64,000 bases of DNA, taken from NCBI GenBank assembly GCA_945897465.1, contig CAMDFK010000004.1, positions 1-64,000 on the forward strand, in the 5' to 3' direction. Under the pieces are notes generated by a model. The model did not search any database, was not told where the DNA came from, and saw only the letters and a program-made list of their open reading frames with translations. Position numbers and translations under genes: made by a program. The stretch is from Limnohabitans sp. Rim8 (lineage in GTDB: Bacteria > Pseudomonadota > Gammaproteobacteria > Burkholderiales > Burkholderiaceae_C). Positions 1-64,000 of this stretch are shown here, one piece after another; the stretch's first letter is position 1; the number at the start of each line of letters is the position of its first letter.

Positions 1-2
1 CT

Positions 3-2813
3 ATGCAAGACAAGTACAACCACCTCGAAGTCGAACCCGCAGCACAGACCCGCTGGACGGCCCGCGATGCCTACCGCGTCACCGAAGACGCCAGCAAAAA
101 GAAGTTCTACGCCTGCTCCATGCTGCCGTACCCCAGCGGCAAGCTGCACATGGGCCATGTGCGCAACTACACCATCAACGACATGCTCACGCGCAGCCTG
201 CGCATGAAGGGCCACAACGTGCTCATGCCCATGGGCTGGGACGCCTTTGGTCTGCCCGCCGAAAACGCCGCCTTGAAGAATGGTGTGCCCCCGGCCAAGT
301 GGACGTACGAAAACATCGCTTACATGAAAAAGCAGATGCAGGCCATGGGCCTGGCCATCGACTGGTCACGCGAAGTCGCCACCTGCGACCCGACCTATTA
401 CAAATGGAACCAGTGGCTGTTCTTGAAGATGCTGGAAAAAGGCATTGCCTACCGCAAGACCCAAGTCGTGAATTGGGACCCGGTGGACCAGACCGTGTTG
501 GCCAACGAGCAAGTCATCGACGGCAAAGGCTGGCGAACGGGCGCCCCGGTTGAAAAACGTGAGATCCCCGGTTACTACTTGAACATCACCGCTTACGCGC
601 AAGAGCTCTTGGACCATGTGCAGATCGGCAACGACAAGGCCACACTGAACGGCTGGCCCGACAAAGTGCGCCTGATGCAGGAGAACTGGATCGGCAAGTC
701 TGAGGGTGTTCGCTTTGCCTTCCCGCACGACATCAAGGATGCCTCTGGGGCCTTGATCGGCGAGGGCAAGATGTATGTCTTCACCACGCGTGCCGACACC
801 ATCATGGGTGTGACGTTCAGTGCGGTGGCCGCTGAGCACCCATTGGCGCTGCATGCTGCGGCCAGCAACCCTGCTTTGGCGGCTTTTTTGGAAGAGTGCA
901 AGAGCGGTGGTACGACCGAGGCCGAAATGGCCACCCAAGAAAAGAAGGGCATGGCCACGGGCCTGTTTGTCACGCACCCCTTGACTGGCGCGAAGGTCGA
1001 GGTGTGGGTGGGCAACTATGTGTTGATGAGCTATGGCGACGGCGCGGTGATGGGTGTGCCTGCACACGACGAGCGCGACTTTGCGTTTGCTTTGAAATAC
1101 GACTTGCCGATCAAGCAGGTGGTTGCGCGGGCACCGGCCGCTGGGGGCTTTGCCCCCGGTTCGTCAGTCGCAGGCTCCGATTCCTCTCCGGCGGCAAAGC
1201 CCCCAACGGCCTCGGTGGTGGACGCGGGCGGTAAAAGTTTCGACGCCTCGGTCTGGGCCGAGTGGTACGCCACCAAAGACGGCGTGTGTGTCAACTCCGG
1301 CGAACTCGATGGCATGACGCAAAAAGCCGCCGTTTACAAAGTGGCAGAGTTGCTCGCTGTCAAAGGCCTGGGTGAGAGGAAGACCACCTGGCGTCTGCGC
1401 GACTGGGGCGTGAGCCGACAGCGCTACTGGGGCACACCGATCCCGATCATCCACTGTGACGAGCACGGTGCGGTGCCGGTGCCCGAAAAAGACCTGCCCG
1501 TGGTGCTGCCGCAAGACTGCATCCCCGACGGTTCGGGCAACCCGCTGCACAAACACGAAGGCTTCCACGCGGGTGTGACCTGCCCCGTGTGCGGCCAACC
1601 CGCACGCCGCGAGACCGACACCATGGACACCTTCGTGGATTCGTCCTGGTACTTCATGCGCTATTGCGACCCGACAAAAGCCGACGGCATGGTGGGCGAG
1701 GGCGCGGATTATTGGATGCGTGACCAACAGCTGGCCACGGGCGGCAGCGGCATGGACCAGTACATCGGCGGCATCGAGCACGCGATCCTGCACCTGCTCT
1801 ACGCCCGCTTCTGGACCAAGGTCATGCGCGACCTGGGCTTGGTCAAGGTGGACGAGCCCTTCAGCAAGCTGCTCACGCAGGGCATGGTGCTCAACCACAT
1901 TTACTCACGCCGTACCGCCAAGGGCGGCAAAGACTATTTCTGGCCGCAGGACGTGGAGCATGTGCTGGGTGATGACGGCAAGATCATTGGTGCCAAGCTC
2001 AAGAACGAAGCCGACAGCGGCGATGGCCGTTTGCCGGTGGGCACGCCAATAGACTACGAGGGCGTGGGCACCATGTCCAAGTCCAAGAACAACGGTGTGG
2101 ACCCCCAAGACCTGATTGAGCGCTACGGCGCTGATACGGCGCGCCTGTACACCATGTTCACCGCGCCGCCCGAGGTGACGCTGGAGTGGAACGACTCGGC
2201 CGTGGAAGGCAGCTACCGCTTTTTGCGCCGCGTCTGGAACTTCGCGTTCAAGCACCACGAACTGTTGCGCTCGGCCACCAGCCAAGACCTGAGCCAAGCC
2301 GCCTTGGGCGATGCGGCCAAAGCCCTTCGCCGCGAGATGCACCTGGTGCTCAAGCAAGTGGGTTACGACTACGAGCGCATGCAATACAACACCGTGGTGT
2401 CCGGTTGCATGAAGCTGCTGAATGCGCTCGAAGACTTCAAGCCCGATGGCAGCGCAGGTGATACCGCGGCTTTGTGCGAAGGCGTCTCGATTTTGTCGCG
2501 CATGCTCTACCCTGCATGCCCGCACATCACCGACGAAATCTGGCAGCAACTGGGCTATGCCAAGGCTGTGGGCGAACTGCTCGATGCGCCTTGGCCTGTG
2601 GTGGACGAGTCGGCCTTGGAGCGCGACCAGATTGAGCTGATGCTGCAGATCAACGGCAAGCTGCGCGGCTCGATTTGGGTGGCTGCGGCCGCAGACAAAG
2701 CGCAGATCGAGACGAGCGCCTTGGCCCACGAAGCGGTCGTCAAGCAGGCCGCAGGTGCCACGCCCAAAAAAGTCATCGTGGTACCGGGCCGTTTGGTCAA
2801 CGTGGTGCTGTGA
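3..2813 (+). CDS. leuS: Leucine-tRNA ligase with in-frame palindromic insert
   Basis: Cytoplasmic class I synthetase that charges tRNA-Leu with leucine. The HIGH-type motif is HMGH at residues 49-52 and the KMSKS-type motif is MSKSK at about 691-695. The CP1 editing domain lies between, and an anticodon-binding domain closes the protein. At 936 residues it is longer than the roughly 860 of E. coli LeuRS. Much of the excess is a low-complexity Ala/Gly/Ser/Pro stretch near residues 375-410, late in the editing domain, encoded by a large inverted repeat (listed separately). The ATG lies at the window edge, so the ribosome site is not visible; the N-terminus MQDKY fits the family start. lptE and holA follow, as in many Burkholderiales. 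Identity is certain. Confidence 0.97.
1138..1209. repeat. Palindromic element inside leuS
   Basis: Bases 1138-1159 pair with 1188-1209: 22 positions with two mismatches, including a perfect 12-bp core (GGGGGCTTTGCC against GGCAAAGCCCCC), around a 28-nt loop. It encodes about 25 residues of leuS without breaking the frame, at a point in the editing domain where most LeuRS proteins are much shorter. No second copy was seen in this window, so calling it a dispersed repeat is inference. Confidence 0.75.
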
Positions 2814-2855
2814 GCCCCGGCCGCATGAGCAGACACCCCGAATGATCGCCCTGTG

Positions 2856-3392
2856 ATGAACACCTCACGCCGCCGCTGTTGGCAGTTGCTCGGTGCCGGG
2901 CCTGTGCTGGCGGGTCTTTCGGCCTGCGGTTTTCAGCTGCGCAGCGCGGGCGATTACCCGTTCAAGACGCTGTTTGCCAATTTTTCAACCAGCTCGCCAC
3001 TGGGGGTGGAGTTGCGGCGCAACTTGCTGGGCACCGGCCGCATCACGCTGCTGACCGAGCCCGCACAAATGGCCACCGCCGATGCGGTGCTGGACATCCT
3101 GAGCGAAGAGCGTCAACAGGCGGTGGTGGGTGTGAACGCCTCGGGCCAGGTGCGCGAGCTGCAACTGCGTTTGCGCGTGCGGTTCCGCTTGCGCACGCCC
3201 CAAGGCCAGGTGCTGATCGAGCCGGTGGAGCTGAGCCAGCAACGCGATCTGAGTTTCACCGAAACCGCTGCGCTGTCCAAGGAAATCGAGCAAGCTACCA
3301 TGTACCGCGACATGCAGACCGACATCGTGCAACAGATCATGCGACGGTTGTCAGCGGTCAAGCCCCGTGCCGCAGCGGCGGCCAAACCCTGA
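2856..3392 (+). CDS. lptE: LPS assembly lipoprotein LptE
   Basis: Outer-membrane lipoprotein that plugs LptD and delivers lipopolysaccharide to the cell surface. The N-terminus has a basic stretch, a hydrophobic segment and a lipobox LSAC ending at Cys24, directly followed by GFQLR, the usual LptE beginning. The body is short (about 178 residues) and fits the family, with conserved strand segments such as the YPFKTLF region. It sits between leuS and holA, the common order in beta- and gammaproteobacteria. A GTG three bases upstream is an alternative start; the ATG is preferred by codon type only, since the ribosome site is weak. Confidence 0.93.
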   Translation: MNTSRRRCWQLLGAGPVLAGLSACGFQLRSAGDYPFKTLFANFSTSSPLGVELRRNLLGTGRITLLTEPAQMATADAVLDILSEERQQAVVGVNASGQVRELQLRLRVRFRLRTPQGQVLIEPVELSQQRDLSFTETAALSKEIEQATMYRDMQTDIVQQIMRRLSAVKPRAAAAAKP

Positions 3393-3400
3393 CCCGCGCC

Positions 3401-4453
3401 ATGCAACTGGCCCTGCCCCAGCTCGGAGCGCACCTGCAAAAAGGCCTGCGCAGCCTGTACATCCTGCACGGCGACGAACCCTTGATGCAACAAGAGGCCG
3501 CCGATGCCATCCGCGCCAGCGCCCGTGCGCAGGGCTACACCGAGCGCAGTGTGCACACCGTCTCCGGGGCCCATTTCGACTGGAGTGAGGTGCTGGCCGC
3601 AGGCGGCTCGCTCAGCCTGTTTGCCGACAAACAAATCGTGGAATTGCGCATTCCATCGGGCAAGCCCGGCAAGGAGGGCAGCGCCGCCATCCAGCAATTG
3701 GCCGCTTCTGCCCAGGACAACGACAGCACCTTGACCTTGGTCATGCTGCCCAAACTGGACGCAGCCACGCGCAAAGGGGCCTGGTTTGCCGCGCTGGAAA
3801 ACCATGGCGTGCTGATCGCAACCGACCCGGTCGATCGCAACGCCTTGCCCACATGGATTGCCCAGCGCCTGCAAATGCAGGGCCAAAGTGTGGCTGCAGG
3901 CGAAGAGGGGCAGCGCACGCTGCAGTTTTTTGCTGACCGTGTGGAAGGCAACTTGCTGGCGGCGCACCAGGAAATCCAGAAACTGGGCTTGCTCTACCCC
4001 GCAGGCGAACTCAGCCAGGCGCAGGTCGAGTCGGCCGTGGTGAATGTGGCCCGCTATGACGTGTTCAAGCTCTCCGAGTCGGTCTTGTCGGGCCAGGTGG
4101 CCCGGGTGCAGCGCATGCTCGACGGCCTGCAGGCCGAGGGAGAGGCTGCGGTGCTGGTGCACTACACCCTCGCAGAAGACATCCGTGCCATGAAGCGGGT
4201 GAAAGACGCCATGACCGCTGGCAAGCCCCTGCCCATGGCGCTGCGTGAGCAGCGCGTTTGGGGTCCGCGCGAGCGCTTGTTTGAGCGCGTCTTGCCCCGC
4301 ATGAGCGAAGCCCGCTTGAACGGCCTGCTGCAAGCGGCTCACCAAGTGGACGGCATTGTCAAAGGCCTCAAAGTGCCCGACTGGCCCACCGACCCTTGGC
4401 AGGCCCTGCATCGCCTGGCGGTGCGTTTCTCGCGTTTTTGCAACGTGCGTTGA
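3401..4453 (+). CDS. holA: DNA polymerase III delta subunit
   Basis: Clamp-loader delta subunit, which opens the beta sliding clamp on DNA. The protein is about 350 residues, the normal length. It starts [12 protein letters not shown] and shows the family phrase [11 protein letters not shown] near residue 20, a delta-type AAA+ fold without a working P-loop, and the C-terminal helical collar region. The open frame extends much further upstream across lptE, but the ATG nine bases after the lptE stop gives the expected N-terminus. It is probably cotranscribed with leuS and lptE. Confidence 0.95.
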
Positions 4454-4493
4454 CTGTGGTGGGATGGACTTGTTCATCTGCCAAAATGTGCCC

Positions 4494-5774
4494 ATGACTG
4501 AATTCCACACCGCTGATCACATGCAGGCCTTGGGCCAGCAAGCCAAAAAAGCATCGGCTCTGATGGCCAAGGCCTCCTCAGCCAGCAAGAACGCGGCTTT
4601 GCGCCACTTGGCCGCCTTGTTGCGCGACAACACCGACGCTTTGCAGCTGGACAACGCCAAAGACCTGGAACGCGCCCGCGCCGCAGGCTTGTCCGAGCCC
4701 ATGGTGGACCGCCTGAAACTCACTCCCAAGGTCTTGGAAACCTGTGCCCTGGGCTGCGAGCAATTGGCCGCCATGCCCGATGGGATTGGTGAAATCATCG
4801 GCATGAAGCAGGTGCCCAGCGGCATCCGTGTGGGCCAGATGCGGGTGCCAATCGGTGTGTTCGGCATGATTTTCGAGAGCCGTCCCAATGTGACCATTGA
4901 AGCAGCCAGCCTGTCCATCAAGAGCGGCAACGCCTGCATCCTGCGCGGCGGCTCCGAGGCGATTGAATCGAACAAGGCCTTGGCCAAGTTGGTGCAGCAA
5001 GCCCTGACCGACAGCGGCCTGCCGGTCGATGCGGTGCAGCTGGTGCAAACCACCGACCGCGCCGCCGTGGGTCAGCTCATCACCATGCCGCAGTTTGTGG
5101 ACGTGGTCATCCCGCGTGGCGGCAAGGGCCTGATCGAGCGCATCAGCGCCGAGGCCAAGGTGCCCGTCATCAAACACCTGGACGGCAATTGCCACACCTA
5201 TGTGGACGAGCCCTGCGACATCGACATGGCCGTGAAAGTGGCAGACAACGCCAAAACCCAAAAGTACAGCCCTTGCAATGCCAGCGAGAGCCTGTTGGTG
5301 GCCCGCGGTGTGGCGGCCGAATTCCTGCCCAAAATCGGTGCGGTGTACGCCGCCAAAGGCGTTGAAATGCGCTGCTGCCCCAAGGCCAAGGCCATCTTGA
5401 GCCAGGTCGCCGGGGCCAGTTTGAAAGACGCGACCGAGCAGGACTGGTTCGAGGAATACCTCGCGCCCATCATCAGCATCAAGGTGGTCGAAGGGGTGGA
5501 CGAAGCCATTGCCCACATCAACCACTACAGCAGCCACCACACCGACGCCATCTTGACCCGCGACCACATGCATGCCCAGCGCTTTTTGCGCGAGGTGGAC
5601 TCGGCCAGCGTCATGGTCAACGCCAGCACCCGATTTGCCGATGGCTTCGAGTACGGACTGGGTGCCGAAATCGGCATCAGCACCGACAAGTTTCACGCCC
5701 GTGGCCCGGTGGGCATCGAGGGCCTGACTTCGCTCAAGTACGTGGTGCTGGGCGAGGGCGAGGTGCGCGGCTGA
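4494..5774 (+). CDS. proA: Glutamate-5-semialdehyde dehydrogenase
   Basis: Gamma-glutamyl phosphate reductase, the second step of proline synthesis: it reduces gamma-glutamyl phosphate to glutamate semialdehyde with NADPH. At about 426 residues it is close to the E. coli enzyme. The family phrases IFESRPNVT (substrate and cofactor region), DGNCHTYVD and the catalytic Cys261 in YSPCNASE are all present, as is the C-terminal phrase [19 protein letters not shown]. The frame is open upstream, but the ATG giving [14 protein letters not shown] is the sensible start. It follows holA by 40 bases. proB is not in this window. Confidence 0.96.
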
Positions 5775-5900
5775 GCGCCGCGCTTTCAGTGCACTGGTGC
5801 ACCAGCGTCTGGCACAGTGTCCGGTTGGCGCTTGCAATGGCGCTGGCCGGCCCCATATGATTCTCCTGTTTTGTCCCGTTTTGCCCGATAAAGGATGCCC

Positions 5901-7196
5901 ATGGTTCCCCATCTCGTCACCGCCCTGACCGGCCCCATCAATGAGCTGGAGCAACGCATCCTCGACTCCATGCCAGCCATTGAGCGCTGGTTTCGTCTGG
6001 AGTGGATGGAGCACACGCCACCGTTTTACACCTCGGTCGACATCCGCAACGCGGGCTTCAAGCTGGCCCCGGTCGACACCAACCTCTACCCCGGCGGCTG
6101 GAACAATCTGACGCCGGAAATGCTGCCCCTGGCGGTGCAAGCGGCGCAGGCGGCCATCGAGAAGATCTGCCCCGAGGCCAAAAACCTGCTGATCATTCCC
6201 GAAAACCACACCCGCAACACCTTCTACCTGACCAATGTGGTGCAGTTGCAGCGCATCTTTCACATGGCGGGCCTGAACGTGCGCTTGGGCTCGATCAATC
6301 CCGAGATCAAGGAAGCCACCACCATTGAGCTGCCCAATGGCGAGAGCGTGACGCTCGAGCCTGTGGTGCGCAGCCAGCACCGCTTGGGTTTGAAGGACTT
6401 TGACCCCTGCACCATCTTGCTCAACAACGATTTGTCAGCTGGTGCCCCGGGCATTCTGGAAGAGCTGCATGAGCAGTTTTTGCTGCCGCCCCTGCACGCA
6501 GGCTGGAGCGTGCGCCGCAAGACCAAGCACTTCCAGAGCTACGAAGAAGTGGCCAAGCGTTTTGGCAAGCTGCTGGGCATTGACCCGTGGCTCATCAACC
6601 CGATGTTCAGCCAGTGCGGCGATGTGAACTTTGCCGAGGGCACGGGCATGGAATGCCTGCGCAGCAATGTGGATGCGCTGCTGACCAAGATCAAGCGCAA
6701 ATACAAGGAATACGGCATCAATGAAAAGCCGTTTGTGGTGGTGAAGGCCGACAACGGCACCTATGGCATGGGCATCATGACGGTGCGCGACGTGGCCGAT
6801 TTGGACCAACTCAACCGCAAGACGCGCAACAAGATGAACGTCATCAAGGACGGCCAGACCGTCAACGATGTGATCATCCAGGAAGGCGTGCTGACCAACG
6901 AGCGCATCAACGACGCGGTGGCCGAGCCGGTGGTCTACATGATGGACCGCTATGTGGTGGGCGGTTTTTACCGCGTGCACGCCGAGCGCGGTGTGGACGA
7001 GAACCTGAATGCCCCGGGCGCCAGTTTTGTGCCTTTGGCCTTTGCCGACACCCCACACCTGCCCCAGCCCGGCGTTAAACCCGGCGCCAGTGTGCCCAAC
7101 CGCTTTTACATGTATGGCGTGATTGGCCGTTTGGCCATGCTGGCGGCCAGCTATGAGCTCGAAGCCACTGACCCCGAGGCCGAGGTGTACGAATAA
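5901..7196 (+). CDS. gshA: Glutamate-cysteine ligase, ferrooxidans type
   Basis: First step of glutathione synthesis, joining glutamate and cysteine with ATP. The protein is about 431 residues and matches the proteobacterial subgroup first described in Acidithiobacillus ferrooxidans, which is unrelated in sequence to E. coli GshA. Recognisable segments are NLYPGGWNNL near residue 60, PENHTRNTF near 100, and KADNGTYGMGIM near 285, an ATP-grasp-like nucleotide-binding loop. An AAGG sequence at 5891-5894 supports the ATG at 5901; another ATG two codons earlier overlaps that site. In many relatives gshB follows, but here kup follows and gshB is not in the window. Confidence 0.9.
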   Translation: MVPHLVTALTGPINELEQRILDSMPAIERWFRLEWMEHTPPFYTSVDIRNAGFKLAPVDTNLYPGGWNNLTPEMLPLAVQAAQAAIEKICPEAKNLLIIPENHTRNTFYLTNVVQLQRIFHMAGLNVRLGSINPEIKEATTIELPNGESVTLEPVVRSQHRLGLKDFDPCTILLNNDLSAGAPGILEELHEQFLLPPLHAGWSVRRKTKHFQSYEEVAKRFGKLLGIDPWLINPMFSQCGDVNFAEGTGMECLRSNVDALLTKIKRKYKEYGINEKPFVVVKADNGTYGMGIMTVRDVADLDQLNRKTRNKMNVIKDGQTVNDVIIQEGVLTNERINDAVAEPVVYMMDRYVVGGFYRVHAERGVDENLNAPGASFVPLAFADTPHLPQPGVKPGASVPNRFYMYGVIGRLAMLAASYELEATDPEAEVYE

Positions 7197-7197
7197 A

Positions 7198-7219
7198 GTT
7201 GCTGCACTGCAACATTTTT
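7198..7219 (+). terminator. Possible weak terminator after gshA
   Basis: GTTGC (7198-7202) pairs with GCAAC (7209-7213) around a 6-nt loop and is followed by a run of five T. The stem is only five pairs, so the call is tentative, but it lies directly after the gshA stop. Confidence 0.4.
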
Positions 7220-7281
7220 GTCGAATAGGCGGTGACATCGGCTTGAAATCGGGCGCAAAATAGACAACGTGTTCCATTTGG

Positions 7282-7297
7282 CCTGACCCGCGTCAGG
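7282..7297 (+). promoter_or_regulatory. Hairpin at the kup ribosome site
   Basis: CCTGAC (7282-7287) pairs perfectly with GTCAGG (7292-7297) around a 4-nt loop. The right arm includes the only purine-rich sequence just before the kup GTG start, so folding would mask the ribosome site. Regulation through it is inference. Confidence 0.4.
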
Positions 7298-7306
7298 TCA
7301 CGGCTT

Positions 7307-9175
7307 GTGTCTTCCACCCGTTCTTCTCTTGCTGCATTGACCTTGGGCGCCATTGGCGTTGTGTATGGCGACATCGGCACCAGCGTGCTGTACGCCATGA
7401 AAGAGGTGTTTGGATCTGGCCATGTGCCTTTCACGCCCGACAATGTTTACGGCATCCTTTCCATCTTTTTTTGGACCCTGACGACCATCGTGTCGGTCAA
7501 GTACGTGGTGTTGGTGCTGCGGGCCGACAACCACGGCGAGGGTGGGCTGGTGGCCATGCTGGCGCTGGCCTCGCAATCGGTCAAAGACCGGCCTCAGCTG
7601 CGCAAGGTCTTGCTGATCGTGGGCATTTTTGGCACCTGCTTGTTTTATGGCGATGGGGTGATCACCCCGGCCATTTCGGTGCTGTCGGCGGTGGAGGGCC
7701 TGGAGGTCATTTCACCCACGTTCAAGAAATACGTCATTCCGCTCACCCTGGTGATCCTGTTCGGCCTGTTCTGGGTCCAAAAACGTGGCACTGCCGGCAT
7801 CGGCAAGTTCTTTGGTCCCATCACCTTGATTTGGTTTGTCACCATCGCGCTACTGGGGGTGTCGCACATTGCCCACCATCCTGAAATTTTGCTGGCCATC
7901 AGCCCGCACTACGCACTGGGTTTCATGTGGCATGAGCCGGGCACCACCTTCATCATTCTCGGCGCGGTGGTCTTGTGCGTCACGGGGGGGGAGGCGCTGT
8001 ATGCCGACATGGGGCACTTTGGCAAAAAACCCATCCGTTTGGCCTGGTTCAGCGTGGTCATGCCCTGCCTGACCTTGAACTATTTTGGTCAAGGCGCTTT
8101 GCTCTTGGCCGAGCCCGAGGCCGTGAAAAACCCCTTCTACATGATGGCGCCTGATTGGGCCCTGCTGCCCCTAGTGGGCCTGGCCACCATGGCCACGGTG
8201 ATTGCCTCGCAAGCGCTGATTTCTGGTGCGTTCAGTGTGACCAAGCAGGTCATCCAGCTGGGTTATCTGCCGCGTTTGCAGGTGCAACACACCAGCGAGA
8301 CCGATACCGGTCAAATTTACATGCCCTTTGTGAATTGGGGCTTGTTTGTGGCCATCGTGCTGGCCGTGGTCATGTTCAAGTCGTCGAGCAACCTGGCAGC
8401 CGCTTACGGCATTGCCGTGTGCACCGACATGCTGATCACCACGGTGCTGACCTTCTTTGTGATCCGTTATGCCTGGAAGCTCCCGCTGGCGCTGTGCCTC
8501 GGTGCTACGGGCTTCTTCTTTGTGGTCGACTCGGCCTTTTGGGCCTCCAACCTGCTCAAGCTGTTCGACGGTGGTTGGTTCCCGCTGCTCATTGGTGCGG
8601 CGGTGTTCACGCTGATGCTCACCTGGCACGATGGACGGCGTTTGCTCAATGACTCTTTGCGCTCGGACGCCCTGCGCCTGACGGACTTTCTGGAGGCGGT
8701 GTTCATTTCGCCGCCCACTCGGGTCCAAGGCACGGCGGTTTTCATGACGGCAGAGACGGGTGCGGTGCCCAACGCCTTGCTGCACAACTTGAAGCACAAC
8801 AAAGTTTTGCATGAACGCAATCTGTTTGTCACCGTGCGCAGCCACGAGGTGCCGCGCATCGAGCCGAATCAGCGTCTGGATGTGACACCACTGGGCCACG
8901 ACTGCTGGCAAGTCATCGTCAATTACGGTTTCAAGGACAACCCGGATTTGCCGACCGCTCTGGCCCAAATCCAGGGTGAGGGCGACAAGCTGGACCCGAT
9001 GATGACCAGCTACTTCCTCTCGCGCGACATCGTGATTCCGACCATCGGCGGCGGCATGTCCCCTTGGCGTGAAAAACTCTTTGCCCAGATGCACCTCAAC
9101 GCCAGTGGTGCGGCTGCGTTCTTGAACCTGCCGACCAACGCGGTGGTCGAGTTGGGCTCCAAAATTGAAATCTGA
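7307..9175 (+). CDS. kup: Kup low-affinity potassium transporter
   Basis: Inner-membrane proton-coupled potassium uptake protein. The 622-residue product begins with the Kup signature [20 protein letters not shown] at residues 14-33, continues through about twelve hydrophobic segments, and ends in a cytoplasmic domain of roughly 150 residues. It starts at GTG; a short hairpin overlaps the ribosome site region just upstream. The YqiA-like esterase follows after six bases, so the two may be cotranscribed. Confidence 0.95.
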
Positions 9176-9181
9176 GGCTCC

Positions 9182-9766
9182 GTGAGCACCACCCATTTGC
9201 TCTACCTGCACGGCTTCAGGTCATCGCCCCAGTCGGCCAAGGCCTGCATCATGGCCGCTTTGGTGCAAGCTCGCCACCCCGGTGTCACTTGGTGGTGCCC
9301 GCAGCTGCCCGCTTCTCCTGCGAAAGCCATGGCCCTGTTGCTCCAAGGCACGGCCGCCTGGCCGCGCGGGCAGATGGCGATCATGGGGTCATCGCTCGGT
9401 GGCTTTTATGCGGCATGGCTGTCGGCGCACATGGGTGTACCTGCGGTGCTGATCAACCCGGCCGTGCACCCTTCACGAGACCTGGCACGCTACATCGGCG
9501 AGCACCCGGTTTGGCAAGACCCGGCACAAAGTATCTTTTTTGAGCCGGCTTATGTGCAAGAGTTGGTGGAGCTTGAAAGTCAGCCCTTGCCAACTCGGCC
9601 CGCCACGCTGGCCTTGATCGCCAAAGGTGACGAGCTGCTCGATTGGCGTGAAATGCGGGCCCGCCACCTGGCCGGCCAGGTGCGCCTGATCGAGGGCAGC
9701 GACCATGCCTTGAGCGATTTTGAAGAGCACTTGCCCCAAATCCTTGAATTTATGCAGCTGGCTTGA
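9182..9766 (+). CDS. YqiA/YcfP-family alpha/beta hydrolase
   Basis: Small cytoplasmic esterase-type protein of 194 residues. It shows YLHGFRSSP near the start, the nucleophile elbow GSSLGG at about residue 70 in MGSSLGGFYA, an acid region near KGDELLDW and the catalytic-type His in EGSDHAL. These are typical of the YqiA family, whose E. coli member hydrolyses short esters; the natural substrate is unknown. It starts at GTG with GAGG just upstream, overlapping the kup stop region. No signal peptide is visible. Confidence 0.85.
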   Translation: MSTTHLLYLHGFRSSPQSAKACIMAALVQARHPGVTWWCPQLPASPAKAMALLLQGTAAWPRGQMAIMGSSLGGFYAAWLSAHMGVPAVLINPAVHPSRDLARYIGEHPVWQDPAQSIFFEPAYVQELVELESQPLPTRPATLALIAKGDELLDWREMRARHLAGQVRLIEGSDHALSDFEEHLPQILEFMQLA

Positions 9767-9810
9767 GGCCGTGCCGGCCGAATGCCCGGGTGGCGTGGGA
9801 AAATCCTGTC

Positions 9811-11874
9811 ATGTACGTATTATTTGAAGATGCCGGCAAATTCATGGCCGGTCGGATCATGTCCGAAGCCGAGACCTCTGCGCAGGTCGAACTCGACTCC
9901 GGTAAACGGGTCAAGGTCAAGTCGGCCCACATGCTGCTCAAGTTCGAGAAACCGGCCCCAGCCGTTTTGCTCAGTGATGCCACCGCCTTGAGCCAAACCA
10001 TCGAGCTGGAGCTGGCCTACGAGTGTGCTCCGGAAGAAGAGTTTGGCTTTGGCGACCTGGCCAAAGACTACTTCAACGCCAGTGCCAGCACCACCGAGCA
10101 AGTGGCGGCTTTGCTCTGCTTGCACGATGCGCCGCACTATTTCCGCCGAGGGGGCGCCAAGGGGCGGTTTCGCAAAGCCCCCGCCGAGATCGTGCAACAG
10201 GCCTTGCTCGCGATTGAGAAGAAAAAGCAGGTGCAGGCCCAGATCGAAGCCTGGTCGGCCGATCTGATCGCGGGCACTTGTCCAGAGCCGATCCGCGAGC
10301 AGCTCTACAAAATCCTGTTTCGCCCGGACAAGAACACGCCCGAATACAAAGCGGTGGTCGAGGCCAGCAAAAGCAGCCAGACCGCGCCTTTGGACTTGCT
10401 GCAAAACGCGGGGGCCATCGCCTCGGCTTGGGACTTTCATTGGCAGCGTTTCCTGTTTGACCTGTTCCCCAAAGGCACGGGCTTTCCCCCTTTGCAGGCA
10501 CCCGCCATCACCGACGAGCTGCCCCTGGCTTCGGTGCAGGCTTTTTCGATTGACGATTCGCACACCACCGAAATCGACGACGCCCTGTCTTTGCAAGGTC
10601 TGGGCACCGGCAGGGTCACGGTGGGCATCCACATCGCCGCCCCCGGCCTGGCGCTGCAACCGGGCAGTCCGATCGACCAACTCGGCCGAGCTCGACTCTC
10701 CACGGTCTATATGCCCGGTTACAAAATCACCATGCTGCCCGACAGCGTGGTGCAGGCCTACACCTTGATCGAGGGGCGCGACTGCCCGGCGGTGTCGCTG
10801 TACGTCACCTTCAGCGAAGACACGCTGGAGTTGCAAAGCGCCGAGACACGTCTGGAGCGTGTGCCGATTTTGGTCAACCTGCGCCACGACCAGCTCGATG
10901 ACCGCATCACCCGCGAATGGCTGGAGGGTGTTGACCAGAGCGAACTCGCCGACGTGCCCGTGAGCCGCAACACTCTGGCATTTTTCTGGCGTCTGGCGCA
11001 AACCCTCAAGGCGCGGCGGGAGGTGGTGCGCGGCAAGCCCGAAAACTTCAACCGCCCCGACTACAGCTTCAAGCTGGAGCGAGACAGCAACGACACGCCG
11101 CCTACGGGCGACGAGACGGTGGTGATTGGCACCCGCCAGCGCGGAGCACCGCTCGATTTGATGGTGGCCGAGGCCATGATCTTGGCCAACAGCACCTGGG
11201 GCCAGTGGATGGCCCAGCTGGGTGTGCCCGGCATTTACCGCAGCCAGGCCAGTCTGGCCCCCGGCGTGAAAGTGCGCATGGGCACCAAAGCGCTGCCACA
11301 CGCGGGCATTGGTGTACCCAGCTACGCATGGAGCACCTCGCCGCTGCGCCGCTACACCGACTTGGTCAACCAGTGGCAAATCATCGCCTGCGCCCAGCAT
11401 GGCGCCACCGCGGCATTGGCCGCGCCCTTCAAGCCCAAAGACGCCGAGTTGTTTTCCATCATCAGTGGTTTTGATGCTGCCTACAGCGCCTACAACGGCG
11501 TGCAGTCCAGCATGGAGCGTTACTGGACGCTGCGCCATGTGCAGCAGCACAGCATCGAGGAGCTGGATGCCAGCCTGGTCAAGGAAATGGGCGCTGGCAC
11601 TTGGCTGGTTCGAGCCGACACCTTGCCGCTGATGTTCAGCGTGATGGGTGCCAACCACTTGCCCCGCGGCGCACGGGTGCGTGTCAAGCTGTCCGATGTC
11701 GACCTGATGGCCTTGGATGTGCGGGGCACCGTCATCGCACAGCTGGATGCCGAAGGCCAGGGCACAGGTACGGACGAAGCCGAACAAGAGGCCGAGGATG
11801 AGGACAACCTGCCAGCGGGGCCGGTGTCCATCGCGGTGGATCTGAATGACAGCACGCCCCCCCATGCGCCCTGA
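9811..11874 (+). CDS. rnb: RNase II/RNB-family 3'-5' exoribonuclease
   Basis: Exonuclease that degrades single-stranded RNA from the 3' end. The RNB catalytic domain begins at about residue 240 with SIDDSHTTEIDDALS, giving the Asp cluster that binds magnesium. It continues through the central RNB segment to VPSYAWSTSPLRRYTDLVNQWQ, the conserved RRYxDLxxQ-like signature near residue 510. The N-terminal third is divergent, and a short acidic tail ends the protein. At 687 residues it resembles the RNase II-like proteins of Burkholderiales rather than RNase R. The start is the ATG giving MYVLFEDAGKF. The downstream gene overlaps its end by 29 bases. Confidence 0.88.
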   Translation: MYVLFEDAGKFMAGRIMSEAETSAQVELDSGKRVKVKSAHMLLKFEKPAPAVLLSDATALSQTIELELAYECAPEEEFGFGDLAKDYFNASASTTEQVAALLCLHDAPHYFRRGGAKGRFRKAPAEIVQQALLAIEKKKQVQAQIEAWSADLIAGTCPEPIREQLYKILFRPDKNTPEYKAVVEASKSSQTAPLDLLQNAGAIASAWDFHWQRFLFDLFPKGTGFPPLQAPAITDELPLASVQAFSIDDSHTTEIDDALSLQGLGTGRVTVGIHIAAPGLALQPGSPIDQLGRARLSTVYMPGYKITMLPDSVVQAYTLIEGRDCPAVSLYVTFSEDTLELQSAETRLERVPILVNLRHDQLDDRITREWLEGVDQSELADVPVSRNTLAFFWRLAQTLKARREVVRGKPENFNRPDYSFKLERDSNDTPPTGDETVVIGTRQRGAPLDLMVAEAMILANSTWGQWMAQLGVPGIYRSQASLAPGVKVRMGTKALPHAGIGVPSYAWSTSPLRRYTDLVNQWQIIACAQHGATAALAAPFKPKDAELFSIISGFDAAYSAYNGVQSSMERYWTLRHVQQHSIEELDASLVKEMGAGTWLVRADTLPLMFSVMGANHLPRGARVRVKLSDVDLMALDVRGTVIAQLDAEGQGTGTDEAEQEAEDEDNLPAGPVSIAVDLNDSTPPHAP

Positions 11875-12793
11875 AAACAAACCACCGCCAGCCCAGGTGG
11901 CCCGACCGATCCCAGGTCGTTTGCAACAGTCCTCCCACAGGGGCCTGATCTGGGCATTGGGCTTGTCCGTGGCCGTTCACGCGGGCTTGGTAGGCTTCCG
12001 ATTTGCGGCACCCGAGGCTTACAACCGTGTTTTTCAGGACACACCCTTGGAAGTGATTTTGGTCAATGCGCGCAGCCAGGAGCGTCCACAGGAGGCTCAG
12101 GCCATGGCGCAGGTCCGACTGGCCGGTGGCGGTGAAGTGCCCGAGGTGCGCATTTCAAGCTCGCCCTTGCCCCCCGCGATGAACGCCGATCCAGGCATGG
12201 ACATCCGCGCGGTTCAACAAAAAATCGAAGTGCTCAAAATGCAGCAATTGCATTTGTTGGCGCAACTCAAGGACGAATTGGCTGTTCTGACCCGAGAAAA
12301 TGCGGACGATAAGTCCGACAGCCCCAACCGAGAGGCCAAGGTTCAACGTCAGCAGCAATTGGCCCGTCAGTTGGCGCAAATCGAGCAGCGCGTGGACCAA
12401 ACCCAGGGGGCGGCCCGCAAGCGCTACGTCAGCCCCGCCACACAAGAGGTGGTGTATGCGATCTACTACGACAAAATGCGCCGTACCATCGAGTACCAAG
12501 GCACTTTGAACTTCCCGGAGGCTGCGGGTGAAAGACTCTATGGTCAACTGACCATGGTGATCACGGTGGACAGCCGGGGTCAATTACTCAGCACCGAGGT
12601 GGCCCGCTCATCGGGCAAACCCTTGCTCGACGAACGTGCCGTGGCCATCGTGCGCAATGCCGCGCCGTTTGGCAATTTCAACCGGAAAATGCGGGCTCAG
12701 GCCGATCAAATTGTGGTGGTGACACGTTTCAACTTCTCGCGGGATGACACCTTGGCCACCCGCATGTTGGCCTCTGAGCCCGGCAAGCCGTGA
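11846..12793 (+). CDS. TonB C-terminal domain protein
   Basis: Inner-membrane-anchored periplasmic protein of 315 residues. A single hydrophobic segment at about residues 33-52 is followed by a long stretch rich in Gln and Arg with coiled-coil character (about 125-190) and a C-terminal TonB-like domain with TMVITVDSRGQLLSTEVARSSG. It lacks the long Pro-Glu/Pro-Lys spacer of classical TonB. No exbB or exbD lies nearby, so energy transduction is not assured; a TolA-like structural role is also possible. The start overlaps the exonuclease gene by 29 bases and has GGTGGA upstream, which suggests translational coupling. Confidence 0.75.
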   Translation: MTARPPMRPENKPPPAQVARPIPGRLQQSSHRGLIWALGLSVAVHAGLVGFRFAAPEAYNRVFQDTPLEVILVNARSQERPQEAQAMAQVRLAGGGEVPEVRISSSPLPPAMNADPGMDIRAVQQKIEVLKMQQLHLLAQLKDELAVLTRENADDKSDSPNREAKVQRQQQLARQLAQIEQRVDQTQGAARKRYVSPATQEVVYAIYYDKMRRTIEYQGTLNFPEAAGERLYGQLTMVITVDSRGQLLSTEVARSSGKPLLDERAVAIVRNAAPFGNFNRKMRAQADQIVVVTRFNFSRDDTLATRMLASEPGKP

Positions 12794-12827
12794 ACCACAC
12801 CAGCGCGGGCCAGATCAGGGGTGGTGC

Positions 12828-13562
12828 ATGATGCGAGCATTCGGACGCTGGTGGATGCTCTTGGTTTTGGCAGGCGTGGGGCTGCAGTTGTTTTTTGCTT
12901 TGCGCATCCTGGCCATGAACTGGATCGCCCCCGAGTCCACCAGCTTCCAGCGCTCGCAGGCCTGGCAAATTCTCCAGCTGCAAGGTCAATTGCCGTGGCG
13001 TCAGGCGTCGGTCGAGCTCAAGGCCATGTCCACCAGTTTGCAACGTGCCGTCATTGCCTCTGAGGACGCGGCCTTCACGCAGCACCACGGCATCTGGTGG
13101 CAGTCGCTCGAAAAAGCCTGGGAGAAAAATGCCCGGGCCAAAGCGCAGGCCGAAAAACGCGCCCAACGCCAACCGGAAAAACCGGTGGATGTCAAAATTG
13201 TGGGTGGCTCCACCATCACGCAACAATTGGCCAAAAATCTGTTTTTATCGGGCGAGCGCACCTTGGTGCGTAAAGGGCAAGAGATGGTGTTGGCCCTGAC
13301 GTTGGAGGCCTTGCTCAGCAAGGAGCGCATTTTGGAGATCTACCTCAACAGCGTGGAGTGGGGTGAGGGCGTGTTCGGTGCCGAGGCGGCGGCGCAGCAT
13401 TACTTTCGCAAAAGCGCCGCACGACTGAACGCCTGGGAGGCCTCTCGGTTGGCTGTCATGCTGCCGCGTCCGCGTTATTTTGAAAAGCTGCCGCAATCGG
13501 CTTACCTCACGCGGCGAGCGGAGACCATCATGGCCCGCATGAACGATGTGGTGCTGCCATGA
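12828..13562 (+). CDS. mtgA: Monofunctional biosynthetic peptidoglycan transglycosylase
   Basis: Polymerises lipid II into glycan strands at the outer face of the inner membrane. The 244-residue protein has one N-terminal membrane anchor (about residues 7-30) and the GT51 domain: [13 protein letters not shown] with the catalytic Glu, [22 protein letters not shown] and [15 protein letters not shown]. No transpeptidase domain follows, which makes it MtgA rather than a class A penicillin-binding protein. A charged Ala/Lys/Arg insert lies between the first two motifs. The stop overlaps the ruvC start in ATGA. Confidence 0.94.
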
Positions 13563-14137
13563 GCCTGAGCACCCCGGCGCCCGCCAGCATCCGCATCTTG
13601 GGGATCGACCCGGGTTTGCAAACCACGGGTTTTGGTGTGATCGACATCACCGGCTCGCGCCTGCAGTACGTGGCCAGCGGCGTGATCGAGACCACACGCG
13701 GTGAGATGGGCAACCTGCCTGCCCGGCTGAAAATCATCTACGATGGTGTGCGTGAAATCACCGCGCGTTACCAGCCCGATGTGGCGGCAGTCGAGATCGT
13801 GTTTGTCAACGTCAACCCCCAAGCGACCTTGCTGCTGGGTCAGGCCCGAGGCTGTGCGGTCACGGCCTTGGTGTCGTGCGATTTGCCGGTGGCCGAATAC
13901 ACCGCTTTGCAAATGAAGCAATCGGTCACCGGGCACGGCCGCGCCGCCAAATCGCAGATCCAGGAAATGGTCAAGCGCTTGCTGCAGTTGCCGGTGTTGC
14001 CCCGGCAAGATGCAGCCGATGCTTTGGGCATGGCCATCACCCACGCGCACGCCAGCCCCTCGATGAACAAGCTGGCTGCGCAAGGCGTGCTCAGCCGCAA
14101 AACCCACGGCATGTTCCGCAGCGGGCGCAGCCATTGA
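13559..14137 (+). CDS. ruvC: Holliday junction resolvase RuvC
   Basis: Endonuclease that cuts four-way DNA junctions during recombinational repair. The 192-residue product begins the domain with [16 protein letters not shown], giving the first catalytic Asp, contains [16 protein letters not shown] with the second acidic residue, and ends with the [14 protein letters not shown] acidic pair. Translation is coupled to mtgA through ATGA. ruvA and ruvB are not in the window. Confidence 0.96.
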
Positions 14138-14147
14138 TGGCCTGCGA

Positions 14148-15008
14148 TCAGTTGGGGGTGTAGGCCAGGCGCACGTAAATCGGCGCAAAGGCCTCGGCCT
14201 GGGTGATCTCGATCAGGGTTTCCTTGGCCAGCTCCAGCAAGGCGATGAAGGTGACCACCAGCACCGGCACGCCCAGACTGGGGTCGAACAGATGTTCAAA
14301 CTCCACAAACTTGCGCCCTTGCAGGTGCTTGAGCACGATGCTCATGTGCTCGCGCACGCTGAGTTCTTCTCGGCTGATCTTGTGGTGCTGCACCAGGTTG
14401 GCGCGTTTGAGGATGTCGCGCCAAGCCAATTGCAGCTCGTCCATGCTGACATCGGGAAAGCGCGGTTGCAGACTTTGCTCGATGAACACCTGGGCCTGCA
14501 AAAAATCGCGGCCGTATTGCGGGATCACGTTCAGCTGCATCGAAGCCATTTTCATCTGCTCGTATTCGAGCAGACGGCGCACCAACTCGGCCCGTGGGTC
14601 TTCGGCCTCAACGCCTTCGGCCACTTTTTTTGGGGGCAGCAGCATGCGCGACTTGATCTCGATCAGCATGGCCGCCATGAGCAGGTATTCGGCGGCCAGC
14701 TCCAGGTTGCGCTGGCGAATTTCCTCCACATAACTCAGGTACTGGCGTGTCACGCCCGCCATGGGAATGTCGAGGATGTTGAAGTTCTGCTTGCGGATCA
14801 GGTAGAGCAGCAAGTCCAGCGGGCCTTCAAAAGCCTCCAGAAACACCTCCAGCGCATCCGGCGGGATGTACAGGTCGCTGGGCATGGCAAACAGCGGCTC
14901 GCCATACAAACGCGCCAAGGCCACCTGGTCGACCACCGCAGGCATGGCTGCGCTGGCCGTGCCTTCGGGCAGCTGCAGGGGCTTAGGCTGGGGGGGCGTG
15001 GGGCTCAA
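14148..15008 (-). CDS. scpA: Segregation and condensation protein A
   Basis: Kleisin subunit that bridges the SMC dimer and ScpB in chromosome condensation. The signature FEGPLDLLLYLIRKQNFNILDIPM at about residues 58-81 is unmistakable, followed by YLLMAAMLIEIKSRMLLPP and a C-terminal winged-helix-like region with VVTFIALLELAKE. The 286-residue length assumes a TTG start at 15008; an ATG at about 14945 is an alternative and would remove a Pro/Gln-rich leader. The gene converges on ruvC with ten bases between the stops. Confidence 0.9.
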   Translation of the reverse strand: MSPTPPQPKPLQLPEGTASAAMPAVVDQVALARLYGEPLFAMPSDLYIPPDALEVFLEAFEGPLDLLLYLIRKQNFNILDIPMAGVTRQYLSYVEEIRQRNLELAAEYLLMAAMLIEIKSRMLLPPKKVAEGVEAEDPRAELVRRLLEYEQMKMASMQLNVIPQYGRDFLQAQVFIEQSLQPRFPDVSMDELQLAWRDILKRANLVQHHKISREELSVREHMSIVLKHLQGRKFVEFEHLFDPSLGVPVLVVTFIALLELAKETLIEITQAEAFAPIYVRLAYTPN

Positions 15009-15067
15009 GGGGTGTTGGAGTCTGTTCAGTCGGGCTGGAGGGAAGTCAAGGCTTGTGTCAATGCGGC

Positions 15068-15271
15068 TCAGGCCTGGCTTTGGTAGACGTAAGGTTTTTG
15101 CGCCACGCGACCTTGTTTGAACTCGGCCTGAATGTCGCGGTCAACCGGCTTGTCCCACAGCAGACCACGGCCTTGGCGCTGTTCGGCCTCGAGCTCGGGG
15201 CGCTGGGCCTTGAGCTGGTCGATGAACTGGGAGGTGTCAGAGCTGTAATCAGGACGGCGAAAAAAAGACAT
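15068..15271 (-). CDS. DUF3460 family protein
   Basis: Small acidic and basic cytoplasmic protein of 67 residues beginning MSFFRRPDYSSDTSQFIDQLK and ending KPYVYQSQA. This matches the DUF3460 family found next to scpA and panC-type genes in Burkholderiales. The function is unknown. Many Arg, Gln and Lys residues and the absence of a membrane segment point to a soluble protein. The frame is open a further 20 codons upstream, but the ATG at 15271 gives the family N-terminus. Confidence 0.8.
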   Translation of the reverse strand: MSFFRRPDYSSDTSQFIDQLKAQRPELEAEQRQGRGLLWDKPVDRDIQAEFKQGRVAQKPYVYQSQA

Positions 15272-15349
15272 GGCGGGCAATCTGTACAAGGGCAAAAACA
15301 AAAGGGTTTTAGCGGCCCCAGCAGCCTCCAAAACCTGAGCCCAGCCATT

Positions 15350-17038
15350 TTAACGGGCCGGCTCTGCGCTCAAGCTGACGGCCAAGGCCAGGCTGCTGCT
15401 CAGGTCTGGCTGCAGGTGCGCTTTCAGGTGCGCCATCAGGCCGCTGCGCTGGGCCATGTCCAGTGGCTGGTGGTTCAGGCCGCACACGATCAGCTGCACC
15501 TGTTTCTTGCGGCAGGTCTCGATGAGGTTCATCAGCGCGTCCGCGCCTGAGGAGTCGATGTAGATCACGTTTTTCAGGTCCAGCACCAGTGTGGGGGTGC
15601 TGATGTTGTCCTCGATGGCCTCGATCAGCTTGACCGCCCCGAAAAACAGCGCACCGTAAAGGCGCCAAGCTTGCACCCGGTGCTCGAAACCGGCCAGGCC
15701 CGGCTGCTCGAGACGCGTCACGCCCTCGCAGCGGCTCAAGCTCGAGATGCGGTAAATGAAGGTCAGACAGGCTGCGATCAGGCCGACCTCGACCGCCACC
15801 GTCAGGTCAAACACCACGGTGAGAAAAAACACCGCCAGCAAGGTGATGCGGTAGGGCATACGGTACTGGCGCAGGTGCATGAATTCGCGCCACTCGCCCA
15901 TGTTCCAGGCCACAAACATCAAGATCGCAGCCAACGCCGCCAGCGGGATGTGCCCGGCCAGGGGTGCGGCCACCAGAACCACGGCCAGCAAGGTCAGGGC
16001 ATGCACCATGCCCGAAATCGGGGTGGTGCCACCGCTTTTGATGTTGGTCACGGTGCGGGCAATGGTACCGGTGGCGGGCATGCCACCAAAAAACGGCGTG
16101 ACGAAGTTGGCCACGCCTTGCGCCATCAGCTCCTGATTGGGGTTGTGGCGGTCACCGATCATGCCGTCCGCAATGCGGGCGCACAGCAGCGATTCAATCG
16201 CCCCCAAGAGCGTCAAGGTCAAGGTCGGCATGAGCAAAAAGTGGGCGCTGTCCCAGCTGAACTCGGGCCAAGCAAAGCCGGGCATGGACGAGGGGATGCC
16301 GCCAAACTTGCTGCCAATCGTCTCTACGGGCAGATTCAGCAGCCAGGTGACCAGGGTGGCCAACACCAGCGCCACAATCGAGCCGGGCACCATCCTGGCC
16401 CAGCGCATGCGTGTGCCCGACATGCGTGGGCTCATGCGCATCCAGCCCACCACCAGCAACAAGGACCCCAATGCCAGCATCAAGGCGGCCAGATTGGCGG
16501 TGTGCAGGTTCAACCACAGGGTGTTCAGCATGCCAAAAAAATCAGCCGGCATGGCGACCACTTTCAGGCCCAGAAAATCCTTGATTTGCGACAACATGAT
16601 CAGCACCGCGATGCCATTGGTGAAGCCGATCACCACCGCCACCGGGATGAAGCGGATCAAGGTGCCCAGGCGAAACAGCCCCATCAAAAACAGCAGCACA
16701 CCCGACATGGCGGTGGCCAAGATCAAGTTCGCCAGGCCATAGCGCTCGACGATGCCATAAACGATCACGATGAAGGCCCCGGCCGGCCCACCAATTTGAA
16801 CGCGGCTGCCCCCCAGCGCCGAGATCAGAAAACCTGCAATGATGGCGGTGAACAGGCCCGCCTCGGGCTTGAGCCCGGAGGCGATGGCAAAGGCCATGGC
16901 CAGCGGCAGGGCCACCACCCCGACGGTGAGGCCAGCGCCCACGTCTTGAGAGAAGCGCTCACGGTTGTAGCCGTGCAGGCTGTCGAGCAGACGGGGACGA
17001 AAAAAATGCGTGGCCTGCAGCCAGTTCATGAGCGTCAC
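15350..17038 (-). CDS. SulP-family anion transporter with STAS domain
   Basis: Inner-membrane transporter of the SLC26/SulP family, 562 residues. The N-terminal half has the phrase AGLTVGVVALPLAMAFAIASG near residues 33-53 and about ten to twelve membrane segments. The C-terminal STAS domain (about 440-545) contains VLDLKNVIYIDSSGADAL, the usual phospho-acceptor loop. The substrate could be sulfate, bicarbonate or a dicarboxylate; the sequence does not decide. The start is GTG at 17038 or ATG at 17029. It stands alone, with metG beyond a 113-base gap. Confidence 0.9.
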   Translation of the reverse strand: MTLMNWLQATHFFRPRLLDSLHGYNRERFSQDVGAGLTVGVVALPLAMAFAIASGLKPEAGLFTAIIAGFLISALGGSRVQIGGPAGAFIVIVYGIVERYGLANLILATAMSGVLLFLMGLFRLGTLIRFIPVAVVIGFTNGIAVLIMLSQIKDFLGLKVVAMPADFFGMLNTLWLNLHTANLAALMLALGSLLLVVGWMRMSPRMSGTRMRWARMVPGSIVALVLATLVTWLLNLPVETIGSKFGGIPSSMPGFAWPEFSWDSAHFLLMPTLTLTLLGAIESLLCARIADGMIGDRHNPNQELMAQGVANFVTPFFGGMPATGTIARTVTNIKSGGTTPISGMVHALTLLAVVLVAAPLAGHIPLAALAAILMFVAWNMGEWREFMHLRQYRMPYRITLLAVFFLTVVFDLTVAVEVGLIAACLTFIYRISSLSRCEGVTRLEQPGLAGFEHRVQAWRLYGALFFGAVKLIEAIEDNISTPTLVLDLKNVIYIDSSGADALMNLIETCRKKQVQLIVCGLNHQPLDMAQRSGLMAHLKAHLQPDLSSSLALAVSLSAEPAR

Positions 17039-17151
17039 GTGTTTATTCTTGTCGCCAAATTATGCGACACGCCAATAGACCGGGCCCATGGGGCTTGGCT
17101 GCACAGGCATTCCTCGGTTGAGCTGGAGGACGTGTGCAGCGTGCCATCGTG

Positions 17152-19257
17152 TCAGTGGATGCGCATGCCGGGCTTGGCGCCCGGCCAAGGGTGCAGCACG
17201 TAAATGCCCGTATCGGTTTGGTCGTCGGCGTGGCTGGCGGCCAGCACCATGCCCTCGGACACACCAAACTTCATCTTGCGTGGGGCCAGGTTGGCCACCA
17301 TCACAGTCAATTGACCGATCAGGTCTTCGGGCTTGTACATGCTGGCGATGCCACTGAAGACGTTGCGCGTTTTGCCTTCACCCACGTCGAGCGTGAGGCG
17401 CAGCAATTTGGTCGAGCCTTCCACCGCTTCGCAGTTCACGATCTGGGCAATGCGCAAGTCCACCTTGGCAAAGTCATCAATGCTGATGGTGGTGGCGATG
17501 TCTTCGCCGCCGGGCATGGCTTTTTCTTCGACCACCGCTGGCGGCTCGAACAAAGCATCGAGTTGCTCGGGGGTGACGCGCTGCATCAGGTGTTGGTAGG
17601 CGTTGATGGTGTGGCCCGCGCCCAGCAGCTGTTGTGCTTGGGCAAAGCTGAAGGGCGCCACGTTCAAGAAGGCCTCGACCTGCGTGGCCAAGGCCGGCAG
17701 CACGGGTTTGAGTTGCAAGCTGAGCAAGCGGAAGGCTTCGATACAGGTGGTGCACACGTCGTGCAAGCGGGCGTCTTGGCCTTCCTGTTTGGCCAAGTCC
17801 CACGGTTTGTTCTGGTCCACATAGCTGTTGACTTTGTCGCTCAGCAGCATGATCTCGCGCAATGCTTTGGCGTATTCGCGCTGGTCATAAAACGTGGTAA
17901 TGCTGGGTGCAGCGGTTTGCAAGGCAGAGAGCAAAGCTTGACCGTCGGCGCTGACTTGGCCGAGTTGGCCGCCAAAGCGCTTGGCGATGAAGCCGGCCGA
18001 ACGAGAAGCGATGTTGACGAATTTGCCGATCAAATCGCTGTTGACCCGCGCCATGAAGTCTTCGGCGTTGAAGTCGATGTCTTCGTTGCGTGCAGACAAT
18101 TTGGCCGCCAGGTAGTAGCGCAGCCACTCGGGGTTCATGCCCAGGCTCAGGTACTTGAGCGGGTCCAGGCCCGTGCCGCGGCTCTTGCTCATCTTCTCGC
18201 CGTTGTTCACCGTCAGAAAGCCGTGCACGAAGACGCTGTTGGGGGTTTTACGGCCCGAGAAATGCAGCATGGCCGGCCAGAACAGCGTGTGGAAAGTGAC
18301 GATGTCTTTGCCGATGAAGTGGTATTGCTCCAGCGCGGGGTTGGCCATGTAGGCGTCGTAACTTTCGCCGCGCTTGCCCAGCAGGTTTTTGAGCGATGCC
18401 AGGTAGCCCACGGGCGCGTCCAGCCACACATAAAAGTACTTGCCGGGCGCGTCCGGGATTTCGATGCCGAAGTAGGGTGCGTCGCGTGAGATGTCCCAGT
18501 CGCCCAGGCCTTCACTGGTGGTGCCGTCGGGGTTGGTGCGCACCGAAAACCACTCCTTGACCTTGTTGGCCACCTCGGGTTGCAGCTTGCCGTCTTGGGT
18601 CCATTGGCTCAAAAACTCGACGCAGCGGGGGTCGGAGAGCTTGAAAAAAAAGTGCTCCGAGGTTTTGAGCTCGGGTTTGGCGCCGGACAGGGCCGAGAAG
18701 GGGTTGATCAGGTCGGTGGGCGCGTAGACCGCGCCGCAGCTCTCACAGTTGTCGCCGTACTGGTCTTTGGCGTGGCACTTGGGGCACTCGCCTTTGATGA
18801 AGCGGTCGGGCAAGAACATGTTCTTTTGCGGGTCAAAGAACTGCTCGACCGAGCGCACCTCGATCAGCGAACCGCCGTCGGCCGCGCTGATGTCGCGCAG
18901 GTCGCAGTAAATGGCTTGGGCCAGCTCGTGGTTTTCGGGTGCGTCGGTGCTGTGCCAGTTGTCAAACGCAATGTGAAAGCCGTCCAAATAGGGCTTGCGG
19001 CCCGCGGCGATGTCGGCCACGAACTGTTGTGGCGTTTTGCCGGCCTTTTCGGCGGCGATCATGATGGGCGCGCCGTGCGTGTCGTCCGCGCACACAAAGT
19101 TCACTTGGTGGCCCTGCATGCGCTGGAACCGCACCCAGATGTCGGCCTGGATGTACTCCATGATGTGGCCGATGTGGAAATTGCCGTTGGCGTACGGCAG
19201 GGCGGTGGTGACGAAGAGCTGGCGGTGCGCTTCTTGAAGACCGTTATGGGCAGACAT
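17152..19257 (-). CDS. metG: Methionine-tRNA ligase
   Basis: Class I synthetase charging both initiator and elongator tRNA-Met. The protein is about 701 residues. It has the HIGH-type motif [12 protein letters not shown] near residue 25, a zinc knuckle with [17 protein letters not shown], the KMSKS motif [13 protein letters not shown], and a C-terminal tRNA-binding/dimerisation domain with [11 protein letters not shown] and [20 protein letters not shown] sequence. The frame is open upstream across apbC, but the ATG at 19257 gives the expected start. It is divergent from apbC. Confidence 0.96.
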
Positions 19258-19344
19258 GGTGGGACAGTTTGTAGGGTGAATCGGTGATTTTAGGGTGTAT
19301 GGCGCGGCTTGTCGGTAAACTTCGGCCCATTCTAGAAAGAGACC

Positions 19345-20433
19345 ATGGCGACCTCCGAACAACTCCTCCAAGCCCTGCAAGCCGTCATTGACCCCAACAC
19401 GGGCAAAGATTTCATTTCCACCAAAGTCCTGAAGAACCTGCAAGTCGAGGGCGGTGATGTCTCTTTTGACGTTGAGCTGGGTTATCCGGCCAAAAGCCAG
19501 ATCCCTGCGCTTCGACAAGCTTTGATTGCTGCCGCCAAAGGCGTGGCGGGTGTGACCAATGTGTCGGCCAACGTGACCAGCAAAATCACGGCACACGCCG
19601 CCCAGCGCGGTGTGGCCCTGCTGCCGCAGGTGAAAAACATCGTGGCTGTGGCCTCGGGCAAGGGCGGTGTTGGCAAGAGCACCACTGCCGTCAATCTCGC
19701 ATTGGCCTTGGCAGCCGAAGGCGCCAAAGTGGGCCTTCTGGATGCCGACATTTACGGCCCCAGCCAACCGATGATGATGGGCATCGAAGGCCGACCTGAA
19801 AGCGAAGACGGCCAGACCATGGAGCCCATGGAGAACTATGGCGTGCAGGTCATGTCGATTGGCTTCTTGGTCAACGCCGACGAAGCCATGATTTGGCGCG
19901 GCCCCATGGCGACGCAAGCGCTGGAGCAGTTGTTGCGCCAGACCAACTGGAAAGAGTTGGATTATCTGATTGTGGACATGCCACCTGGCACGGGCGACAT
20001 CCAGTTGACGCTCAGCCAGCGCGTGCCCATGACGGGTGCGGTGATCGTGACCACCCCGCAAGACATTGCCCTCTTGGACGCCAAAAAAGGCGTGAAGATG
20101 TTCGAAAAAGTCGGCGTGCCGATTTTGGGCTTGGTCGAAAACATGGCAGTTCACGTTTGCACGAACTGCGGCCATGTGGAGCACATCTTTGGCGCTGACG
20201 GCGGCAAGAAAATGGCGACCGAATACGGCATGGACTACTTGGGCGCACTGCCTTTGGACATGCAAATCCGCCTGCAGGCCGACAGCGGCAAGCCCACCGT
20301 GGTGTACGACCCCGATGGTGAAGTGGCCCAGATCTACAAAGCCGTGGCCCGCCAGGTGGCGGTCAAGATCGCGGCCAAGGCCAAGGATTTTTCCAGCAAG
20401 TTCCCGACCATCAAGGTCAGCAAGGACACCTGA
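19345..20433 (+). CDS. apbC: Mrp/ApbC iron-sulfur cluster carrier ATPase
   Basis: P-loop ATPase of the MinD/ParA superfamily that carries and delivers iron-sulfur clusters. An N-terminal MIP18-like domain (about residues 1-90) precedes the deviant Walker [10 protein letters not shown] near residue 110; [14 protein letters not shown] and the paired cysteines in VCTNCGHVE follow. The 362-residue length is typical. The start has AGAAAGAGACC just upstream. Nearby proteins rich in iron-sulfur clusters (BoxA, formate dehydrogenase) need such a carrier, but metG-apbC adjacency is widespread, so no special link is implied. Confidence 0.93.
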
Positions 20434-20450
20434 TTGGACTGTGGCCCGTG

Positions 20451-20476
20451 AAAAAACCGGCTTGGGCCTGTTTTTT
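20451..20476. terminator. Bidirectional terminator between apbC and bclA
   Basis: A six-A run plus C (20451-20457) and GGC (20459-20461) face GCC (20466-20468) and G plus six T (20470-20476) around a TTGG loop, with one mismatch. The A-run and T-run arms allow it to end transcripts from both converging genes. Confidence 0.75.
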
Positions 20477-20477
20477 C

Positions 20478-22040
20478 TCAGCGGCTTGCTTTTTCCAAGT
20501 CGCGCAAGCGAAAGCGCTGGATCTTGCCCGTGGCGGTCTTGGGCAACTCGGCCACAAACTCGATGAAGCGCGGGTACTTGTAAGGGGCCAGGCGCTCCTT
20601 CACGAACGCCTTGACCTCGTCTTGTGTCACGCTTTGGCCTGCTTTGAGCACGATGAAGGCCTTGGTCTTGGTCAGGCCGTCGGTGTCTTCTTTGCCGATC
20701 ACGGCCGCCTCCAAAATGGCGGGGTGTTGCACCAGCGTGGATTCGACCTCAAATGGCGACACGTAAATGCCGCTGACCTTGAGCATGTCGTCGTTGCGGC
20801 CCGAGTAGGTGTAGTAGCCATCGGGGTCGCGGGTGTACTTGTCGCCGCTCTTGGTCCACACGCCTTGGAAAGTGTCGCGTGTTTTTTCACGGTTGTTCCA
20901 GTACATGAGTGCACTGCTGGGGCCCTGGATGTAGAGGTCGCCGATTTCGTTGGGGCCGGTGACCACGCTACCGTCTTCATGGCGCAGTTGCACCTCATAG
21001 CCAGGCACGGCTTTGCCAGTGGTGCCGTAACGAACGTCACCGGGGCGGTTGGACAGGAACACGTGCAGCATTTCTGTAGAGCCGATGCCATCAATGATCT
21101 CGCAACCAAAGTGTGCCGTCCAACGCTCTGCGATGTCGCGGGGCAGCGCTTCACCCGCCGACGAGCACAGGCGCAACGCCAATTGGTTTTTAGCGGGCAA
21201 ATCCGGGCTGGCCAGCATGCCGCTGTAGCCGGTGGGTGCGCCGTAGAACACGGTGGGCTGGTGATCGACCCAGCGTTTGAAGGTGGCTTGTGGGGTGGGG
21301 CGCTCGGCCATCAGCACCACTGTGGCCCCGACACTCAGGGGGAAGGTGAGGGCGTTGCCCAGGCCATAGGCAAAGAACAGCTTGGCGGCCGAGAACACGG
21401 TGTCGCTTTCTTGCAGGTTCAGCACGCCTTTGCCGTACAGCTCGGCCGTCCAGTACAGGTTGCCCTGGCTGTGCACGGTACCTTTGGGTTGACCGGTAGA
21501 GCCCGAGGAATAGAGCCAGAAGGCGGGTTCATCGGCCATGGTTTGAGCAGGCAACACCGGGTTGTTTTGGGCGACCAAGTCGGCCATGTTGAACTGGCCC
21601 TGTGCCAAAGCGCCTGTGGGGCGAGAGACCACGATCTGACGCACCTCGGTTTTGGTCAGGTCCATGGCCGTTTGCAGTGTGGGCAGCAAAGCACCTGACA
21701 CCAGTGCGGCCTGGGCGCGGCTGTTGCGCAGCATGAAGGCATAGTCATCTGCGGTGAGCAGGGTGTTGACCGCCACGGGCACTACGCCCGCGTAGAGTGA
21801 ACCCAAAAAGGCCACCACCCAGTCGCTGCAGTCGTGCATGAGCAAAAGTACGCGTTCTTCGCGTTTGAGGCCCATGGCCTGCAAGCCGCCAGCAAAGCGG
21901 CGAATCTGCTCGGCGAGCGTGCCGTATTGGACTGAGCCTGTGTCGTCAATGAGCGCTGTTTTGTCCGGTCGTCCTGCATTGCTGGCGATCAGGTGCTGGG
22001 CGAAATTGAATTCGCTCGGGGGCGGGGTTGCTGGGCGCAC
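20478..22040 (-). CDS. bclA: Benzoate-CoA ligase
   Basis: Activates benzoate to benzoyl-CoA with ATP, the entry step of the box pathway. The 520-residue product is an AMP-forming acyl-CoA synthetase: the P-loop-like phrase [15 protein letters not shown] is near residue 170, [14 protein letters not shown] near 310, the hinge region [21 protein letters not shown] near 410, and the catalytic Lys in [13 protein letters not shown] near 505. [12 protein letters not shown]-type sequence is characteristic of benzoate ligases. The GTG start has AGGAG upstream. It is divergent from boxR, with BoxR-type TGCA sites between, so benzoyl-CoA-responsive control is expected. Confidence 0.92.
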
Positions 22041-22109
22041 GGTGTGTCTCCTGTTTATTTCGGTGGCCTGTGTTCAATTTCGCCAGTTGGCGGTATAACC
22101 ATCATCTCA

Positions 22110-22149
22110 TGCACTATGGTGCCTGTCTTGTAGTATGCAGTAAAGTGCA
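22110..22149. promoter_or_regulatory. Probable BoxR operator between bclA and boxR
   Basis: A perfect TGCA-N6-TGCA occurs at 22136-22149, and a near match TGCA-N6-TGCC starts 26 bases earlier at 22110. TGCA-N6-TGCA is the established operator form of BzdR, the close relative of BoxR. The position between divergent bclA and boxR suits control of both. Confidence 0.65.
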
Positions 22150-22206
22150 TATTTCGGGTTGATATAAATCCTAGGGTTTCCCCTTAACTGAGCCGCTGTG
22201 TTGAAC

Positions 22207-23121
22207 ATGACCTCTGAAGTCAAGCCGTCCACCGAAACCTCCGAGCCCGACACCAAGCGCAGTCCTTTTCTGGAGGCGCTGGGGGAGCGGGTGCGCAACT
22301 TACGCTCTCGAAAAGGCATGACGCGCCGCGCGGTGGCTGTGGCTGCCGACGTGTCCGAACGCCATTTGGCCAATCTTGAATACGGCACGGGCAACGTCTC
22401 TGTGTTGGTGTTGTTGCAGGTGGCCCATGCCTTGCAGTGCTCATTGGCTGAGTTGCTCGGTGATGTGACCACCACTTCGCCCGAGTGGTTGTTGATCAGG
22501 GAGTTGCTCTCTAAGCGCAGTGAGGCGGATCTGCGCCGAGCCCGTGTGCAATTGAGTGACATGTTTGGCGAGGGCGGCAACGCACAGGAACGTCAAAACC
22601 GCATCGCATTGGTCGGCTTGCGTGGCGCGGGAAAAACCGCGTTGGGGCAGCGTTTGGCTGTTGATCTGGGCTTTCCCTTCATCGAACTGAGTCGTCAGAT
22701 TGAGCAGTTTGCGGGCTGCCAGATCAGCGAGATCCACAACCTCTATGGCGCCAATGCCTACCGCCGCTACGAGCGCCGTGCGCTCGAGGAGGCCATTCAG
22801 ATTTACCCCGAAGTGGTGATTGCCACGCCCGGTGGATTGGTCTCGGATTCGGCCAATTTCAATGTGCTGCTTTCGCACTGCACGACTGTGTGGCTGCAGG
22901 CCGACGCCGCCGACCACATGGGCCGTGTGGCCGCGCAGGGCGACATGCGGCCCATGGCCGCCAGCCGTGAGGCGATGGAAGACCTCAAACGCATCCTGGA
23001 AGGACGCTCGGCCTTTTATTCCAAGGCCGACATGGCCATCAACACCAGTGGGCGCACCGAAGACCAGGCGTTCGAGGCCTTGCGGTCTTCGGTTCGCCAA
23101 CATTTGAGCTTGGCGACTTGA
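22207..23121 (+). CDS. boxR: BoxR transcriptional regulator (XRE plus shikimate-kinase-like domain)
   Basis: Regulator of the aerobic benzoyl-CoA genes. An N-terminal helix-turn-helix (about residues 20-85, with ERVRNLRSRKGMTRRAVAVA and ERHLANLEYGTGNVS) is joined by a short linker to a shikimate-kinase-like domain with the P-loop GLRGAGKTALGQ near residue 140. This architecture is the BzdR/BoxR family, in which the kinase-like domain binds benzoyl-CoA and releases the repressor; here that is inferred from family knowledge. The start is ATG at 22207 or GTG at 22198; neither has a clear ribosome site. TGCA repeats flank the gene on both sides. Confidence 0.92.
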   Translation: MTSEVKPSTETSEPDTKRSPFLEALGERVRNLRSRKGMTRRAVAVAADVSERHLANLEYGTGNVSVLVLLQVAHALQCSLAELLGDVTTTSPEWLLIRELLSKRSEADLRRARVQLSDMFGEGGNAQERQNRIALVGLRGAGKTALGQRLAVDLGFPFIELSRQIEQFAGCQISEIHNLYGANAYRRYERRALEEAIQIYPEVVIATPGGLVSDSANFNVLLSHCTTVWLQADAADHMGRVAAQGDMRPMAASREAMEDLKRILEGRSAFYSKADMAINTSGRTEDQAFEALRSSVRQHLSLAT

Positions 23122-23126
23122 GTGGA

Positions 23127-23235
23127 TGCAAAAAACTTCATTTCCTAGGGTAAACACTTATAAATTGAAGTAAAGTGCATATTGCGGTAGTCCTTGACCT
23201 GCATTAAACTTCACCGCAACATGCACTGAAGTGCA
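23127..23235. promoter_or_regulatory. BoxR-type operators and promoter region before boxC
   Basis: This gap holds a perfect TGCA-N6-TGCA at 23222-23235 and three one-mismatch versions: 23127-23140 (TGCA-N6-TTCA), 23166-23179 (TGAA-N6-TGCA) and 23200-23213 (TGCA-N6-TTCA). A TTGACC at 23194-23199 could be a -35 box, overlapped by the sites as expected for a repressor; the -10 is not obvious. The sequence around 23170 repeats GTAAAGTGCATATT from the bclA-boxR gap. Confidence 0.6.
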
Positions 23236-23278
23236 TTTCTCAATAAAACCCAACCAGACATCCTCGACGTAGACCGCC

Positions 23279-24937
23279 ATGAGCCCCCATTTCCAGGTCA
23301 ATTACCAGACCAGCCCAGAAGAATACAAGCACATCCAATTGTCTTTTGAGGGCGAGATTGCCACCTTGTCGATCAACATCAACGAAGACGCGGGTATCCG
23401 CCCTGGTTACAAGCTCAAGCTCAACAGTTACGACCTGGGTGTGGACATCGAATTGCACGACGCGCTGCAGCGCATTCGTTTTGAGCACCCCGAAGTGCGC
23501 ACCGTGGTGGTGACCAGCTTGAAGGACCGCGTGTTCTGCTCCGGCGCCAACATCTTCATGCTGGGGGTGTCGAGCCACGGCTGGAAAGTGAACTTTTGCA
23601 AGTTCACCAACGAAACCCGCAACGGCATCGAGGACTCCAGCAAGCACGACGGCCTGAAGTTTGTGGCTGCTCTGAACGGCGCTTGTGCTGGCGGCGGCTA
23701 CGAGTTGGCTTTGGCTTGTGATGACATCGTCTTGGTGGATGACCGCTCCAGTGCCGTATCGCTGCCCGAAGTGCCCTTGCTGGGTGTGTTGCCAGGCACC
23801 GGCGGCCTGACCCGCGTGACCGACAAGCGCCATGTGCGCCACGACCTGGCCGACATCTTCTGCACCAGCGTGGAAGGCGTGCGTGGCCAAAAAGCCGTGG
23901 ACTGGCGTCTGGTCGATGCCATCGCCAAGCCTGCGGTGTTCAAGGATGTGGTGAAGGCACGCGCCGCCCAACTGGCCGCTGGCAGCATCCGTCCCGCAGG
24001 CGCCAAGGGCGTGACGCTCACGCCCCTGAACCGCACCATCGCGGCAGATGCGCTCACTTACACGAACGTCACTGTGGAGATCGACCGCGCCAAGCGCATC
24101 GCCACTTTCACCGTCAAGGCCCCGGCCACGGCCCAGCCCACCGACATCGCTGGCATCGAAGCCGCAGGCATGAACTGGTGGCCGCTGCAAATGGTGCGCG
24201 AACTGGACGACGCTGTTCTGCACATGCGCACCAACGAACTCGACATCGGCACCTGGGTGCTCAAGACTTCGGGCGACTCGGCAGCCGTGTTGGCGTCCGA
24301 TGCCACGATGCTGGCGAACAAAGACCACTGGTTTGTGCGTGAGACCATCGGCCACCTGCGCCGCACCCTGGCCCGCATGGACGTGACCTCGCGCAGCCTG
24401 TTTGCCTTGGTTGAAGAAGGGACTTGTTTTGTCGGCACACTCGCCGAATTGGTTTTTTGTGCCGACCGCGCCTACATGCTGGCGCTGCCGGACGACGAGG
24501 CGAAAGCCCCCAAGATCCAGCTGAACGAAATGAACTTCGGTTTCTTCCCCATGGTCAACGACCAGACCCGCCTGCAGCGCCGCTTTTACGAAGAAGTGCC
24601 CGCCATGGAAGCCGCACGCGGCGCCATCGGCAAAGCCCTAGACGCTGATGCCGCTTTGGGCCTGGGCTTGGTCACCGCTGCCCCTGACGACATCGACTGG
24701 GCTGACGAGATCCGTCTGGTTTTGGAAGAGCGTTCGTCCATGTCGCCTGACGCGCTGACCGGTTTGGAAGCCAACCTGCGTTTCGCTCAACAAGAGAACA
24801 TGCTGACCCGCATTTTTGGCCGCCTGACCGCTTGGCAAAACTGGATCTTCCAGCGCCCCAATGCTGTGGGCGAAAAAGGTGCCCTGAAGGTGTACGGCAA
24901 GGGCGAAAAAGTTCAGTTCGACATGAACCGCGTTTGA
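23279..24937 (+). CDS. boxC: 2,3-epoxybenzoyl-CoA dihydrolase
   Basis: Opens the ring of 2,3-epoxybenzoyl-CoA hydrolytically, giving 3,4-dehydroadipyl-CoA semialdehyde and formate. The 552-residue length matches characterised BoxC proteins. It is a crotonase-fold enzyme with two related halves: the first has SGANIFMLG near residue 85 and ACAGGGYELALACDDI (oxyanion and acidic residue) near 138, the second has LVEEGTCFVGTLAELVFCADRAYML near 380. It is the first gene of the boxC-boxB-boxA-formate dehydrogenase run, with BoxR-type sites upstream. The formate it releases explains the dehydrogenase genes downstream. Confidence 0.94.
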   Translation: MSPHFQVNYQTSPEEYKHIQLSFEGEIATLSININEDAGIRPGYKLKLNSYDLGVDIELHDALQRIRFEHPEVRTVVVTSLKDRVFCSGANIFMLGVSSHGWKVNFCKFTNETRNGIEDSSKHDGLKFVAALNGACAGGGYELALACDDIVLVDDRSSAVSLPEVPLLGVLPGTGGLTRVTDKRHVRHDLADIFCTSVEGVRGQKAVDWRLVDAIAKPAVFKDVVKARAAQLAAGSIRPAGAKGVTLTPLNRTIAADALTYTNVTVEIDRAKRIATFTVKAPATAQPTDIAGIEAAGMNWWPLQMVRELDDAVLHMRTNELDIGTWVLKTSGDSAAVLASDATMLANKDHWFVRETIGHLRRTLARMDVTSRSLFALVEEGTCFVGTLAELVFCADRAYMLALPDDEAKAPKIQLNEMNFGFFPMVNDQTRLQRRFYEEVPAMEAARGAIGKALDADAALGLGLVTAAPDDIDWADEIRLVLEERSSMSPDALTGLEANLRFAQQENMLTRIFGRLTAWQNWIFQRPNAVGEKGALKVYGKGEKVQFDMNRV

Positions 24938-24967
24938 TGTATCAAAAGCTTCATGCACATGAATAGG

Positions 24968-25036
24968 TCATTGCGAGGAGCGAAGCGACGTGGCAATCCA
25001 TGCAGACTTGATCGCCACGCTTCGCTCGCGATGACG
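24968..25036. repeat. REP-like palindrome between boxC and boxB
   Basis: The left arm (24968-25000) carries ATTGCGAG, GAGCGAAGCG and GGCAATCC; the right arm (25010-25036) is its inverted counterpart GATCGCCACGCTTCGCTCGCGATGACG-like, with a small insertion in the left arm. The same family recurs at 30029-30145. This type of dispersed palindrome is common between genes in Burkholderiales. Confidence 0.8.
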
Positions 25037-25119
25037 CAAGGGCTGGTGCTTCAGGCGCTCCTTGACATTTCCCATTGAACAACCAAGTTATTTTTCACTT
25101 ACCCCTCCTGGAGACTCTC

Positions 25120-26547
<1,428 letters not shown>

Positions 26548-26592
26548 TTGAGTTTTTGATTGGACTGCTGCCTCTGCTTCGTTGTGGGGGCA

Positions 26593-26670
26593 GCAGTTGA
26601 CAGAGGAAGGGGCGGGTTCCTCATACTGGGTTACCAGAAATCGTCACCCGCCCCTTCCCCTGTCAACTGC
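26593..26670. repeat. Box hairpin element, copy 1
   Basis: Bases 26593-26617 pair with 26646-26670: 25 positions, one mismatch. The 28-nt loop holds CCTCATA, then a small hairpin CTGG-GTTA-CCAG, then AAATCG. Both orientation and geometry match copy 2. It begins 46 bases after the boxB stop. No T run follows, so it is not a standard terminator. Confidence 0.85.
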
Positions 26671-26741
26671 ATGGGGTTTGTTGAGCGTCTGTTGGTGGCT
26701 GTGTGGCTGGTCGTTTCTATGTTCTGCCTTGAGTGGAGGCG

Positions 26742-26819
26742 GTCATTGAAATGGCAAGGGGCGGGTTCCTCATAACGGGGTACCGAAAATCGTCACCCGC
26801 CCCTTGCCCTTTGAATGAC
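26742..26819. repeat. Box hairpin element, copy 2
   Basis: Bases 26742-26766 pair with 26795-26819: 25 positions, two mismatches, with the same 28-nt loop length as copy 1. The loop again reads CCTCATA, a small hairpin (CGG-GGTA-CCG), then AAATCG. The lower stem sequence is unrelated to that of copy 1 but still pairs, so pairing rather than sequence is conserved. Confidence 0.85.
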
Positions 26820-26878
26820 ATGGGTGAGCTGAGCGATCAGGGTCCCAGTAGACTCTGAGCGTTGAATCAGGCACAGAG

Positions 26879-26954
26879 CGACGGAAAGGCTTGGGGCCGG
26901 GCACCGATTTTCCGGTACTCCGTATGAGGTGCCCGGCCCCAAGCCATTCCGTTG
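26879..26954. repeat. Box hairpin element, copy 3 (inverted)
   Basis: Bases 26879-26903 pair with 26930-26954: 25 positions, one mismatch and one G-T pair, around a 26-nt loop. Read on the minus strand, the loop shows CCTCATA, a small hairpin (CGG-AGTA-CCG) and AAATCG, so this copy is inverted relative to copies 1 and 2. The inner stem is GGGGCCGGGC type instead of GGGGCGGG. It ends 51 bases before boxA. Confidence 0.83.
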
Positions 26955-27005
26955 CGGTCCTCGCAGACCAGAGACACATAACGCCAAATACAAGAGAGTC
27001 AAGAC

Positions 27006-28319
27006 ATGAGTACCGAAGCGACGCTGATCAAACAACACTTGATCGACCCGGAAATCTGCATCCGCTGCAACACCTGCGAAGCGATCTGTCCGGTGGGTGC
27101 GATCACCCATGACTCGCTCAACTACGTGGTCAAAGCCGACGTCTGCAACGGTTGCATGGACTGCATCTCGCCATGCCCGACAGGCTCGATTGACAACTGG
27201 CGCATGGTGCCCAAGGCCAAGGCCTACAGCATCGAAGAACAACTCAAGTGGTACGACCTGCCCGCTGAACTGAGCGCCGAAGAGTTGGCTGCAGCGGGTG
27301 GCGTGGCTGATACCGCACAAGAAGAAGCACAAACGGCTGTGCAAGCGGCGGCAGCGTCCTCGGCTTCAGCCGTCAGCTCCGCCACCGCCTCGGGCTTCAA
27401 CTCAGCGCAATTCGGCGCCACCATCCCCCCTTGGTCTGCCGCCCACGCCTACACCAACTTGTATGGACCTAAGGCGCAAGACAAAACCATCACCGCCACG
27501 GTCACCGGCAACTTGCGCGTGACCGAAGTGGGCCAACAAGCAGGCCAGCAAGACTACGACACCCACCACATCGTGCTCGACTTTGGCAGCATGCCTTTCC
27601 CGGTGCTCGAAGGCCAGTCGATCGGCATCATCCCGCCGGGTGTGGACGCCAACGGCAAGCCGCACCATGCACGTCAGTATTCGATTGCCAGCCCCCGCAA
27701 CGGCGAGCGTCCCGGCCACAACAACCTGTCGCTGACCATCAAGCGCGTGCTCGAAGACCACGACGGCAAACCTGTGCGCGGCGTGGCTTCTAACTTCATG
27801 TGCGACCTGAATGTGGGTGAAAAAGTGCAGGTGATCGGGCCGTTTGGCGCGAGCTTCTTGATGCCCAACCACCCCAAGAGCAACATCGTCATGATCTGCA
27901 CCGGCACCGGTTCTGCACCCATGCGGGCCATGACCGAATGGCGCCGCCGCCTGCGGGCCAGCGGCAAGTTTGAAGGTGGCAAACTGATGCTGTTCTTTGG
28001 GGCCCGCACGCCCGCTGAGCTGCCTTACTTCGGGCCACTCAACAACCTGCCCAAAGACTTCATCGACACAGAGTTCGCGTTCTCACGCGAAGTGGGTAAA
28101 CCCAAGCGTTATGTGCAAGACGCCATGCGTGATCGTGCGGCCGACATTGCACTGCAACTCAAAGACCCCAACACCTGTTTTTATGTGTGTGGCTTGAAAA
28201 GCATGGAAGAGGGTGTGGTCATGGCCTTGCGAGACATCGCGCAAAACGCCGGGCTCGACTGGGACAGCGTGGGCGCTGCACTCAAAAAAGAAGGCCGTCT
28301 GCACCTCGAAACCTATTGA
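27006..28319 (+). CDS. boxA: Benzoyl-CoA 2,3-epoxidase, reductase subunit
   Basis: Passes electrons from NADPH through FAD and iron-sulfur clusters to BoxB. The N-terminus carries two 4Fe-4S ferredoxin motifs, with cysteines at 18, 21, 24, 28 and at 47, 50, 53, 57. An Ala-rich linker (about 85-140) leads to a ferredoxin-NADP reductase-like domain with [13 protein letters not shown] (FAD), [13 protein letters not shown] (nucleotide) and a C-terminal aromatic (TY). The 437-residue length is slightly more than characterised BoxA, mostly in the linker. It is separated from boxB by a 458-base gap with three hairpins. Confidence 0.94.
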
Positions 28320-28324
28320 ACAAC

Positions 28325-30208
28325 ATGGCGAACGCTACCCACATTGGCCTGGAACAGGTTCGCCAGCAACTGCGACAGCCCCGCTCCCAATTGAAAGGCC
28401 GCCAGGTCTCCGACGAGGCCCGTGCCGAGGTGCGCACCCTCATCGGCCTACCGCTTAAAGATGGCCACCGCCGTGATTTGCTGATCGAGCACCTGCATGT
28501 GCTGAACGACCATTTTCATGGCCTGTTCGAGCGCCACATCGTGGCACTGGCCGCCGAGATGCGTCTGCCCGTGGTCGAGGTGTTCGAGGTCGCTTCGTTC
28601 TACCACCATTTCGAGATTTTGAAAGACTCTGAAGCTGCGCCGCGAATCACTGCGCGGGTTTGTGACAGTTTGAGTTGCAGCCTGGCTGGCAGCGACAGCT
28701 TGCTGCGCCAGTTGCAAAACGATTTGCTGGATGTGAAGGTCGTGCCCGTGCCCTGTCTGGGCCGCTGCGAGCAGTCCCCGGCCGCGCAGGTTGGTCAGCA
28801 GGCCGTGGCGCATGCGACGGTTGAAAGGGTGGCGCAGCGTGTGGCCCAAGACCAGACAACGCCCAATGACTTGCCCGACGCGATCCGGCTCGATGCTTAC
28901 CTGCAAACCGGTGGTTACCAGCTGGCACAACAAGTGGCCACGGGCCAACGCGATGTCGAATCGGTGATCCAGGTCTTGGAGTCCTCGGGCTTGCGGGGTT
29001 TGGGTGGTGCCGGTTTTCCGGCCGGGCGCAAATGGCGCATCGTGCGCAGCCAACCCGGGCCGCGCCTGATGGCGGTGAACATCGACGAGGGCGAGCCCGG
29101 CACCTTCAAGGACCGCACCTGTTTGGAGGCCGACCCGCACCGCTTTTTGGAAGGCGTGCTGATCGCGGCCAGCGTGGTGGGCTGCGAGGCGGTCTACATC
29201 TACCTGCGTGACGAGTACCACGAGGCCCGCGTGTTGTTGACCCAAGAGTTGACCGCTTTGCAAGCCAACCCGCCTTGCGCCTTGCCGCGCATCGAACTGC
29301 GCCGGGGCGCTGGGGCCTACATCTGCGGCGAAGAGTCCGCCATGATCGAAAGCATCGAGGGCAAACGCGGTGAGCCGCGCATGCGCCCGCCCTACATCGC
29401 CGAAGTCGGCTTGTTCGGCAGGCCGACCTTGGCGCACAACTTTGAAACCCTGTTTTGGGTGCGCGAACTGATCGAGCAGGGTGGAGACAGTTTTGCTGCG
29501 CACGGGCGTCATGACCGCAAGGGCCTGCGCCGTTTCAGCGTCAGCGGGCGCGTTCGGCAGCCCGGCGTCAAACTCGCGCCCGCAGGCGTCACGCTGCGTG
29601 AACTGGTGGACGAATACTGCGGCGGCATGGCCGAAGGCCACACCCTCTACGCCTATTTGCCCGGCGGTGCCAGTGGTGGCATCTTGCCCGAGCGCCTGGC
29701 CGATCTACCGCTCGATTTTGACACGCTGCAGCCGCACGGCTGCTTCATCGGCTCGGCGGCTGTGATGGTGCTCAGTCAACACGACAGTGCCCGCGAAGCT
29801 GCGCTGAACGTGATGCGTTTTTTTGCGCACGAGAGCTGCGGCCAATGCACACCCTGCCGTGTGGGCACCGACAAAGCCGCGCAGCTCATGACCGCCAAGG
29901 TTTGGGATGCCGACACCTTGTTAGACCTGGCGCAGGTCATGGCTGACGCGTCCATCTGCGGTCTGGGCCAGGCCGCGCCCAACCCCATTCGGTGTGTGCT
30001 CGATTACTTCCCGGACGAGATAAACACTGGATCGCCACGCTCCGCTCGCGATGACGGGGAAGGTGGTGATGGCGGCAAGGCTCGTGAAGAAGCTGTTGGC
30101 GGCGCTCACAAACAACCCGTCATTGCGAGCGAAGCGCGGCAATCCATACCAGCTTCACCTCAGGCCTCGAACACGGGCAGCGACGTGGGTGGGAGTGCCC
30201 AGCCATGA
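28325..30208 (+). CDS. Formate dehydrogenase diaphorase, fused FdsG-FdsB
   Basis: NAD-reducing half of a soluble formate dehydrogenase. The first 170 residues or so are NuoE/FdsG-like, with 2Fe-2S ligands in CDSLSC and CLGRC. The rest is NuoF/FdsB-like: RGLGGAGFPAGRKW (FMN/NAD), NIDEGEPGTFKDR, and 4Fe-4S ligands in SCGQCTPCRVG. These are separate genes in Cupriavidus and Rhodobacter, whereas the Methylobacterium FDH1 beta subunit is a fusion like this one. After the usual end near LDYFPDE the frame runs on about 50 residues through a palindromic repeat, giving a Gly/Ala/Ser-rich tail. It starts five bases after boxA and overlaps fdsA in ATGA. Translation beyond the boxA stop in this frame is certain; function is from family knowledge. 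Confidence 0.88.
   Translation: MANATHIGLEQVRQQLRQPRSQLKGRQVSDEARAEVRTLIGLPLKDGHRRDLLIEHLHVLNDHFHGLFERHIVALAAEMRLPVVEVFEVASFYHHFEILKDSEAAPRITARVCDSLSCSLAGSDSLLRQLQNDLLDVKVVPVPCLGRCEQSPAAQVGQQAVAHATVERVAQRVAQDQTTPNDLPDAIRLDAYLQTGGYQLAQQVATGQRDVESVIQVLESSGLRGLGGAGFPAGRKWRIVRSQPGPRLMAVNIDEGEPGTFKDRTCLEADPHRFLEGVLIAASVVGCEAVYIYLRDEYHEARVLLTQELTALQANPPCALPRIELRRGAGAYICGEESAMIESIEGKRGEPRMRPPYIAEVGLFGRPTLAHNFETLFWVRELIEQGGDSFAAHGRHDRKGLRRFSVSGRVRQPGVKLAPAGVTLRELVDEYCGGMAEGHTLYAYLPGGASGGILPERLADLPLDFDTLQPHGCFIGSAAVMVLSQHDSAREAALNVMRFFAHESCGQCTPCRVGTDKAAQLMTAKVWDADTLLDLAQVMADASICGLGQAAPNPIRCVLDYFPDEINTGSPRSARDDGEGGDGGKAREEAVGGAHKQPVIASEARQSIPASPQASNTGSDVGGSAQP
30029..30145. repeat. REP-like palindrome inside the 3' end of fdsGB
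   Basis: Arms 30029-30058 and 30116-30145 match as an inverted repeat at 26 of 30 positions. They carry the same CGCTCGC and TTGCGAGCGAAGC motifs as the element at 24968-25036. Unlike that copy, this one lies in coding sequence and encodes most of the extra C-terminal tail of the fused diaphorase subunit. Confidence 0.85.
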
Positions 30209-32997
30209 GCACCGTTCAATTCACCCTCAACGGCCAAGCTGTTGAAGCGCCTGCTGGCAAGAGCATTTTCAACATCGCCAAAGAGCTGGGCATCGCCATC
30301 CCGCACTTGTGTCACAAAGAAGGCCTCGCGCCCGATGGCAACTGCCGCGCTTGCGTGGTCGAGGTGGCTTGTGAACGCACACTCGCCCCCAGCTGCTGCC
30401 GCAATGCCACGCCCGGTATGCAGGTGCAGACGAACAGCGAACGCGCCGTCAAAAGCCAAAAGATGGTGCTGGAGATGCTGCTGGCCGACTTGCCCGAGCA
30501 GGGCCACAAATGGCTGGATGACCGCGCCGAAGCCCCACACGGCGAACTGAGCCAGTGGGCCGAGCGCCACGGCGTCACGGTGCGCCCGGCGCTGGCCGCT
30601 CTTCAGCGCGAAGCCGTTCCCGCCGACCTGTCGCACCCGGCCATGGCCGTGAATTTGGACACCTGCATCCAGTGCAACCGCTGCCAACGCGCTTGCCGCG
30701 ACTTGCAGGTCAACGATGTGATCGGTCTGGCTTTCCGAGGTGCACACACCCAGGTGGTGTTTGACCTGGCCGACCCGATGGGCGGCAGCAGCTGCGTGGG
30801 CTGCGGCGAATGTGTGCAGGCCTGCCCCACAGGTGCGCTCATGCCCAAGAGCCACATGGGCCCGCAAAAGGTGGACCGTGAGGTGGATTCGGTGTGCCCG
30901 TTTTGCGGCGTAGGTTGCTTGTTGACTTACCAGGTCAAGGATGAAAAGATCGTCAGCGTGAAGGGACGCGAAGGCCCCGCCAATGAAGGCCGTTTGTGTG
31001 TCAAGGGCCGCTTTGGCATGGACTACATCCACAGCCCGGACCGCATCACCCAACCGCTGATCCGCAAACCTGGCGTTGCCAAGGATGTGGGCCTGATCGA
31101 CGGCCACACCGACTGGCGCGAAGTCTTCCGCGAAGCCACTTGGGAAGAAGCCCTCGATCTGGCGGCCCAGCCCCTCAATAACTTGCGCCAACAACACGGG
31201 CCCAAATCGCTCGCGGGTTTTGGTTCGGCCAAAGGCAGCAACGAAGAGGCTTACCTTTTCCAGAAGCTGGTGCGAACCGGCTTTGGCAGCAACAACGTGG
31301 ACCACTGCACCCGCCTGTGCCACGCGTCCAGCGTGGCGGCCTTGCTTGAAGGCGTGGGCTCGGGCGCAGTGAGCAATCCGGTACGCGATGTCGAGCATTC
31401 CGAATTGATCTTCGTGATTGGTGCAAACATTGCAGCCAACCACCCGGTGGGAGCCACCTGGATGAAGAACGCCGCCCAGCGCGGCATGCGCATCGTGCTG
31501 GCCGATCCGCGTATCACTGACCTCGGGCGTCACGCCTGGCGCACATTGCAATTCAAGGCCGACACCGATGTGGCTTTACTGAACGCGATGCTGTACGTCA
31601 TCGTGACCGAGAACCTGTGCGACGAAAACTTCTTGCGTGATCGCGCTGACAACGTGGCCGAACTCAAAGCCCATGTGCAGAGCTACACACCCGATGCCAT
31701 GAGCGCGGTGTGCGGCATTCCGGCTGACACCATCCGCGAAGTGGCGCGGGCTTATGCCAGTGCCAAAGCCGCCATGATCTTTTGGGGCATGGGCGTGAGC
31801 CAGCATGTGCACGGCACCGACAACGTGCGCTGCTTGATTGCGCTGGCCAGCATTACCGGGCAGATTGGTCGCCCCGGCACCGGCCTGCACCCCTTGCGTG
31901 GCCAGAACAACGTGCAAGGCGCGAGCGACGCGGGTCTGATCCCGATGATGTACCCCAACTACCTGCGGGTGAGCGACAAGTCGGCACACGACTGGTTTGA
32001 AAAATTTTGGGACACAAAACTAGACGACCAACCTGGCTACACCGTGGTCGAAATCATGCACAAGGCCTTGGCGCCCGACACGGACCCGCACAAGGTGCGT
32101 GGCATGTACATCCTGGGCGAGAACCCGGCCATGAGCGACCCGGACCTGCACCACGCCCGCCACGCGCTGGCCAGTTTGCAGCACCTGGTGGTGCAAGACA
32201 TTTTCTTGACCGAGACCGCCTGGCTGGCCGATGTGGTGCTGCCCGCCAGCGCCTGGCCCGAGAAAACCGGCACCGTCAGCAACACCGACCGCACGGTGCA
32301 AATGGGCCGCCAGGCGGTGTTGCCACCGGGCGATGCGAAACCCGACCTCTGGATCATCCAGCAGATGGCGCAGCGCATGGCCCTGCACTGGGCCTATGCA
32401 GGCGAGCACGATGGCGTGGCCGCGGTGTACGAAGAAATGCGCCAGGCCATGGTCCCGGCGATTGGCGGCATCGACTGGGCACGGCTCAATGCGGGCTCGG
32501 TCACTTACCCCTGTGTGAGCGCCGAAGACCCGGGCCAGCCCATCGTCTTTCACGACCAATTCCCAACGCCAGATGGCCGGGTGCAGTTGGTGCCCGCCGC
32601 GCTGATTCCGGCAGCTGAGCAGCCCGATGCCGAGTACCCGCTGGTGCTCATCACCGGGCGGCAGCTGGAGCACTGGCACACCGGCAGCATGACGCGGCGC
32701 GCCACGGTGCTGGATGCGCTGGAGCCTGCGGGCACGGCCTCATTGAACAGCAGCGAATTGCAACGCCTGGGAATTCAGCGCGGTGACACGATTGACGTTG
32801 TATCGCGCAGGGGCCGTGTGCGTTTGATAGTACGCCAAGACGATGGCACCCCGCTGGGCACGGTGTTCATACCCTTCGCCTACCGGGAGGCCGCCGCCAA
32901 CTTGCTGACCAACGCGGCGTTGGACCCATTTGGCAAAATCCCTGAATTCAAATATTGCGCGGTGCGCGTCGAATCCGTCACTTTGAAGAACGCATAA
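30205..32997 (+). CDS. fdsA: NAD-dependent formate dehydrogenase alpha subunit
   Basis: Molybdenum or tungsten bis-MGD enzyme oxidising formate to CO2. The 930-residue chain begins with a NuoG-like 2Fe-2S domain (CHKEGLAPDGNCRACVVEV, near residue 33), then a His-Cys and 4Fe-4S ferredoxin region (CIQCNRCQRACR near 154; CVGCGECVQACP near 197), a CPFCGVGC 4Fe-4S motif near residue 231, and the catalytic domain with the metal-ligand cysteine in DHCTRLCHASS near 370. A molydopterin-dinucleotide-binding domain ends the protein (TGRQLEHWHTGSMTRR). It follows the fused diaphorase gene with an ATGA overlap. No fdsD-like small gene follows. It would consume the formate released by BoxC. Confidence 0.93.
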   Translation: MSTVQFTLNGQAVEAPAGKSIFNIAKELGIAIPHLCHKEGLAPDGNCRACVVEVACERTLAPSCCRNATPGMQVQTNSERAVKSQKMVLEMLLADLPEQGHKWLDDRAEAPHGELSQWAERHGVTVRPALAALQREAVPADLSHPAMAVNLDTCIQCNRCQRACRDLQVNDVIGLAFRGAHTQVVFDLADPMGGSSCVGCGECVQACPTGALMPKSHMGPQKVDREVDSVCPFCGVGCLLTYQVKDEKIVSVKGREGPANEGRLCVKGRFGMDYIHSPDRITQPLIRKPGVAKDVGLIDGHTDWREVFREATWEEALDLAAQPLNNLRQQHGPKSLAGFGSAKGSNEEAYLFQKLVRTGFGSNNVDHCTRLCHASSVAALLEGVGSGAVSNPVRDVEHSELIFVIGANIAANHPVGATWMKNAAQRGMRIVLADPRITDLGRHAWRTLQFKADTDVALLNAMLYVIVTENLCDENFLRDRADNVAELKAHVQSYTPDAMSAVCGIPADTIREVARAYASAKAAMIFWGMGVSQHVHGTDNVRCLIALASITGQIGRPGTGLHPLRGQNNVQGASDAGLIPMMYPNYLRVSDKSAHDWFEKFWDTKLDDQPGYTVVEIMHKALAPDTDPHKVRGMYILGENPAMSDPDLHHARHALASLQHLVVQDIFLTETAWLADVVLPASAWPEKTGTVSNTDRTVQMGRQAVLPPGDAKPDLWIIQQMAQRMALHWAYAGEHDGVAAVYEEMRQAMVPAIGGIDWARLNAGSVTYPCVSAEDPGQPIVFHDQFPTPDGRVQLVPAALIPAAEQPDAEYPLVLITGRQLEHWHTGSMTRRATVLDALEPAGTASLNSSELQRLGIQRGDTIDVVSRRGRVRLIVRQDDGTPLGTVFIPFAYREAAANLLTNAALDPFGKIPEFKYCAVRVESVTLKNA

Positions 32998-33593
32998 TCC
33001 AACTCGCGGATACGCCTGTGGTTTGGTCTGCACTTTGCGTCCCTGGCCCGGGTTGAAACTTGGTGGAGTGCTTCGGGCATTCTCAGGGCTTTGGGTTTGT
33101 GTGTGCTGGGCAGTCGGGGTTGGGTCAGCACCAAGCCAGCGCCTTGCACTGACCCACAACTAGAAGGGCGCCAACTCCTTGATGTGGGCGGGCCTGATTT
33201 TGTCGGGCACCTTGGGCATCAAAACCGTGGCCATGCCAGTGGGCATCGGCTCTGACGATTTGTACGCAGCCTCCTGGGACCATGCCTTGGAGTCCATCGG
33301 GCCATTCACCGCCACCATGATGCTGTGCGTCGGGTTCATGCAGATATTTGCAGACCAAGACCAATTCGGCATGATCGCCATGCAGCTGCAATGGGCGCGT
33401 GACGTTGGCAGAAGCTGTTGGCGACCATCTGGTCAGATGCTTTTATTTTTCAAAATGAGTTATTTTATTTAACAAGTTGAAAAAATGATCCCTCAAATGC
33501 GGGTATTCACTTAGAAGCAAAGTTTTTTAGATGTTCATAATCAAAACTCTTTGGTAATTTTTTAAATTTATACGTTCAAACAGGAGACTCCTC
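32998..33593. other. Gap between fdsA and the TRAP operon
   Basis: No convincing gene. An 8-bp perfect inverted repeat (TGGGTCAG at 33121-33128, CTGACCCA at 33149-33156) could form a hairpin after fdsA but lacks a T run. A possible gene remnant lies at 33160-33381 on the minus strand. From about 33440 the sequence turns strongly AT-rich up to the dctP ribosome site, unlike the rest of the window, and probably contains the TRAP promoter; no clean -35/-10 pair could be chosen. Confidence 0.5.
33160..33381 (-). pseudogene. Possible gene remnant or unrecognised small ORF
   Basis: A 73-codon frame with native-looking third-position G/C use, ending KIRPAHIKELAPF before a TAG. It has no ribosome site and begins without a recognisable domain, so it looks like the 3' end of a lost gene. 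A plus-strand frame of 97 codons overlaps it (33179-33472). I do not recognise either product. Real coding here is uncertain. Confidence 0.2.
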
Positions 33594-34757
33594 ATGACGC
33601 AAACCCATCAAGACCTTCCATCTACAAAGCCCGATGCCCCTGAAGCTAGCCGCCGCCGTTTCTTCGGCAAAGCCGCTACCGCAGCCGTCGCTGCACCTTT
33701 GGCTGGCGTGCCCATGATCGCCGTGGCCCAGGCCCCCATCGTGTTCAAGATGCAAGGTTCTTGGGGTACAAACGAGATTTTCAGCGAGATGGCTCAGCAG
33801 TACGTCACCCGCGTCAATGAAATGTCCGGTGGCCGCCTGAAAATCGAGTACCTGCCAGCGGGTGCTGTGGTCAAGCCATTCGAAATCATTGATGCCGTGA
33901 GCAAAGGCGTTTTGGACGGTGGTCACCACGTCTCCGGCTACTGGTATGGCAAGAACAAATCGGCTTCTTTGTTTGGCACAGGCCCTGTTAGCGGTGCGAC
34001 CCCCGACATCGGCTTGAGCTGGATTCAGGCCGGTGGTGGCCAGCAGCTGTGGGACAAACTGGTAGCCAAGATGAACCTGAACGTCGTCGGCTTCTTCTCA
34101 TTCCCCATGCCTTCCCAGCCGTTGGGTTGGTTCAAAAAGTCCCCACCTAAGAAAGCTGCTGACTTGAAGGGTTTCAAGTACCGCACCATCGGTTTGGCTG
34201 CAGACATGTTGCAAGAGATGGGCATGGCTGTGGCCCAGTTGCCTGGCGGTGAAATCGTGCCTGCCATGCAGCGCGGCGTGATCGACGCTTTCGAATTCAA
34301 CAACCCCACCGCCGACATGCGCTTTGGTGCACAAGACGTGGCCAAGTTCTATTCCATGGGCTCTTTCCACCAGGCCCAAGAATTCTTCGAGATCATCTTC
34401 AACAAAGACAAGTACAACGCTTTGCCTGCCGACCTGAAGGCCATCTTGAAGTACGCTGCCGAAGCCGCATCGACCGCATCGACCGCTTTGGCGCACGATA
34501 ACTACTCCAAAGACTTGCAGGAGTTGATCGTCAAGCACAAGGTTCAGGTGTCACGCACTTCGGCCGACGTGTACAAAGGCCAGCTGGCTGCATGGGACAA
34601 GGTCACTGCCAAGCTCGAAAAAGAAGTTGACATGTTCAAGGAAGTGAACGACTCCTTCAAGGCTTGGTCACGCCGTGTGGGCTTCTACCACTTCACCAAT
34701 GAAGCCAACTACCGCATGGCTTACGAACACGTACAGAAAACCAAACTGCCAGTTTGA
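33594..34757 (+). CDS. TRAP transporter solute-binding protein (DctP family, TakP-like)
   Basis: Periplasmic binding protein that feeds a TRAP transporter with an organic acid. The 387-residue product has a twin-arginine leader (SRRRFFGKAA at residues 19-28, hydrophobic stretch to Ala47), which suggests Tat export. The mature part starts VFKMQGSWG and shows the DctP-type ligand region FKYRTIGLAADMLQEMG near 195 and PAMQRGVIDAFEFNNP near 223. Its closest recognisable type is TakP-like, binding 2-oxo or related carboxylic acids; the ligand is not provable here. CAGGAG before the ATG is a good ribosome site. A terminator-like hairpin separates it from the Q subunit. Confidence 0.88.
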   Translation: MTQTHQDLPSTKPDAPEASRRRFFGKAATAAVAAPLAGVPMIAVAQAPIVFKMQGSWGTNEIFSEMAQQYVTRVNEMSGGRLKIEYLPAGAVVKPFEIIDAVSKGVLDGGHHVSGYWYGKNKSASLFGTGPVSGATPDIGLSWIQAGGGQQLWDKLVAKMNLNVVGFFSFPMPSQPLGWFKKSPPKKAADLKGFKYRTIGLAADMLQEMGMAVAQLPGGEIVPAMQRGVIDAFEFNNPTADMRFGAQDVAKFYSMGSFHQAQEFFEIIFNKDKYNALPADLKAILKYAAEAASTASTALAHDNYSKDLQELIVKHKVQVSRTSADVYKGQLAAWDKVTAKLEKEVDMFKEVNDSFKAWSRRVGFYHFTNEANYRMAYEHVQKTKLPV

Positions 34758-34773
34758 ACATTGGCTCCTCCCG

Positions 34774-34810
34774 AAGGCTGTCGGAATTGTTTCCGGCAGC
34801 CTTTGTTTTT
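34774..34810 (+). terminator. Terminator-like hairpin between TRAP P and Q genes
   Basis: A 13-bp stem (34774-34786 with 34791-34803, one G-T pair) with a TTGT loop is followed by TGTTTTT. It ends only 21 bases before the Q-subunit start, so it probably acts as a partial terminator that keeps binding protein more abundant than the membrane subunits. Confidence 0.8.
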
Positions 34811-34831
34811 GTCTGTTCAGAGGTAAGTCGC

Positions 34832-35407
34832 ATGGAAGTCTGGATTCGAAGGATTGACATCCTCAGCAAGTCGATTGGTCACGCTTTTTCTTGGTGTGTT
34901 TTGATCCTCACCGCATCCACCTGTTTTGAGGTGTTCATGCGGTATGTACTCAACAGTCCCACAGTTTGGGCGTTTGACATGAGTTATATGTTGTACGGGG
35001 CACTCTTCATGATGTCGGGTGCCTATGCCGTCTCGCGCAACTCGCATGTCCGCGGCGATTTCATTTATCGCAAGTGGTCAAACCGCACGCAGGCCAAGGT
35101 TGACCTGACCCTGTATCTGATCTTTTACTTTCCAGCCATTTTTGCCATGGTCTTCACGGGTGGCCAATATGCCTACGAAAGCGCCCGAATCCTCGAATCC
35201 AGCGTGAACAGCCCTGCAGGCGTTCCGGTGTGGCCCTTGAAGTCGGTTATTTTTGTGGCCGGTGTCACGCTGCTGATTGCGGGTGCGGCAGAGGTCATGC
35301 GTTGCTTGGTGTGCATCCGCACCGGCGAGTGGTTGTCGCGCAGCGGCGACGTCGAAGAACTTGAACAAGTGCTGATTCAACAGCATGCAGAGAAAGCACC
35401 GTCATGA
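34832..35407 (+). CDS. TRAP transporter small membrane subunit (DctQ family)
   Basis: Inner-membrane small subunit of the TRAP transporter, about 191 residues with four hydrophobic segments. The family phrases EVFMRYVLNSPTVWAFDMSYMLYG (residues about 29-52) and SHVRGDFIYRKWS are present, typical of DctQ. The ATG at 34832 has GAGGTAAG six bases upstream and is chosen over an in-frame ATG inside the dctP tail and terminator region. The stop overlaps the M-subunit start. Confidence 0.88.
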   Translation: MEVWIRRIDILSKSIGHAFSWCVLILTASTCFEVFMRYVLNSPTVWAFDMSYMLYGALFMMSGAYAVSRNSHVRGDFIYRKWSNRTQAKVDLTLYLIFYFPAIFAMVFTGGQYAYESARILESSVNSPAGVPVWPLKSVIFVAGVTLLIAGAAEVMRCLVCIRTGEWLSRSGDVEELEQVLIQQHAEKAPS

Positions 35408-36813
35408 GTGATCCCATCATCGCCCTCGTCATGTTGGGGCTGTTCATTGTCTTTATTTTTCTCGGATTCCCGATCGCCTTCACCTTGATGGCCATGGGCA
35501 TCGCCTTTGGCTTTTATGCCTACTTCACGCCTGATCAGTTGTTGTGGGACAACCGCATCCTTTACCTCTTCACGCAGAACACCTTCAGCGTGATGAACAA
35601 CGATGTGCTCATATCGATACCCTTGTTTTTGTTCATGGGTTACATCATCGAACGGGCGAACATCCTCGATAAACTGTTCCTGAGTTTGCAGGTTGGGTTG
35701 CGCTTTTTGCCAGGGTCTATGGCCGTTGCTGCCTTGCTCACTTGTGCGCTGTTCGCTACCGCCACTGGCATTGTGGGCGCGGTGGTAACCCTGATGGGTC
35801 TGATCGCTTTGCCGCCCATGCTCAAAGCCGGTTACGACCAGAAACTTGCCTCTGGCGTGATCACGGCTGGCGGCACTTTGGGCATCTTGATACCGCCCTC
35901 TATTTTGCTCATTGTGTACGCAGCTACAGCCAGTGTGTCGGTGGTCAAGTTGTACGCCGCGGCCATCATCCCCGGCTTCACACTCGCTTTGTTTTACCTG
36001 ATCTACATCATCGTGCGTGCCACCCTCAACCCCTCTTTGTGCCCAAAGCCCCAAGAGGCGGAGCAGTACACGGTGTGGGAGAGCATTGTCTTGGTGTTCA
36101 AGGCCTTTGTGCCCTTGGCGGCGCTGATCCTGGCGGTGCTGGGTTCGATCTTGTTTGGCTTGGCCACGCCCAGCGAAGCGGCCGCGATGGGCGCTTTGGG
36201 CGGCATCATTTTGGCCATTGTTTACCGCGCCTTCACCTGGCAGCGTTTGCGCGAGTCGGTCTACCTCACAGCCCGCACTTCGGCCATGGTGTGTTTTCTG
36301 TTCGTGGGCGCGGCCACTTTCGCCTCGGTGTTCTCGTACCTGGGTGGTGAGCACGTGGTCAAGGATTTTATGTTGGCCTTGAATCTGTCACCTGTGCAGT
36401 TCTTGCTGCTGTCACAGTTGCTGATCTTTGTGCTTGGTTGGCCTCTGGAGTGGAGCGAGATCATCATCATCTTTGTGCCGATCTTCTTGCCTTTGCTGCC
36501 TTTGTACGGCATCGATCCGATCCTCTTTGGCATCTTGATCGCCATCAATTTGCAGACGTCGTTCCTGACGCCGCCGATGGCCATGTCAGCCTATTATCTG
36601 AAAGGGGTTGCACCCAAAAGTCTGCAGTTGGTCACCATTTTCAAAGGGTGTATGCCATTTGTAGGGATGGTCTTGTTCACACTGGCCATGACCTATGTCT
36701 ACCCCGCGATGGTGACCTATTTGCCTGACCAGTTCTTCAACCAGGCGGTTGAGATGGAGCGTGACCCCAACGACGAGTCGGTGGTCAACCCTGACTTCTT
36801 CAAGCAGCAGTGA
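35404..36813 (+). CDS. TRAP transporter large membrane subunit (DctM family)
   Basis: Inner-membrane sodium-coupled permease subunit of the TRAP transporter. The 469-residue product has about twelve to thirteen hydrophobic segments and family phrases such as FLGFPIAFTLMAMGI near residue 18, TATGIVGAVVTLMGLIALPPML near 118, GGTLGILIPPSI near 156, and LQTSFLTPPMAMSAYYLKGVAP near 382. The start overlaps the Q subunit by four bases (ATGA). The amidase starts at its stop, so all of these form one transcription unit. Confidence 0.92.
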   Translation: MSDPIIALVMLGLFIVFIFLGFPIAFTLMAMGIAFGFYAYFTPDQLLWDNRILYLFTQNTFSVMNNDVLISIPLFLFMGYIIERANILDKLFLSLQVGLRFLPGSMAVAALLTCALFATATGIVGAVVTLMGLIALPPMLKAGYDQKLASGVITAGGTLGILIPPSILLIVYAATASVSVVKLYAAAIIPGFTLALFYLIYIIVRATLNPSLCPKPQEAEQYTVWESIVLVFKAFVPLAALILAVLGSILFGLATPSEAAAMGALGGIILAIVYRAFTWQRLRESVYLTARTSAMVCFLFVGAATFASVFSYLGGEHVVKDFMLALNLSPVQFLLLSQLLIFVLGWPLEWSEIIIIFVPIFLPLLPLYGIDPILFGILIAINLQTSFLTPPMAMSAYYLKGVAPKSLQLVTIFKGCMPFVGMVLFTLAMTYVYPAMVTYLPDQFFNQAVEMERDPNDESVVNPDFFKQQ

Positions 36814-38165
36814 TGACAGACGCTTTGAAAACCGTATCGGAATTGACGGCTTTGCAAATCCGCGAGCACTTGCTCAGCGGCCAGGAGACGGTGGAAGATT
36901 TCACCGTCAAATTGGGTCGTTTTGTGGATGCGGCCGATGACAAAATCCACGCATTCGCCCACCGCGATGACCGTGTGGTGGCGCTGCAGGCCGACAACCT
37001 GCAACGCGACCGCTCGGCTGGCCATTTGCCGGGCCCTTTGTACGGCGTTCCAGTGGCGGTCAAGGACATCATTGACACCATGGACTTTCCCACTGAATAC
37101 GGCAGCCCCATTCACAAGGGCCGCTACTCGGTGGGGGATGCCACCGTGGTGTCGCGCTTGCGTGCAGCGGGTGCTGTGATCTTCGGTAAAACCGTCAGCA
37201 CGGAATTTGCGACCACCCAAGCTGGCCCGACCTGCAACCCGCACAACACCGGGCACACACCGGGCGGCTCCTCCAGCGGCTCTGCCGCTGCGGTGGCCGC
37301 AGGCATGGTGCCCGTGGCACTGGGCACCCAAACCAACGGATCAGTGATTCGCCCGGCCTCGTATTGCGGGGTCTATGCGTTCAAGCCCTCACGTGGGCTG
37401 GTGCCGCGCACCGGCGTGCTTGACCAGTCGCCCTCGCTGGACGAAGTGGGCGTGTTCGCCCGCAACTTGGAAGACATCGCCTGGGTGGCCGAAATCTTGA
37501 CGGGTGACGACGGCCACGACACCGCCACCACACGCCAAGCGCCACGCCGTTTGCACGATGTAGCGGTTTCCGAGCCACCGTTGCCGCCCAAGTTTTGCTT
37601 TGTTAAGACGCCTTGGTGGGACCAAGTAGATCCTGAAGCCCGCGAGGCCTACGAGGCTTTTGTGGAGCATTTGGGTGACTGCGTCACACATGCAACGTTG
37701 CCCGATATCGTGCGCAATGTCGCGCCTTGGTTGGCAACCATCAATGAGTCAGAACTTGCTTTTTGTCTGCAAAAAGAATGGCTCCACCATCGCGATCAGT
37801 TGAGCCAACCCCTGCAAGCGCGCATCGAAAAAGCCATGACCATTCCGGCCACCGATTACCTGGTGGCCAAAGATCGCCAGTTCCACGTCATGAATGCTTT
37901 CGAAGAGTATTTCGCCACTTATGACGCCATTTTGTGTCCAGCCGCCTTGGGCACCGCTCCGATGGGGCTGGAGTCAACGGGCAACCCGATCATGCAAACC
38001 GCCTGGAGTTTTGCCGGTCTGCCCAGCCTCAATTTGCCGCTGATGAACCTGTCCAATGGCTTGCCCTTGGGTGTACAGGCCGTTGGTGCCCATCAAAACG
38101 ATGCCCGCTTGCTGCGCTCTGCGCGTTGGCTGGTGGCTGAATTTGTCAAAAGGAATCAGACATGA
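36813..38165 (+). CDS. Amidase-signature family hydrolase
   Basis: Cytoplasmic amidohydrolase of about 450 residues. The Ser-cisSer-Lys triad is visible: Lys in VAVKDIIDT near residue 73, and the signature GGSSSGSAAAVAAGMVPVALG with both serines near 150-170. The substrate cannot be read from sequence; GatA-like tRNA amidation is unlikely because gatB and gatC are absent. The gene is joined to the TRAP operon (TGATG overlap with the M gene), so it may process the imported compound, for example an amide. GTG one codon earlier is an alternative start. Confidence 0.85.
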   Translation: MTDALKTVSELTALQIREHLLSGQETVEDFTVKLGRFVDAADDKIHAFAHRDDRVVALQADNLQRDRSAGHLPGPLYGVPVAVKDIIDTMDFPTEYGSPIHKGRYSVGDATVVSRLRAAGAVIFGKTVSTEFATTQAGPTCNPHNTGHTPGGSSSGSAAAVAAGMVPVALGTQTNGSVIRPASYCGVYAFKPSRGLVPRTGVLDQSPSLDEVGVFARNLEDIAWVAEILTGDDGHDTATTRQAPRRLHDVAVSEPPLPPKFCFVKTPWWDQVDPEAREAYEAFVEHLGDCVTHATLPDIVRNVAPWLATINESELAFCLQKEWLHHRDQLSQPLQARIEKAMTIPATDYLVAKDRQFHVMNAFEEYFATYDAILCPAALGTAPMGLESTGNPIMQTAWSFAGLPSLNLPLMNLSNGLPLGVQAVGAHQNDARLLRSARWLVAEFVKRNQT

Positions 38166-38335
38166 AATCGCTTGAACGTTTCACAGGCCTCGTGGGCTTG
38201 GCCTTGATGGCGGCTTTCCTGCTGCCCTATATTTTCAAACTGCCCCAACTGGACATCACCCTCATCTTGTTGGGCGGACTGGGCTTGGCCGTGTTTGATT
38301 ATTTTTCATCCGGCAAGGACGACAAGACCGAATGA
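38162..38335 (+). CDS. 57-residue membrane protein in the TRAP operon
   Basis: Short gene whose ATG overlaps the amidase stop (ATGA), which argues strongly that it is translated. The product has two hydrophobic segments (about residues 8-24 and 28-46) joined by a KLPQLD turn, and a charged tail GKDDKTE. I do not recognise the family. Small two-helix proteins can be accessory subunits of transporters, but this is inference. The next gene, fdhD, begins 31 bases on. Confidence 0.7.
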   Translation: MKSLERFTGLVGLALMAAFLLPYIFKLPQLDITLILLGGLGLAVFDYFSSGKDDKTE

Positions 38336-38366
38336 TCTTGGAAGCCTCAAAAGGCTTGAGCTTGTG

Positions 38367-39272
38367 ATGATGAATGGGAATAACGCAGACCCATCCGCTC
38401 CTGAAAGTGATGCGTTGAATTCATCAAAGCCAAAGCTGACCCTCTCCCGTGCTGCCCTGACCCAGTCGGTTGGGGTGGTCAACGAACTGGGTGTGTCTGG
38501 ATGGGCTGAGATCCCGGCTGAGCGGGCGCTCACCCTTTACCTCGACAAAAAGGAGCTCGTCACTTTGATGACCTTGGGCGCGGAACCCGAGTTGCTGGTG
38601 TTGGGCTTCTTGCGCAACCAGCGCCTGATCCAATCCGTGGACCAGATCGAATCCATCACCGTGGATTGGACGATTGGCGAAGGCGAAGTGGGCGAGCCCG
38701 GTGTTGCCGCCGTCAAAACCCGCGCCAACGCCCAGGTGGTGATTGAGCGCAGCGCGGAGCGTGTGGTGACCACGGGCTGCGGGCAGGGCAGCGTCTTCGG
38801 TGATTTGATGGCGCATATCGACGAGATCGAGTTGCCGCCTGCCCAAATTACCCAAAGCCAGCTCTATGGTTTGGTCAACGCAATTCGCCTACAGGAAACC
38901 ACCTATAAATCTTCGGGCTCGGTGCATGGTTGTGCCTTGTTTCAGGGTGAGGAAATGCTCAAGTTCGTCGAAGACGTGGGGCGCCACAACGCGGTGGACA
39001 CCATCGCCGGCTGGATGTGGATGCACGACGTGAGGGCCCAAGACAAGGTGTTCTACACCACAGGGCGCTTGACCAGCGAGATGGTCATCAAATCGGCCCA
39101 GATGGGCGTGCCTGTGGTGGTGTCGCGCAGCGGCATCACGCAAATGGGCCTTGATGTCGCCAAACGCTTGGGCTTGTGCGCCATCGGCCGCGCCACCAAT
39201 AAGCGTTTTTTGTGTTTCAGTGCGCCTGAGCGCCTGGTCTGGCAACCCGAGTTGTTGACACCAACCGGCTGA
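38367..39272 (+). CDS. fdhD: Formate dehydrogenase accessory sulfurtransferase FdhD
   Basis: Transfers sulfur to the bis-MGD cofactor before insertion into formate dehydrogenase. The roughly 301-residue product shows the FdhD phrases LGFLRNQRLI near residue 85, FSEDVGRHNAVD-type sequence (FVEDVGRHNAVDTIAG near 208), DKVFYTTGRLTSEMVIKSAQMGVPVVVSRS near 228, and GLCAIGRA near the end. The sulfur-carrying loop reads TTGCGQGSVF, with one Cys where E. coli FdhD has CxxC. It lies five genes downstream of fdsA, separated by the TRAP-amidase block. The start is ATG 38367 or neighbouring ATG/GTG codons. Confidence 0.9.
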   Translation: MMNGNNADPSAPESDALNSSKPKLTLSRAALTQSVGVVNELGVSGWAEIPAERALTLYLDKKELVTLMTLGAEPELLVLGFLRNQRLIQSVDQIESITVDWTIGEGEVGEPGVAAVKTRANAQVVIERSAERVVTTGCGQGSVFGDLMAHIDEIELPPAQITQSQLYGLVNAIRLQETTYKSSGSVHGCALFQGEEMLKFVEDVGRHNAVDTIAGWMWMHDVRAQDKVFYTTGRLTSEMVIKSAQMGVPVVVSRSGITQMGLDVAKRLGLCAIGRATNKRFLCFSAPERLVWQPELLTPTG

Positions 39273-39306
39273 CCGCCAGTTGGCTTAGCGGGTCGTTGAT
39301 GGCCGA

Positions 39307-40086
39307 TCAGCCGTTGATGAACTTGGGCGCGCGTTTGTTCAAAAACGCGTCCATGCCTTCTTTTTGGTCAACGGTGGCAAACAGGCCGTGGAAAAGGCGG
39401 CGCTCGAACATCACGCCATCGCTCAGTCCGCTTTCAAAGGCTCGGTTCACGCTTTCCTTGGCGGCCATGGTGGCCAGTTGGCCGTAGCCGCAAATCATCA
39501 AGGCCGCGCCCAAGGTCTCTTCCATTAATTTGTCCAAAGGCACCACGCGGCTGACCAAACCACCGCGTTCAGCCTCGGCGGCGTCCATCATGCGGCCCGT
39601 CAGCACCAAGTCCATGGCTTTGGACTTGCCCATGGCACGCGGCAAGCGCTGCGTACCGCCAGCGCCAGGGATGATGCCGATCTTGATTTCGGGTTGGCCG
39701 AACTTGGCGTTGTCTGCGGCAATGATGAAGTCGCACATCATGGCCAGCTCGCAACCGCCACCCAGCGCAAAGCCGCTGACCGCCGCGATCACCGGCTTGC
39801 GGATGCTGCGGATGGTTTCCCAATTGCGTGTGATGAAGTCGTTTTTGTAGACCTCATGGAAGTTGAACTTGGCCATGGCCGAGATGTCGGCACCTGCGGC
39901 AAAAGCTTTTTCGCTGCCGATGATGACGACGCAGCCAATGGCCTCGTCAGCGTCAAAAGCCTTGAGCGCCAAGCCCAGCTCGTCCATCAAAGCGCCATTC
40001 AGGGCGTTCAGCGCCTTGGGGCGGTTCAGGGTGATGATGCCAACTTGGCCGGCTTCGGTGCGGACTTCGATGTTTTCGTAGCTCAA
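39307..40086 (-). CDS. Enoyl-CoA hydratase
   Basis: Crotonase-family enzyme of 259 residues that adds water to short 2-enoyl-CoA esters. Both catalytic glutamates typical of true hydratases are present, in [11 protein letters not shown] near residue 115 and [19 protein letters not shown] near 135, and the oxyanion segment is [11 protein letters not shown]. It is divergent from paaG and resembles PaaF, but could equally serve general beta-oxidation. The C-terminus ending RAPKFING is typical for the family. Confidence 0.9.
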
Positions 40087-40212
40087 GGTTTTCTCCAGCA
40101 GTGGGTCAAATCAAATACAGACTATAACCACGCCGACTGAGCTTAAGCTGTCGCTCTGGCGCTGGGCATGGCTGGGGCCAACAAGGGTAAAACACTAGGG
40201 AAAAAATTCACC

Positions 40213-40228
40213 AACCGATCGGTCGGTT
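40213..40228. promoter_or_regulatory. TetR-type operator before paaG
   Basis: AACCGA (40213-40218) and TCGGTT (40223-40228) are perfect inverted arms around TCGG, 33 bases before the paaG start. The CCGAxCGGTCGG-like form fits operators of TetR-type regulators such as PaaR in this order; no tetR gene is in the window. Confidence 0.6.
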
Positions 40229-40260
40229 AATGGTACAGTGCTGCATTCAGGAGACCCAAA

Positions 40261-41061
40261 ATGACCGAATCGACCGCAACGGTGTTGTACGAAGCGCGTG
40301 GCGCCGTGGCACTGATCACCCTCAACCGCCCGCAAGCCCTCAACAGCTTCACCCGTGCGATGCACCACGACCTGTGGGCTGCGCTCGATCAGGCCGAGGC
40401 CAATCCCGCCATCCGCGCTGCCGTCATCACGGGCGCAGGGCGCGGCTTTTGTGCCGGGGCCGATCTGTCGGACTTTGATTTCACTCCCGGCCCCAACCAG
40501 GTCGCACGGGCCGACCCCGGCCCCATCATCGACCAAGCCTTTAACCCCAGCACGCGCCGTTTGCAGTCGCTGCGCATGCCGACCATTGCCGCCGTCAACG
40601 GCGTGGCGGCCGGTGCAGGTGCCTCCATGGTCATGGCCTGCGACATCGCGATTGCTGCGCCGGGCGCCAGCTTCATTCAGGCTTTCAGCAAGATTGGTTT
40701 GATTCCGGATGCCGGTGGCAGTTGGTTGCTGGTCGAACGCTTGGGCCTGGCCCGCGCCATGGCGCTGGCCATGACGGGCGACAAGCTGGCCGCCCAACAG
40801 GCCAAGGACTGGGGCATGATCTGGGACGTGGCCGAAGACCCGCTGGCCAGCGCTTTGGCCCTGGCCGAACGCCTGGCCAACATGCCCACCAAAGCCTTGG
40901 TCGCCACCCGCGCCTTGCTCCAATCGGCCACCACCCGAACCCTGTCCGAGCACCTGGATACTGAGCGCGACACCCAGTCGGTCCTGGGCCGCACCCACGA
41001 TTACTTCGAGGGCGTTCAAGCCTTCCTCGAAAAACGCAGCCCTCAATTCAAAGGCGAATGA
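40261..41061 (+). CDS. paaG: PaaG-type 1,2-epoxyphenylacetyl-CoA isomerase
   Basis: Crotonase-family isomerase that converts ring-1,2-epoxyphenylacetyl-CoA to the oxepin form. The 266-residue protein has GFCAGADLSDFD near residue 62, AAGAGASMVMACDIAIA near 118, and SKIGLIPDAGGSW near 142, where an Asp replaces the second Glu of hydratases, as in PaaG. CAGGAG before the ATG is a good ribosome site. A TetR-type palindrome lies just upstream. paaI and paaK follow, but no paaABCDE oxygenase genes are in the window. Confidence 0.88.
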   Translation: MTESTATVLYEARGAVALITLNRPQALNSFTRAMHHDLWAALDQAEANPAIRAAVITGAGRGFCAGADLSDFDFTPGPNQVARADPGPIIDQAFNPSTRRLQSLRMPTIAAVNGVAAGAGASMVMACDIAIAAPGASFIQAFSKIGLIPDAGGSWLLVERLGLARAMALAMTGDKLAAQQAKDWGMIWDVAEDPLASALALAERLANMPTKALVATRALLQSATTRTLSEHLDTERDTQSVLGRTHDYFEGVQAFLEKRSPQFKGE

Positions 41062-41498
41062 TGAGTACAGCAGATCCCAAAGCGATCGCTCGCTTGGTTG
41101 GCGAGACCATGTTCGCTGTCGATGTGGCGTCCAAAGACACCATGGGCATGGAACTGCTGGCCTGCGAGCCCGGTCGCGCCCTGATGCGCATGACCGTTAA
41201 AGCGCTGCACCTGAACGGCCACCAGATTTGCCACGGCGGCTTCATCTTCACGCTCGCCGATTCGACCTTTGCTTTTGCCTGCAACAGCTACAACAAAAAT
41301 GCGGTGGCTGCGGGTTGCAGCATCGAGTTCTTGAAGCCCGGCAAGCTCGGTGATGTGTTGACCTGCGAAGGCCTTGAGCAGACCCTGAGCGGGCGCCATG
41401 GCATCTACGACATGAAAGTCACCAACCAAAACGGTGAAGTGATCGCCATGTTCCGCGGCAAGAGTGCACAAATTGCGGGCGCCGTGGTGACGGAATAA
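41058..41498 (+). CDS. paaI: Hydroxyphenylacetyl-CoA thioesterase PaaI
   Basis: Hotdog-fold thioesterase that frees CoA from dead-end phenylacetyl-CoA derivatives. The 146-residue chain has NGHQICHGGFIFTLADSTFAFACNSYNK near residues 53-80, with the catalytic Asp of the PaaI family, then AAGCSIEFLKPGKLGDVL. It overlaps the paaG stop (ATGATG); either ATG could start it. Its place between paaG and paaK matches other Burkholderiales phenylacetate clusters. Confidence 0.92.
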   Translation: MMSTADPKAIARLVGETMFAVDVASKDTMGMELLACEPGRALMRMTVKALHLNGHQICHGGFIFTLADSTFAFACNSYNKNAVAAGCSIEFLKPGKLGDVLTCEGLEQTLSGRHGIYDMKVTNQNGEVIAMFRGKSAQIAGAVVTE

Positions 41499-41558
41499 AT
41501 CAATGAATGGGGGGACAGGTTTTCAGCCCTGTCCCAAGCTGATCAAGTGGAGTTTTGA

Positions 41559-42863
41559 ATGAGCCTAAAAGCCTTCCCCCTGGAGCCGATTGAAAAGGCC
41601 AGCATCGACGAAATGCGCAGCCTGCAGCTCAAGCGCCTGCAGCAAACCCTGCAGTACGCCTACGCCAACTCGCCTGTGTACCGTGCCAAGTTCGATGCGG
41701 CAGGTGTGCACCCCGACGATTGCAAGACCTTGGCCGATATGGCCAAGTTCCCGTTCACCACCAAGTCGGACCTGCGCGACAGCTACCCCTTTGGCATGTT
41801 CGCCGTGCCCCGCGAAAACTGCGCCCGCATCCACGCCTCCAGCGGCACCACCGGCAAACCCACGGTGGTGGGCTACACCCTCAAAGACATCGATACCTGG
41901 TCCACCGTGGTGGCCCGCAGCATCCGCGCAGGCGGCGCCAAGCCGGGTGACATGGTGCACATCAGCTACGGCTATGGCCTCTTCACCGGCGGCATGGGTG
42001 CGCACTACGGCGCCGAAAAACTGGGCCTCACGGTGGTGCCTTTTGGGGGTGGTCAGACCGAGCGCCAGGTGCAACTGATTCAGGATTTCAAGTCCAACAT
42101 CATCATGGTCACGCCCAGCTACATGCTGGCCATTGCCGATGAGTTTGAGCGCCAAGGCATAGACCCCAAAACCAGTTCGCTGCGCATTGGCATCTTCGGG
42201 GCTGAACCCTGGACCAACGACATGCGCTCGGCCATCGAAAAACGCATGAACATTGACGCTGTCGATATTTACGGTTTGTCTGAAGTGATGGGCCCCGGCG
42301 TGGCCAGCGAGTGCATCGAAACCAAAGACGGCCCGACCATCTGGGAAGACCACTTCTACCCCGAGATCATCCACCCCGAAACCGGTGAGCCTGTGGCCGA
42401 TGGCGAGATGGGCGAGCTGGTCTTCACCAGCCTCACCAAAGAAGCGCTGCCCATCATCCGCTACCGCACACGCGACCTCACGCGCTTGTTGCCGGGCACA
42501 GCACGCCCGAGCATGCGCCGCATGGAAAAGGTCACGGGCCGCAGCGACGACATGATGATCATCCGCGGTGTGAACGTCTTCCCCAGCCAGATCGAAGAGC
42601 TGATCCTCAAACGCGCCGAGCTGGCCCCGCACTACCAGTGTGTGCTGACCCGCGAAGGCCCGATGGACGACCTCAAAGTGCTGATCGAGACCAAGCCCGG
42701 CGTTTCCCCCGAGAGCCTCGAAGCCCGTGCTGCAGCCAAGCAGCTGCAGCACGAGATCAAGGTCTACATCGGATCGAGTGTGGCCATCGAGCTCAAGCCC
42801 GAAGGCGGCGTCGAGCGCAGCCAGGGCAAGGCCAAACGCGTGGTGGATTTGCGCGGCAAGTGA
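41559..42863 (+). CDS. paaK: Phenylacetate-CoA ligase
   Basis: AMP-forming ligase that activates phenylacetate to its CoA ester. The 434-residue length and phrases are typical of PaaK: IHASSGTTGKPTVVGYT (P-loop-like, near residue 91), GIFGAEPWTNDMR near 210, YGLSEVMGPGVA near 236, YRTRDLTRLLPGTARPSMRRMEKVTGRSDDM near 306, and the C-terminal Lys in RSQGKAKRVVDLR. It is last of the plus-strand paaG-paaI-paaK run, 60 bases after paaI. It converges with the M61 peptidase gene, with one base between the stops. Confidence 0.93.
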   Translation: MSLKAFPLEPIEKASIDEMRSLQLKRLQQTLQYAYANSPVYRAKFDAAGVHPDDCKTLADMAKFPFTTKSDLRDSYPFGMFAVPRENCARIHASSGTTGKPTVVGYTLKDIDTWSTVVARSIRAGGAKPGDMVHISYGYGLFTGGMGAHYGAEKLGLTVVPFGGGQTERQVQLIQDFKSNIIMVTPSYMLAIADEFERQGIDPKTSSLRIGIFGAEPWTNDMRSAIEKRMNIDAVDIYGLSEVMGPGVASECIETKDGPTIWEDHFYPEIIHPETGEPVADGEMGELVFTSLTKEALPIIRYRTRDLTRLLPGTARPSMRRMEKVTGRSDDMMIIRGVNVFPSQIEELILKRAELAPHYQCVLTREGPMDDLKVLIETKPGVSPESLEARAAAKQLQHEIKVYIGSSVAIELKPEGGVERSQGKAKRVVDLRGK

Positions 42864-42864
42864 A

Positions 42865-44649
42865 TCAGACAGCCGGCCACTGATTGGCCGTGCGGTCCTT
42901 GGGCACGCGCAGCAGCCAGTGGCTGGCTTGCGCCGGCACCGTGAGTGGCAAGCGCAGCAGGCGTTTGTCGCGCGAGACGAGCGCCGTCAATTGGCGCTCT
43001 TTGCCTAGCAGAGCGGGCAATTCGTCGAGCTTGCTCAGACGCCAGCTGCCGCCTTGCCCTTTGGGCCCCACATCCAAACCCAGCCATTCGTCGCCAGCGG
43101 CCAGGCCCGCTGCCTCGGCGGCGCTGCCACGCAGCACCACTTTGACCTGCACACTGCCTGCGGCTTCGCTTGCACGCAGGCCCAGGCGCTGCGCCATGCC
43201 CGAGGTCTCAGCCTGCACCTGGATGCCATGCGCTGTGAGCAGCTCGCGCAGCGGCAGCTCTTGTGTGCTGTGCGCCCAGTGCTCAATCTCGCCCGCCCAG
43301 CTGCGGCCGGTCACGACCCGCAGCTCGTCCAGCAGATCCTGCTCGCACATGGGGCCGGCCTTGCAGCGCTTCCACAGACCGCGCATCACGGTGTCGAGCG
43401 TGTGGCGTTCGGTTTTGAATTCGCGGCGCAGCGTCAGGTCCAGGCACAGCGCCACCAGCGAGCCTTTGGTGTAGTAGCTCACCGTGGCGTTGGCGGTGTT
43501 TTCGTCCTGGCGGTAGTACTTGACCCAGGCGTCCAAGCTGGCCTGTGCCACGCTTTGCACATGGCGCCCGGGTGTTTGCTGCACCTGTGCGATGGTTTTG
43601 CCCAGCAGTTCGATGTAAGTGGCGTCGTCGATCAGCCCTGCACGGCGCAGCAAGATGTCGTCGTAATAGCTGGTGAAGCCTTCAAAGAACCACAGCAGCT
43701 GCGTGTAGTTTTCCTGGCTGTAGTCGTAGCGGGCAAAGGCATCGGGGCGCAGCTGCTTGACGTTCCAGGTGTGAAAGTATTCGTGGCTGATCAGGCCCAA
43801 CAGCGTGGTGTAGCCCTCTGGTTTGCTGTGGCTGGCAGACAGGCCGTTGTGGCGCGGCAAATCATCGCGCTTGCAGATCAGGGCGGTGCTGTTTCTGTGT
43901 TCCAGCCCGCCATAGCCGTCGTGCACCGCGTTGAGCATGAACAGGTAGTTTTGGTGCGGCGCTTTTTTACCCGCAGCCTTGCCCGATCCGTGCCAAAAGT
44001 GGATGGCCGCCTCGCAGATTTTTTGTGTGTCGGCCAGCAGGCGGTCACCGTCAAAGGAGGGCAGGGCACCGGCCACCACAAAGCGGTGCGGTACGCCGCA
44101 GGCGTTGAAACTGCCGCTCCAAAACGCGCCCAGCTCCACGGGGCTGTCCACCAGTTCGTCGTAGTGGGCGGCTTGGTACAGGCCAAAGCCTTTTTTGTCG
44201 GTTTTGATGGGCGTGAGGCCTGTGGCGGCCTGCCAAGCAGGCTGGTTTTTGACGGGGGTCAGCTGCAACTGGTGCGGCGCATGTTCTTGACCATGCACCC
44301 GCAGGCACAGGCTGGTGCCATTGAAGAAACCGCGTTGGCTGTCCAGCCAGGCGGTGCGCACCGAATTGTCAAAGGCATAGACCTCGTAACTCAGCACCAG
44401 GGGCTGATCACTCTTGCAGGCGATGGTCCAGCTGCATTTGTCTTGCTGCTGGGTGGGCAGGCTGCGTCGGCCTTGTTTGGCGCTCAGGTTTTGCAGGTTT
44501 TTGGAAAACTCGCGCACCAAATAACTGCCCGGAATCCACACCGGCAGCGACACGGTTTGCTGCGCTGCTGGTTGAGGAACCGTCAGCGTGATCTTGAATA
44601 AATGCGCATGCAGGTCGGCGGCTTCAACGGTGTAGTGGATGGCGGTCAT
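42865..44649 (-). CDS. M61 glycyl aminopeptidase family protease
   Basis: Zinc metallopeptidase of 594 residues. An N-terminal beta-rich domain (about 1-170) leads to the thermolysin-like domain with the GGLEHRNS phrase near residue 246 and the zinc motif HEYFHTW near 285, with a downstream acidic ligand in WFFEGFTSYYDD. A PDZ domain closes the chain (about 480-560). This fits family M61 (glycyl aminopeptidase type). No signal peptide is evident. The physiological substrate is unknown. DUF3429 and dsbC lie upstream on the same strand. Confidence 0.9.
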   Translation of the reverse strand: MTAIHYTVEAADLHAHLFKITLTVPQPAAQQTVSLPVWIPGSYLVREFSKNLQNLSAKQGRRSLPTQQQDKCSWTIACKSDQPLVLSYEVYAFDNSVRTAWLDSQRGFFNGTSLCLRVHGQEHAPHQLQLTPVKNQPAWQAATGLTPIKTDKKGFGLYQAAHYDELVDSPVELGAFWSGSFNACGVPHRFVVAGALPSFDGDRLLADTQKICEAAIHFWHGSGKAAGKKAPHQNYLFMLNAVHDGYGGLEHRNSTALICKRDDLPRHNGLSASHSKPEGYTTLLGLISHEYFHTWNVKQLRPDAFARYDYSQENYTQLLWFFEGFTSYYDDILLRRAGLIDDATYIELLGKTIAQVQQTPGRHVQSVAQASLDAWVKYYRQDENTANATVSYYTKGSLVALCLDLTLRREFKTERHTLDTVMRGLWKRCKAGPMCEQDLLDELRVVTGRSWAGEIEHWAHSTQELPLRELLTAHGIQVQAETSGMAQRLGLRASEAAGSVQVKVVLRGSAAEAAGLAAGDEWLGLDVGPKGQGGSWRLSKLDELPALLGKERQLTALVSRDKRLLRLPLTVPAQASHWLLRVPKDRTANQWPAV

Positions 44650-44663
44650 GTGTGTGTTGTGAC

Positions 44664-45131
44664 TCAGGTTGCACCAGCCGCCAAAAAGCAGCTCAGGCTG
44701 GCCACGGTGGTCAGTTGCAGGCGCATCGGCAGCCAGGGGGCCAGGCCCGCAGCGGGCCAGGTGCGGCGGTCCATCACGTAGCAGCCGATCAGCACAAAGC
44801 CCAGCAGGGGCAAACCTGCGAAGGCGGGCATCATCACACCCACCCAGGCCAGCAAAGAGGGCACCACGCCCCAGGTGAAATGGATGCGCGGTGCATTCGG
44901 GCTGATCAAGGCATTGCGAAAACCCACACCCCAGTGGATGCCACCCAAAAATGACACGATGACTGCGCCATAGCCTTGCATGGACAGGGCCACATAGGGG
45001 TGCAGATCAGAGCCGACCAGCCACAGGCACAGGGCCAAAAACACAAAGGGAATCAGCCCGGCGTAGCCCAAGCGGCGGATCAAGCGCCAGGTCGGGTCTT
45101 CGCTCGGTGACGTGGCGTGTGGGGTGGTCAT
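44664..45131 (-). CDS. DUF3429 membrane protein
   Basis: Inner-membrane protein of 155 residues with four to five hydrophobic segments. The phrase YGAVIVSFLGGIHWGVGF near residue 54 is characteristic of the DUF3429 family, whose role is unknown. It overlaps the dsbC stop by four bases (ATGA), so the two are translationally coupled; a link to periplasmic disulfide work is only suggested by position. Confidence 0.85.
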   Translation of the reverse strand: MTTPHATSPSEDPTWRLIRRLGYAGLIPFVFLALCLWLVGSDLHPYVALSMQGYGAVIVSFLGGIHWGVGFRNALISPNAPRIHFTWGVVPSLLAWVGVMMPAFAGLPLLGFVLIGCYVMDRRTWPAAGLAPWLPMRLQLTTVASLSCFLAAGAT

Positions 45132-45844
45132 TTGATGTCAGCAAGGATCTTTTCAACCTGGGCCATGGGCACGGCACCGGGCACGCGGCTGCCGTCTGCA
45201 AACAAGAGCAAAGGTGTGCCGGTGATGCGGTTTTTCTGGCCAAAGGCCACGATGGAGTCCACCGCCGAGGCATCGCAGTTGGCGGTGGGCGGGGTGGTGC
45301 CGTTGATCATCCAGTCGTTCCAGACCTTGGCCTTGTCTTTGGCGCACCAGATGTTCTTGGATTTGGTCTTGGAGTCTTCGCCCAGGATAGGGTAGAGGAA
45401 GTGGTAGATGGTCACGTCATCGAGCTTTTGCAGGTCTTTTTCAAAGCGTTTGCAAAAGCCGCAGTTGGGGTCGGCGAACACGGCCAGCTTGCGTTTGCCG
45501 TCGCCGCGCACCTGGGTGAAGGCGGTTTTCAGGGGCAACTGGTCAAAGGGGATGGCCGAGAGTTTGTCCATGCGCTCTTCGGTCAGGTTGCGCTTTTGTT
45601 TCACGTCGATCAGTGCGCCCTGGATCAGGAAGTTGCCCGTGGCATCGCTGTACATCACCTCGTTGCCCATGCGGATCTCGAACAACCCGTTCATCGGGGT
45701 CTTGCTCACCTCATCGATCTTGGGCAGGTTGGGCAGGCGCTCGGTCAGGTTTTTGCGGATGGCCGCTTCCTGGGCCATCACACTGCCCAGAGACAAAGCG
45801 GTGGTGGCCACGATCAGGGCCAGTTTGGAGAGAAGGAACTTCAT
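45128..45844 (-). CDS. dsbC: Thiol:disulfide interchange protein DsbC
   Basis: Periplasmic disulfide isomerase. A signal peptide (residues about 1-23, ending SVMAQ) precedes a dimerisation domain and a thioredoxin-fold domain with the active site DPNCGFCKRFEKD near residue 114. The C-terminal cis-Pro loop reads RITGTPLLLFADGSRVPG. The 238-residue length fits the family. The ATG at 45844 with MKFLLSKLALIV gives a proper signal peptide; an upstream in-frame start would add charged residues. Confidence 0.93.
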   Translation of the reverse strand: MKFLLSKLALIVATTALSLGSVMAQEAAIRKNLTERLPNLPKIDEVSKTPMNGLFEIRMGNEVMYSDATGNFLIQGALIDVKQKRNLTEERMDKLSAIPFDQLPLKTAFTQVRGDGKRKLAVFADPNCGFCKRFEKDLQKLDDVTIYHFLYPILGEDSKTKSKNIWCAKDKAKVWNDWMINGTTPPTANCDASAVDSIVAFGQKNRITGTPLLLFADGSRVPGAVPMAQVEKILADIK

Positions 45845-45879
45845 GGATCGGGCTTTCGAGGTCAAAAAATAAGGACGGA

Positions 45880-47061
45880 TCAGTGGGTAGCCTTGGCTGA
45901 AGCGGCCGGGGCACTTTGGCCCATGGCGCGTTGCGTCATCCAGCGTTTGAGCGGGCCGCTGCGGTCAAAGCCGCGCATGCCCCAGTTGCGCAGGTTTTGC
46001 CACACCGGTCCGGGTTGGGCAAACAAACGCTGCAGGCCATCGGTCACCAAGCCCATGGCCTGCACATCGGCTTGGCGTGCGCGTTCGTAGCGGCGCAGCA
46101 GTTTGGGGTCATAGAGGGGCCGCCAAAATTCTTTCGCACGGATCACCTGCACCAGCTCGGCCGCATCGCCCAGGCCCACGTTCAGGCCCTGACCGGCCAG
46201 CGGATGCAGGGTATGGGCCGCGTCGCCGGCCAGGGCAAAGGCCTGCTTGCTTTGGCCCGGCATGGGGCCGATCCAGCGCTCAGCCCGGGCCAGTTGTAGC
46301 GGCCACACCGCACGCTCGGCCGACAGCTGCATGCCGCCCAAAGCGTGACCACAGGCCCCGGCCAGCGCTGCAGCAAAGTCTTCGGCGCTCAGGCCCATGA
46401 GCTCTTGCGCCCGCAACGGGTGCACCGACCACACCAGCGCCACCTCGCGCCCGCCTTCGCCCCCCAGGGGCAGCAGCGCCAACACTTCGGCTTGGGCTTG
46501 CAACAGGCCGGGCGCATGGCTCCAGCCAAACCATTGCCGGGCGATGCACTCGTGGGTCCGCTCGCACTGCAGGCGGGTGGCCAGAGCGTGTTGTTCGTAA
46601 TGCGTGATGTCAAAGCCTACGCCGAGCTCAGCCCGCGTCTGGCTGGCGCGGCCTTCACACACCACCGTGAGCGGCGCGGACACGGGGGCCTGCACCACTT
46701 GAATCTGGGGCTGAAACTGCACGGCCTGGGCCAGGCGATCTTGCAACACCGGCACGTCCACCATCCAGTTGAGTTCGCCCACACCGTGGTCACCCGCGCC
46801 AAAGTGGAGCTGGCCGCCATCGTCGCCCCACACCTGCATCTGGCGCACCGGCGTGACGGCAGGCGCCTCGGGCCAGCAGCGCAGGTCTTGCAACAAGGCT
46901 TTGGCCGCGCCGTTGAGTGAATAAGCACGCACGTCAGGGGTGGCCGTGGGGGGAGGGACGTCGACCAAGGCCACGTTCAGCCGCTCACGGGCCAGCAGCA
47001 AAGCCAGCGTGCGGCCCACGATGCCAGCGCCACGGATGCAAATGTCAGGGGGAAGAGCCAT
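45880..47061 (-). CDS. UbiH/UbiF-family FAD-dependent hydroxylase
   Basis: Flavin monooxygenase probably hydroxylating the ubiquinone ring. The 393-residue protein has the N-terminal Rossmann motif [18 protein letters not shown] (residues 9-26), and the second FAD motif [29 protein letters not shown] near 280. The middle part is divergent, so UbiH, UbiF and UbiM cannot be told apart with certainty. A short Ala-rich tail ends the protein. dsbC follows on the same strand after 35 bases. Confidence 0.87.
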
Positions 47062-47195
47062 GCATGCATTGTAAGGAGGCGGCCCATGGCGCTGGGCTGC
47101 CGGGGACTTTGGGGCCGGGCCGGTGGCCCCGGGCTGAGCCGTTAAAATCGCAGGCTGATTTCCGAATCTACCCCCCGAATCACCGAAAGCCTTCC

Positions 47196-48287
47196 ATGAG
47201 CCTCAAATGCGGCATCGTGGGTTTGCCCAATGTGGGCAAATCCACCCTTTTCAACGCCCTGACCAAAGCTGGCATTGCCGCTGAAAACTACCCTTTTTGC
47301 ACCATCGAGCCCAATACGGGTGTTGTCGAGGTGCCCGACCCACGCCTGCAGCAGTTGGCCGAGATTGTCGAACCCGAGCGCATCGTGCCGGCCATTGTGG
47401 AGTTTGTGGACATTGCCGGCTTGGTGGCTGGGGCCAGCACAGGGGAAGGCCTGGGCAACAAGTTTTTGGCCCACATCCGCGAGACCGACGCCATCGTCAA
47501 CGTGGTGCGCTGCTTTGAAGACGAGAACGTGATTCACGTGGCCAACAAGGTGGACCCGATCGCCGACATCGAAGTCATCCAGACCGAGCTGTGCCTGGCC
47601 GACTTGGCGGCGGTTGAAAAAGCCATCCACCGCGTGAGCAAAATCGCCCGCTCCGGTGACAAGGATGCGGTCAAGCAAATGGCGATCTTGGAAAAGTGCC
47701 AGGCCGCCTTGAACGACACCCAGCCGGTGCGCACCATCGACTTCAGCAAAGAAGAGCGCGTCGAACTCAAGCAGTTCTTCTTCATCACCGCCAAGCCCGC
47801 CATGTTCGTGGCCAACGTGTCGGAAGACGGCTTCGAGAACAACCCCTTCCTTGACCGCCTGAAGGCCTTTGCCGCCAAGCAAAACGCGCCCGTGGTGGCC
47901 ATTTGCGCCAAGATCGAAGCCGAGTTGTCCGAGATGGACGACGCGGACCGCCTGGAGTTTTTGAAGGAAATCGGTCAGGACGAACCGGGTCTGAACCGCC
48001 TGATCCGCTCGGCCTACAGCTTGCTGGGCTTGCAAACCTATTTCACAGCGGGTGTGAAAGAGGTGCGGGCTTGGACTATCCGTGTCGGCGACACCGGACC
48101 ACAAGCGGCGGGCGTGATCCACACCGACTTCGAAAAAGGCTACATCCGTGCCCAAACCATCGCGTTTGACGACTTCATCGCCTTCAAGGGAGAGCAAGGC
48201 GCCAAAGACGCGGGCAAGATGCGCGCCGAAGGCAAGGACTACGTCGTCAAGGATGGCGACGTGATGAACTTCTTGTTCAGCTCCTGA
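47196..48287 (+). CDS. ychF: Redox-regulated ATPase YchF
   Basis: Obg-family P-loop protein that prefers ATP and associates with ribosomes. The N-terminus [23 protein letters not shown] carries the G1 motif; the G3 motif is [20 protein letters not shown] near residue 70, and the C-terminal TGS-like domain includes [39 protein letters not shown]. The 363-residue length is exactly as expected. The frame stays open upstream, but this ATG is universal for the family. Confidence 0.97.
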
Positions 48288-48448
48288 AGCCACTCCTAGG
48301 CGGCAAGCCTGAAAGTGTTTTCACCGCCTTTGCCACAATTTGGGGGCCATCGTACCGGGTCACAATTCGTGCGCCCCAGCCAACGCCCACTCAGGTCCCC
48401 AAACGATCAAAACAGACCCGGCAAAATGCACTTAAGGGGTGAGCAGCC

Positions 48449-48922
48449 TCATTGGCTGGGAAAGAGCCAAATCAAGCCACCGGTCATGATCAGGTAGCGT
48501 AAAAACTTGCCAATGGCCATGTACAGCGTGCAAGGCCAAAGCGGCATCTTCAGCCAACCAGCCACCGCACACAGCGGATCGCCCACACCGGGCAACCAGC
48601 TGAGCAAACAGGCCTTGGGCCCCAGTTTTTCAAGCCAAGCCAGGGCGCGGATGTGGGTGCGGGAGTCGCGCCATTTGTCGACCACTTGGTGAGTGCCCCA
48701 GCCCATCCACCAGCTGACCATGCCGCCCAAAGTGTTGCCTGCGGTGGCCACCAAAATCGCGGGCCAGAACAGTTCAGGATTGAGCTTGACCAGGCCGAAC
48801 ACTGCGGGCTCCGAGCCCATGGGCAGAAGGGTGGCGGAGATGAAGGCGATCACAAACACGGTGCTCAGACCGTGTTGTGGCAAGGCCAGCCATTGCAGAA
48901 CGTCGTTGAACCATGCTTCCAT
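48449..48922 (-). CDS. YqaA-family DedA-like membrane protein
   Basis: Small inner-membrane protein of 157 residues with four or so hydrophobic segments. It has PMGSEPAVFGLVKLNP near residue 34, ATAGNTLGGMVSWWMGWGT near 59, and LLSWLPGVGDPLCAVAGWLKMPLW near 106, phrases of the YqaA branch of the SNARE-associated/DedA family. The function is undefined; DedA relatives act in lipid carrier recycling. The gene converges with ychF across 161 bases in which I see no gene. Confidence 0.85.
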   Translation of the reverse strand: MEAWFNDVLQWLALPQHGLSTVFVIAFISATLLPMGSEPAVFGLVKLNPELFWPAILVATAGNTLGGMVSWWMGWGTHQVVDKWRDSRTHIRALAWLEKLGPKACLLSWLPGVGDPLCAVAGWLKMPLWPCTLYMAIGKFLRYLIMTGGLIWLFPSQ

Positions 48923-49018
48923 TGCGCTCAGTGTACTGGGCCCAGAGCACGCCCAGGTCTGGGGTCAGCAGTGCCTTATGCGCCGGTGTCAAAATAGACC
49001 TGTCTCGCAGGAGTGCCC

Positions 49019-49807
49019 ATGGTGGAAAACGGCTTTTTAAAAATTGAATCGATGCGCTCGCGTTGCTCGGCGGCCGAGTGGCAGGCGCGTGTCGATCTGG
49101 CGGCGTGTTACCGCTTGGTGGACATCTACGGCATGTCCGACATGATGGCCAACCACATTTCATCGCGAGTGCCGGGCGAAGACGGTGCCTTCCTCATCAA
49201 CGCCTACGGCATGATGTACGAAGAGATCACCGCGTCGAGCCTGATCAAGATCGACCACGAGGGCAACATTTTGTCCAAGCCCGATTTTGGTGACTTGAAC
49301 TATGGCATCAACAAGGCCGGTTATGTGATCCACAGCGCGGTGCACGCGGCCCGGCCTGAGGTCGATTGCGTCATCCACACCCACAGCTGGGCCTCGATGG
49401 CCGTGTCCTCGCTCGAGTGTGGTCTGCTGCCCCTCACACAAACGGCCATGCGCTTTTTGAAAATCGGCTACCACGACTACCAAGGGGTGGTGCTGGATCT
49501 GGCCGAGCAGGCCTCTTTGGTGGAGGACCTGGGGCAGGGCGAAGCCCTGATCCTGCGCAACCACGGTGCGCTCACGGTGGGCCGCAGCGTGGGCGAAGCC
49601 TTCAACTGGATGCACCGTTTGGAGTTGTCCTGCCGTTCACAACTGGCGGCCATGGCCTGCCAAACGCCTTTTGTGAAAGTGGCGCCTGACGTGCTGGAGG
49701 AGACCTGGAACAACTACCAGCCCAGCACGCGCAGACCTTATGGCCTGATGGAGTGGCCGGCCTTGCTGCGCAAGCTCGACCGCATGGACCCCAACTACAA
49801 GACCTGA
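49019..49807 (+). CDS. Class II aldolase/adducin family protein
   Basis: Zinc-dependent aldolase-type fold, 262 residues. The metal-binding region is visible as CVIHTHSWASMAV near residue 117 and a further His in RNHGALTVG near 185; ANHISSRVPGEDGAFLINAYGM near 45 is the usual N-terminal signature. The substrate cannot be read; related proteins include sugar-phosphate aldolases and decarboxylases. AGGAG precedes the ATG; a GTG two codons earlier is possible. It is followed after eight bases by a 2-hydroxyacid dehydrogenase, which suggests a joint pathway. Confidence 0.85.
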   Translation: MVENGFLKIESMRSRCSAAEWQARVDLAACYRLVDIYGMSDMMANHISSRVPGEDGAFLINAYGMMYEEITASSLIKIDHEGNILSKPDFGDLNYGINKAGYVIHSAVHAARPEVDCVIHTHSWASMAVSSLECGLLPLTQTAMRFLKIGYHDYQGVVLDLAEQASLVEDLGQGEALILRNHGALTVGRSVGEAFNWMHRLELSCRSQLAAMACQTPFVKVAPDVLEETWNNYQPSTRRPYGLMEWPALLRKLDRMDPNYKT

Positions 49808-49815
49808 GGTCCGCC

Positions 49816-50832
49816 TTGAACAGTGAGCCCGCACCCGTTTTGCGCATCCTCATGTCGCCCACCAGCGTGGCCCAGCTGGGCAGTGCGGTGGCCGAGGTCA
49901 TGGGGGCTCGCCCATTTGAGTTGATGTCGCTCGACGAGGCCGTGGCCACGCAACGCACCGATGCCGACGTGGCCTTCATTTCGCGTGAAGTCACCGGCAC
50001 CTCGACCAAACACGAGATCCACCCCGCTTTGCAGCAGGTCTACACCTTGCTGCGGCAATCGCCTGGCCTCCAATGGGTGCACATCCATTCGGCCGGTGCT
50101 GACCGTCAGATTTACCAGGACTTGATGGCCAAAGGGGTGCGGATTTCCACGTCCTCCGGGGCCAATGCGCAGGTGGTGGCCACCGTGGCTTTGGCGGGCT
50201 TGTTGGCCATGGCCAGAAAGTTCCCCCTGTTGTGGGCCGAGCAACAAGCGCGTGAGTGGATTCCCATGATGGGCCAGCGCATGCCGCGTGACCTGCCGGG
50301 CCAGACCGCGACCATCGTGGGCTGGGGCCCCATCGGGCAAAAGCTGGGCAGTTTGCTGCTGGCGCTGGGGCTCAAGGTGGTGGCGGTGCGCCAAAACCTT
50401 GACCCCAGCCTCCAGGGGCAGGGCGGTGTGGAGCAGGTGAGCTTCGAAGGCCTGGCGACCGTGCTGCCCCGCACGGATTGGCTCATTCTGGCGTGCCCCC
50501 TGACCACCAAGACCCGGCAGTTGGTCAATGCCCATGTGCTGGCAGCGCTGCCACCGGGGGCGCACCTGATCAACGTGGCCCGGGGCGAAGTGGTGGACCA
50601 GGATGCCTTGGTGTCGGCCCTGCAAAGCGGGCATTTGGGGAGTGCATTTTTGGATGTGTTCGCGCATGAACCTTTGCCTACCGATTCACCCCTGTGGGCC
50701 ATGCCCCAGGTCATGGTCACGCCCCACGCGGCGGGCCACTCTGACGGCAATGAAGCCCGAGTCAGCCAGGTGTTCTTGGACAACTTGAAGTGCTGGACCA
50801 TGGGGCAAGCGCTGCGCAACGTGGTTGCTTAA
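49816..50832 (+). CDS. D-isomer-specific 2-hydroxyacid dehydrogenase
   Basis: NAD-linked oxidoreductase of about 338 residues acting on 2-hydroxy or 2-oxo acids. The Rossmann motif is ATIVGWGPIGQKLG near residue 173, the conserved Arg lies in INVARGEVVDQDALV near 254, and the Glu-His pair in DVFAHEPLP and VTPHAAGHSDGN near 300. The TTG start at 49816 has GAGG upstream; an ATG at 49852 is an alternative. It is probably cotranscribed with the class II aldolase gene. The substrate is unknown. Confidence 0.87.
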   Translation: MNSEPAPVLRILMSPTSVAQLGSAVAEVMGARPFELMSLDEAVATQRTDADVAFISREVTGTSTKHEIHPALQQVYTLLRQSPGLQWVHIHSAGADRQIYQDLMAKGVRISTSSGANAQVVATVALAGLLAMARKFPLLWAEQQAREWIPMMGQRMPRDLPGQTATIVGWGPIGQKLGSLLLALGLKVVAVRQNLDPSLQGQGGVEQVSFEGLATVLPRTDWLILACPLTTKTRQLVNAHVLAALPPGAHLINVARGEVVDQDALVSALQSGHLGSAFLDVFAHEPLPTDSPLWAMPQVMVTPHAAGHSDGNEARVSQVFLDNLKCWTMGQALRNVVA

Positions 50833-50962
50833 AGCCTCTTGAACTCGATCTTTTTGTCCGTGTCTAACGCAAGCTTGTGTCTTGCTTCCATGTCTTGCGG
50901 GTGAACAAGACCGCTCAAAACATTAGCACATCCAGCTTTCATTTGCTGAAATATTAAGCAAT

Positions 50963-50968
50963 TACAAT
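50963..50968 (+). promoter_or_regulatory. Possible -10 box for dusB-fis
   Basis: TACAAT lies in an AT-rich stretch 48 bases before dusB, within a 183-base gap. A good -35 at standard spacing is not evident, so the call is tentative. Confidence 0.35.
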
Positions 50969-51015
50969 CGTGTCTCTTCTTTCAGCTCACCCCCCAAAAA
51001 CATCCACCTCCGGTC

Positions 51016-52062
51016 ATGCAGATAGGCCCTTATCCCTTGACGAACAACTTGTTTGTCGCCCCCATGGCGGGGGTGACTGACCGGCCATTTCGACAACTGT
51101 GCCGGCAGTTTGGTGCGGGCTATGCGGTGAGCGAGATGGTGACGTCGCGCCCTGATTTGTGGGCTTCGCTCAAAACCTCGCGCCGCGCCAACCACGACGG
51201 CGAGCCCGGCCCGATTGCGGTGCAAATCGCCGGCACCGAGGCGCAGATGATGGCCGACGCCGCCCGCTACAACATCGACCGGGGCGCACAAATCATCGAC
51301 ATCAACATGGGCTGCCCGGCCAAAAAAGTCTGCAACAAATGGGCCGGCTCGGCCCTGATGCAAGACGAGCCGCTGGCGCTGGAGATCATCAGCGCCGTGG
51401 TCGAAGCGGCTTTGCCGCACGGCGTGCCCGTGACATTGAAGATGCGCACCGGCTGGTGCGACGCCGAAAAGAACGCGCTGAGCCTTGCTCGTGCTGCCGA
51501 AAGTGCTGGGGTGCAGATGGTCACCGTGCATGGCCGCACCCGCGAGCAAGGCTACAAAGGCTTGGCCGAATACGACACCGTGGCTGCGGTCAAGGCGGCC
51601 TTGTGCATCCCTGTGGTGGCCAATGGCGACATTGATTCGCCAGAAAAAGCCCGTGATGTGCTGCGCATCACCGGGGCCGATGCCGTCATGATCGGCCGTG
51701 CCGCGCAAGGCAGCCCCTGGATCTTTCGCGAGATCGCTCACTTTCTGGCCACGGGCGAGCACCTGGCGCCGCCGCTGGTGGCTGAGGTGCGCCGCGCCTT
51801 GCTCGAGCACCTGCAAGACCACTATGGCCTGTATGGCGAATACACCGGTGTGCGCTCGGCCCGCAAACATATTGGCTGGTATGTGCGCACGCTGCCCGGT
51901 GGGGATGCTTTTCGCGAACACATGAACACCCTGGAGACTGCAGCCGGGCAACTGGCCGCAGTGGCCGCCTACCTGGACGGCTTGGCCGAGCAGATGGAGC
52001 GCCTGCCCCAACGCCATTCCCTGCACCCTGAAGCTTGCCCTGATTTAGAGACCACGCCATGA
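51016..52062 (+). CDS. dusB: tRNA-dihydrouridine synthase DusB
   Basis: FMN enzyme that reduces uridines in the tRNA D-loop. The 348-residue protein begins NLFVAPMAGVTDRPFRQLCRQFGAG, contains INMGCPAKKVCNKWAGSALM with the catalytic Cys near residue 104, VTVHGRTREQGYKG near 168, and VVANGDIDSPEKA near 200. It heads the dusB-fis operon, as in E. coli, with an ATGA overlap to fis. Confidence 0.95.
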   Translation: MQIGPYPLTNNLFVAPMAGVTDRPFRQLCRQFGAGYAVSEMVTSRPDLWASLKTSRRANHDGEPGPIAVQIAGTEAQMMADAARYNIDRGAQIIDINMGCPAKKVCNKWAGSALMQDEPLALEIISAVVEAALPHGVPVTLKMRTGWCDAEKNALSLARAAESAGVQMVTVHGRTREQGYKGLAEYDTVAAVKAALCIPVVANGDIDSPEKARDVLRITGADAVMIGRAAQGSPWIFREIAHFLATGEHLAPPLVAEVRRALLEHLQDHYGLYGEYTGVRSARKHIGWYVRTLPGGDAFREHMNTLETAAGQLAAVAAYLDGLAEQMERLPQRHSLHPEACPDLETTP

Positions 52063-52298
52063 GCGAACCCCAATCGATTGAACACTGCATCCGGGCCAAC
52101 CTGGAGATTTATTTCCGCGACCTCGATGGCACCGACCCCAACGGCCTGTACGACATGTTGGTCAAGTTGGTCGAAAAGCCGCTGCTCGATGTGGTGATGA
52201 CCCAGTCAGGTCAGAACCAGTCGCGTGCGGCCGAATGGTTGGGTCTGAACCGCAACACCTTGCGCAAGAAATTGCTGGAACACGATTTGTTGAAATGA
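52059..52298 (+). CDS. fis: Fis family nucleoid-associated regulator
   Basis: Small DNA-bending protein of 79 residues. The C-terminal helix-turn-helix reads NQSRAAEWLGLNRNTLRKKLLEH, close to that of enterobacterial Fis; the N-terminal part is shorter than E. coli Fis (98 residues), as usual in betaproteobacteria. Translation is coupled to dusB. purH lies 100 bases downstream, a conserved neighbour. Confidence 0.94.
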   Translation: MSEPQSIEHCIRANLEIYFRDLDGTDPNGLYDMLVKLVEKPLLDVVMTQSGQNQSRAAEWLGLNRNTLRKKLLEHDLLK

Positions 52299-52398
52299 CG
52301 CGGGTGCGGCCCGGCCCCGCCAAGCGTCCATGAATGCCAGCCGGAAACTTTGACCCCGGCCCTGCCTTGAATCCTCCCGAATTTTGAAGAAAGTCCCC

Positions 52399-53985
52399 AT
52401 GAGAGCCCTCATCTCTGTCTCTGACAAAACCGGCATTGTCGACCTGGCCAAAGAACTCCACGCCCTGGGCGTGGGCCTGATCTCTACCGGCGGCACCGCC
52501 AAGCTCTTGGCCGAACAAGGCTTGCCCGTGACCGAAGTGGCCGAAGTCACTGGCTTCCCCGAAATGCTCGACGGCCGTGTGAAGACCCTGCACCCCAAAG
52601 TGCACGGCGGCTTGCTGGCGCGACGCGACACACCCGAGCACATGGCAGCTTTGAAGGCACACCACATCGACACCATCGACTTGCTCATCGTCAACCTCTA
52701 CCCCTTTGAAGCCACCGTGGCCAAGCCCGTTTGCACTCTGGCCGACGCCATCGAGAACATCGACATCGGCGGCCCCGCCATGGTGCGCAGCGCGGCCAAA
52801 AACTGGAAAGACGTGGGTGTGGTCACCGACGCCAGCCAATACGCGGATGTGATTGCTGAGTTGAAGGCCAAAGGCAAACTCAGCGACAAACTGCGCTTTG
52901 CTTTGTCGGTGGCTGCGTTCAACCGCATCAGCCAATACGACGGCGCGATCAGCAACTACCTCTCCAGCGTGAACTTTGATGCCGAGAAGCTCAGCGAAAC
53001 CTACGTGCCCGAGCGCGCCCAGTTCAGCGTCCAATTCAACGAGCAATACATCAAAGTGCAAGACCTGCGCTACGGCGAAAACAGCCACCAGCAAGCCGCT
53101 TGGTACCGCAACCTCGCACCCGCTGCGGGGTCCTTGGCCACAGGCGTGCAGCTGCAGGGCAAAGAGCTGAGCTACAACAACATCGCCGATGCCGACGCGG
53201 CGTGGGAATGTGTGAAGAGCTTTGACACCACAGCTTGTGTCATCGTCAAACACGCCAACCCCTGCGGCGTGGCCGTGGGCGCCAGCGCACTCGAGGCCTA
53301 CAGCAAAGCCTTCCAAACCGACCCCACCAGCGCCTTTGGCGGCATCATCGCCTTCAACCGCCCTGTGGACAAAGCCGCGGCCGAGGCCGTGAGCAAGCAG
53401 TTTGTGGAAGTGCTGATGGCCCCCGACTTCAGCGCCGAAGCACTCGACCTGTTCAAGAGCAAAGTGAATGTGCGCTTGATGAAAATCGCGCTGCCCGCCC
53501 ACTACGGCGAGGTGCGCAACGCGCTGGAGACCAAGCGCGTGGGCTCAGGTCTGTTGTTGCAAAGCGCTGACAACCACGAGTTGGCACTGGCCGACATGAA
53601 GATCGTCACCGTCAAACAACCCACCCCTGAAGAACTCAACGATTTGTTGTTCGCCTGGAAAGTGGCCAAGTTCGTCAAATCCAACGCCATCGTGTTTTGC
53701 AAAAACGGGCAAACCCGTGGCGTGGGCGCAGGGCAAATGAGCCGCCTTGACTCCGCCCGCATCGCCAGCATCAAGGCCGAAGCCGCCAAGCTAAGTCTGC
53801 AGGGCACCGTGGTGGCCAGCGATGCTTTCTTCCCCTTCCGTGACGGCCTCGATGTGGTGGTGGACGCAGGTGCGACCTGCGTGGCCCAACCCGGCGGCTC
53901 GATGCGCGACCAAGAAGTCATCGATGCCGCCAACGAGCACGGCGTAGCAATGGTGTTCACGGGTGTGCGGCACTTCAGGCATTGA
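52399..53985 (+). CDS. purH: Bifunctional AICAR transformylase/IMP cyclohydrolase
   Basis: Performs the last two steps of IMP synthesis: formyl transfer to AICAR and ring closure. The 528-residue length matches the family. The N-terminal cyclohydrolase domain has [18 protein letters not shown] and [18 protein letters not shown]; the transformylase domain has [25 protein letters not shown] with the catalytic Lys-His, and ends with [30 protein letters not shown]. The start is the ATG giving [12 protein letters not shown]; a TTG five codons earlier is less likely. Confidence 0.97.
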
Positions 53986-54125
53986 AGTTTTGAAACTGAA
54001 AGCAGGGCAAACCGCTGGGCCAAGCCGTATGGCCATGGCCATTCATGTCACGGTTAATTCACTTTTATTTCATCATTTGGAAATGATTGGGACATAGGCT
54101 AAAACATTCTCTTTGAATGTAATGC

Positions 54126-54989
54126 ATGCCTGTGCAACCAGAAACTCAGCTTGAACGTGATGTATTGCCGCCTTGCGCCGTCGGCATGCCTTCCACGAAC
54201 TTGCCCTGGTCTGCCTGGATGCTGGCTTTGGCCTTGGTGGCGTTTGGTATTTGGCTTCATCTCAGTGACCTCAATGTGCGCTGGTTCACTTGGATCCATT
54301 CAACATCGGTGGTCCCTGATTTTTTTTGGGCCAACGCCACCTTGTTGGGCTTTGGTTGGGCCGTTCTCATAGTGATCACGGCCTTTGACCGGGAGCATGG
54401 CCGTTGGGCTGCTGCTTCAATGATTGCTGTGGTGTTGGGTGGCGTACTCATTGCAATTGCCAAGCGCATGGCTTACCACCCAAGGCCAGCAGCAGTGCTG
54501 GAAGCATCCAGTTTCAGCGTCATTGGCGAACCAATTTTTCAAAGTGGCTCGATGCCCTCCGGTCACGCCGCAGGCGCGGCTGCTTTGGTCGCTTTGCTGA
54601 TTTTGGCTTTGCTGGAGCGTGGCCAATTGACCAAGTTGCGGGCGACTGTTTTGGTTTTGCTTGGGATGTGCGTGGCGTGGTCTCGTGTTGCCGTAGGCGC
54701 CCACTGGCCCGCAGATGTGGTGGTGGGAGTCGTGTTGGGCTTGTTGGCATCTTTGGGTGCCTATCGCGTGGTGAATTTTGGAACGCGCTCTCAGCAATCC
54801 CTCTCTGCAACACAGTTAAAGCACCGCATGTGGTGGCTTTGTTCACTCGAGTTGGGTTTGGCGTCTGTTTGCTTTGGCACAGACACAGGCCAACCGTTAG
54901 CGATTGAATTTCAAGGATTTTTGGGAGGTTTGGCCCTCTTGAGTTGCTTGTGGCGCCTGCGCAGGGTATTGGGACGATCTGGCGCATGA
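54126..54989 (+). CDS. PAP2-family phosphatase (first in sugar-lipid operon)
   Basis: Membrane phosphatase of 287 residues with about seven hydrophobic segments. The three PAP2 motifs are present: KRMAYHPRP near residue 117, PSGHAAG near 143, and SRVAVGAHWPADVV near 186, giving the catalytic His residues. Likely substrates are polyprenyl diphosphates or lipid-bound phosphate. The C-terminal extension past the last motif is longer than in simple PgpB relatives. It starts a seven-gene run with overlapping starts and stops; codons end in T and A more often than in purH upstream, a sign the block may have a different history. Confidence 0.85.
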   Translation: MPVQPETQLERDVLPPCAVGMPSTNLPWSAWMLALALVAFGIWLHLSDLNVRWFTWIHSTSVVPDFFWANATLLGFGWAVLIVITAFDREHGRWAAASMIAVVLGGVLIAIAKRMAYHPRPAAVLEASSFSVIGEPIFQSGSMPSGHAAGAAALVALLILALLERGQLTKLRATVLVLLGMCVAWSRVAVGAHWPADVVVGVVLGLLASLGAYRVVNFGTRSQQSLSATQLKHRMWWLCSLELGLASVCFGTDTGQPLAIEFQGFLGGLALLSCLWRLRRVLGRSGA

Positions 54990-56011
54990 GAACGATCCCC
55001 CCAGTTGTGCGTTTGTATTTGGGGTGGGCAACTTCATCGCTGTTGGGTTTGGCGCTGCTTTGGTGGCTGTTGAGCCCAGTGGATTGGCCTTTGGTTTGGG
55101 CGCAGGGACAGTCTGTGAGTGTTGGCGCTTGGTGCGTTGGCGTGGGTGGTTTGATGGTCAGTCATGTCTTGCGGGCTGGACGCATTCGAAATGAGTGGTT
55201 ACACCGACTTCAGATGCGATGGCATGAAGCTTGGGGACTGTTGGTGACGCACAGCGCTTGGGTGGTCTTGGTGCCCATGCGTGCAGGGGAGGCAGTTTAT
55301 GTTTGGGCTTTGCATCAACGTGGCCAAATCGGTGTGCGTGAGGCGACCTTGAGCTTGGTGAAAATGCGACTGCAGGATGTGGGTATTTTGGTGTGTTTTG
55401 CGGTTTTTTTCTGGATGCCTGTGTCCTTGGTTTGGCGCTGTTTGTCAGCGCTTTTCTTGCTCTTGGTGGTTTTGCCATGGATCTTTCCATTGATTTGGCG
55501 AATCGTGCGCCAACGTCTGGACCAGCGAGCCTCACTGGAGGTGGAACCCTCCTCCTTATCAAATCTATCCCTTCACCACGCCAAGCAGGACCGCGTTCAA
55601 ACCGGGTATCTAACGCTGGTTCAAGTCAATTGGGCATCCTGGTTTTATGCCATCTCCAACTGGGCCGTTAAGTTGTTGGCCATCGCTTGGCCTTTGGTGG
55701 AATTGAGCGGCTTGGACATGCATTTGGCCTTGGCCGCAGCCTTGGGAGGCGAGTGGGGTGCGGCCATGCCACTTCAGCCACCAGCAGGATTTGGACCTTA
55801 TGAAGCAGGTGCTTGGGCGGGGGCTGTTTGGGCGCAGCATGCCAACTCTGAATCGCCAGCATGGTCTGCAGTTTCGCCATTGCCATTGAACCTGGCGGCA
55901 GCGATCTTGGTGGTTCACCTGATGGCATTGGCTGTCACCGTGACTTCGGCCTTTGTGGCCCGTCTTTTAGGGTGGTCTCAGCGCCCCTTTTCAGGAAGCA
56001 CTCAACCATGA
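54986..56011 (+). CDS. Lysylphosphatidylglycerol synthase TM-like (YbhN-type) membrane protein
   Basis: Integral membrane protein of about 341 residues with roughly eight hydrophobic segments, of the flippase-like domain family to which YbhN/AglD and the MprF membrane domain belong. It shows VSHVLRAGRIRNEWL near residue 58 and VPMRAGEAVYVWALHQRG near 95, the RxGE-type conserved loop, and a PAGFGPYEAG motif near 270. Its context between a phosphatase and a polyprenyl glycosyltransferase suggests moving a lipid-linked sugar across the membrane; that is inference. It is coupled to both neighbours by ATGA overlaps. Confidence 0.78.
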   Translation: MRTIPPVVRLYLGWATSSLLGLALLWWLLSPVDWPLVWAQGQSVSVGAWCVGVGGLMVSHVLRAGRIRNEWLHRLQMRWHEAWGLLVTHSAWVVLVPMRAGEAVYVWALHQRGQIGVREATLSLVKMRLQDVGILVCFAVFFWMPVSLVWRCLSALFLLLVVLPWIFPLIWRIVRQRLDQRASLEVEPSSLSNLSLHHAKQDRVQTGYLTLVQVNWASWFYAISNWAVKLLAIAWPLVELSGLDMHLALAAALGGEWGAAMPLQPPAGFGPYEAGAWAGAVWAQHANSESPAWSAVSPLPLNLAAAILVVHLMALAVTVTSAFVARLLGWSQRPFSGSTQP

Positions 56012-57018
56012 CTGCACAAGCAGCATCGATCTTGTCAAGGCCCCGATTGTCGGTGGTCATACCCATGTTCAACGAAGTTCAAAGTGCTGTTCCCATGCTG
56101 GACAGTGTGCAGCATGCATTAGCCTCATGTGGCATGCCTTGGGAGCTGATCGTGGTGGACGATGGCAGCACCGATGGAACCGCCAAAATTCTCATAGACC
56201 ATGCGGTCAAGTTGGGGCCGCACATCCGTGTCATTGCTTTGAGGCGAAATTTCCGACAAACCGCCGCCATGCAAGCGGGCATCGACCATGCCCGAGGTGA
56301 TGTGATTGCCACCTTGGACGGAGATTTGCAAAATGACCCCGCCGACATTCCACGGTTGGCCCAACGTCTTTTGCGCGAGGACTTGGATTTGGTCGCTGGT
56401 TGGCGAGAGCAAAGACAAGATGGATGGTTATTGCGAAAACTGCCCTCATTTTTAGCCAACCGATTGATTGCGCGAGTGACAGGTCTGAAATTTCAAGATT
56501 TGGGCTGCAGTTTGAAGGTTTTTCGCGCTACAGTCCTCAAAGAAATCCGTCTTTACGGAGAAATGCACAGATTCATTCCAGCTTGGTTGTCCACGGTCAC
56601 ATCGCCGGACCGCATGGCCGAAGAGCCGGTGCGGCACCAAGCCCGGCAATTTGGTGAATCCAAATATGGTTTGTCCCGCACATTGAGGGTCTTGGTCGAC
56701 CTGTTGGCCATCCATTTCTTTTTGCGCTTTGGCGCCAGGCCGGGTCACTTCTTTGGGGGTATTGGCCTGTTGTTGGGCAGTTTGGGTGGGCTGATTTTGA
56801 CGTATTTGGCTGCACTCAAAATGGCAGGTGAATCCGTGGGAGGTCGCCCTTTGTTGTGGATGGGTTTTTTTTGCGTGATTGCCGGTTTACAGTTTTTGAC
56901 GACGGGTGTATTGGCAGAAATCTTGGCGCGTATTTATTTCGATGGCAATCACGCGCGTTCTTACCATGTGCTGCCGCATCCAGCAGTGGCAGATCCCGAT
57001 GAGGCTTGGCATGTCTGA
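56008..57018 (+). CDS. Polyprenyl-phosphate glycosyltransferase (GT2, ArnC/GtrB-like)
   Basis: Transfers a sugar from a nucleotide donor to a polyprenyl phosphate at the cytoplasmic face. The 336-residue chain has the GT2 start SVVIPMFNEVQSA (near residue 15), VVDDGSTDGTAKIL near 50, the DGDLQNDPADIPRLAQR nucleotide/metal region near 104, and two C-terminal membrane segments (about 240-300). This layout is shared by ArnC, GtrB, dolichyl-phosphate mannose synthase and Rhizobium RgtE. With a UDP-glucuronate epimerase in the same operon, galacturonate is the likeliest sugar. It overlaps both neighbours. Confidence 0.88.
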   Translation: MTAQAASILSRPRLSVVIPMFNEVQSAVPMLDSVQHALASCGMPWELIVVDDGSTDGTAKILIDHAVKLGPHIRVIALRRNFRQTAAMQAGIDHARGDVIATLDGDLQNDPADIPRLAQRLLREDLDLVAGWREQRQDGWLLRKLPSFLANRLIARVTGLKFQDLGCSLKVFRATVLKEIRLYGEMHRFIPAWLSTVTSPDRMAEEPVRHQARQFGESKYGLSRTLRVLVDLLAIHFFLRFGARPGHFFGGIGLLLGSLGGLILTYLAALKMAGESVGGRPLLWMGFFCVIAGLQFLTTGVLAEILARIYFDGNHARSYHVLPHPAVADPDEAWHV

Positions 57019-58600
57019 AGCAGGCTGGCGCAACGCATCGACAGAGCGCCAGTGGTGGGTCCTTGCGATCCTGTCTATCTGTCTTGTTTTTTTGGGGCGT
57101 TTGGGTGGTTTCCCGTTGTTTGATGTGGACGAGGGCGCGTTTGCTGAGGCCTCACGCGAGATGCTGGAAAGCGGTGATTGGTGGCACACCACACTCAATG
57201 GAGCCGACCGGTTTGATAAGCCTATTTTGGTGTATTGGCTTCAGGCCGCGGCCATGCAACTGTTGGGTGTGAACGAATGGGCGGTCAGGCTTCCTTCGGT
57301 CTTGTGTGCAGCCGGTTCATTGTGGGGCTTGGTTTGGCATGCCCGAAGATTGTGGCCCGCTGCAAACCAAGAACGGGCTTGGATGGCTGCTGGCTTGTTG
57401 GGAACCAGCGCAGGTTTTGTCTTGATTGGCAGAGCAGCCACAGCCGACGCTTTGCTCAATGCCTTGTTGTTATTGGGCGGCATGCGCCTGGCGCTTTTTG
57501 CCGTGCAAGGCGGCCTGCGTGATTTGCGTTGGGCGGCGGTTTGGTTGGGTTTGGGCGTATTGACCAAAGGCCCTGTTGCATTGCTCATTCCTGGGGCCAC
57601 CTTGTTGTTGTGGTCAGTATCGACTGACCGGGGTGGTCGATTTCGGCAAGCGGTGGCAGATTTACCCAGTTGGGCCTTGTTGTTGATGATCGTGTTGCCC
57701 TGGTATGCGTACGCATGGCAGCGGCACGGACAAGCTTTTCTGGATGGTTTTTTTTGGCGACACAACTTAGAGCGCTTTGCTGGGCCATTAGAAGGTCACG
57801 GAGGCAGCTTGCTTTATTACGTGGTTGTTTTGCCGCTGCTGTGGTTGCCTTGGTCAGCTTTATTGGTTTCAATGGCTGGGCAGGTGCGGCGTTTTTGGTC
57901 GGACCCAATTGATCGGTTCCTGATCATTTGGGTGGTTTTTGTGGTCGTTTTTTTCTCTCTGTCTGGCACCAAATTACCGCATTATGTTTTGTACGCGGGC
58001 ATGCCGATTGCACTGCTCATGTCGCGACTTTTGTTGGATGCGCCAAGGGGCCGAGGAAGGTCAATGGGTTTGTTCGCTGGCATGCTGATCACGCCTGTTT
58101 TGTGGACAGCAGCCATCGTTTCCGTACCTCTTTGGGCGAATCAGCTTGATCCCAGCTTGGTGCAACAACTTCTTGTGACGGCACCAAGTGCCAATGATGT
58201 TTTGATGTGGAGCGCATGGATATGTGTTCTGGTGGTGTTGAGCCTTTTTGTCCCCACTTCTTTCGGTCCCAAACGTTGGCTTTTGCCTTCCGGTCTTGGG
58301 GTGATTTTTCTGGCATGGGTGATTGTTCCTTGGTGGGGCGAGACATTGCAGGGGCCTGTCAAAGCGGCGGGGCTGTGGGCCAGATCGCAATCCTGGGAGT
58401 CGGCCACACAATGGGGCTTGCATCAACCCAGCGTGGGCTTTTACCGTCAAAGCGAAACACCTCGGCAAGCGCCTCAGGTGGGGCAGTGGGGGTTGGTGCC
58501 TGCCTTGCCCAAAGACGGACAGAATCTGGTCATTGGTTTTGAGTCCAGAGGCCTGCGTTGGGTCAGCCCTGTTGCGCCAGTGACCTCTCCAGCACCTTGA
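57011..58600 (+). CDS. ArnT-like glycosyltransferase, first copy
   Basis: Integral membrane transferase that takes a sugar from a polyprenyl phosphate carrier at the periplasmic face. The 529-residue protein has the PMT/ArnT signature FPLFDVDEGAFAEASREMLESGDW near residues 35-58 (catalytic acidic DE), followed by FDKPILVYWLQA, and about eleven hydrophobic segments. The acceptor may be lipid A or core, as for ArnT and Rgt proteins. The ATG at 57011 overlaps the GT2 gene by eight bases. It is not close enough to tell aminoarabinose from galacturonate; no arnA or arnB gene is present. Confidence 0.85.
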   Translation: MSEAGWRNASTERQWWVLAILSICLVFLGRLGGFPLFDVDEGAFAEASREMLESGDWWHTTLNGADRFDKPILVYWLQAAAMQLLGVNEWAVRLPSVLCAAGSLWGLVWHARRLWPAANQERAWMAAGLLGTSAGFVLIGRAATADALLNALLLLGGMRLALFAVQGGLRDLRWAAVWLGLGVLTKGPVALLIPGATLLLWSVSTDRGGRFRQAVADLPSWALLLMIVLPWYAYAWQRHGQAFLDGFFWRHNLERFAGPLEGHGGSLLYYVVVLPLLWLPWSALLVSMAGQVRRFWSDPIDRFLIIWVVFVVVFFSLSGTKLPHYVLYAGMPIALLMSRLLLDAPRGRGRSMGLFAGMLITPVLWTAAIVSVPLWANQLDPSLVQQLLVTAPSANDVLMWSAWICVLVVLSLFVPTSFGPKRWLLPSGLGVIFLAWVIVPWWGETLQGPVKAAGLWARSQSWESATQWGLHQPSVGFYRQSETPRQAPQVGQWGLVPALPKDGQNLVIGFESRGLRWVSPVAPVTSPAP

Positions 58601-58608
58601 GGGCGAGC

Positions 58609-60252
58609 ATGACGAAACAGCACGCACCTGACAGTCAACGCCCTTGGTCAGTCAAGGGCGTGGGGCCTGGCGACACCCAGCCGTTGGATCATGGGTTACG
58701 GGTTTGGGGGACTTCGTTGGGAAATGCACCGTGGGTTTGGGCGGTCTTGTGTCTGATGGCCATGGGCTTGTTGCGTTGGGTGACCTTGAACTGGCATCCT
58801 GTTGGCTTGCATTTTGATGAGGCGCAGTATTGGCTGTGGTCGCAGCAACTCGACTGGGGCTACTATTCAAAACCCCCCGTGATTGCGGCATTGATCGCTG
58901 TTTCTACCGATTTTTTCGGTGACGGTACCAACGGTGTGCGTGCCCTGTCGATGGGTTGTTGGTTGTTGACCGCTGGTTTGCTGATCAAGCTGGGTGAATG
59001 GATGCATTCAATTCGTGCAGGCCTTTGGGCTTGTGCCTTGTTCTCGGTCACACCAGCAGCCAACTTGTTGGGATTGGTGGCGACCACCGATGCGCCCTTG
59101 CTGTTGGGATGGACCACCACCATGGCGATGACTTGGTGGGTTTGCATCCGACAAACTTCGCGGCTTGGATACAGGGCTTTTTTGCCTTGGGTCACGCTGG
59201 GCTTGGCGTGGGGTCTGACCATGAATGCCAAATACACCGCTGCGGTTTTGGCGCCGAGCCTCCTCTTGGTCGTATGGCTTTCAATTCGGAATGGTTCTAA
59301 AGACGCTTCTAAGCCGACATGGTTTGGTTTGGGGCTGGCGGTGTTGGTGGCAGTTTTTTGTCTGATTCCCAATTTGATGTGGAATGCTCAGCACGAATGG
59401 CCCACTTTGCAACATACCTTGGACATCACTTGGCGTACTCAAGACGTTGTCAAAACTGGGGCCATGGCATCGCCATGGCTGCGCCTGGCTCACTTGGCCG
59501 GGGGGGTGTTGTTGTTGTGTGGGCCAGCCCTGCTGGCTGTTGCCTTGATTAAGTTGCTAGCCACCCGGTTTCAGAATCAAGCAACGAACAGCAACAGCAA
59601 ATGGGTTTCTGACACGGTAAACCCCCCCACTTGGGCTGCCATGTTTGTCTGGCCCTTGTGTGCGGTGGGTGTGCTCCAGGCCTTGCTGGGCGGCTCGCAA
59701 GTCAACTGGTTGGCCCCGGTGTTGCCCGGTTTGTGTTTGATGGCTGCAATCTTCTGGGTCAATACACCTACACCTCAATGGGGCGTTCGGGTGGTTTTGC
59801 TGGCCATGGTGGGCTCTGTGGCCTTGTCGACTTGGGTAGGTGCCAGCACCGATTTGCGGCTGCAAAAACTCAGCAAGCAAGTGACCAATAAGCCATTGGA
59901 TTTTTGGCACAAAGCACGTCACTGGCCGATGGTGCTGCGCGAGCTTGAGCCTTGGGTTGCCGATCACCCACGACCCATTTGGACTGCCGAACGCGATGTT
60001 TTTGTGCAGACGGCCTATGCATGGCGAAACCTTTTACCCACGCTGCAGTCTTACTCAGCGACAGGTCAAGTGCGGCACCATTTCGATTTGTTTTATCCAA
60101 CGAAATCTGAAGCGGGGGCAGTGTTTTGGCTTGACCGCTCACCCCCACCTCAGTCAATGGGCGAGCAATACAAATTTGAAAAATTGGCCATCTCGGAGCA
60201 TGGTGGTTTGAGGCTGGAGCTTTGGCTGCTGACCCCCTTGAAGGGCTTATGA
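58609..60252 (+). CDS. ArnT-like glycosyltransferase, second copy
   Basis: Second PMT-family membrane transferase, 547 residues, distinct from its neighbour. The signature is GLHFDEAQYWLWSQQLDWGYYSKPPVIA near residue 70, again with the exposed DE acidic pair, then NLLGLVATTDAPLLLGW near 155 and about eleven hydrophobic segments. The N-terminal 40 residues are polar and unusual. TTGAGGGCGAGC before the ATG is the ribosome site. Two different transferases in one operon could decorate two positions of the same acceptor. Confidence 0.84.
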   Translation: MTKQHAPDSQRPWSVKGVGPGDTQPLDHGLRVWGTSLGNAPWVWAVLCLMAMGLLRWVTLNWHPVGLHFDEAQYWLWSQQLDWGYYSKPPVIAALIAVSTDFFGDGTNGVRALSMGCWLLTAGLLIKLGEWMHSIRAGLWACALFSVTPAANLLGLVATTDAPLLLGWTTTMAMTWWVCIRQTSRLGYRAFLPWVTLGLAWGLTMNAKYTAAVLAPSLLLVVWLSIRNGSKDASKPTWFGLGLAVLVAVFCLIPNLMWNAQHEWPTLQHTLDITWRTQDVVKTGAMASPWLRLAHLAGGVLLLCGPALLAVALIKLLATRFQNQATNSNSKWVSDTVNPPTWAAMFVWPLCAVGVLQALLGGSQVNWLAPVLPGLCLMAAIFWVNTPTPQWGVRVVLLAMVGSVALSTWVGASTDLRLQKLSKQVTNKPLDFWHKARHWPMVLRELEPWVADHPRPIWTAERDVFVQTAYAWRNLLPTLQSYSATGQVRHHFDLFYPTKSEAGAVFWLDRSPPPQSMGEQYKFEKLAISEHGGLRLELWLLTPLKGL

Positions 60253-61019
60253 CCATGAAATCGATTGACCAAGAACGAATGCTGTTGATGGTCTTGTGGG
60301 CGCTCTTGATTGGGCTGTTTGGTGTTTGGCCTGAATTGGATGTGTGGGTCAGCCGCCATTTTTACGTTCCTGGGGAGGGGTTTCCAGCAAGGCAATGGGC
60401 GTGGCTTGTGGCATTTGACAAAGCTGTGCCCTGGGTCGGTCGAGCTTTGCTCTTGGTTGCTTTGGCCGTCATCGTTTGGTCTTGGTGGCGTTTGCGCAGG
60501 CAAAGCTCTGAAGTGGGCCACACCAGGCCACCTGTATGGCGGCACACATGGCGGCGCAGTGCCGCATTGGTGCTCACTTTGGTGCTGGGGTTAGGTGCTG
60601 TAGTCCACAGCGTTTTCAAAGACAACTGGGGCCGTGCCAGGCCAGATGCCGTGCAGGTCTTTGGTGGCCCAGAGCGATTTACCGGGCCCTTGGTCCCGAC
60701 CAACGGCTGCAAACGCAACTGTTCTTTTGTCAGCGGTCATGCCGCAACTGGTTTTGCGTTGATGGCCGTGGGTATTTTGGGGTCCAAACCACGTCGCAGA
60801 CGTTGGTTGTTGATCGGGATTGCAGCTGGCCTGATCATCGGCATGGTTCGCATTGTGTTTGGCAGACACTTTCTCAGCGACATTTTGTTTGGCTGGGCCT
60901 TGATGTGGACGGTGGCCTTGTTGGTTCGTTGGGCGTGGTTGGGCTCGTCACGACGCAGGCAATTGCGCCTCAAGCTTGTGCAGGGTCACCACAACCTCTT
61001 CATGAAGAGATCAACTTGA
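60249..61019 (+). CDS. PAP2-family phosphatase, LpxE/LpxF-like
   Basis: Second membrane phosphatase of the operon, about 256 residues. Motifs: KDNWGRARP near residue 124, NCSFVSGHAATGF near 155 and GRHFLSDILFG near 200. The phrase FGGPERFTGPLVPTNGCKRNCSFVSGH is close to that seen in lipid A phosphatase-like PAP2 proteins, where a pair of cysteines precedes the SGH motif. Removing a lipid A phosphate would free the site for sugar transfer; the exact position cannot be read from sequence. It overlaps the transferase gene before it (ATGA) and the epimerase gene after it (TGATG). Confidence 0.82.
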   Translation: MTMKSIDQERMLLMVLWALLIGLFGVWPELDVWVSRHFYVPGEGFPARQWAWLVAFDKAVPWVGRALLLVALAVIVWSWWRLRRQSSEVGHTRPPVWRHTWRRSAALVLTLVLGLGAVVHSVFKDNWGRARPDAVQVFGGPERFTGPLVPTNGCKRNCSFVSGHAATGFALMAVGILGSKPRRRRWLLIGIAAGLIIGMVRIVFGRHFLSDILFGWALMWTVALLVRWAWLGSSRRRQLRLKLVQGHHNLFMKRST

Positions 61020-62044
61020 TGAATATTTTGCTTACAGGGGCGGCGGGCTTCATCGGCATGCACACGGCCGAGCGATTGTTGCAGCAAGGCCATCATGTGC
61101 TTGGGCTCGACAGCTTCAGCGCTTATTACGATGTCGGACTCAAACGTGAACGTGCGGCACGCTTGTGTGAGTACCCTCACTTTAAATTGTTGGAGGCGGA
61201 CATCAACAGCGCTGGTGTGCTGGCAGACATTGAGGCCATCATGCAACCCGTGCGCGTGGTTCACCTGGCTGCCCAAGTGGGGGTGAGGCATTCGATCCAT
61301 CAGCCCATGGATTATGCCGATGCCAATTTGACGGGTTTTCTTCAGGTCCTCGAGTGGTGTCGTCGCTGGAAAACCGAGCACTTGGTCTATGCCAGCAGCT
61401 CCAGCGTGTATGGCGGTAACCGTGTTTACCCATTTGCAGAGTCTCATTCGGTTGACCATCCCATCTCTCTTTACGCTGCCACCAAAAAAGCCAATGAGCT
61501 GATGGCCCACGCCTACAGCCATTTGTACGGATTGCCCACCACAGGTTTGCGCTTTTTCACCGTTTATGGTCCCTGGGGGAGACCCGACATGGCGGCCTGG
61601 GGCTTCACCCGTGCGATTGCCGCAGGCCAACCGATAGAGGTGTTCAACCATGGCCGAATGGTGCGTGACTTCACCTATGTTGATGATGTGGTGGACAGTG
61701 TGTTGGCGGTTTTGCAAAGACCTGCCGAACCCAGTCATGTGCTTTCAACATCCCCTGATAAAAGTACCGCGCCGTACCGAGTTTTCAATGTGGGCAATGC
61801 GCAACCTGTGCCACTCGATGCGTTCATCCAGGCCATTGAGCAGGCTCTTGGCAAGTCGGCGATCCAAATTCATCGTGAGATCCAAGCAGGTGACGTTGAG
61901 ATCACCGCAGCGGACACCGAGTCGCTGCAGGCATGGACGGGAAAGACGCCCGCAACCGATTTGATGGTGGGCGTGCAAAGCTTTGTAGATTGGTATGTGC
62001 AACGTTATGGCAAAGATGGTGAGGAGCTCGACAAAAAGGCGTGA
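61019..62044 (+). CDS. UDP-glucuronate 4-epimerase (CapI/LpsL-like)
   Basis: Short-chain epimerase that makes UDP-galacturonate from UDP-glucuronate. The 341-residue protein has the Rossmann motif LLTGAAGFIGMHTAE (residues 4-18), DSFSAYYDVGLKRERAARL near 34, the catalytic YAATKK near 156, and the highly specific phrase GLPTTGLRFFTVYGPWGRPDMA near 175, typical of CapI/WbnF/LpsL UDP-glucuronate epimerases. It is the last gene of the sugar-lipid operon and supplies the likely donor for it. Confidence 0.92.
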   Translation: MNILLTGAAGFIGMHTAERLLQQGHHVLGLDSFSAYYDVGLKRERAARLCEYPHFKLLEADINSAGVLADIEAIMQPVRVVHLAAQVGVRHSIHQPMDYADANLTGFLQVLEWCRRWKTEHLVYASSSSVYGGNRVYPFAESHSVDHPISLYAATKKANELMAHAYSHLYGLPTTGLRFFTVYGPWGRPDMAAWGFTRAIAAGQPIEVFNHGRMVRDFTYVDDVVDSVLAVLQRPAEPSHVLSTSPDKSTAPYRVFNVGNAQPVPLDAFIQAIEQALGKSAIQIHREIQAGDVEITAADTESLQAWTGKTPATDLMVGVQSFVDWYVQRYGKDGEELDKKA

Positions 62045-62118
62045 GTCAACCCCCCGTCCTCATGCGTTACGATCTGGGGTCTTTGTGTTGACGATCACCT
62101 AACCAGGACGCTTGCCGA

Positions 62119-63354
62119 TTGAAATTTTCTGATCTGGGCTTGATTGCGCCCTTGCAAAGCGTTGTGCGTGACCTGGGCTTGTACGCACCCACCCCCATCC
62201 AAACCGAGGCGATTCCGGCGGCACTGAAGTCGACCGATGTGTGGGCTACTGCGCCCACCGGCTCGGGCAAGACACTGGCTTTTGCTCTGCCGCTGTTGCA
62301 GCTCTTGCTGGCCTCACCCAGGCAGACCAACTTTCGCCGTCCCGTGCGCGTGCTGGTGCTGGTGCCCACGCGCGAGCTGGCGGTTCAAGTGGGCGATGTG
62401 CTGGCCCAACTGGCCTTCAAGTTGCCGCAGTCACTCAAAGTGAACACGGTCTTTGGTGGCGTGTCGGTCAATCCACAAATGATGGCGTTGCGCGGTGGTG
62501 CCGACATCGTGGTGGCCACACCCGGCCGCTTGCTCGATTTGATTGACCAGAATGCCTTGCGCCTGGCCGATGTGCAACACTTGGTGCTGGACGAAGCCGA
62601 CCGCTTGCTGGACTTGGGCTTTGCCGACGAGCTGCAGCGCGTGCTGGCACTTCTGCCTGCCCAGCGCCAGACCCTGCTGTTTTCGGCCACCTTCGCCCCC
62701 GAAGTGGAAGCTTTGGCGACCAAGCTCCTGCGCGATCCGGCTCGCATCACGGTAGAGGCCTTTGAAGGCCACCAACCCGACATCACCCAGCGGGCCATCG
62801 CCGTGGACGAAAAAAGCCGCACTGCCTTGCTGCGACACTTGATCACTGAAAACGGCTGGAAGCAGGTGCTGGTGTTTGTGGCCACGCGTTACGCCTGCGA
62901 GCATGTGGCGACCAAGCTCTACAAAGCGGGGGTGTTTGCCACGCCTTTTCATGGCGAGATGAGCCAGGGCGCACGCCAAGAAGTGTTGAGCGAGTTCAAG
63001 GCGGGCCGCTGGGATGTGGTGGTGACCACCGACCTGGCCTCGCGCGGCATCGACATCGCCATGCTGCCCGTGGTGGTCAACTACGACCTGCCGCGCTCGG
63101 CGACCGACTACACCCACCGCATTGGCCGAACGGGCAGGGCGGGTGCGCATGGCGACGCGGTGAGTTTTGTCACGGCCGCAGCGCTGGCGCACTGGCAGCT
63201 GATCCAGAAACGCGAAAGCCTGGAACTCGCTTTAGAGCAAATCCCAGGCTTTGAGCAAACCGAAACCCCGCCACCGCCATCGCCCGGCAATGGCGGCATC
63301 AAGGGTTCCCGGCCGAGCAAGAAAGACAAGTTGCGGGCGGCGGGATTGCGCTGA
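62119..63354 (+). CDS. rhlE: DEAD-box RNA helicase, RhlE-like
   Basis: ATP-dependent RNA helicase of 411 residues. Motifs in order: Q motif (PTPIQTEAIPAAL near residue 22), Walker A ATAPTGSGKT near 45, PTRELAVQV near 83, TPGRLLDLI near 133, DEADRLLD near 158, SAT near 190, HRIGRTGRAGAHG near 334. The basic C-terminal tail is short. It starts at TTG, 74 bases after the epimerase gene; AGGA lies upstream at a longish distance. RhlE, RhlB and DbpA cannot be separated with full certainty. Confidence 0.9.
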   Translation: MKFSDLGLIAPLQSVVRDLGLYAPTPIQTEAIPAALKSTDVWATAPTGSGKTLAFALPLLQLLLASPRQTNFRRPVRVLVLVPTRELAVQVGDVLAQLAFKLPQSLKVNTVFGGVSVNPQMMALRGGADIVVATPGRLLDLIDQNALRLADVQHLVLDEADRLLDLGFADELQRVLALLPAQRQTLLFSATFAPEVEALATKLLRDPARITVEAFEGHQPDITQRAIAVDEKSRTALLRHLITENGWKQVLVFVATRYACEHVATKLYKAGVFATPFHGEMSQGARQEVLSEFKAGRWDVVVTTDLASRGIDIAMLPVVVNYDLPRSATDYTHRIGRTGRAGAHGDAVSFVTAAALAHWQLIQKRESLELALEQIPGFEQTETPPPPSPGNGGIKGSRPSKKDKLRAAGLR

Positions 63355-63405
63355 TGGTGCTTGATGCTGAATTTGACGAGTTGAGAATCTGTTCGGCAGT
63401 TGGCT

Positions 63406-64000
63406 TTATTGACTCGGCTTCATGGATTTGCTGCTTTGGACAAACAGGTCATACAGCTCTGACGCAGCAGGCGTCAAGCTGACCGAGCGTCTTTTGATCA
63501 GGCCCATTTTTCTTTTCACGACGGGCTCCAGCAAGGGAATACTGACCAGCAACGGATGCCCCTTTTTGGGCATGGCCATGGCGGGTAATGCAGCCACCCC
63601 CAAACCTGCTTCAACAAGACCAATCATCGTTGTTCCATGTTGAGTCTCAAACATGCTTTGTGGCTGGTTGACCAATCCGGCCAAGGCTTGATCCAGCAAA
63701 ACACGATTTCCAGATACTTTGCTCACCGAGATGTAGTCATATTTGGACAAATCACTCCATCGCACCGATTTGTGTTGGGCCAATGGGTGGTTTTTATGGC
63801 ATGCAGCAACAAAGTGCTCTTCCAAAATGGGCGTGAATTCGATGTCGTTTTCCTGCGAGCCCGTGAAGTTCAAACCAAAATCAGCTTCGCCATTTTGAAC
63901 AGCCATCAAGACTTGGTTTGCACTGTCGTCGATGATTCGAACCCTCGTTTTGGGATAGCGTTGATGAAAAATTTTGACAACGCTCGAAACGAAATAATTG
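63406..64000 (-). CDS. LysR-family regulator, C-terminal part, cut by the window edge
   Basis: The frame runs unbroken to base 64000, so the N-terminal helix-turn-helix lies outside. What is visible is the effector-binding domain: RVRIIDDSANQVLMAVQNGEADFGLN, then LEEHFVAACHKNHPLAQ, GTTMIGLVEAGLGVAALPAMAM and a C-terminal helix. These are classic LysR-type segments. The effector and target genes cannot be inferred. It converges with the helicase gene; no terminator was seen between them. Confidence 0.88.
   Translation of the reverse strand, partial: NYFVSSVVKIFHQRYPKTRVRIIDDSANQVLMAVQNGEADFGLNFTGSQENDIEFTPILEEHFVAACHKNHPLAQHKSVRWSDLSKYDYISVSKVSGNRVLLDQALAGLVNQPQSMFETQHGTTMIGLVEAGLGVAALPAMAMPKKGHPLLVSIPLLEPVVKRKMGLIKRRSVSLTPAASELYDLFVQSSKSMKPSQ

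Follow-up and report, generated by a model that had tools for sequence, protein, structure and literature searches.

Dispersed Hairpins with a Fixed Internal Loop and Nearly Free Stems between boxB and boxA of Limnohabitans

The gap between boxB and boxA, the genes for two subunits of benzoyl-CoA 2,3-epoxidase in Limnohabitans sp. Rim8, contains three hairpins that are probably copies of a dispersed, non-autonomous, REP-like mobile palindrome of Comamonadaceae-type bacteria, which would be read as a folded single strand. The family to which they belong is a set of interspersed palindromic elements, unusual in its fixed internal loop, its free stems and the signature that it carries of the strand that folds. 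The evidence comes from the architecture and covariation of the hairpins, from their distribution in other genomes, from orthologous sites with and without them, and from the mismatches within their stems.

The Gap between boxB and boxA

The window, by which we mean the whole stretch of 64,000 nucleotides that was analyzed, carries boxB and boxA with 458 bases between them (26548-27005, the boxB stop being at 26547 and the boxA start at 27006), and the identity of both genes is backed by equivalog models. The features are as follows.

25075-26547, plus strand: boxB, benzoyl-CoA 2,3-epoxidase subunit (TIGR03225, E 2e-270; open reading frame as listed, start codon predicted)
26565-26596, plus strand: small hairpin CTGCTGCCTC...GGGGGCAGCAG, directly 3' of the boxB stop, read from the sequence
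26593-26670, minus strand: hairpin 1, arms 26593-26617/26646-26670 (25 nt, 96%), motif CCTCATA...AAATCG on the plus strand at 26619-26643
26742-26819, minus strand: hairpin 2, arms 26742-26766/26795-26819 (25 nt, 92%), motif on the plus strand at 26768
26820-26877, no strand: spacer of hairpins 2 and 3, 58 nt
26878-26955, plus strand: hairpin 3, arms 26878-26905/26928-26955 (28 nt, 93%), motif on the minus strand at 26905
27006-28319, plus strand: boxA, benzoyl-CoA 2,3-epoxidase subunit (TIGR03224, E 9e-219)

An earlier note on this DNA had described three palindromic elements of one design within the gap, and inverted repeats indeed lie at these places; the top score in the gap is 22, whereas 100 dinucleotide shuffles averaged 6.3 and never exceeded 10. 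The motif CCTCATA-N-AAATCG has three matches in the window, against 0 expected from 100 shuffles. The third copy is inverted, as had been claimed, because its motif at 26905 is on the minus strand while those at 26619 and 26768 are on the plus strand. Since the motif of hairpin 1 is on the plus strand, the better-folding strand of this hairpin is the minus strand, antisense to boxBA. Hairpin 2 has the same orientation and forms the left partner of a +/- pair, the right partner of which is hairpin 3, where the better-folding strand is the plus strand and hence that of the boxBA mRNA; the set at boxBA is thus composed of one single + hairpin followed by one +/- pair. The 3' side of the small hairpin shares positions 26593-26596 with the stem of hairpin 1, so that full folding of the two should be mutually exclusive. 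In several outgroup species the corresponding place after boxB is taken by another small hairpin (GAGATCT...AGATCTC, seen by eye).

Anatomy and Covariation of the Hairpins

Across the family, the hairpin is 76 nt long and follows a common plan: an outer stem of about 25 bp whose sequence varies almost freely, then a fixed internal loop (CCTCATA / AAATCG) and an inner hairpin. Pairing is bimodal among the 265 distinct motif matches, 235 of which form 17 or more of the 24 outer stem pairs, with the remainder forming a separate low group. Other subfamilies share the internal loop and the outer stem while having a different inner hairpin; most hairpins of one of these, g15, received low scores since the pattern ended at an inner match, and their stems were assessed by eye. 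Pairing drops from 0.84 to 0.47 past the 25th position, and the logo of the stem base in 62 hairpins reaches at most 0.62 bit per position in the outermost stem bases, where GCG...CGC is weakly favored, and does not exceed 0.31 bit further out. In what follows, the strand reading CGATTT...TATGAGG is called the S strand and the CCTCATA strand the top strand. The loop CGATTT...TATGAGG is invariant, in part because it served as the search pattern, and on the S strand it can be read by hand as tandem G.A pairs beside T.T. A k-turn reading was dropped, since the internal loop, again by hand, is symmetric.

The stems were said in the earlier note to drift in sequence while still pairing, which was taken as a mark of selection for folding or of a mobile palindrome family. 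Further copies and covariation were both found, and the latter was measured in 54 non-redundant hairpins drawn from 186, all of one register, with a loop of length 25 and no fewer than 18 pairs, a set that is partly selected for pairing. In this set 89.4% of the cells are paired, against 56.6% in shuffles and 34-45% with slid partners; the cells with two-sided changes number 525, against 157 and 96-144, respectively; and the covariation score is 0.744 against 0.160 in shuffles. The covariation is therefore strong across the family and supports selection for folding. A two-sided change also occurs at 25 of the 26 outer pairs, but the great diversity of the columns leaves two of the five measures, the number of two-sided pairs (27 versus 24.7) and that of pair types (82 versus 84), scarcely distinguishable from shuffles, and these count against reading the hairpins as a mobile element.

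A Dispersed Family

The genome of strain Rim8 itself has nine exact matches to CCTCATA-N(6-18)-AAATCG, against 0 for the reversed-pattern control, and 14 hairpins by covariance model; its total is at least 17 when two on contig C36 and one well-paired hairpin on contig C3 are added. Among them are one pair within uvrA, another between rhlE-like and ybeY-like genes (gene names by eye) and two single hairpins that flank a superoxide dismutase-like gene, sodB-like by eye, the upstream one + and the downstream one - (L261, G000:C28, 1788-2752). In another genome, G087, the two hairpins close to the same superoxide dismutase-like gene (L267) share one orientation. Elsewhere, too, hairpins adjoin unrelated genes. 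Among 133 units, with gene contexts assigned by a simple open reading frame rule, 72 lie between tandem genes, 27 between convergent and 10 between divergent genes, 10 are intragenic and 14 are at a contig edge. Opposed pairs predominate in the order of 114 neighbors (+- 100, ++ 9, -- 5), with spacers of variable length; two such spacers (L084 and L085) carry another common repeat (AAATAAATGGGGTCAGATCAACATTAATTT).

How far does the family extend? Motif matches occur in 135 of 399 genomes of the home family, many of these being single matches that resemble chance, and one genome, G064, has 56 matches against 0 in the control. An exact loop scan of named genomes gave at least 119 stretches, and the 80 listed belong to Limnohabitans, Rhodoferax, Polaromonas, Curvibacter and other Comamonadaceae, Burkholderiales or betaproteobacterial bins; one of the matches listed is labelled Singulisphaera and is possibly from a mixed bin. 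An order-wide search with the covariance model R1, an undercount since it scored 16 candidates per genome, matched 5 of 300 genomes, four of the home family and one outside it. The match of the latter (G477, E 1e-11) lies in a locus, L241, that shows no motif hairpin. The pattern search of the same order matched 137 of 300 genomes, with a reversed control that is nonzero outside the home family, where the places among the matches listed resemble chance and the inner hairpin is not repeated. Viral contigs gave zero exact matches to two loop patterns, plasmids zero BLAST matches to the array of the window, and plasmids and phages zero BLAST matches to the pair of one further locus (L040). The literature, searched by loop letters and key words, returned no paper reporting the CCTCATA/AAATCG loop.

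Insertion, Loss and Recombination at Orthologous Sites

A scan with a boxA match in 53 of 60 genomes of the genus provided 50 boxBA loci. In a first set of 30, four loci are cut off, so the gap was measured in 26. These 26 Limnohabitans loci have gaps of 261-554 nt with three hairpins (13 loci), two (12) or one (1), and it is hairpin 2 that is missing from the two-hairpin species. The six measured outgroup loci are hairpin-free, with gaps of 31-49 nt (the ruler adds about 18 nt), and the hairpin-free species are more distant congeners, with BoxA identity of 72-76%. Such short, hairpin-free gaps in distant congeners indicate that the block was inserted. The 20 further loci (L218-L237), which include the six outgroup loci just mentioned, comprise four with two hairpins, two with a decayed single hairpin, two with remnants and 12 with none, decay and remnants being judged by eye. 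In one locus, L189, a hybrid hairpin joins the 5' arm of hairpin 1 to the 3' arm of hairpin 2 and is a recombination product.

The second site with orthologs is uvrA, which was followed in 30 loci from 48 of 60 genomes with a match. Twelve have the pair in frame, eight have one hairpin (one of them on a truncated contig), one has an altered insert and nine have the short form. The pair of our own genome is placed as follows.

L268 (G000:C14), 2000-2206: uvrA hairpin pair, read through in frame

Together, the many dispersed copies, the covariation, the insert-free sites and the in-frame copies in uvrA bear out the suggestion of a mobile palindrome family. As to when the movement took place, three relatives supplied 30 loci with 54 motif places for comparison with our genome, and 25 of the loci correspond to its own hairpin loci; movement within Limnohabitans is therefore probably old and seems to have been rare recently, which weighs against a mobile element to some extent. 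No insertion was seen that was both recent and had a defined target or duplication, and the insert-free sites are in diverged species.

Which Strand Folds

The mismatches within the stems are strongly asymmetric. Read on the CCTCATA strand of 128 hairpins, they comprise 205 A.C and 58 T.C against 16 G.T and 8 A.G, the remainder being 12 C.C, 3 G.G, 6 A.A and 6 T.T; on the S strand the equivalents are mostly G.T(U), G.A and G.G, which are the more stable mismatches. Consistently, the S strand is the more stable in 117 of the 128 hairpins with RNA energies and in 107 with DNA energies, and the stems alone favor it by 112 versus 11 and 113 versus 12, respectively, with p-values that are overstated because the hairpins are related.

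Does this bias derive from transcription of the neighboring genes? In tandem-gene contexts the ratio of A.C to G.T is 56:7 where the S strand is sense (41 hairpins) and 66:6 where it is antisense (38 hairpins; Fisher p 0.77). Because the bias is equal in the two situations, selection on the boxBA mRNA is not its source; the bias arose in the element itself, either as DNA or in an RNA stage of its spread, and not by local transcription. In the orthologous copies at boxBA and uvrA the bias is weaker, which speaks against a mobile element: with both sites summed, distinct A.C:G.T events are 14:5 in antisense and 18:6 in sense, and when all mismatch classes are divided by whether the S strand has a G in the mismatch or not, the ratios are 23:15 and 25:8.

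Alternative Explanations

The palindromes might also be kept by mutation itself, with template switching or cruciform processing correcting imperfect copies and no selection for folding, a possibility to which we give rather less than even weight. In genome G064, 132 within-family comparisons of hairpins (13 units) contain 421 cells with two-sided and 231 with one-sided changes, so that the arms change in concert, either through selection on source copies or through template switching; the excess is what correction would produce. Loops also flip inside otherwise matching stems. At a site whose orthologs were compared in five species, L404 and L406 carry the loop in the opposite orientation to L407, L408 and L409 although the arms match, and L070 differs from L079 in the same way. 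A survey of 293 hairpins in 45 groups found 17 flipped and 1731 unflipped comparisons, with 449 ambiguous ones left out; five of the 45 groups have a flip, some at an arm identity of only 0.73, and two sites are well supported. Moreover, both hairpin tips at the boxBA locus L223 are gone with short palindromes remaining, although an assembly error is possible there. Against this explanation, simple correction predicts neither strand-biased mismatches that track the stability of one strand nor a fixed loop. Such a process can act alongside the spread of a mobile element, and the confidence that we place in the two therefore overlaps.

A second alternative concerns the operon itself: whatever their origin, the hairpins of the array could now serve in mRNA processing or stability and set the levels of BoxB and BoxA, a proposal of the earlier note which we regard as somewhat doubtful. 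Over 25 species the mean pairwise identity of the hairpin arms is 0.855-0.929, above that of the spacer (0.714), of the flanks (0.70-0.76) and of the presumably neutral third codon positions of boxA (0.742; first plus second, 0.944). Two-sided Watson-Crick changes occur in 7 of 25 pairs in hairpin 1, 2 of 25 in hairpin 2 and 16 of 25 in hairpin 3, the one whose better-folding strand is the mRNA, a contrast that is rough because hairpin 2 was scored on 13 copies only (hairpin 1 on 30, hairpin 3 on 29). In L221 and L224, as read from their sequences, the stem is kept despite a decayed loop. This conservation in place, together with the covariation, permits either a domesticated role or conversion between copies; it fits local function or conversion as well as it fits a mobile element, and a later local role of the hairpins in boxBA is possible on these comparisons. 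The folding bias of the whole family, however, is as strong where the hairpins are antisense to genes and so ignores the direction of transcription; hairpins also lie beside unrelated genes and within uvrA, and the operon of outgroup species has none. A regulator specific to boxBA is ruled out as the general explanation, the family being dispersed.

The third alternative is a REP/REPIN system moved by a host RAYT, a Y1 tyrosine transposase, which appears improbable. A REP is a short palindrome of 20-40 bp with a short stem, and the GTAG/CGTC REPs form opposed pairs, prefer tandem and convergent intergenic places and have intragenic cases that include uvrA (PMC3733652). Our hairpins resemble them in being dispersed palindromes, in their opposed pairs (+- 100/114), in their preference of context, mostly intergenic, and in the cases within genes such as uvrA. 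Most motif-bearing genomes also have a RAYT-like gene of about 230 amino acids. The differences are that the hairpins here, of 76 nt, have 25-bp stems of free sequence, against 6-9 bp for most GTAG stems (PMC3733652), a fixed internal loop, no clear terminal tag (the logo of 62 hairpins shows no strongly conserved terminal tetranucleotide) and no linked Y1 gene. A search with PF01797 in genome sets hand-picked from the home-family scan found Y1_Tnp genes in all 16 genomes that carry the motif and in 19 of 24 that lack it. The 22 Y1_Tnp loci, which were up to 3.3 kb long, contained no motif hairpins. With Y1 genes common where the motif is absent and no hairpin in their loci, the link to RAYT is rejected on present evidence. 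A RAYT-like Y1 protein of about 230 amino acids, mostly single-copy (L310-L318 and others), is widespread in the home family with no motif hairpins nearby.

The earlier suggestion of a non-autonomous element spread by a host transposase thus stands for its first part, a dispersed mobile family, while no transposase has been identified, a point that also burdens the mobile-element reading that we favor. Among the genes that lie between hairpins in the fetched loci, none belongs to a family that suggested itself as the mover. A DNA methyltransferase-like open reading frame lies between opposed hairpins 1.9 kb apart (L105, 5518-7406) and a short BrnA-like one between opposed hairpins 1.1 kb apart (L119, 3016-4121), both labelled by eye.

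Relation to Other Known Systems

Integron attC sites are used as a folded bottom strand and keep their structure as the stem sequence varies; their core boxes (R/L) have the consensus RYYYAAC/GTTRRRY. Our hairpins share with them a structure maintained over a varying stem and one folded strand, but their fixed motif is an internal loop and they are dispersed and not in cassette arrays. The lack of R/L core boxes at the stem base in the hairpin logo speaks against an attC site. An intrinsic terminator is excluded as well, given the single match in the gap, which is at chance level (0.6 expected) and not at any hairpin base, and the absence of a T run after the hairpins that had already been pointed out. 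Rfam 15 has zero families matching the window at gathering score, and a permissive search of the gap gave miRNA or sRNA models only, far below their cut-offs. Regarding the features of DNA transposon MITEs, no element-linked transposase was seen, and the insert-free sites are too diverged for a target-site duplication to be read.

The families of Rickettsia palindromic elements (RPE) are conserved in sequence, which would set them apart from the free stems found here. The likeness lies in palindromes inserted in protein genes (PMC3733652), which is what the in-frame uvrA insertion and the relatives lacking the insert show in our 30 loci.

The nearest named repeat that we found in the group is the beta-proteobacterial repeat element (BRE), which may partially overlap with the hairpin family. 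According to PMC3110155, BREs measure about 75-91 bp, are mostly intergenic with some within genes, vary in copy number and occur in Bordetella, Polaromonas (29 copies in JS666), Rhodoferax and Delftia; they are described there as tandem repeats with well conserved sequence. By that description only, they are alike in size, betaproteobacterial hosts and mostly intergenic placement, and unlike in being tandem and conserved in sequence where the stems of the hairpins are free. None of four motif words is present in the main text of the BRE paper. If BRE were the same family, the novelty of the present one would shrink to its structure and strand signature.

A Possible Mechanism and Its Implications

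In evolutionary terms, the probable history of the three hairpins could be the following. The element would spread when an enzyme reads its folded S strand, either as single-stranded DNA or in the form of an RNA copy; the enzyme would gauge the internal loop and the length of the stem while ignoring stem sequence. It would have entered the operon spacer in the ancestor of one Limnohabitans clade, after which the array at boxBA would have shifted between two and three hairpins by recombination between copies. Extrusion of the DNA or switching of template would be expected to yield arms that change together and loops that flip, and any effect on the boxBA mRNA would have arisen later.

More tentatively, and at odds that we would not put above one in three, the element may belong to a distinct kind of mobile DNA that is read by structure: a trans-acting enzyme would recognize the tandem-G.A internal loop atop a 25-bp hairpin of one strand and ignore the sequence of the stem, so that copies could drift and yet stay substrates, an attC-like logic outside integrons, in which either strand of a pair would bear the recognized fold at its 3' end.

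Since the stems of these palindromes carry almost no conserved sequence, the family is easily missed by sequence-based repeat finders. Its strand-specific wobble signature can serve generally to tell which strand of a palindrome folds and whether transcription is the cause. If it is true that a protein reads the fold, the hairpins would represent a new system of structure-guided DNA mobility or processing in common freshwater bacteria.
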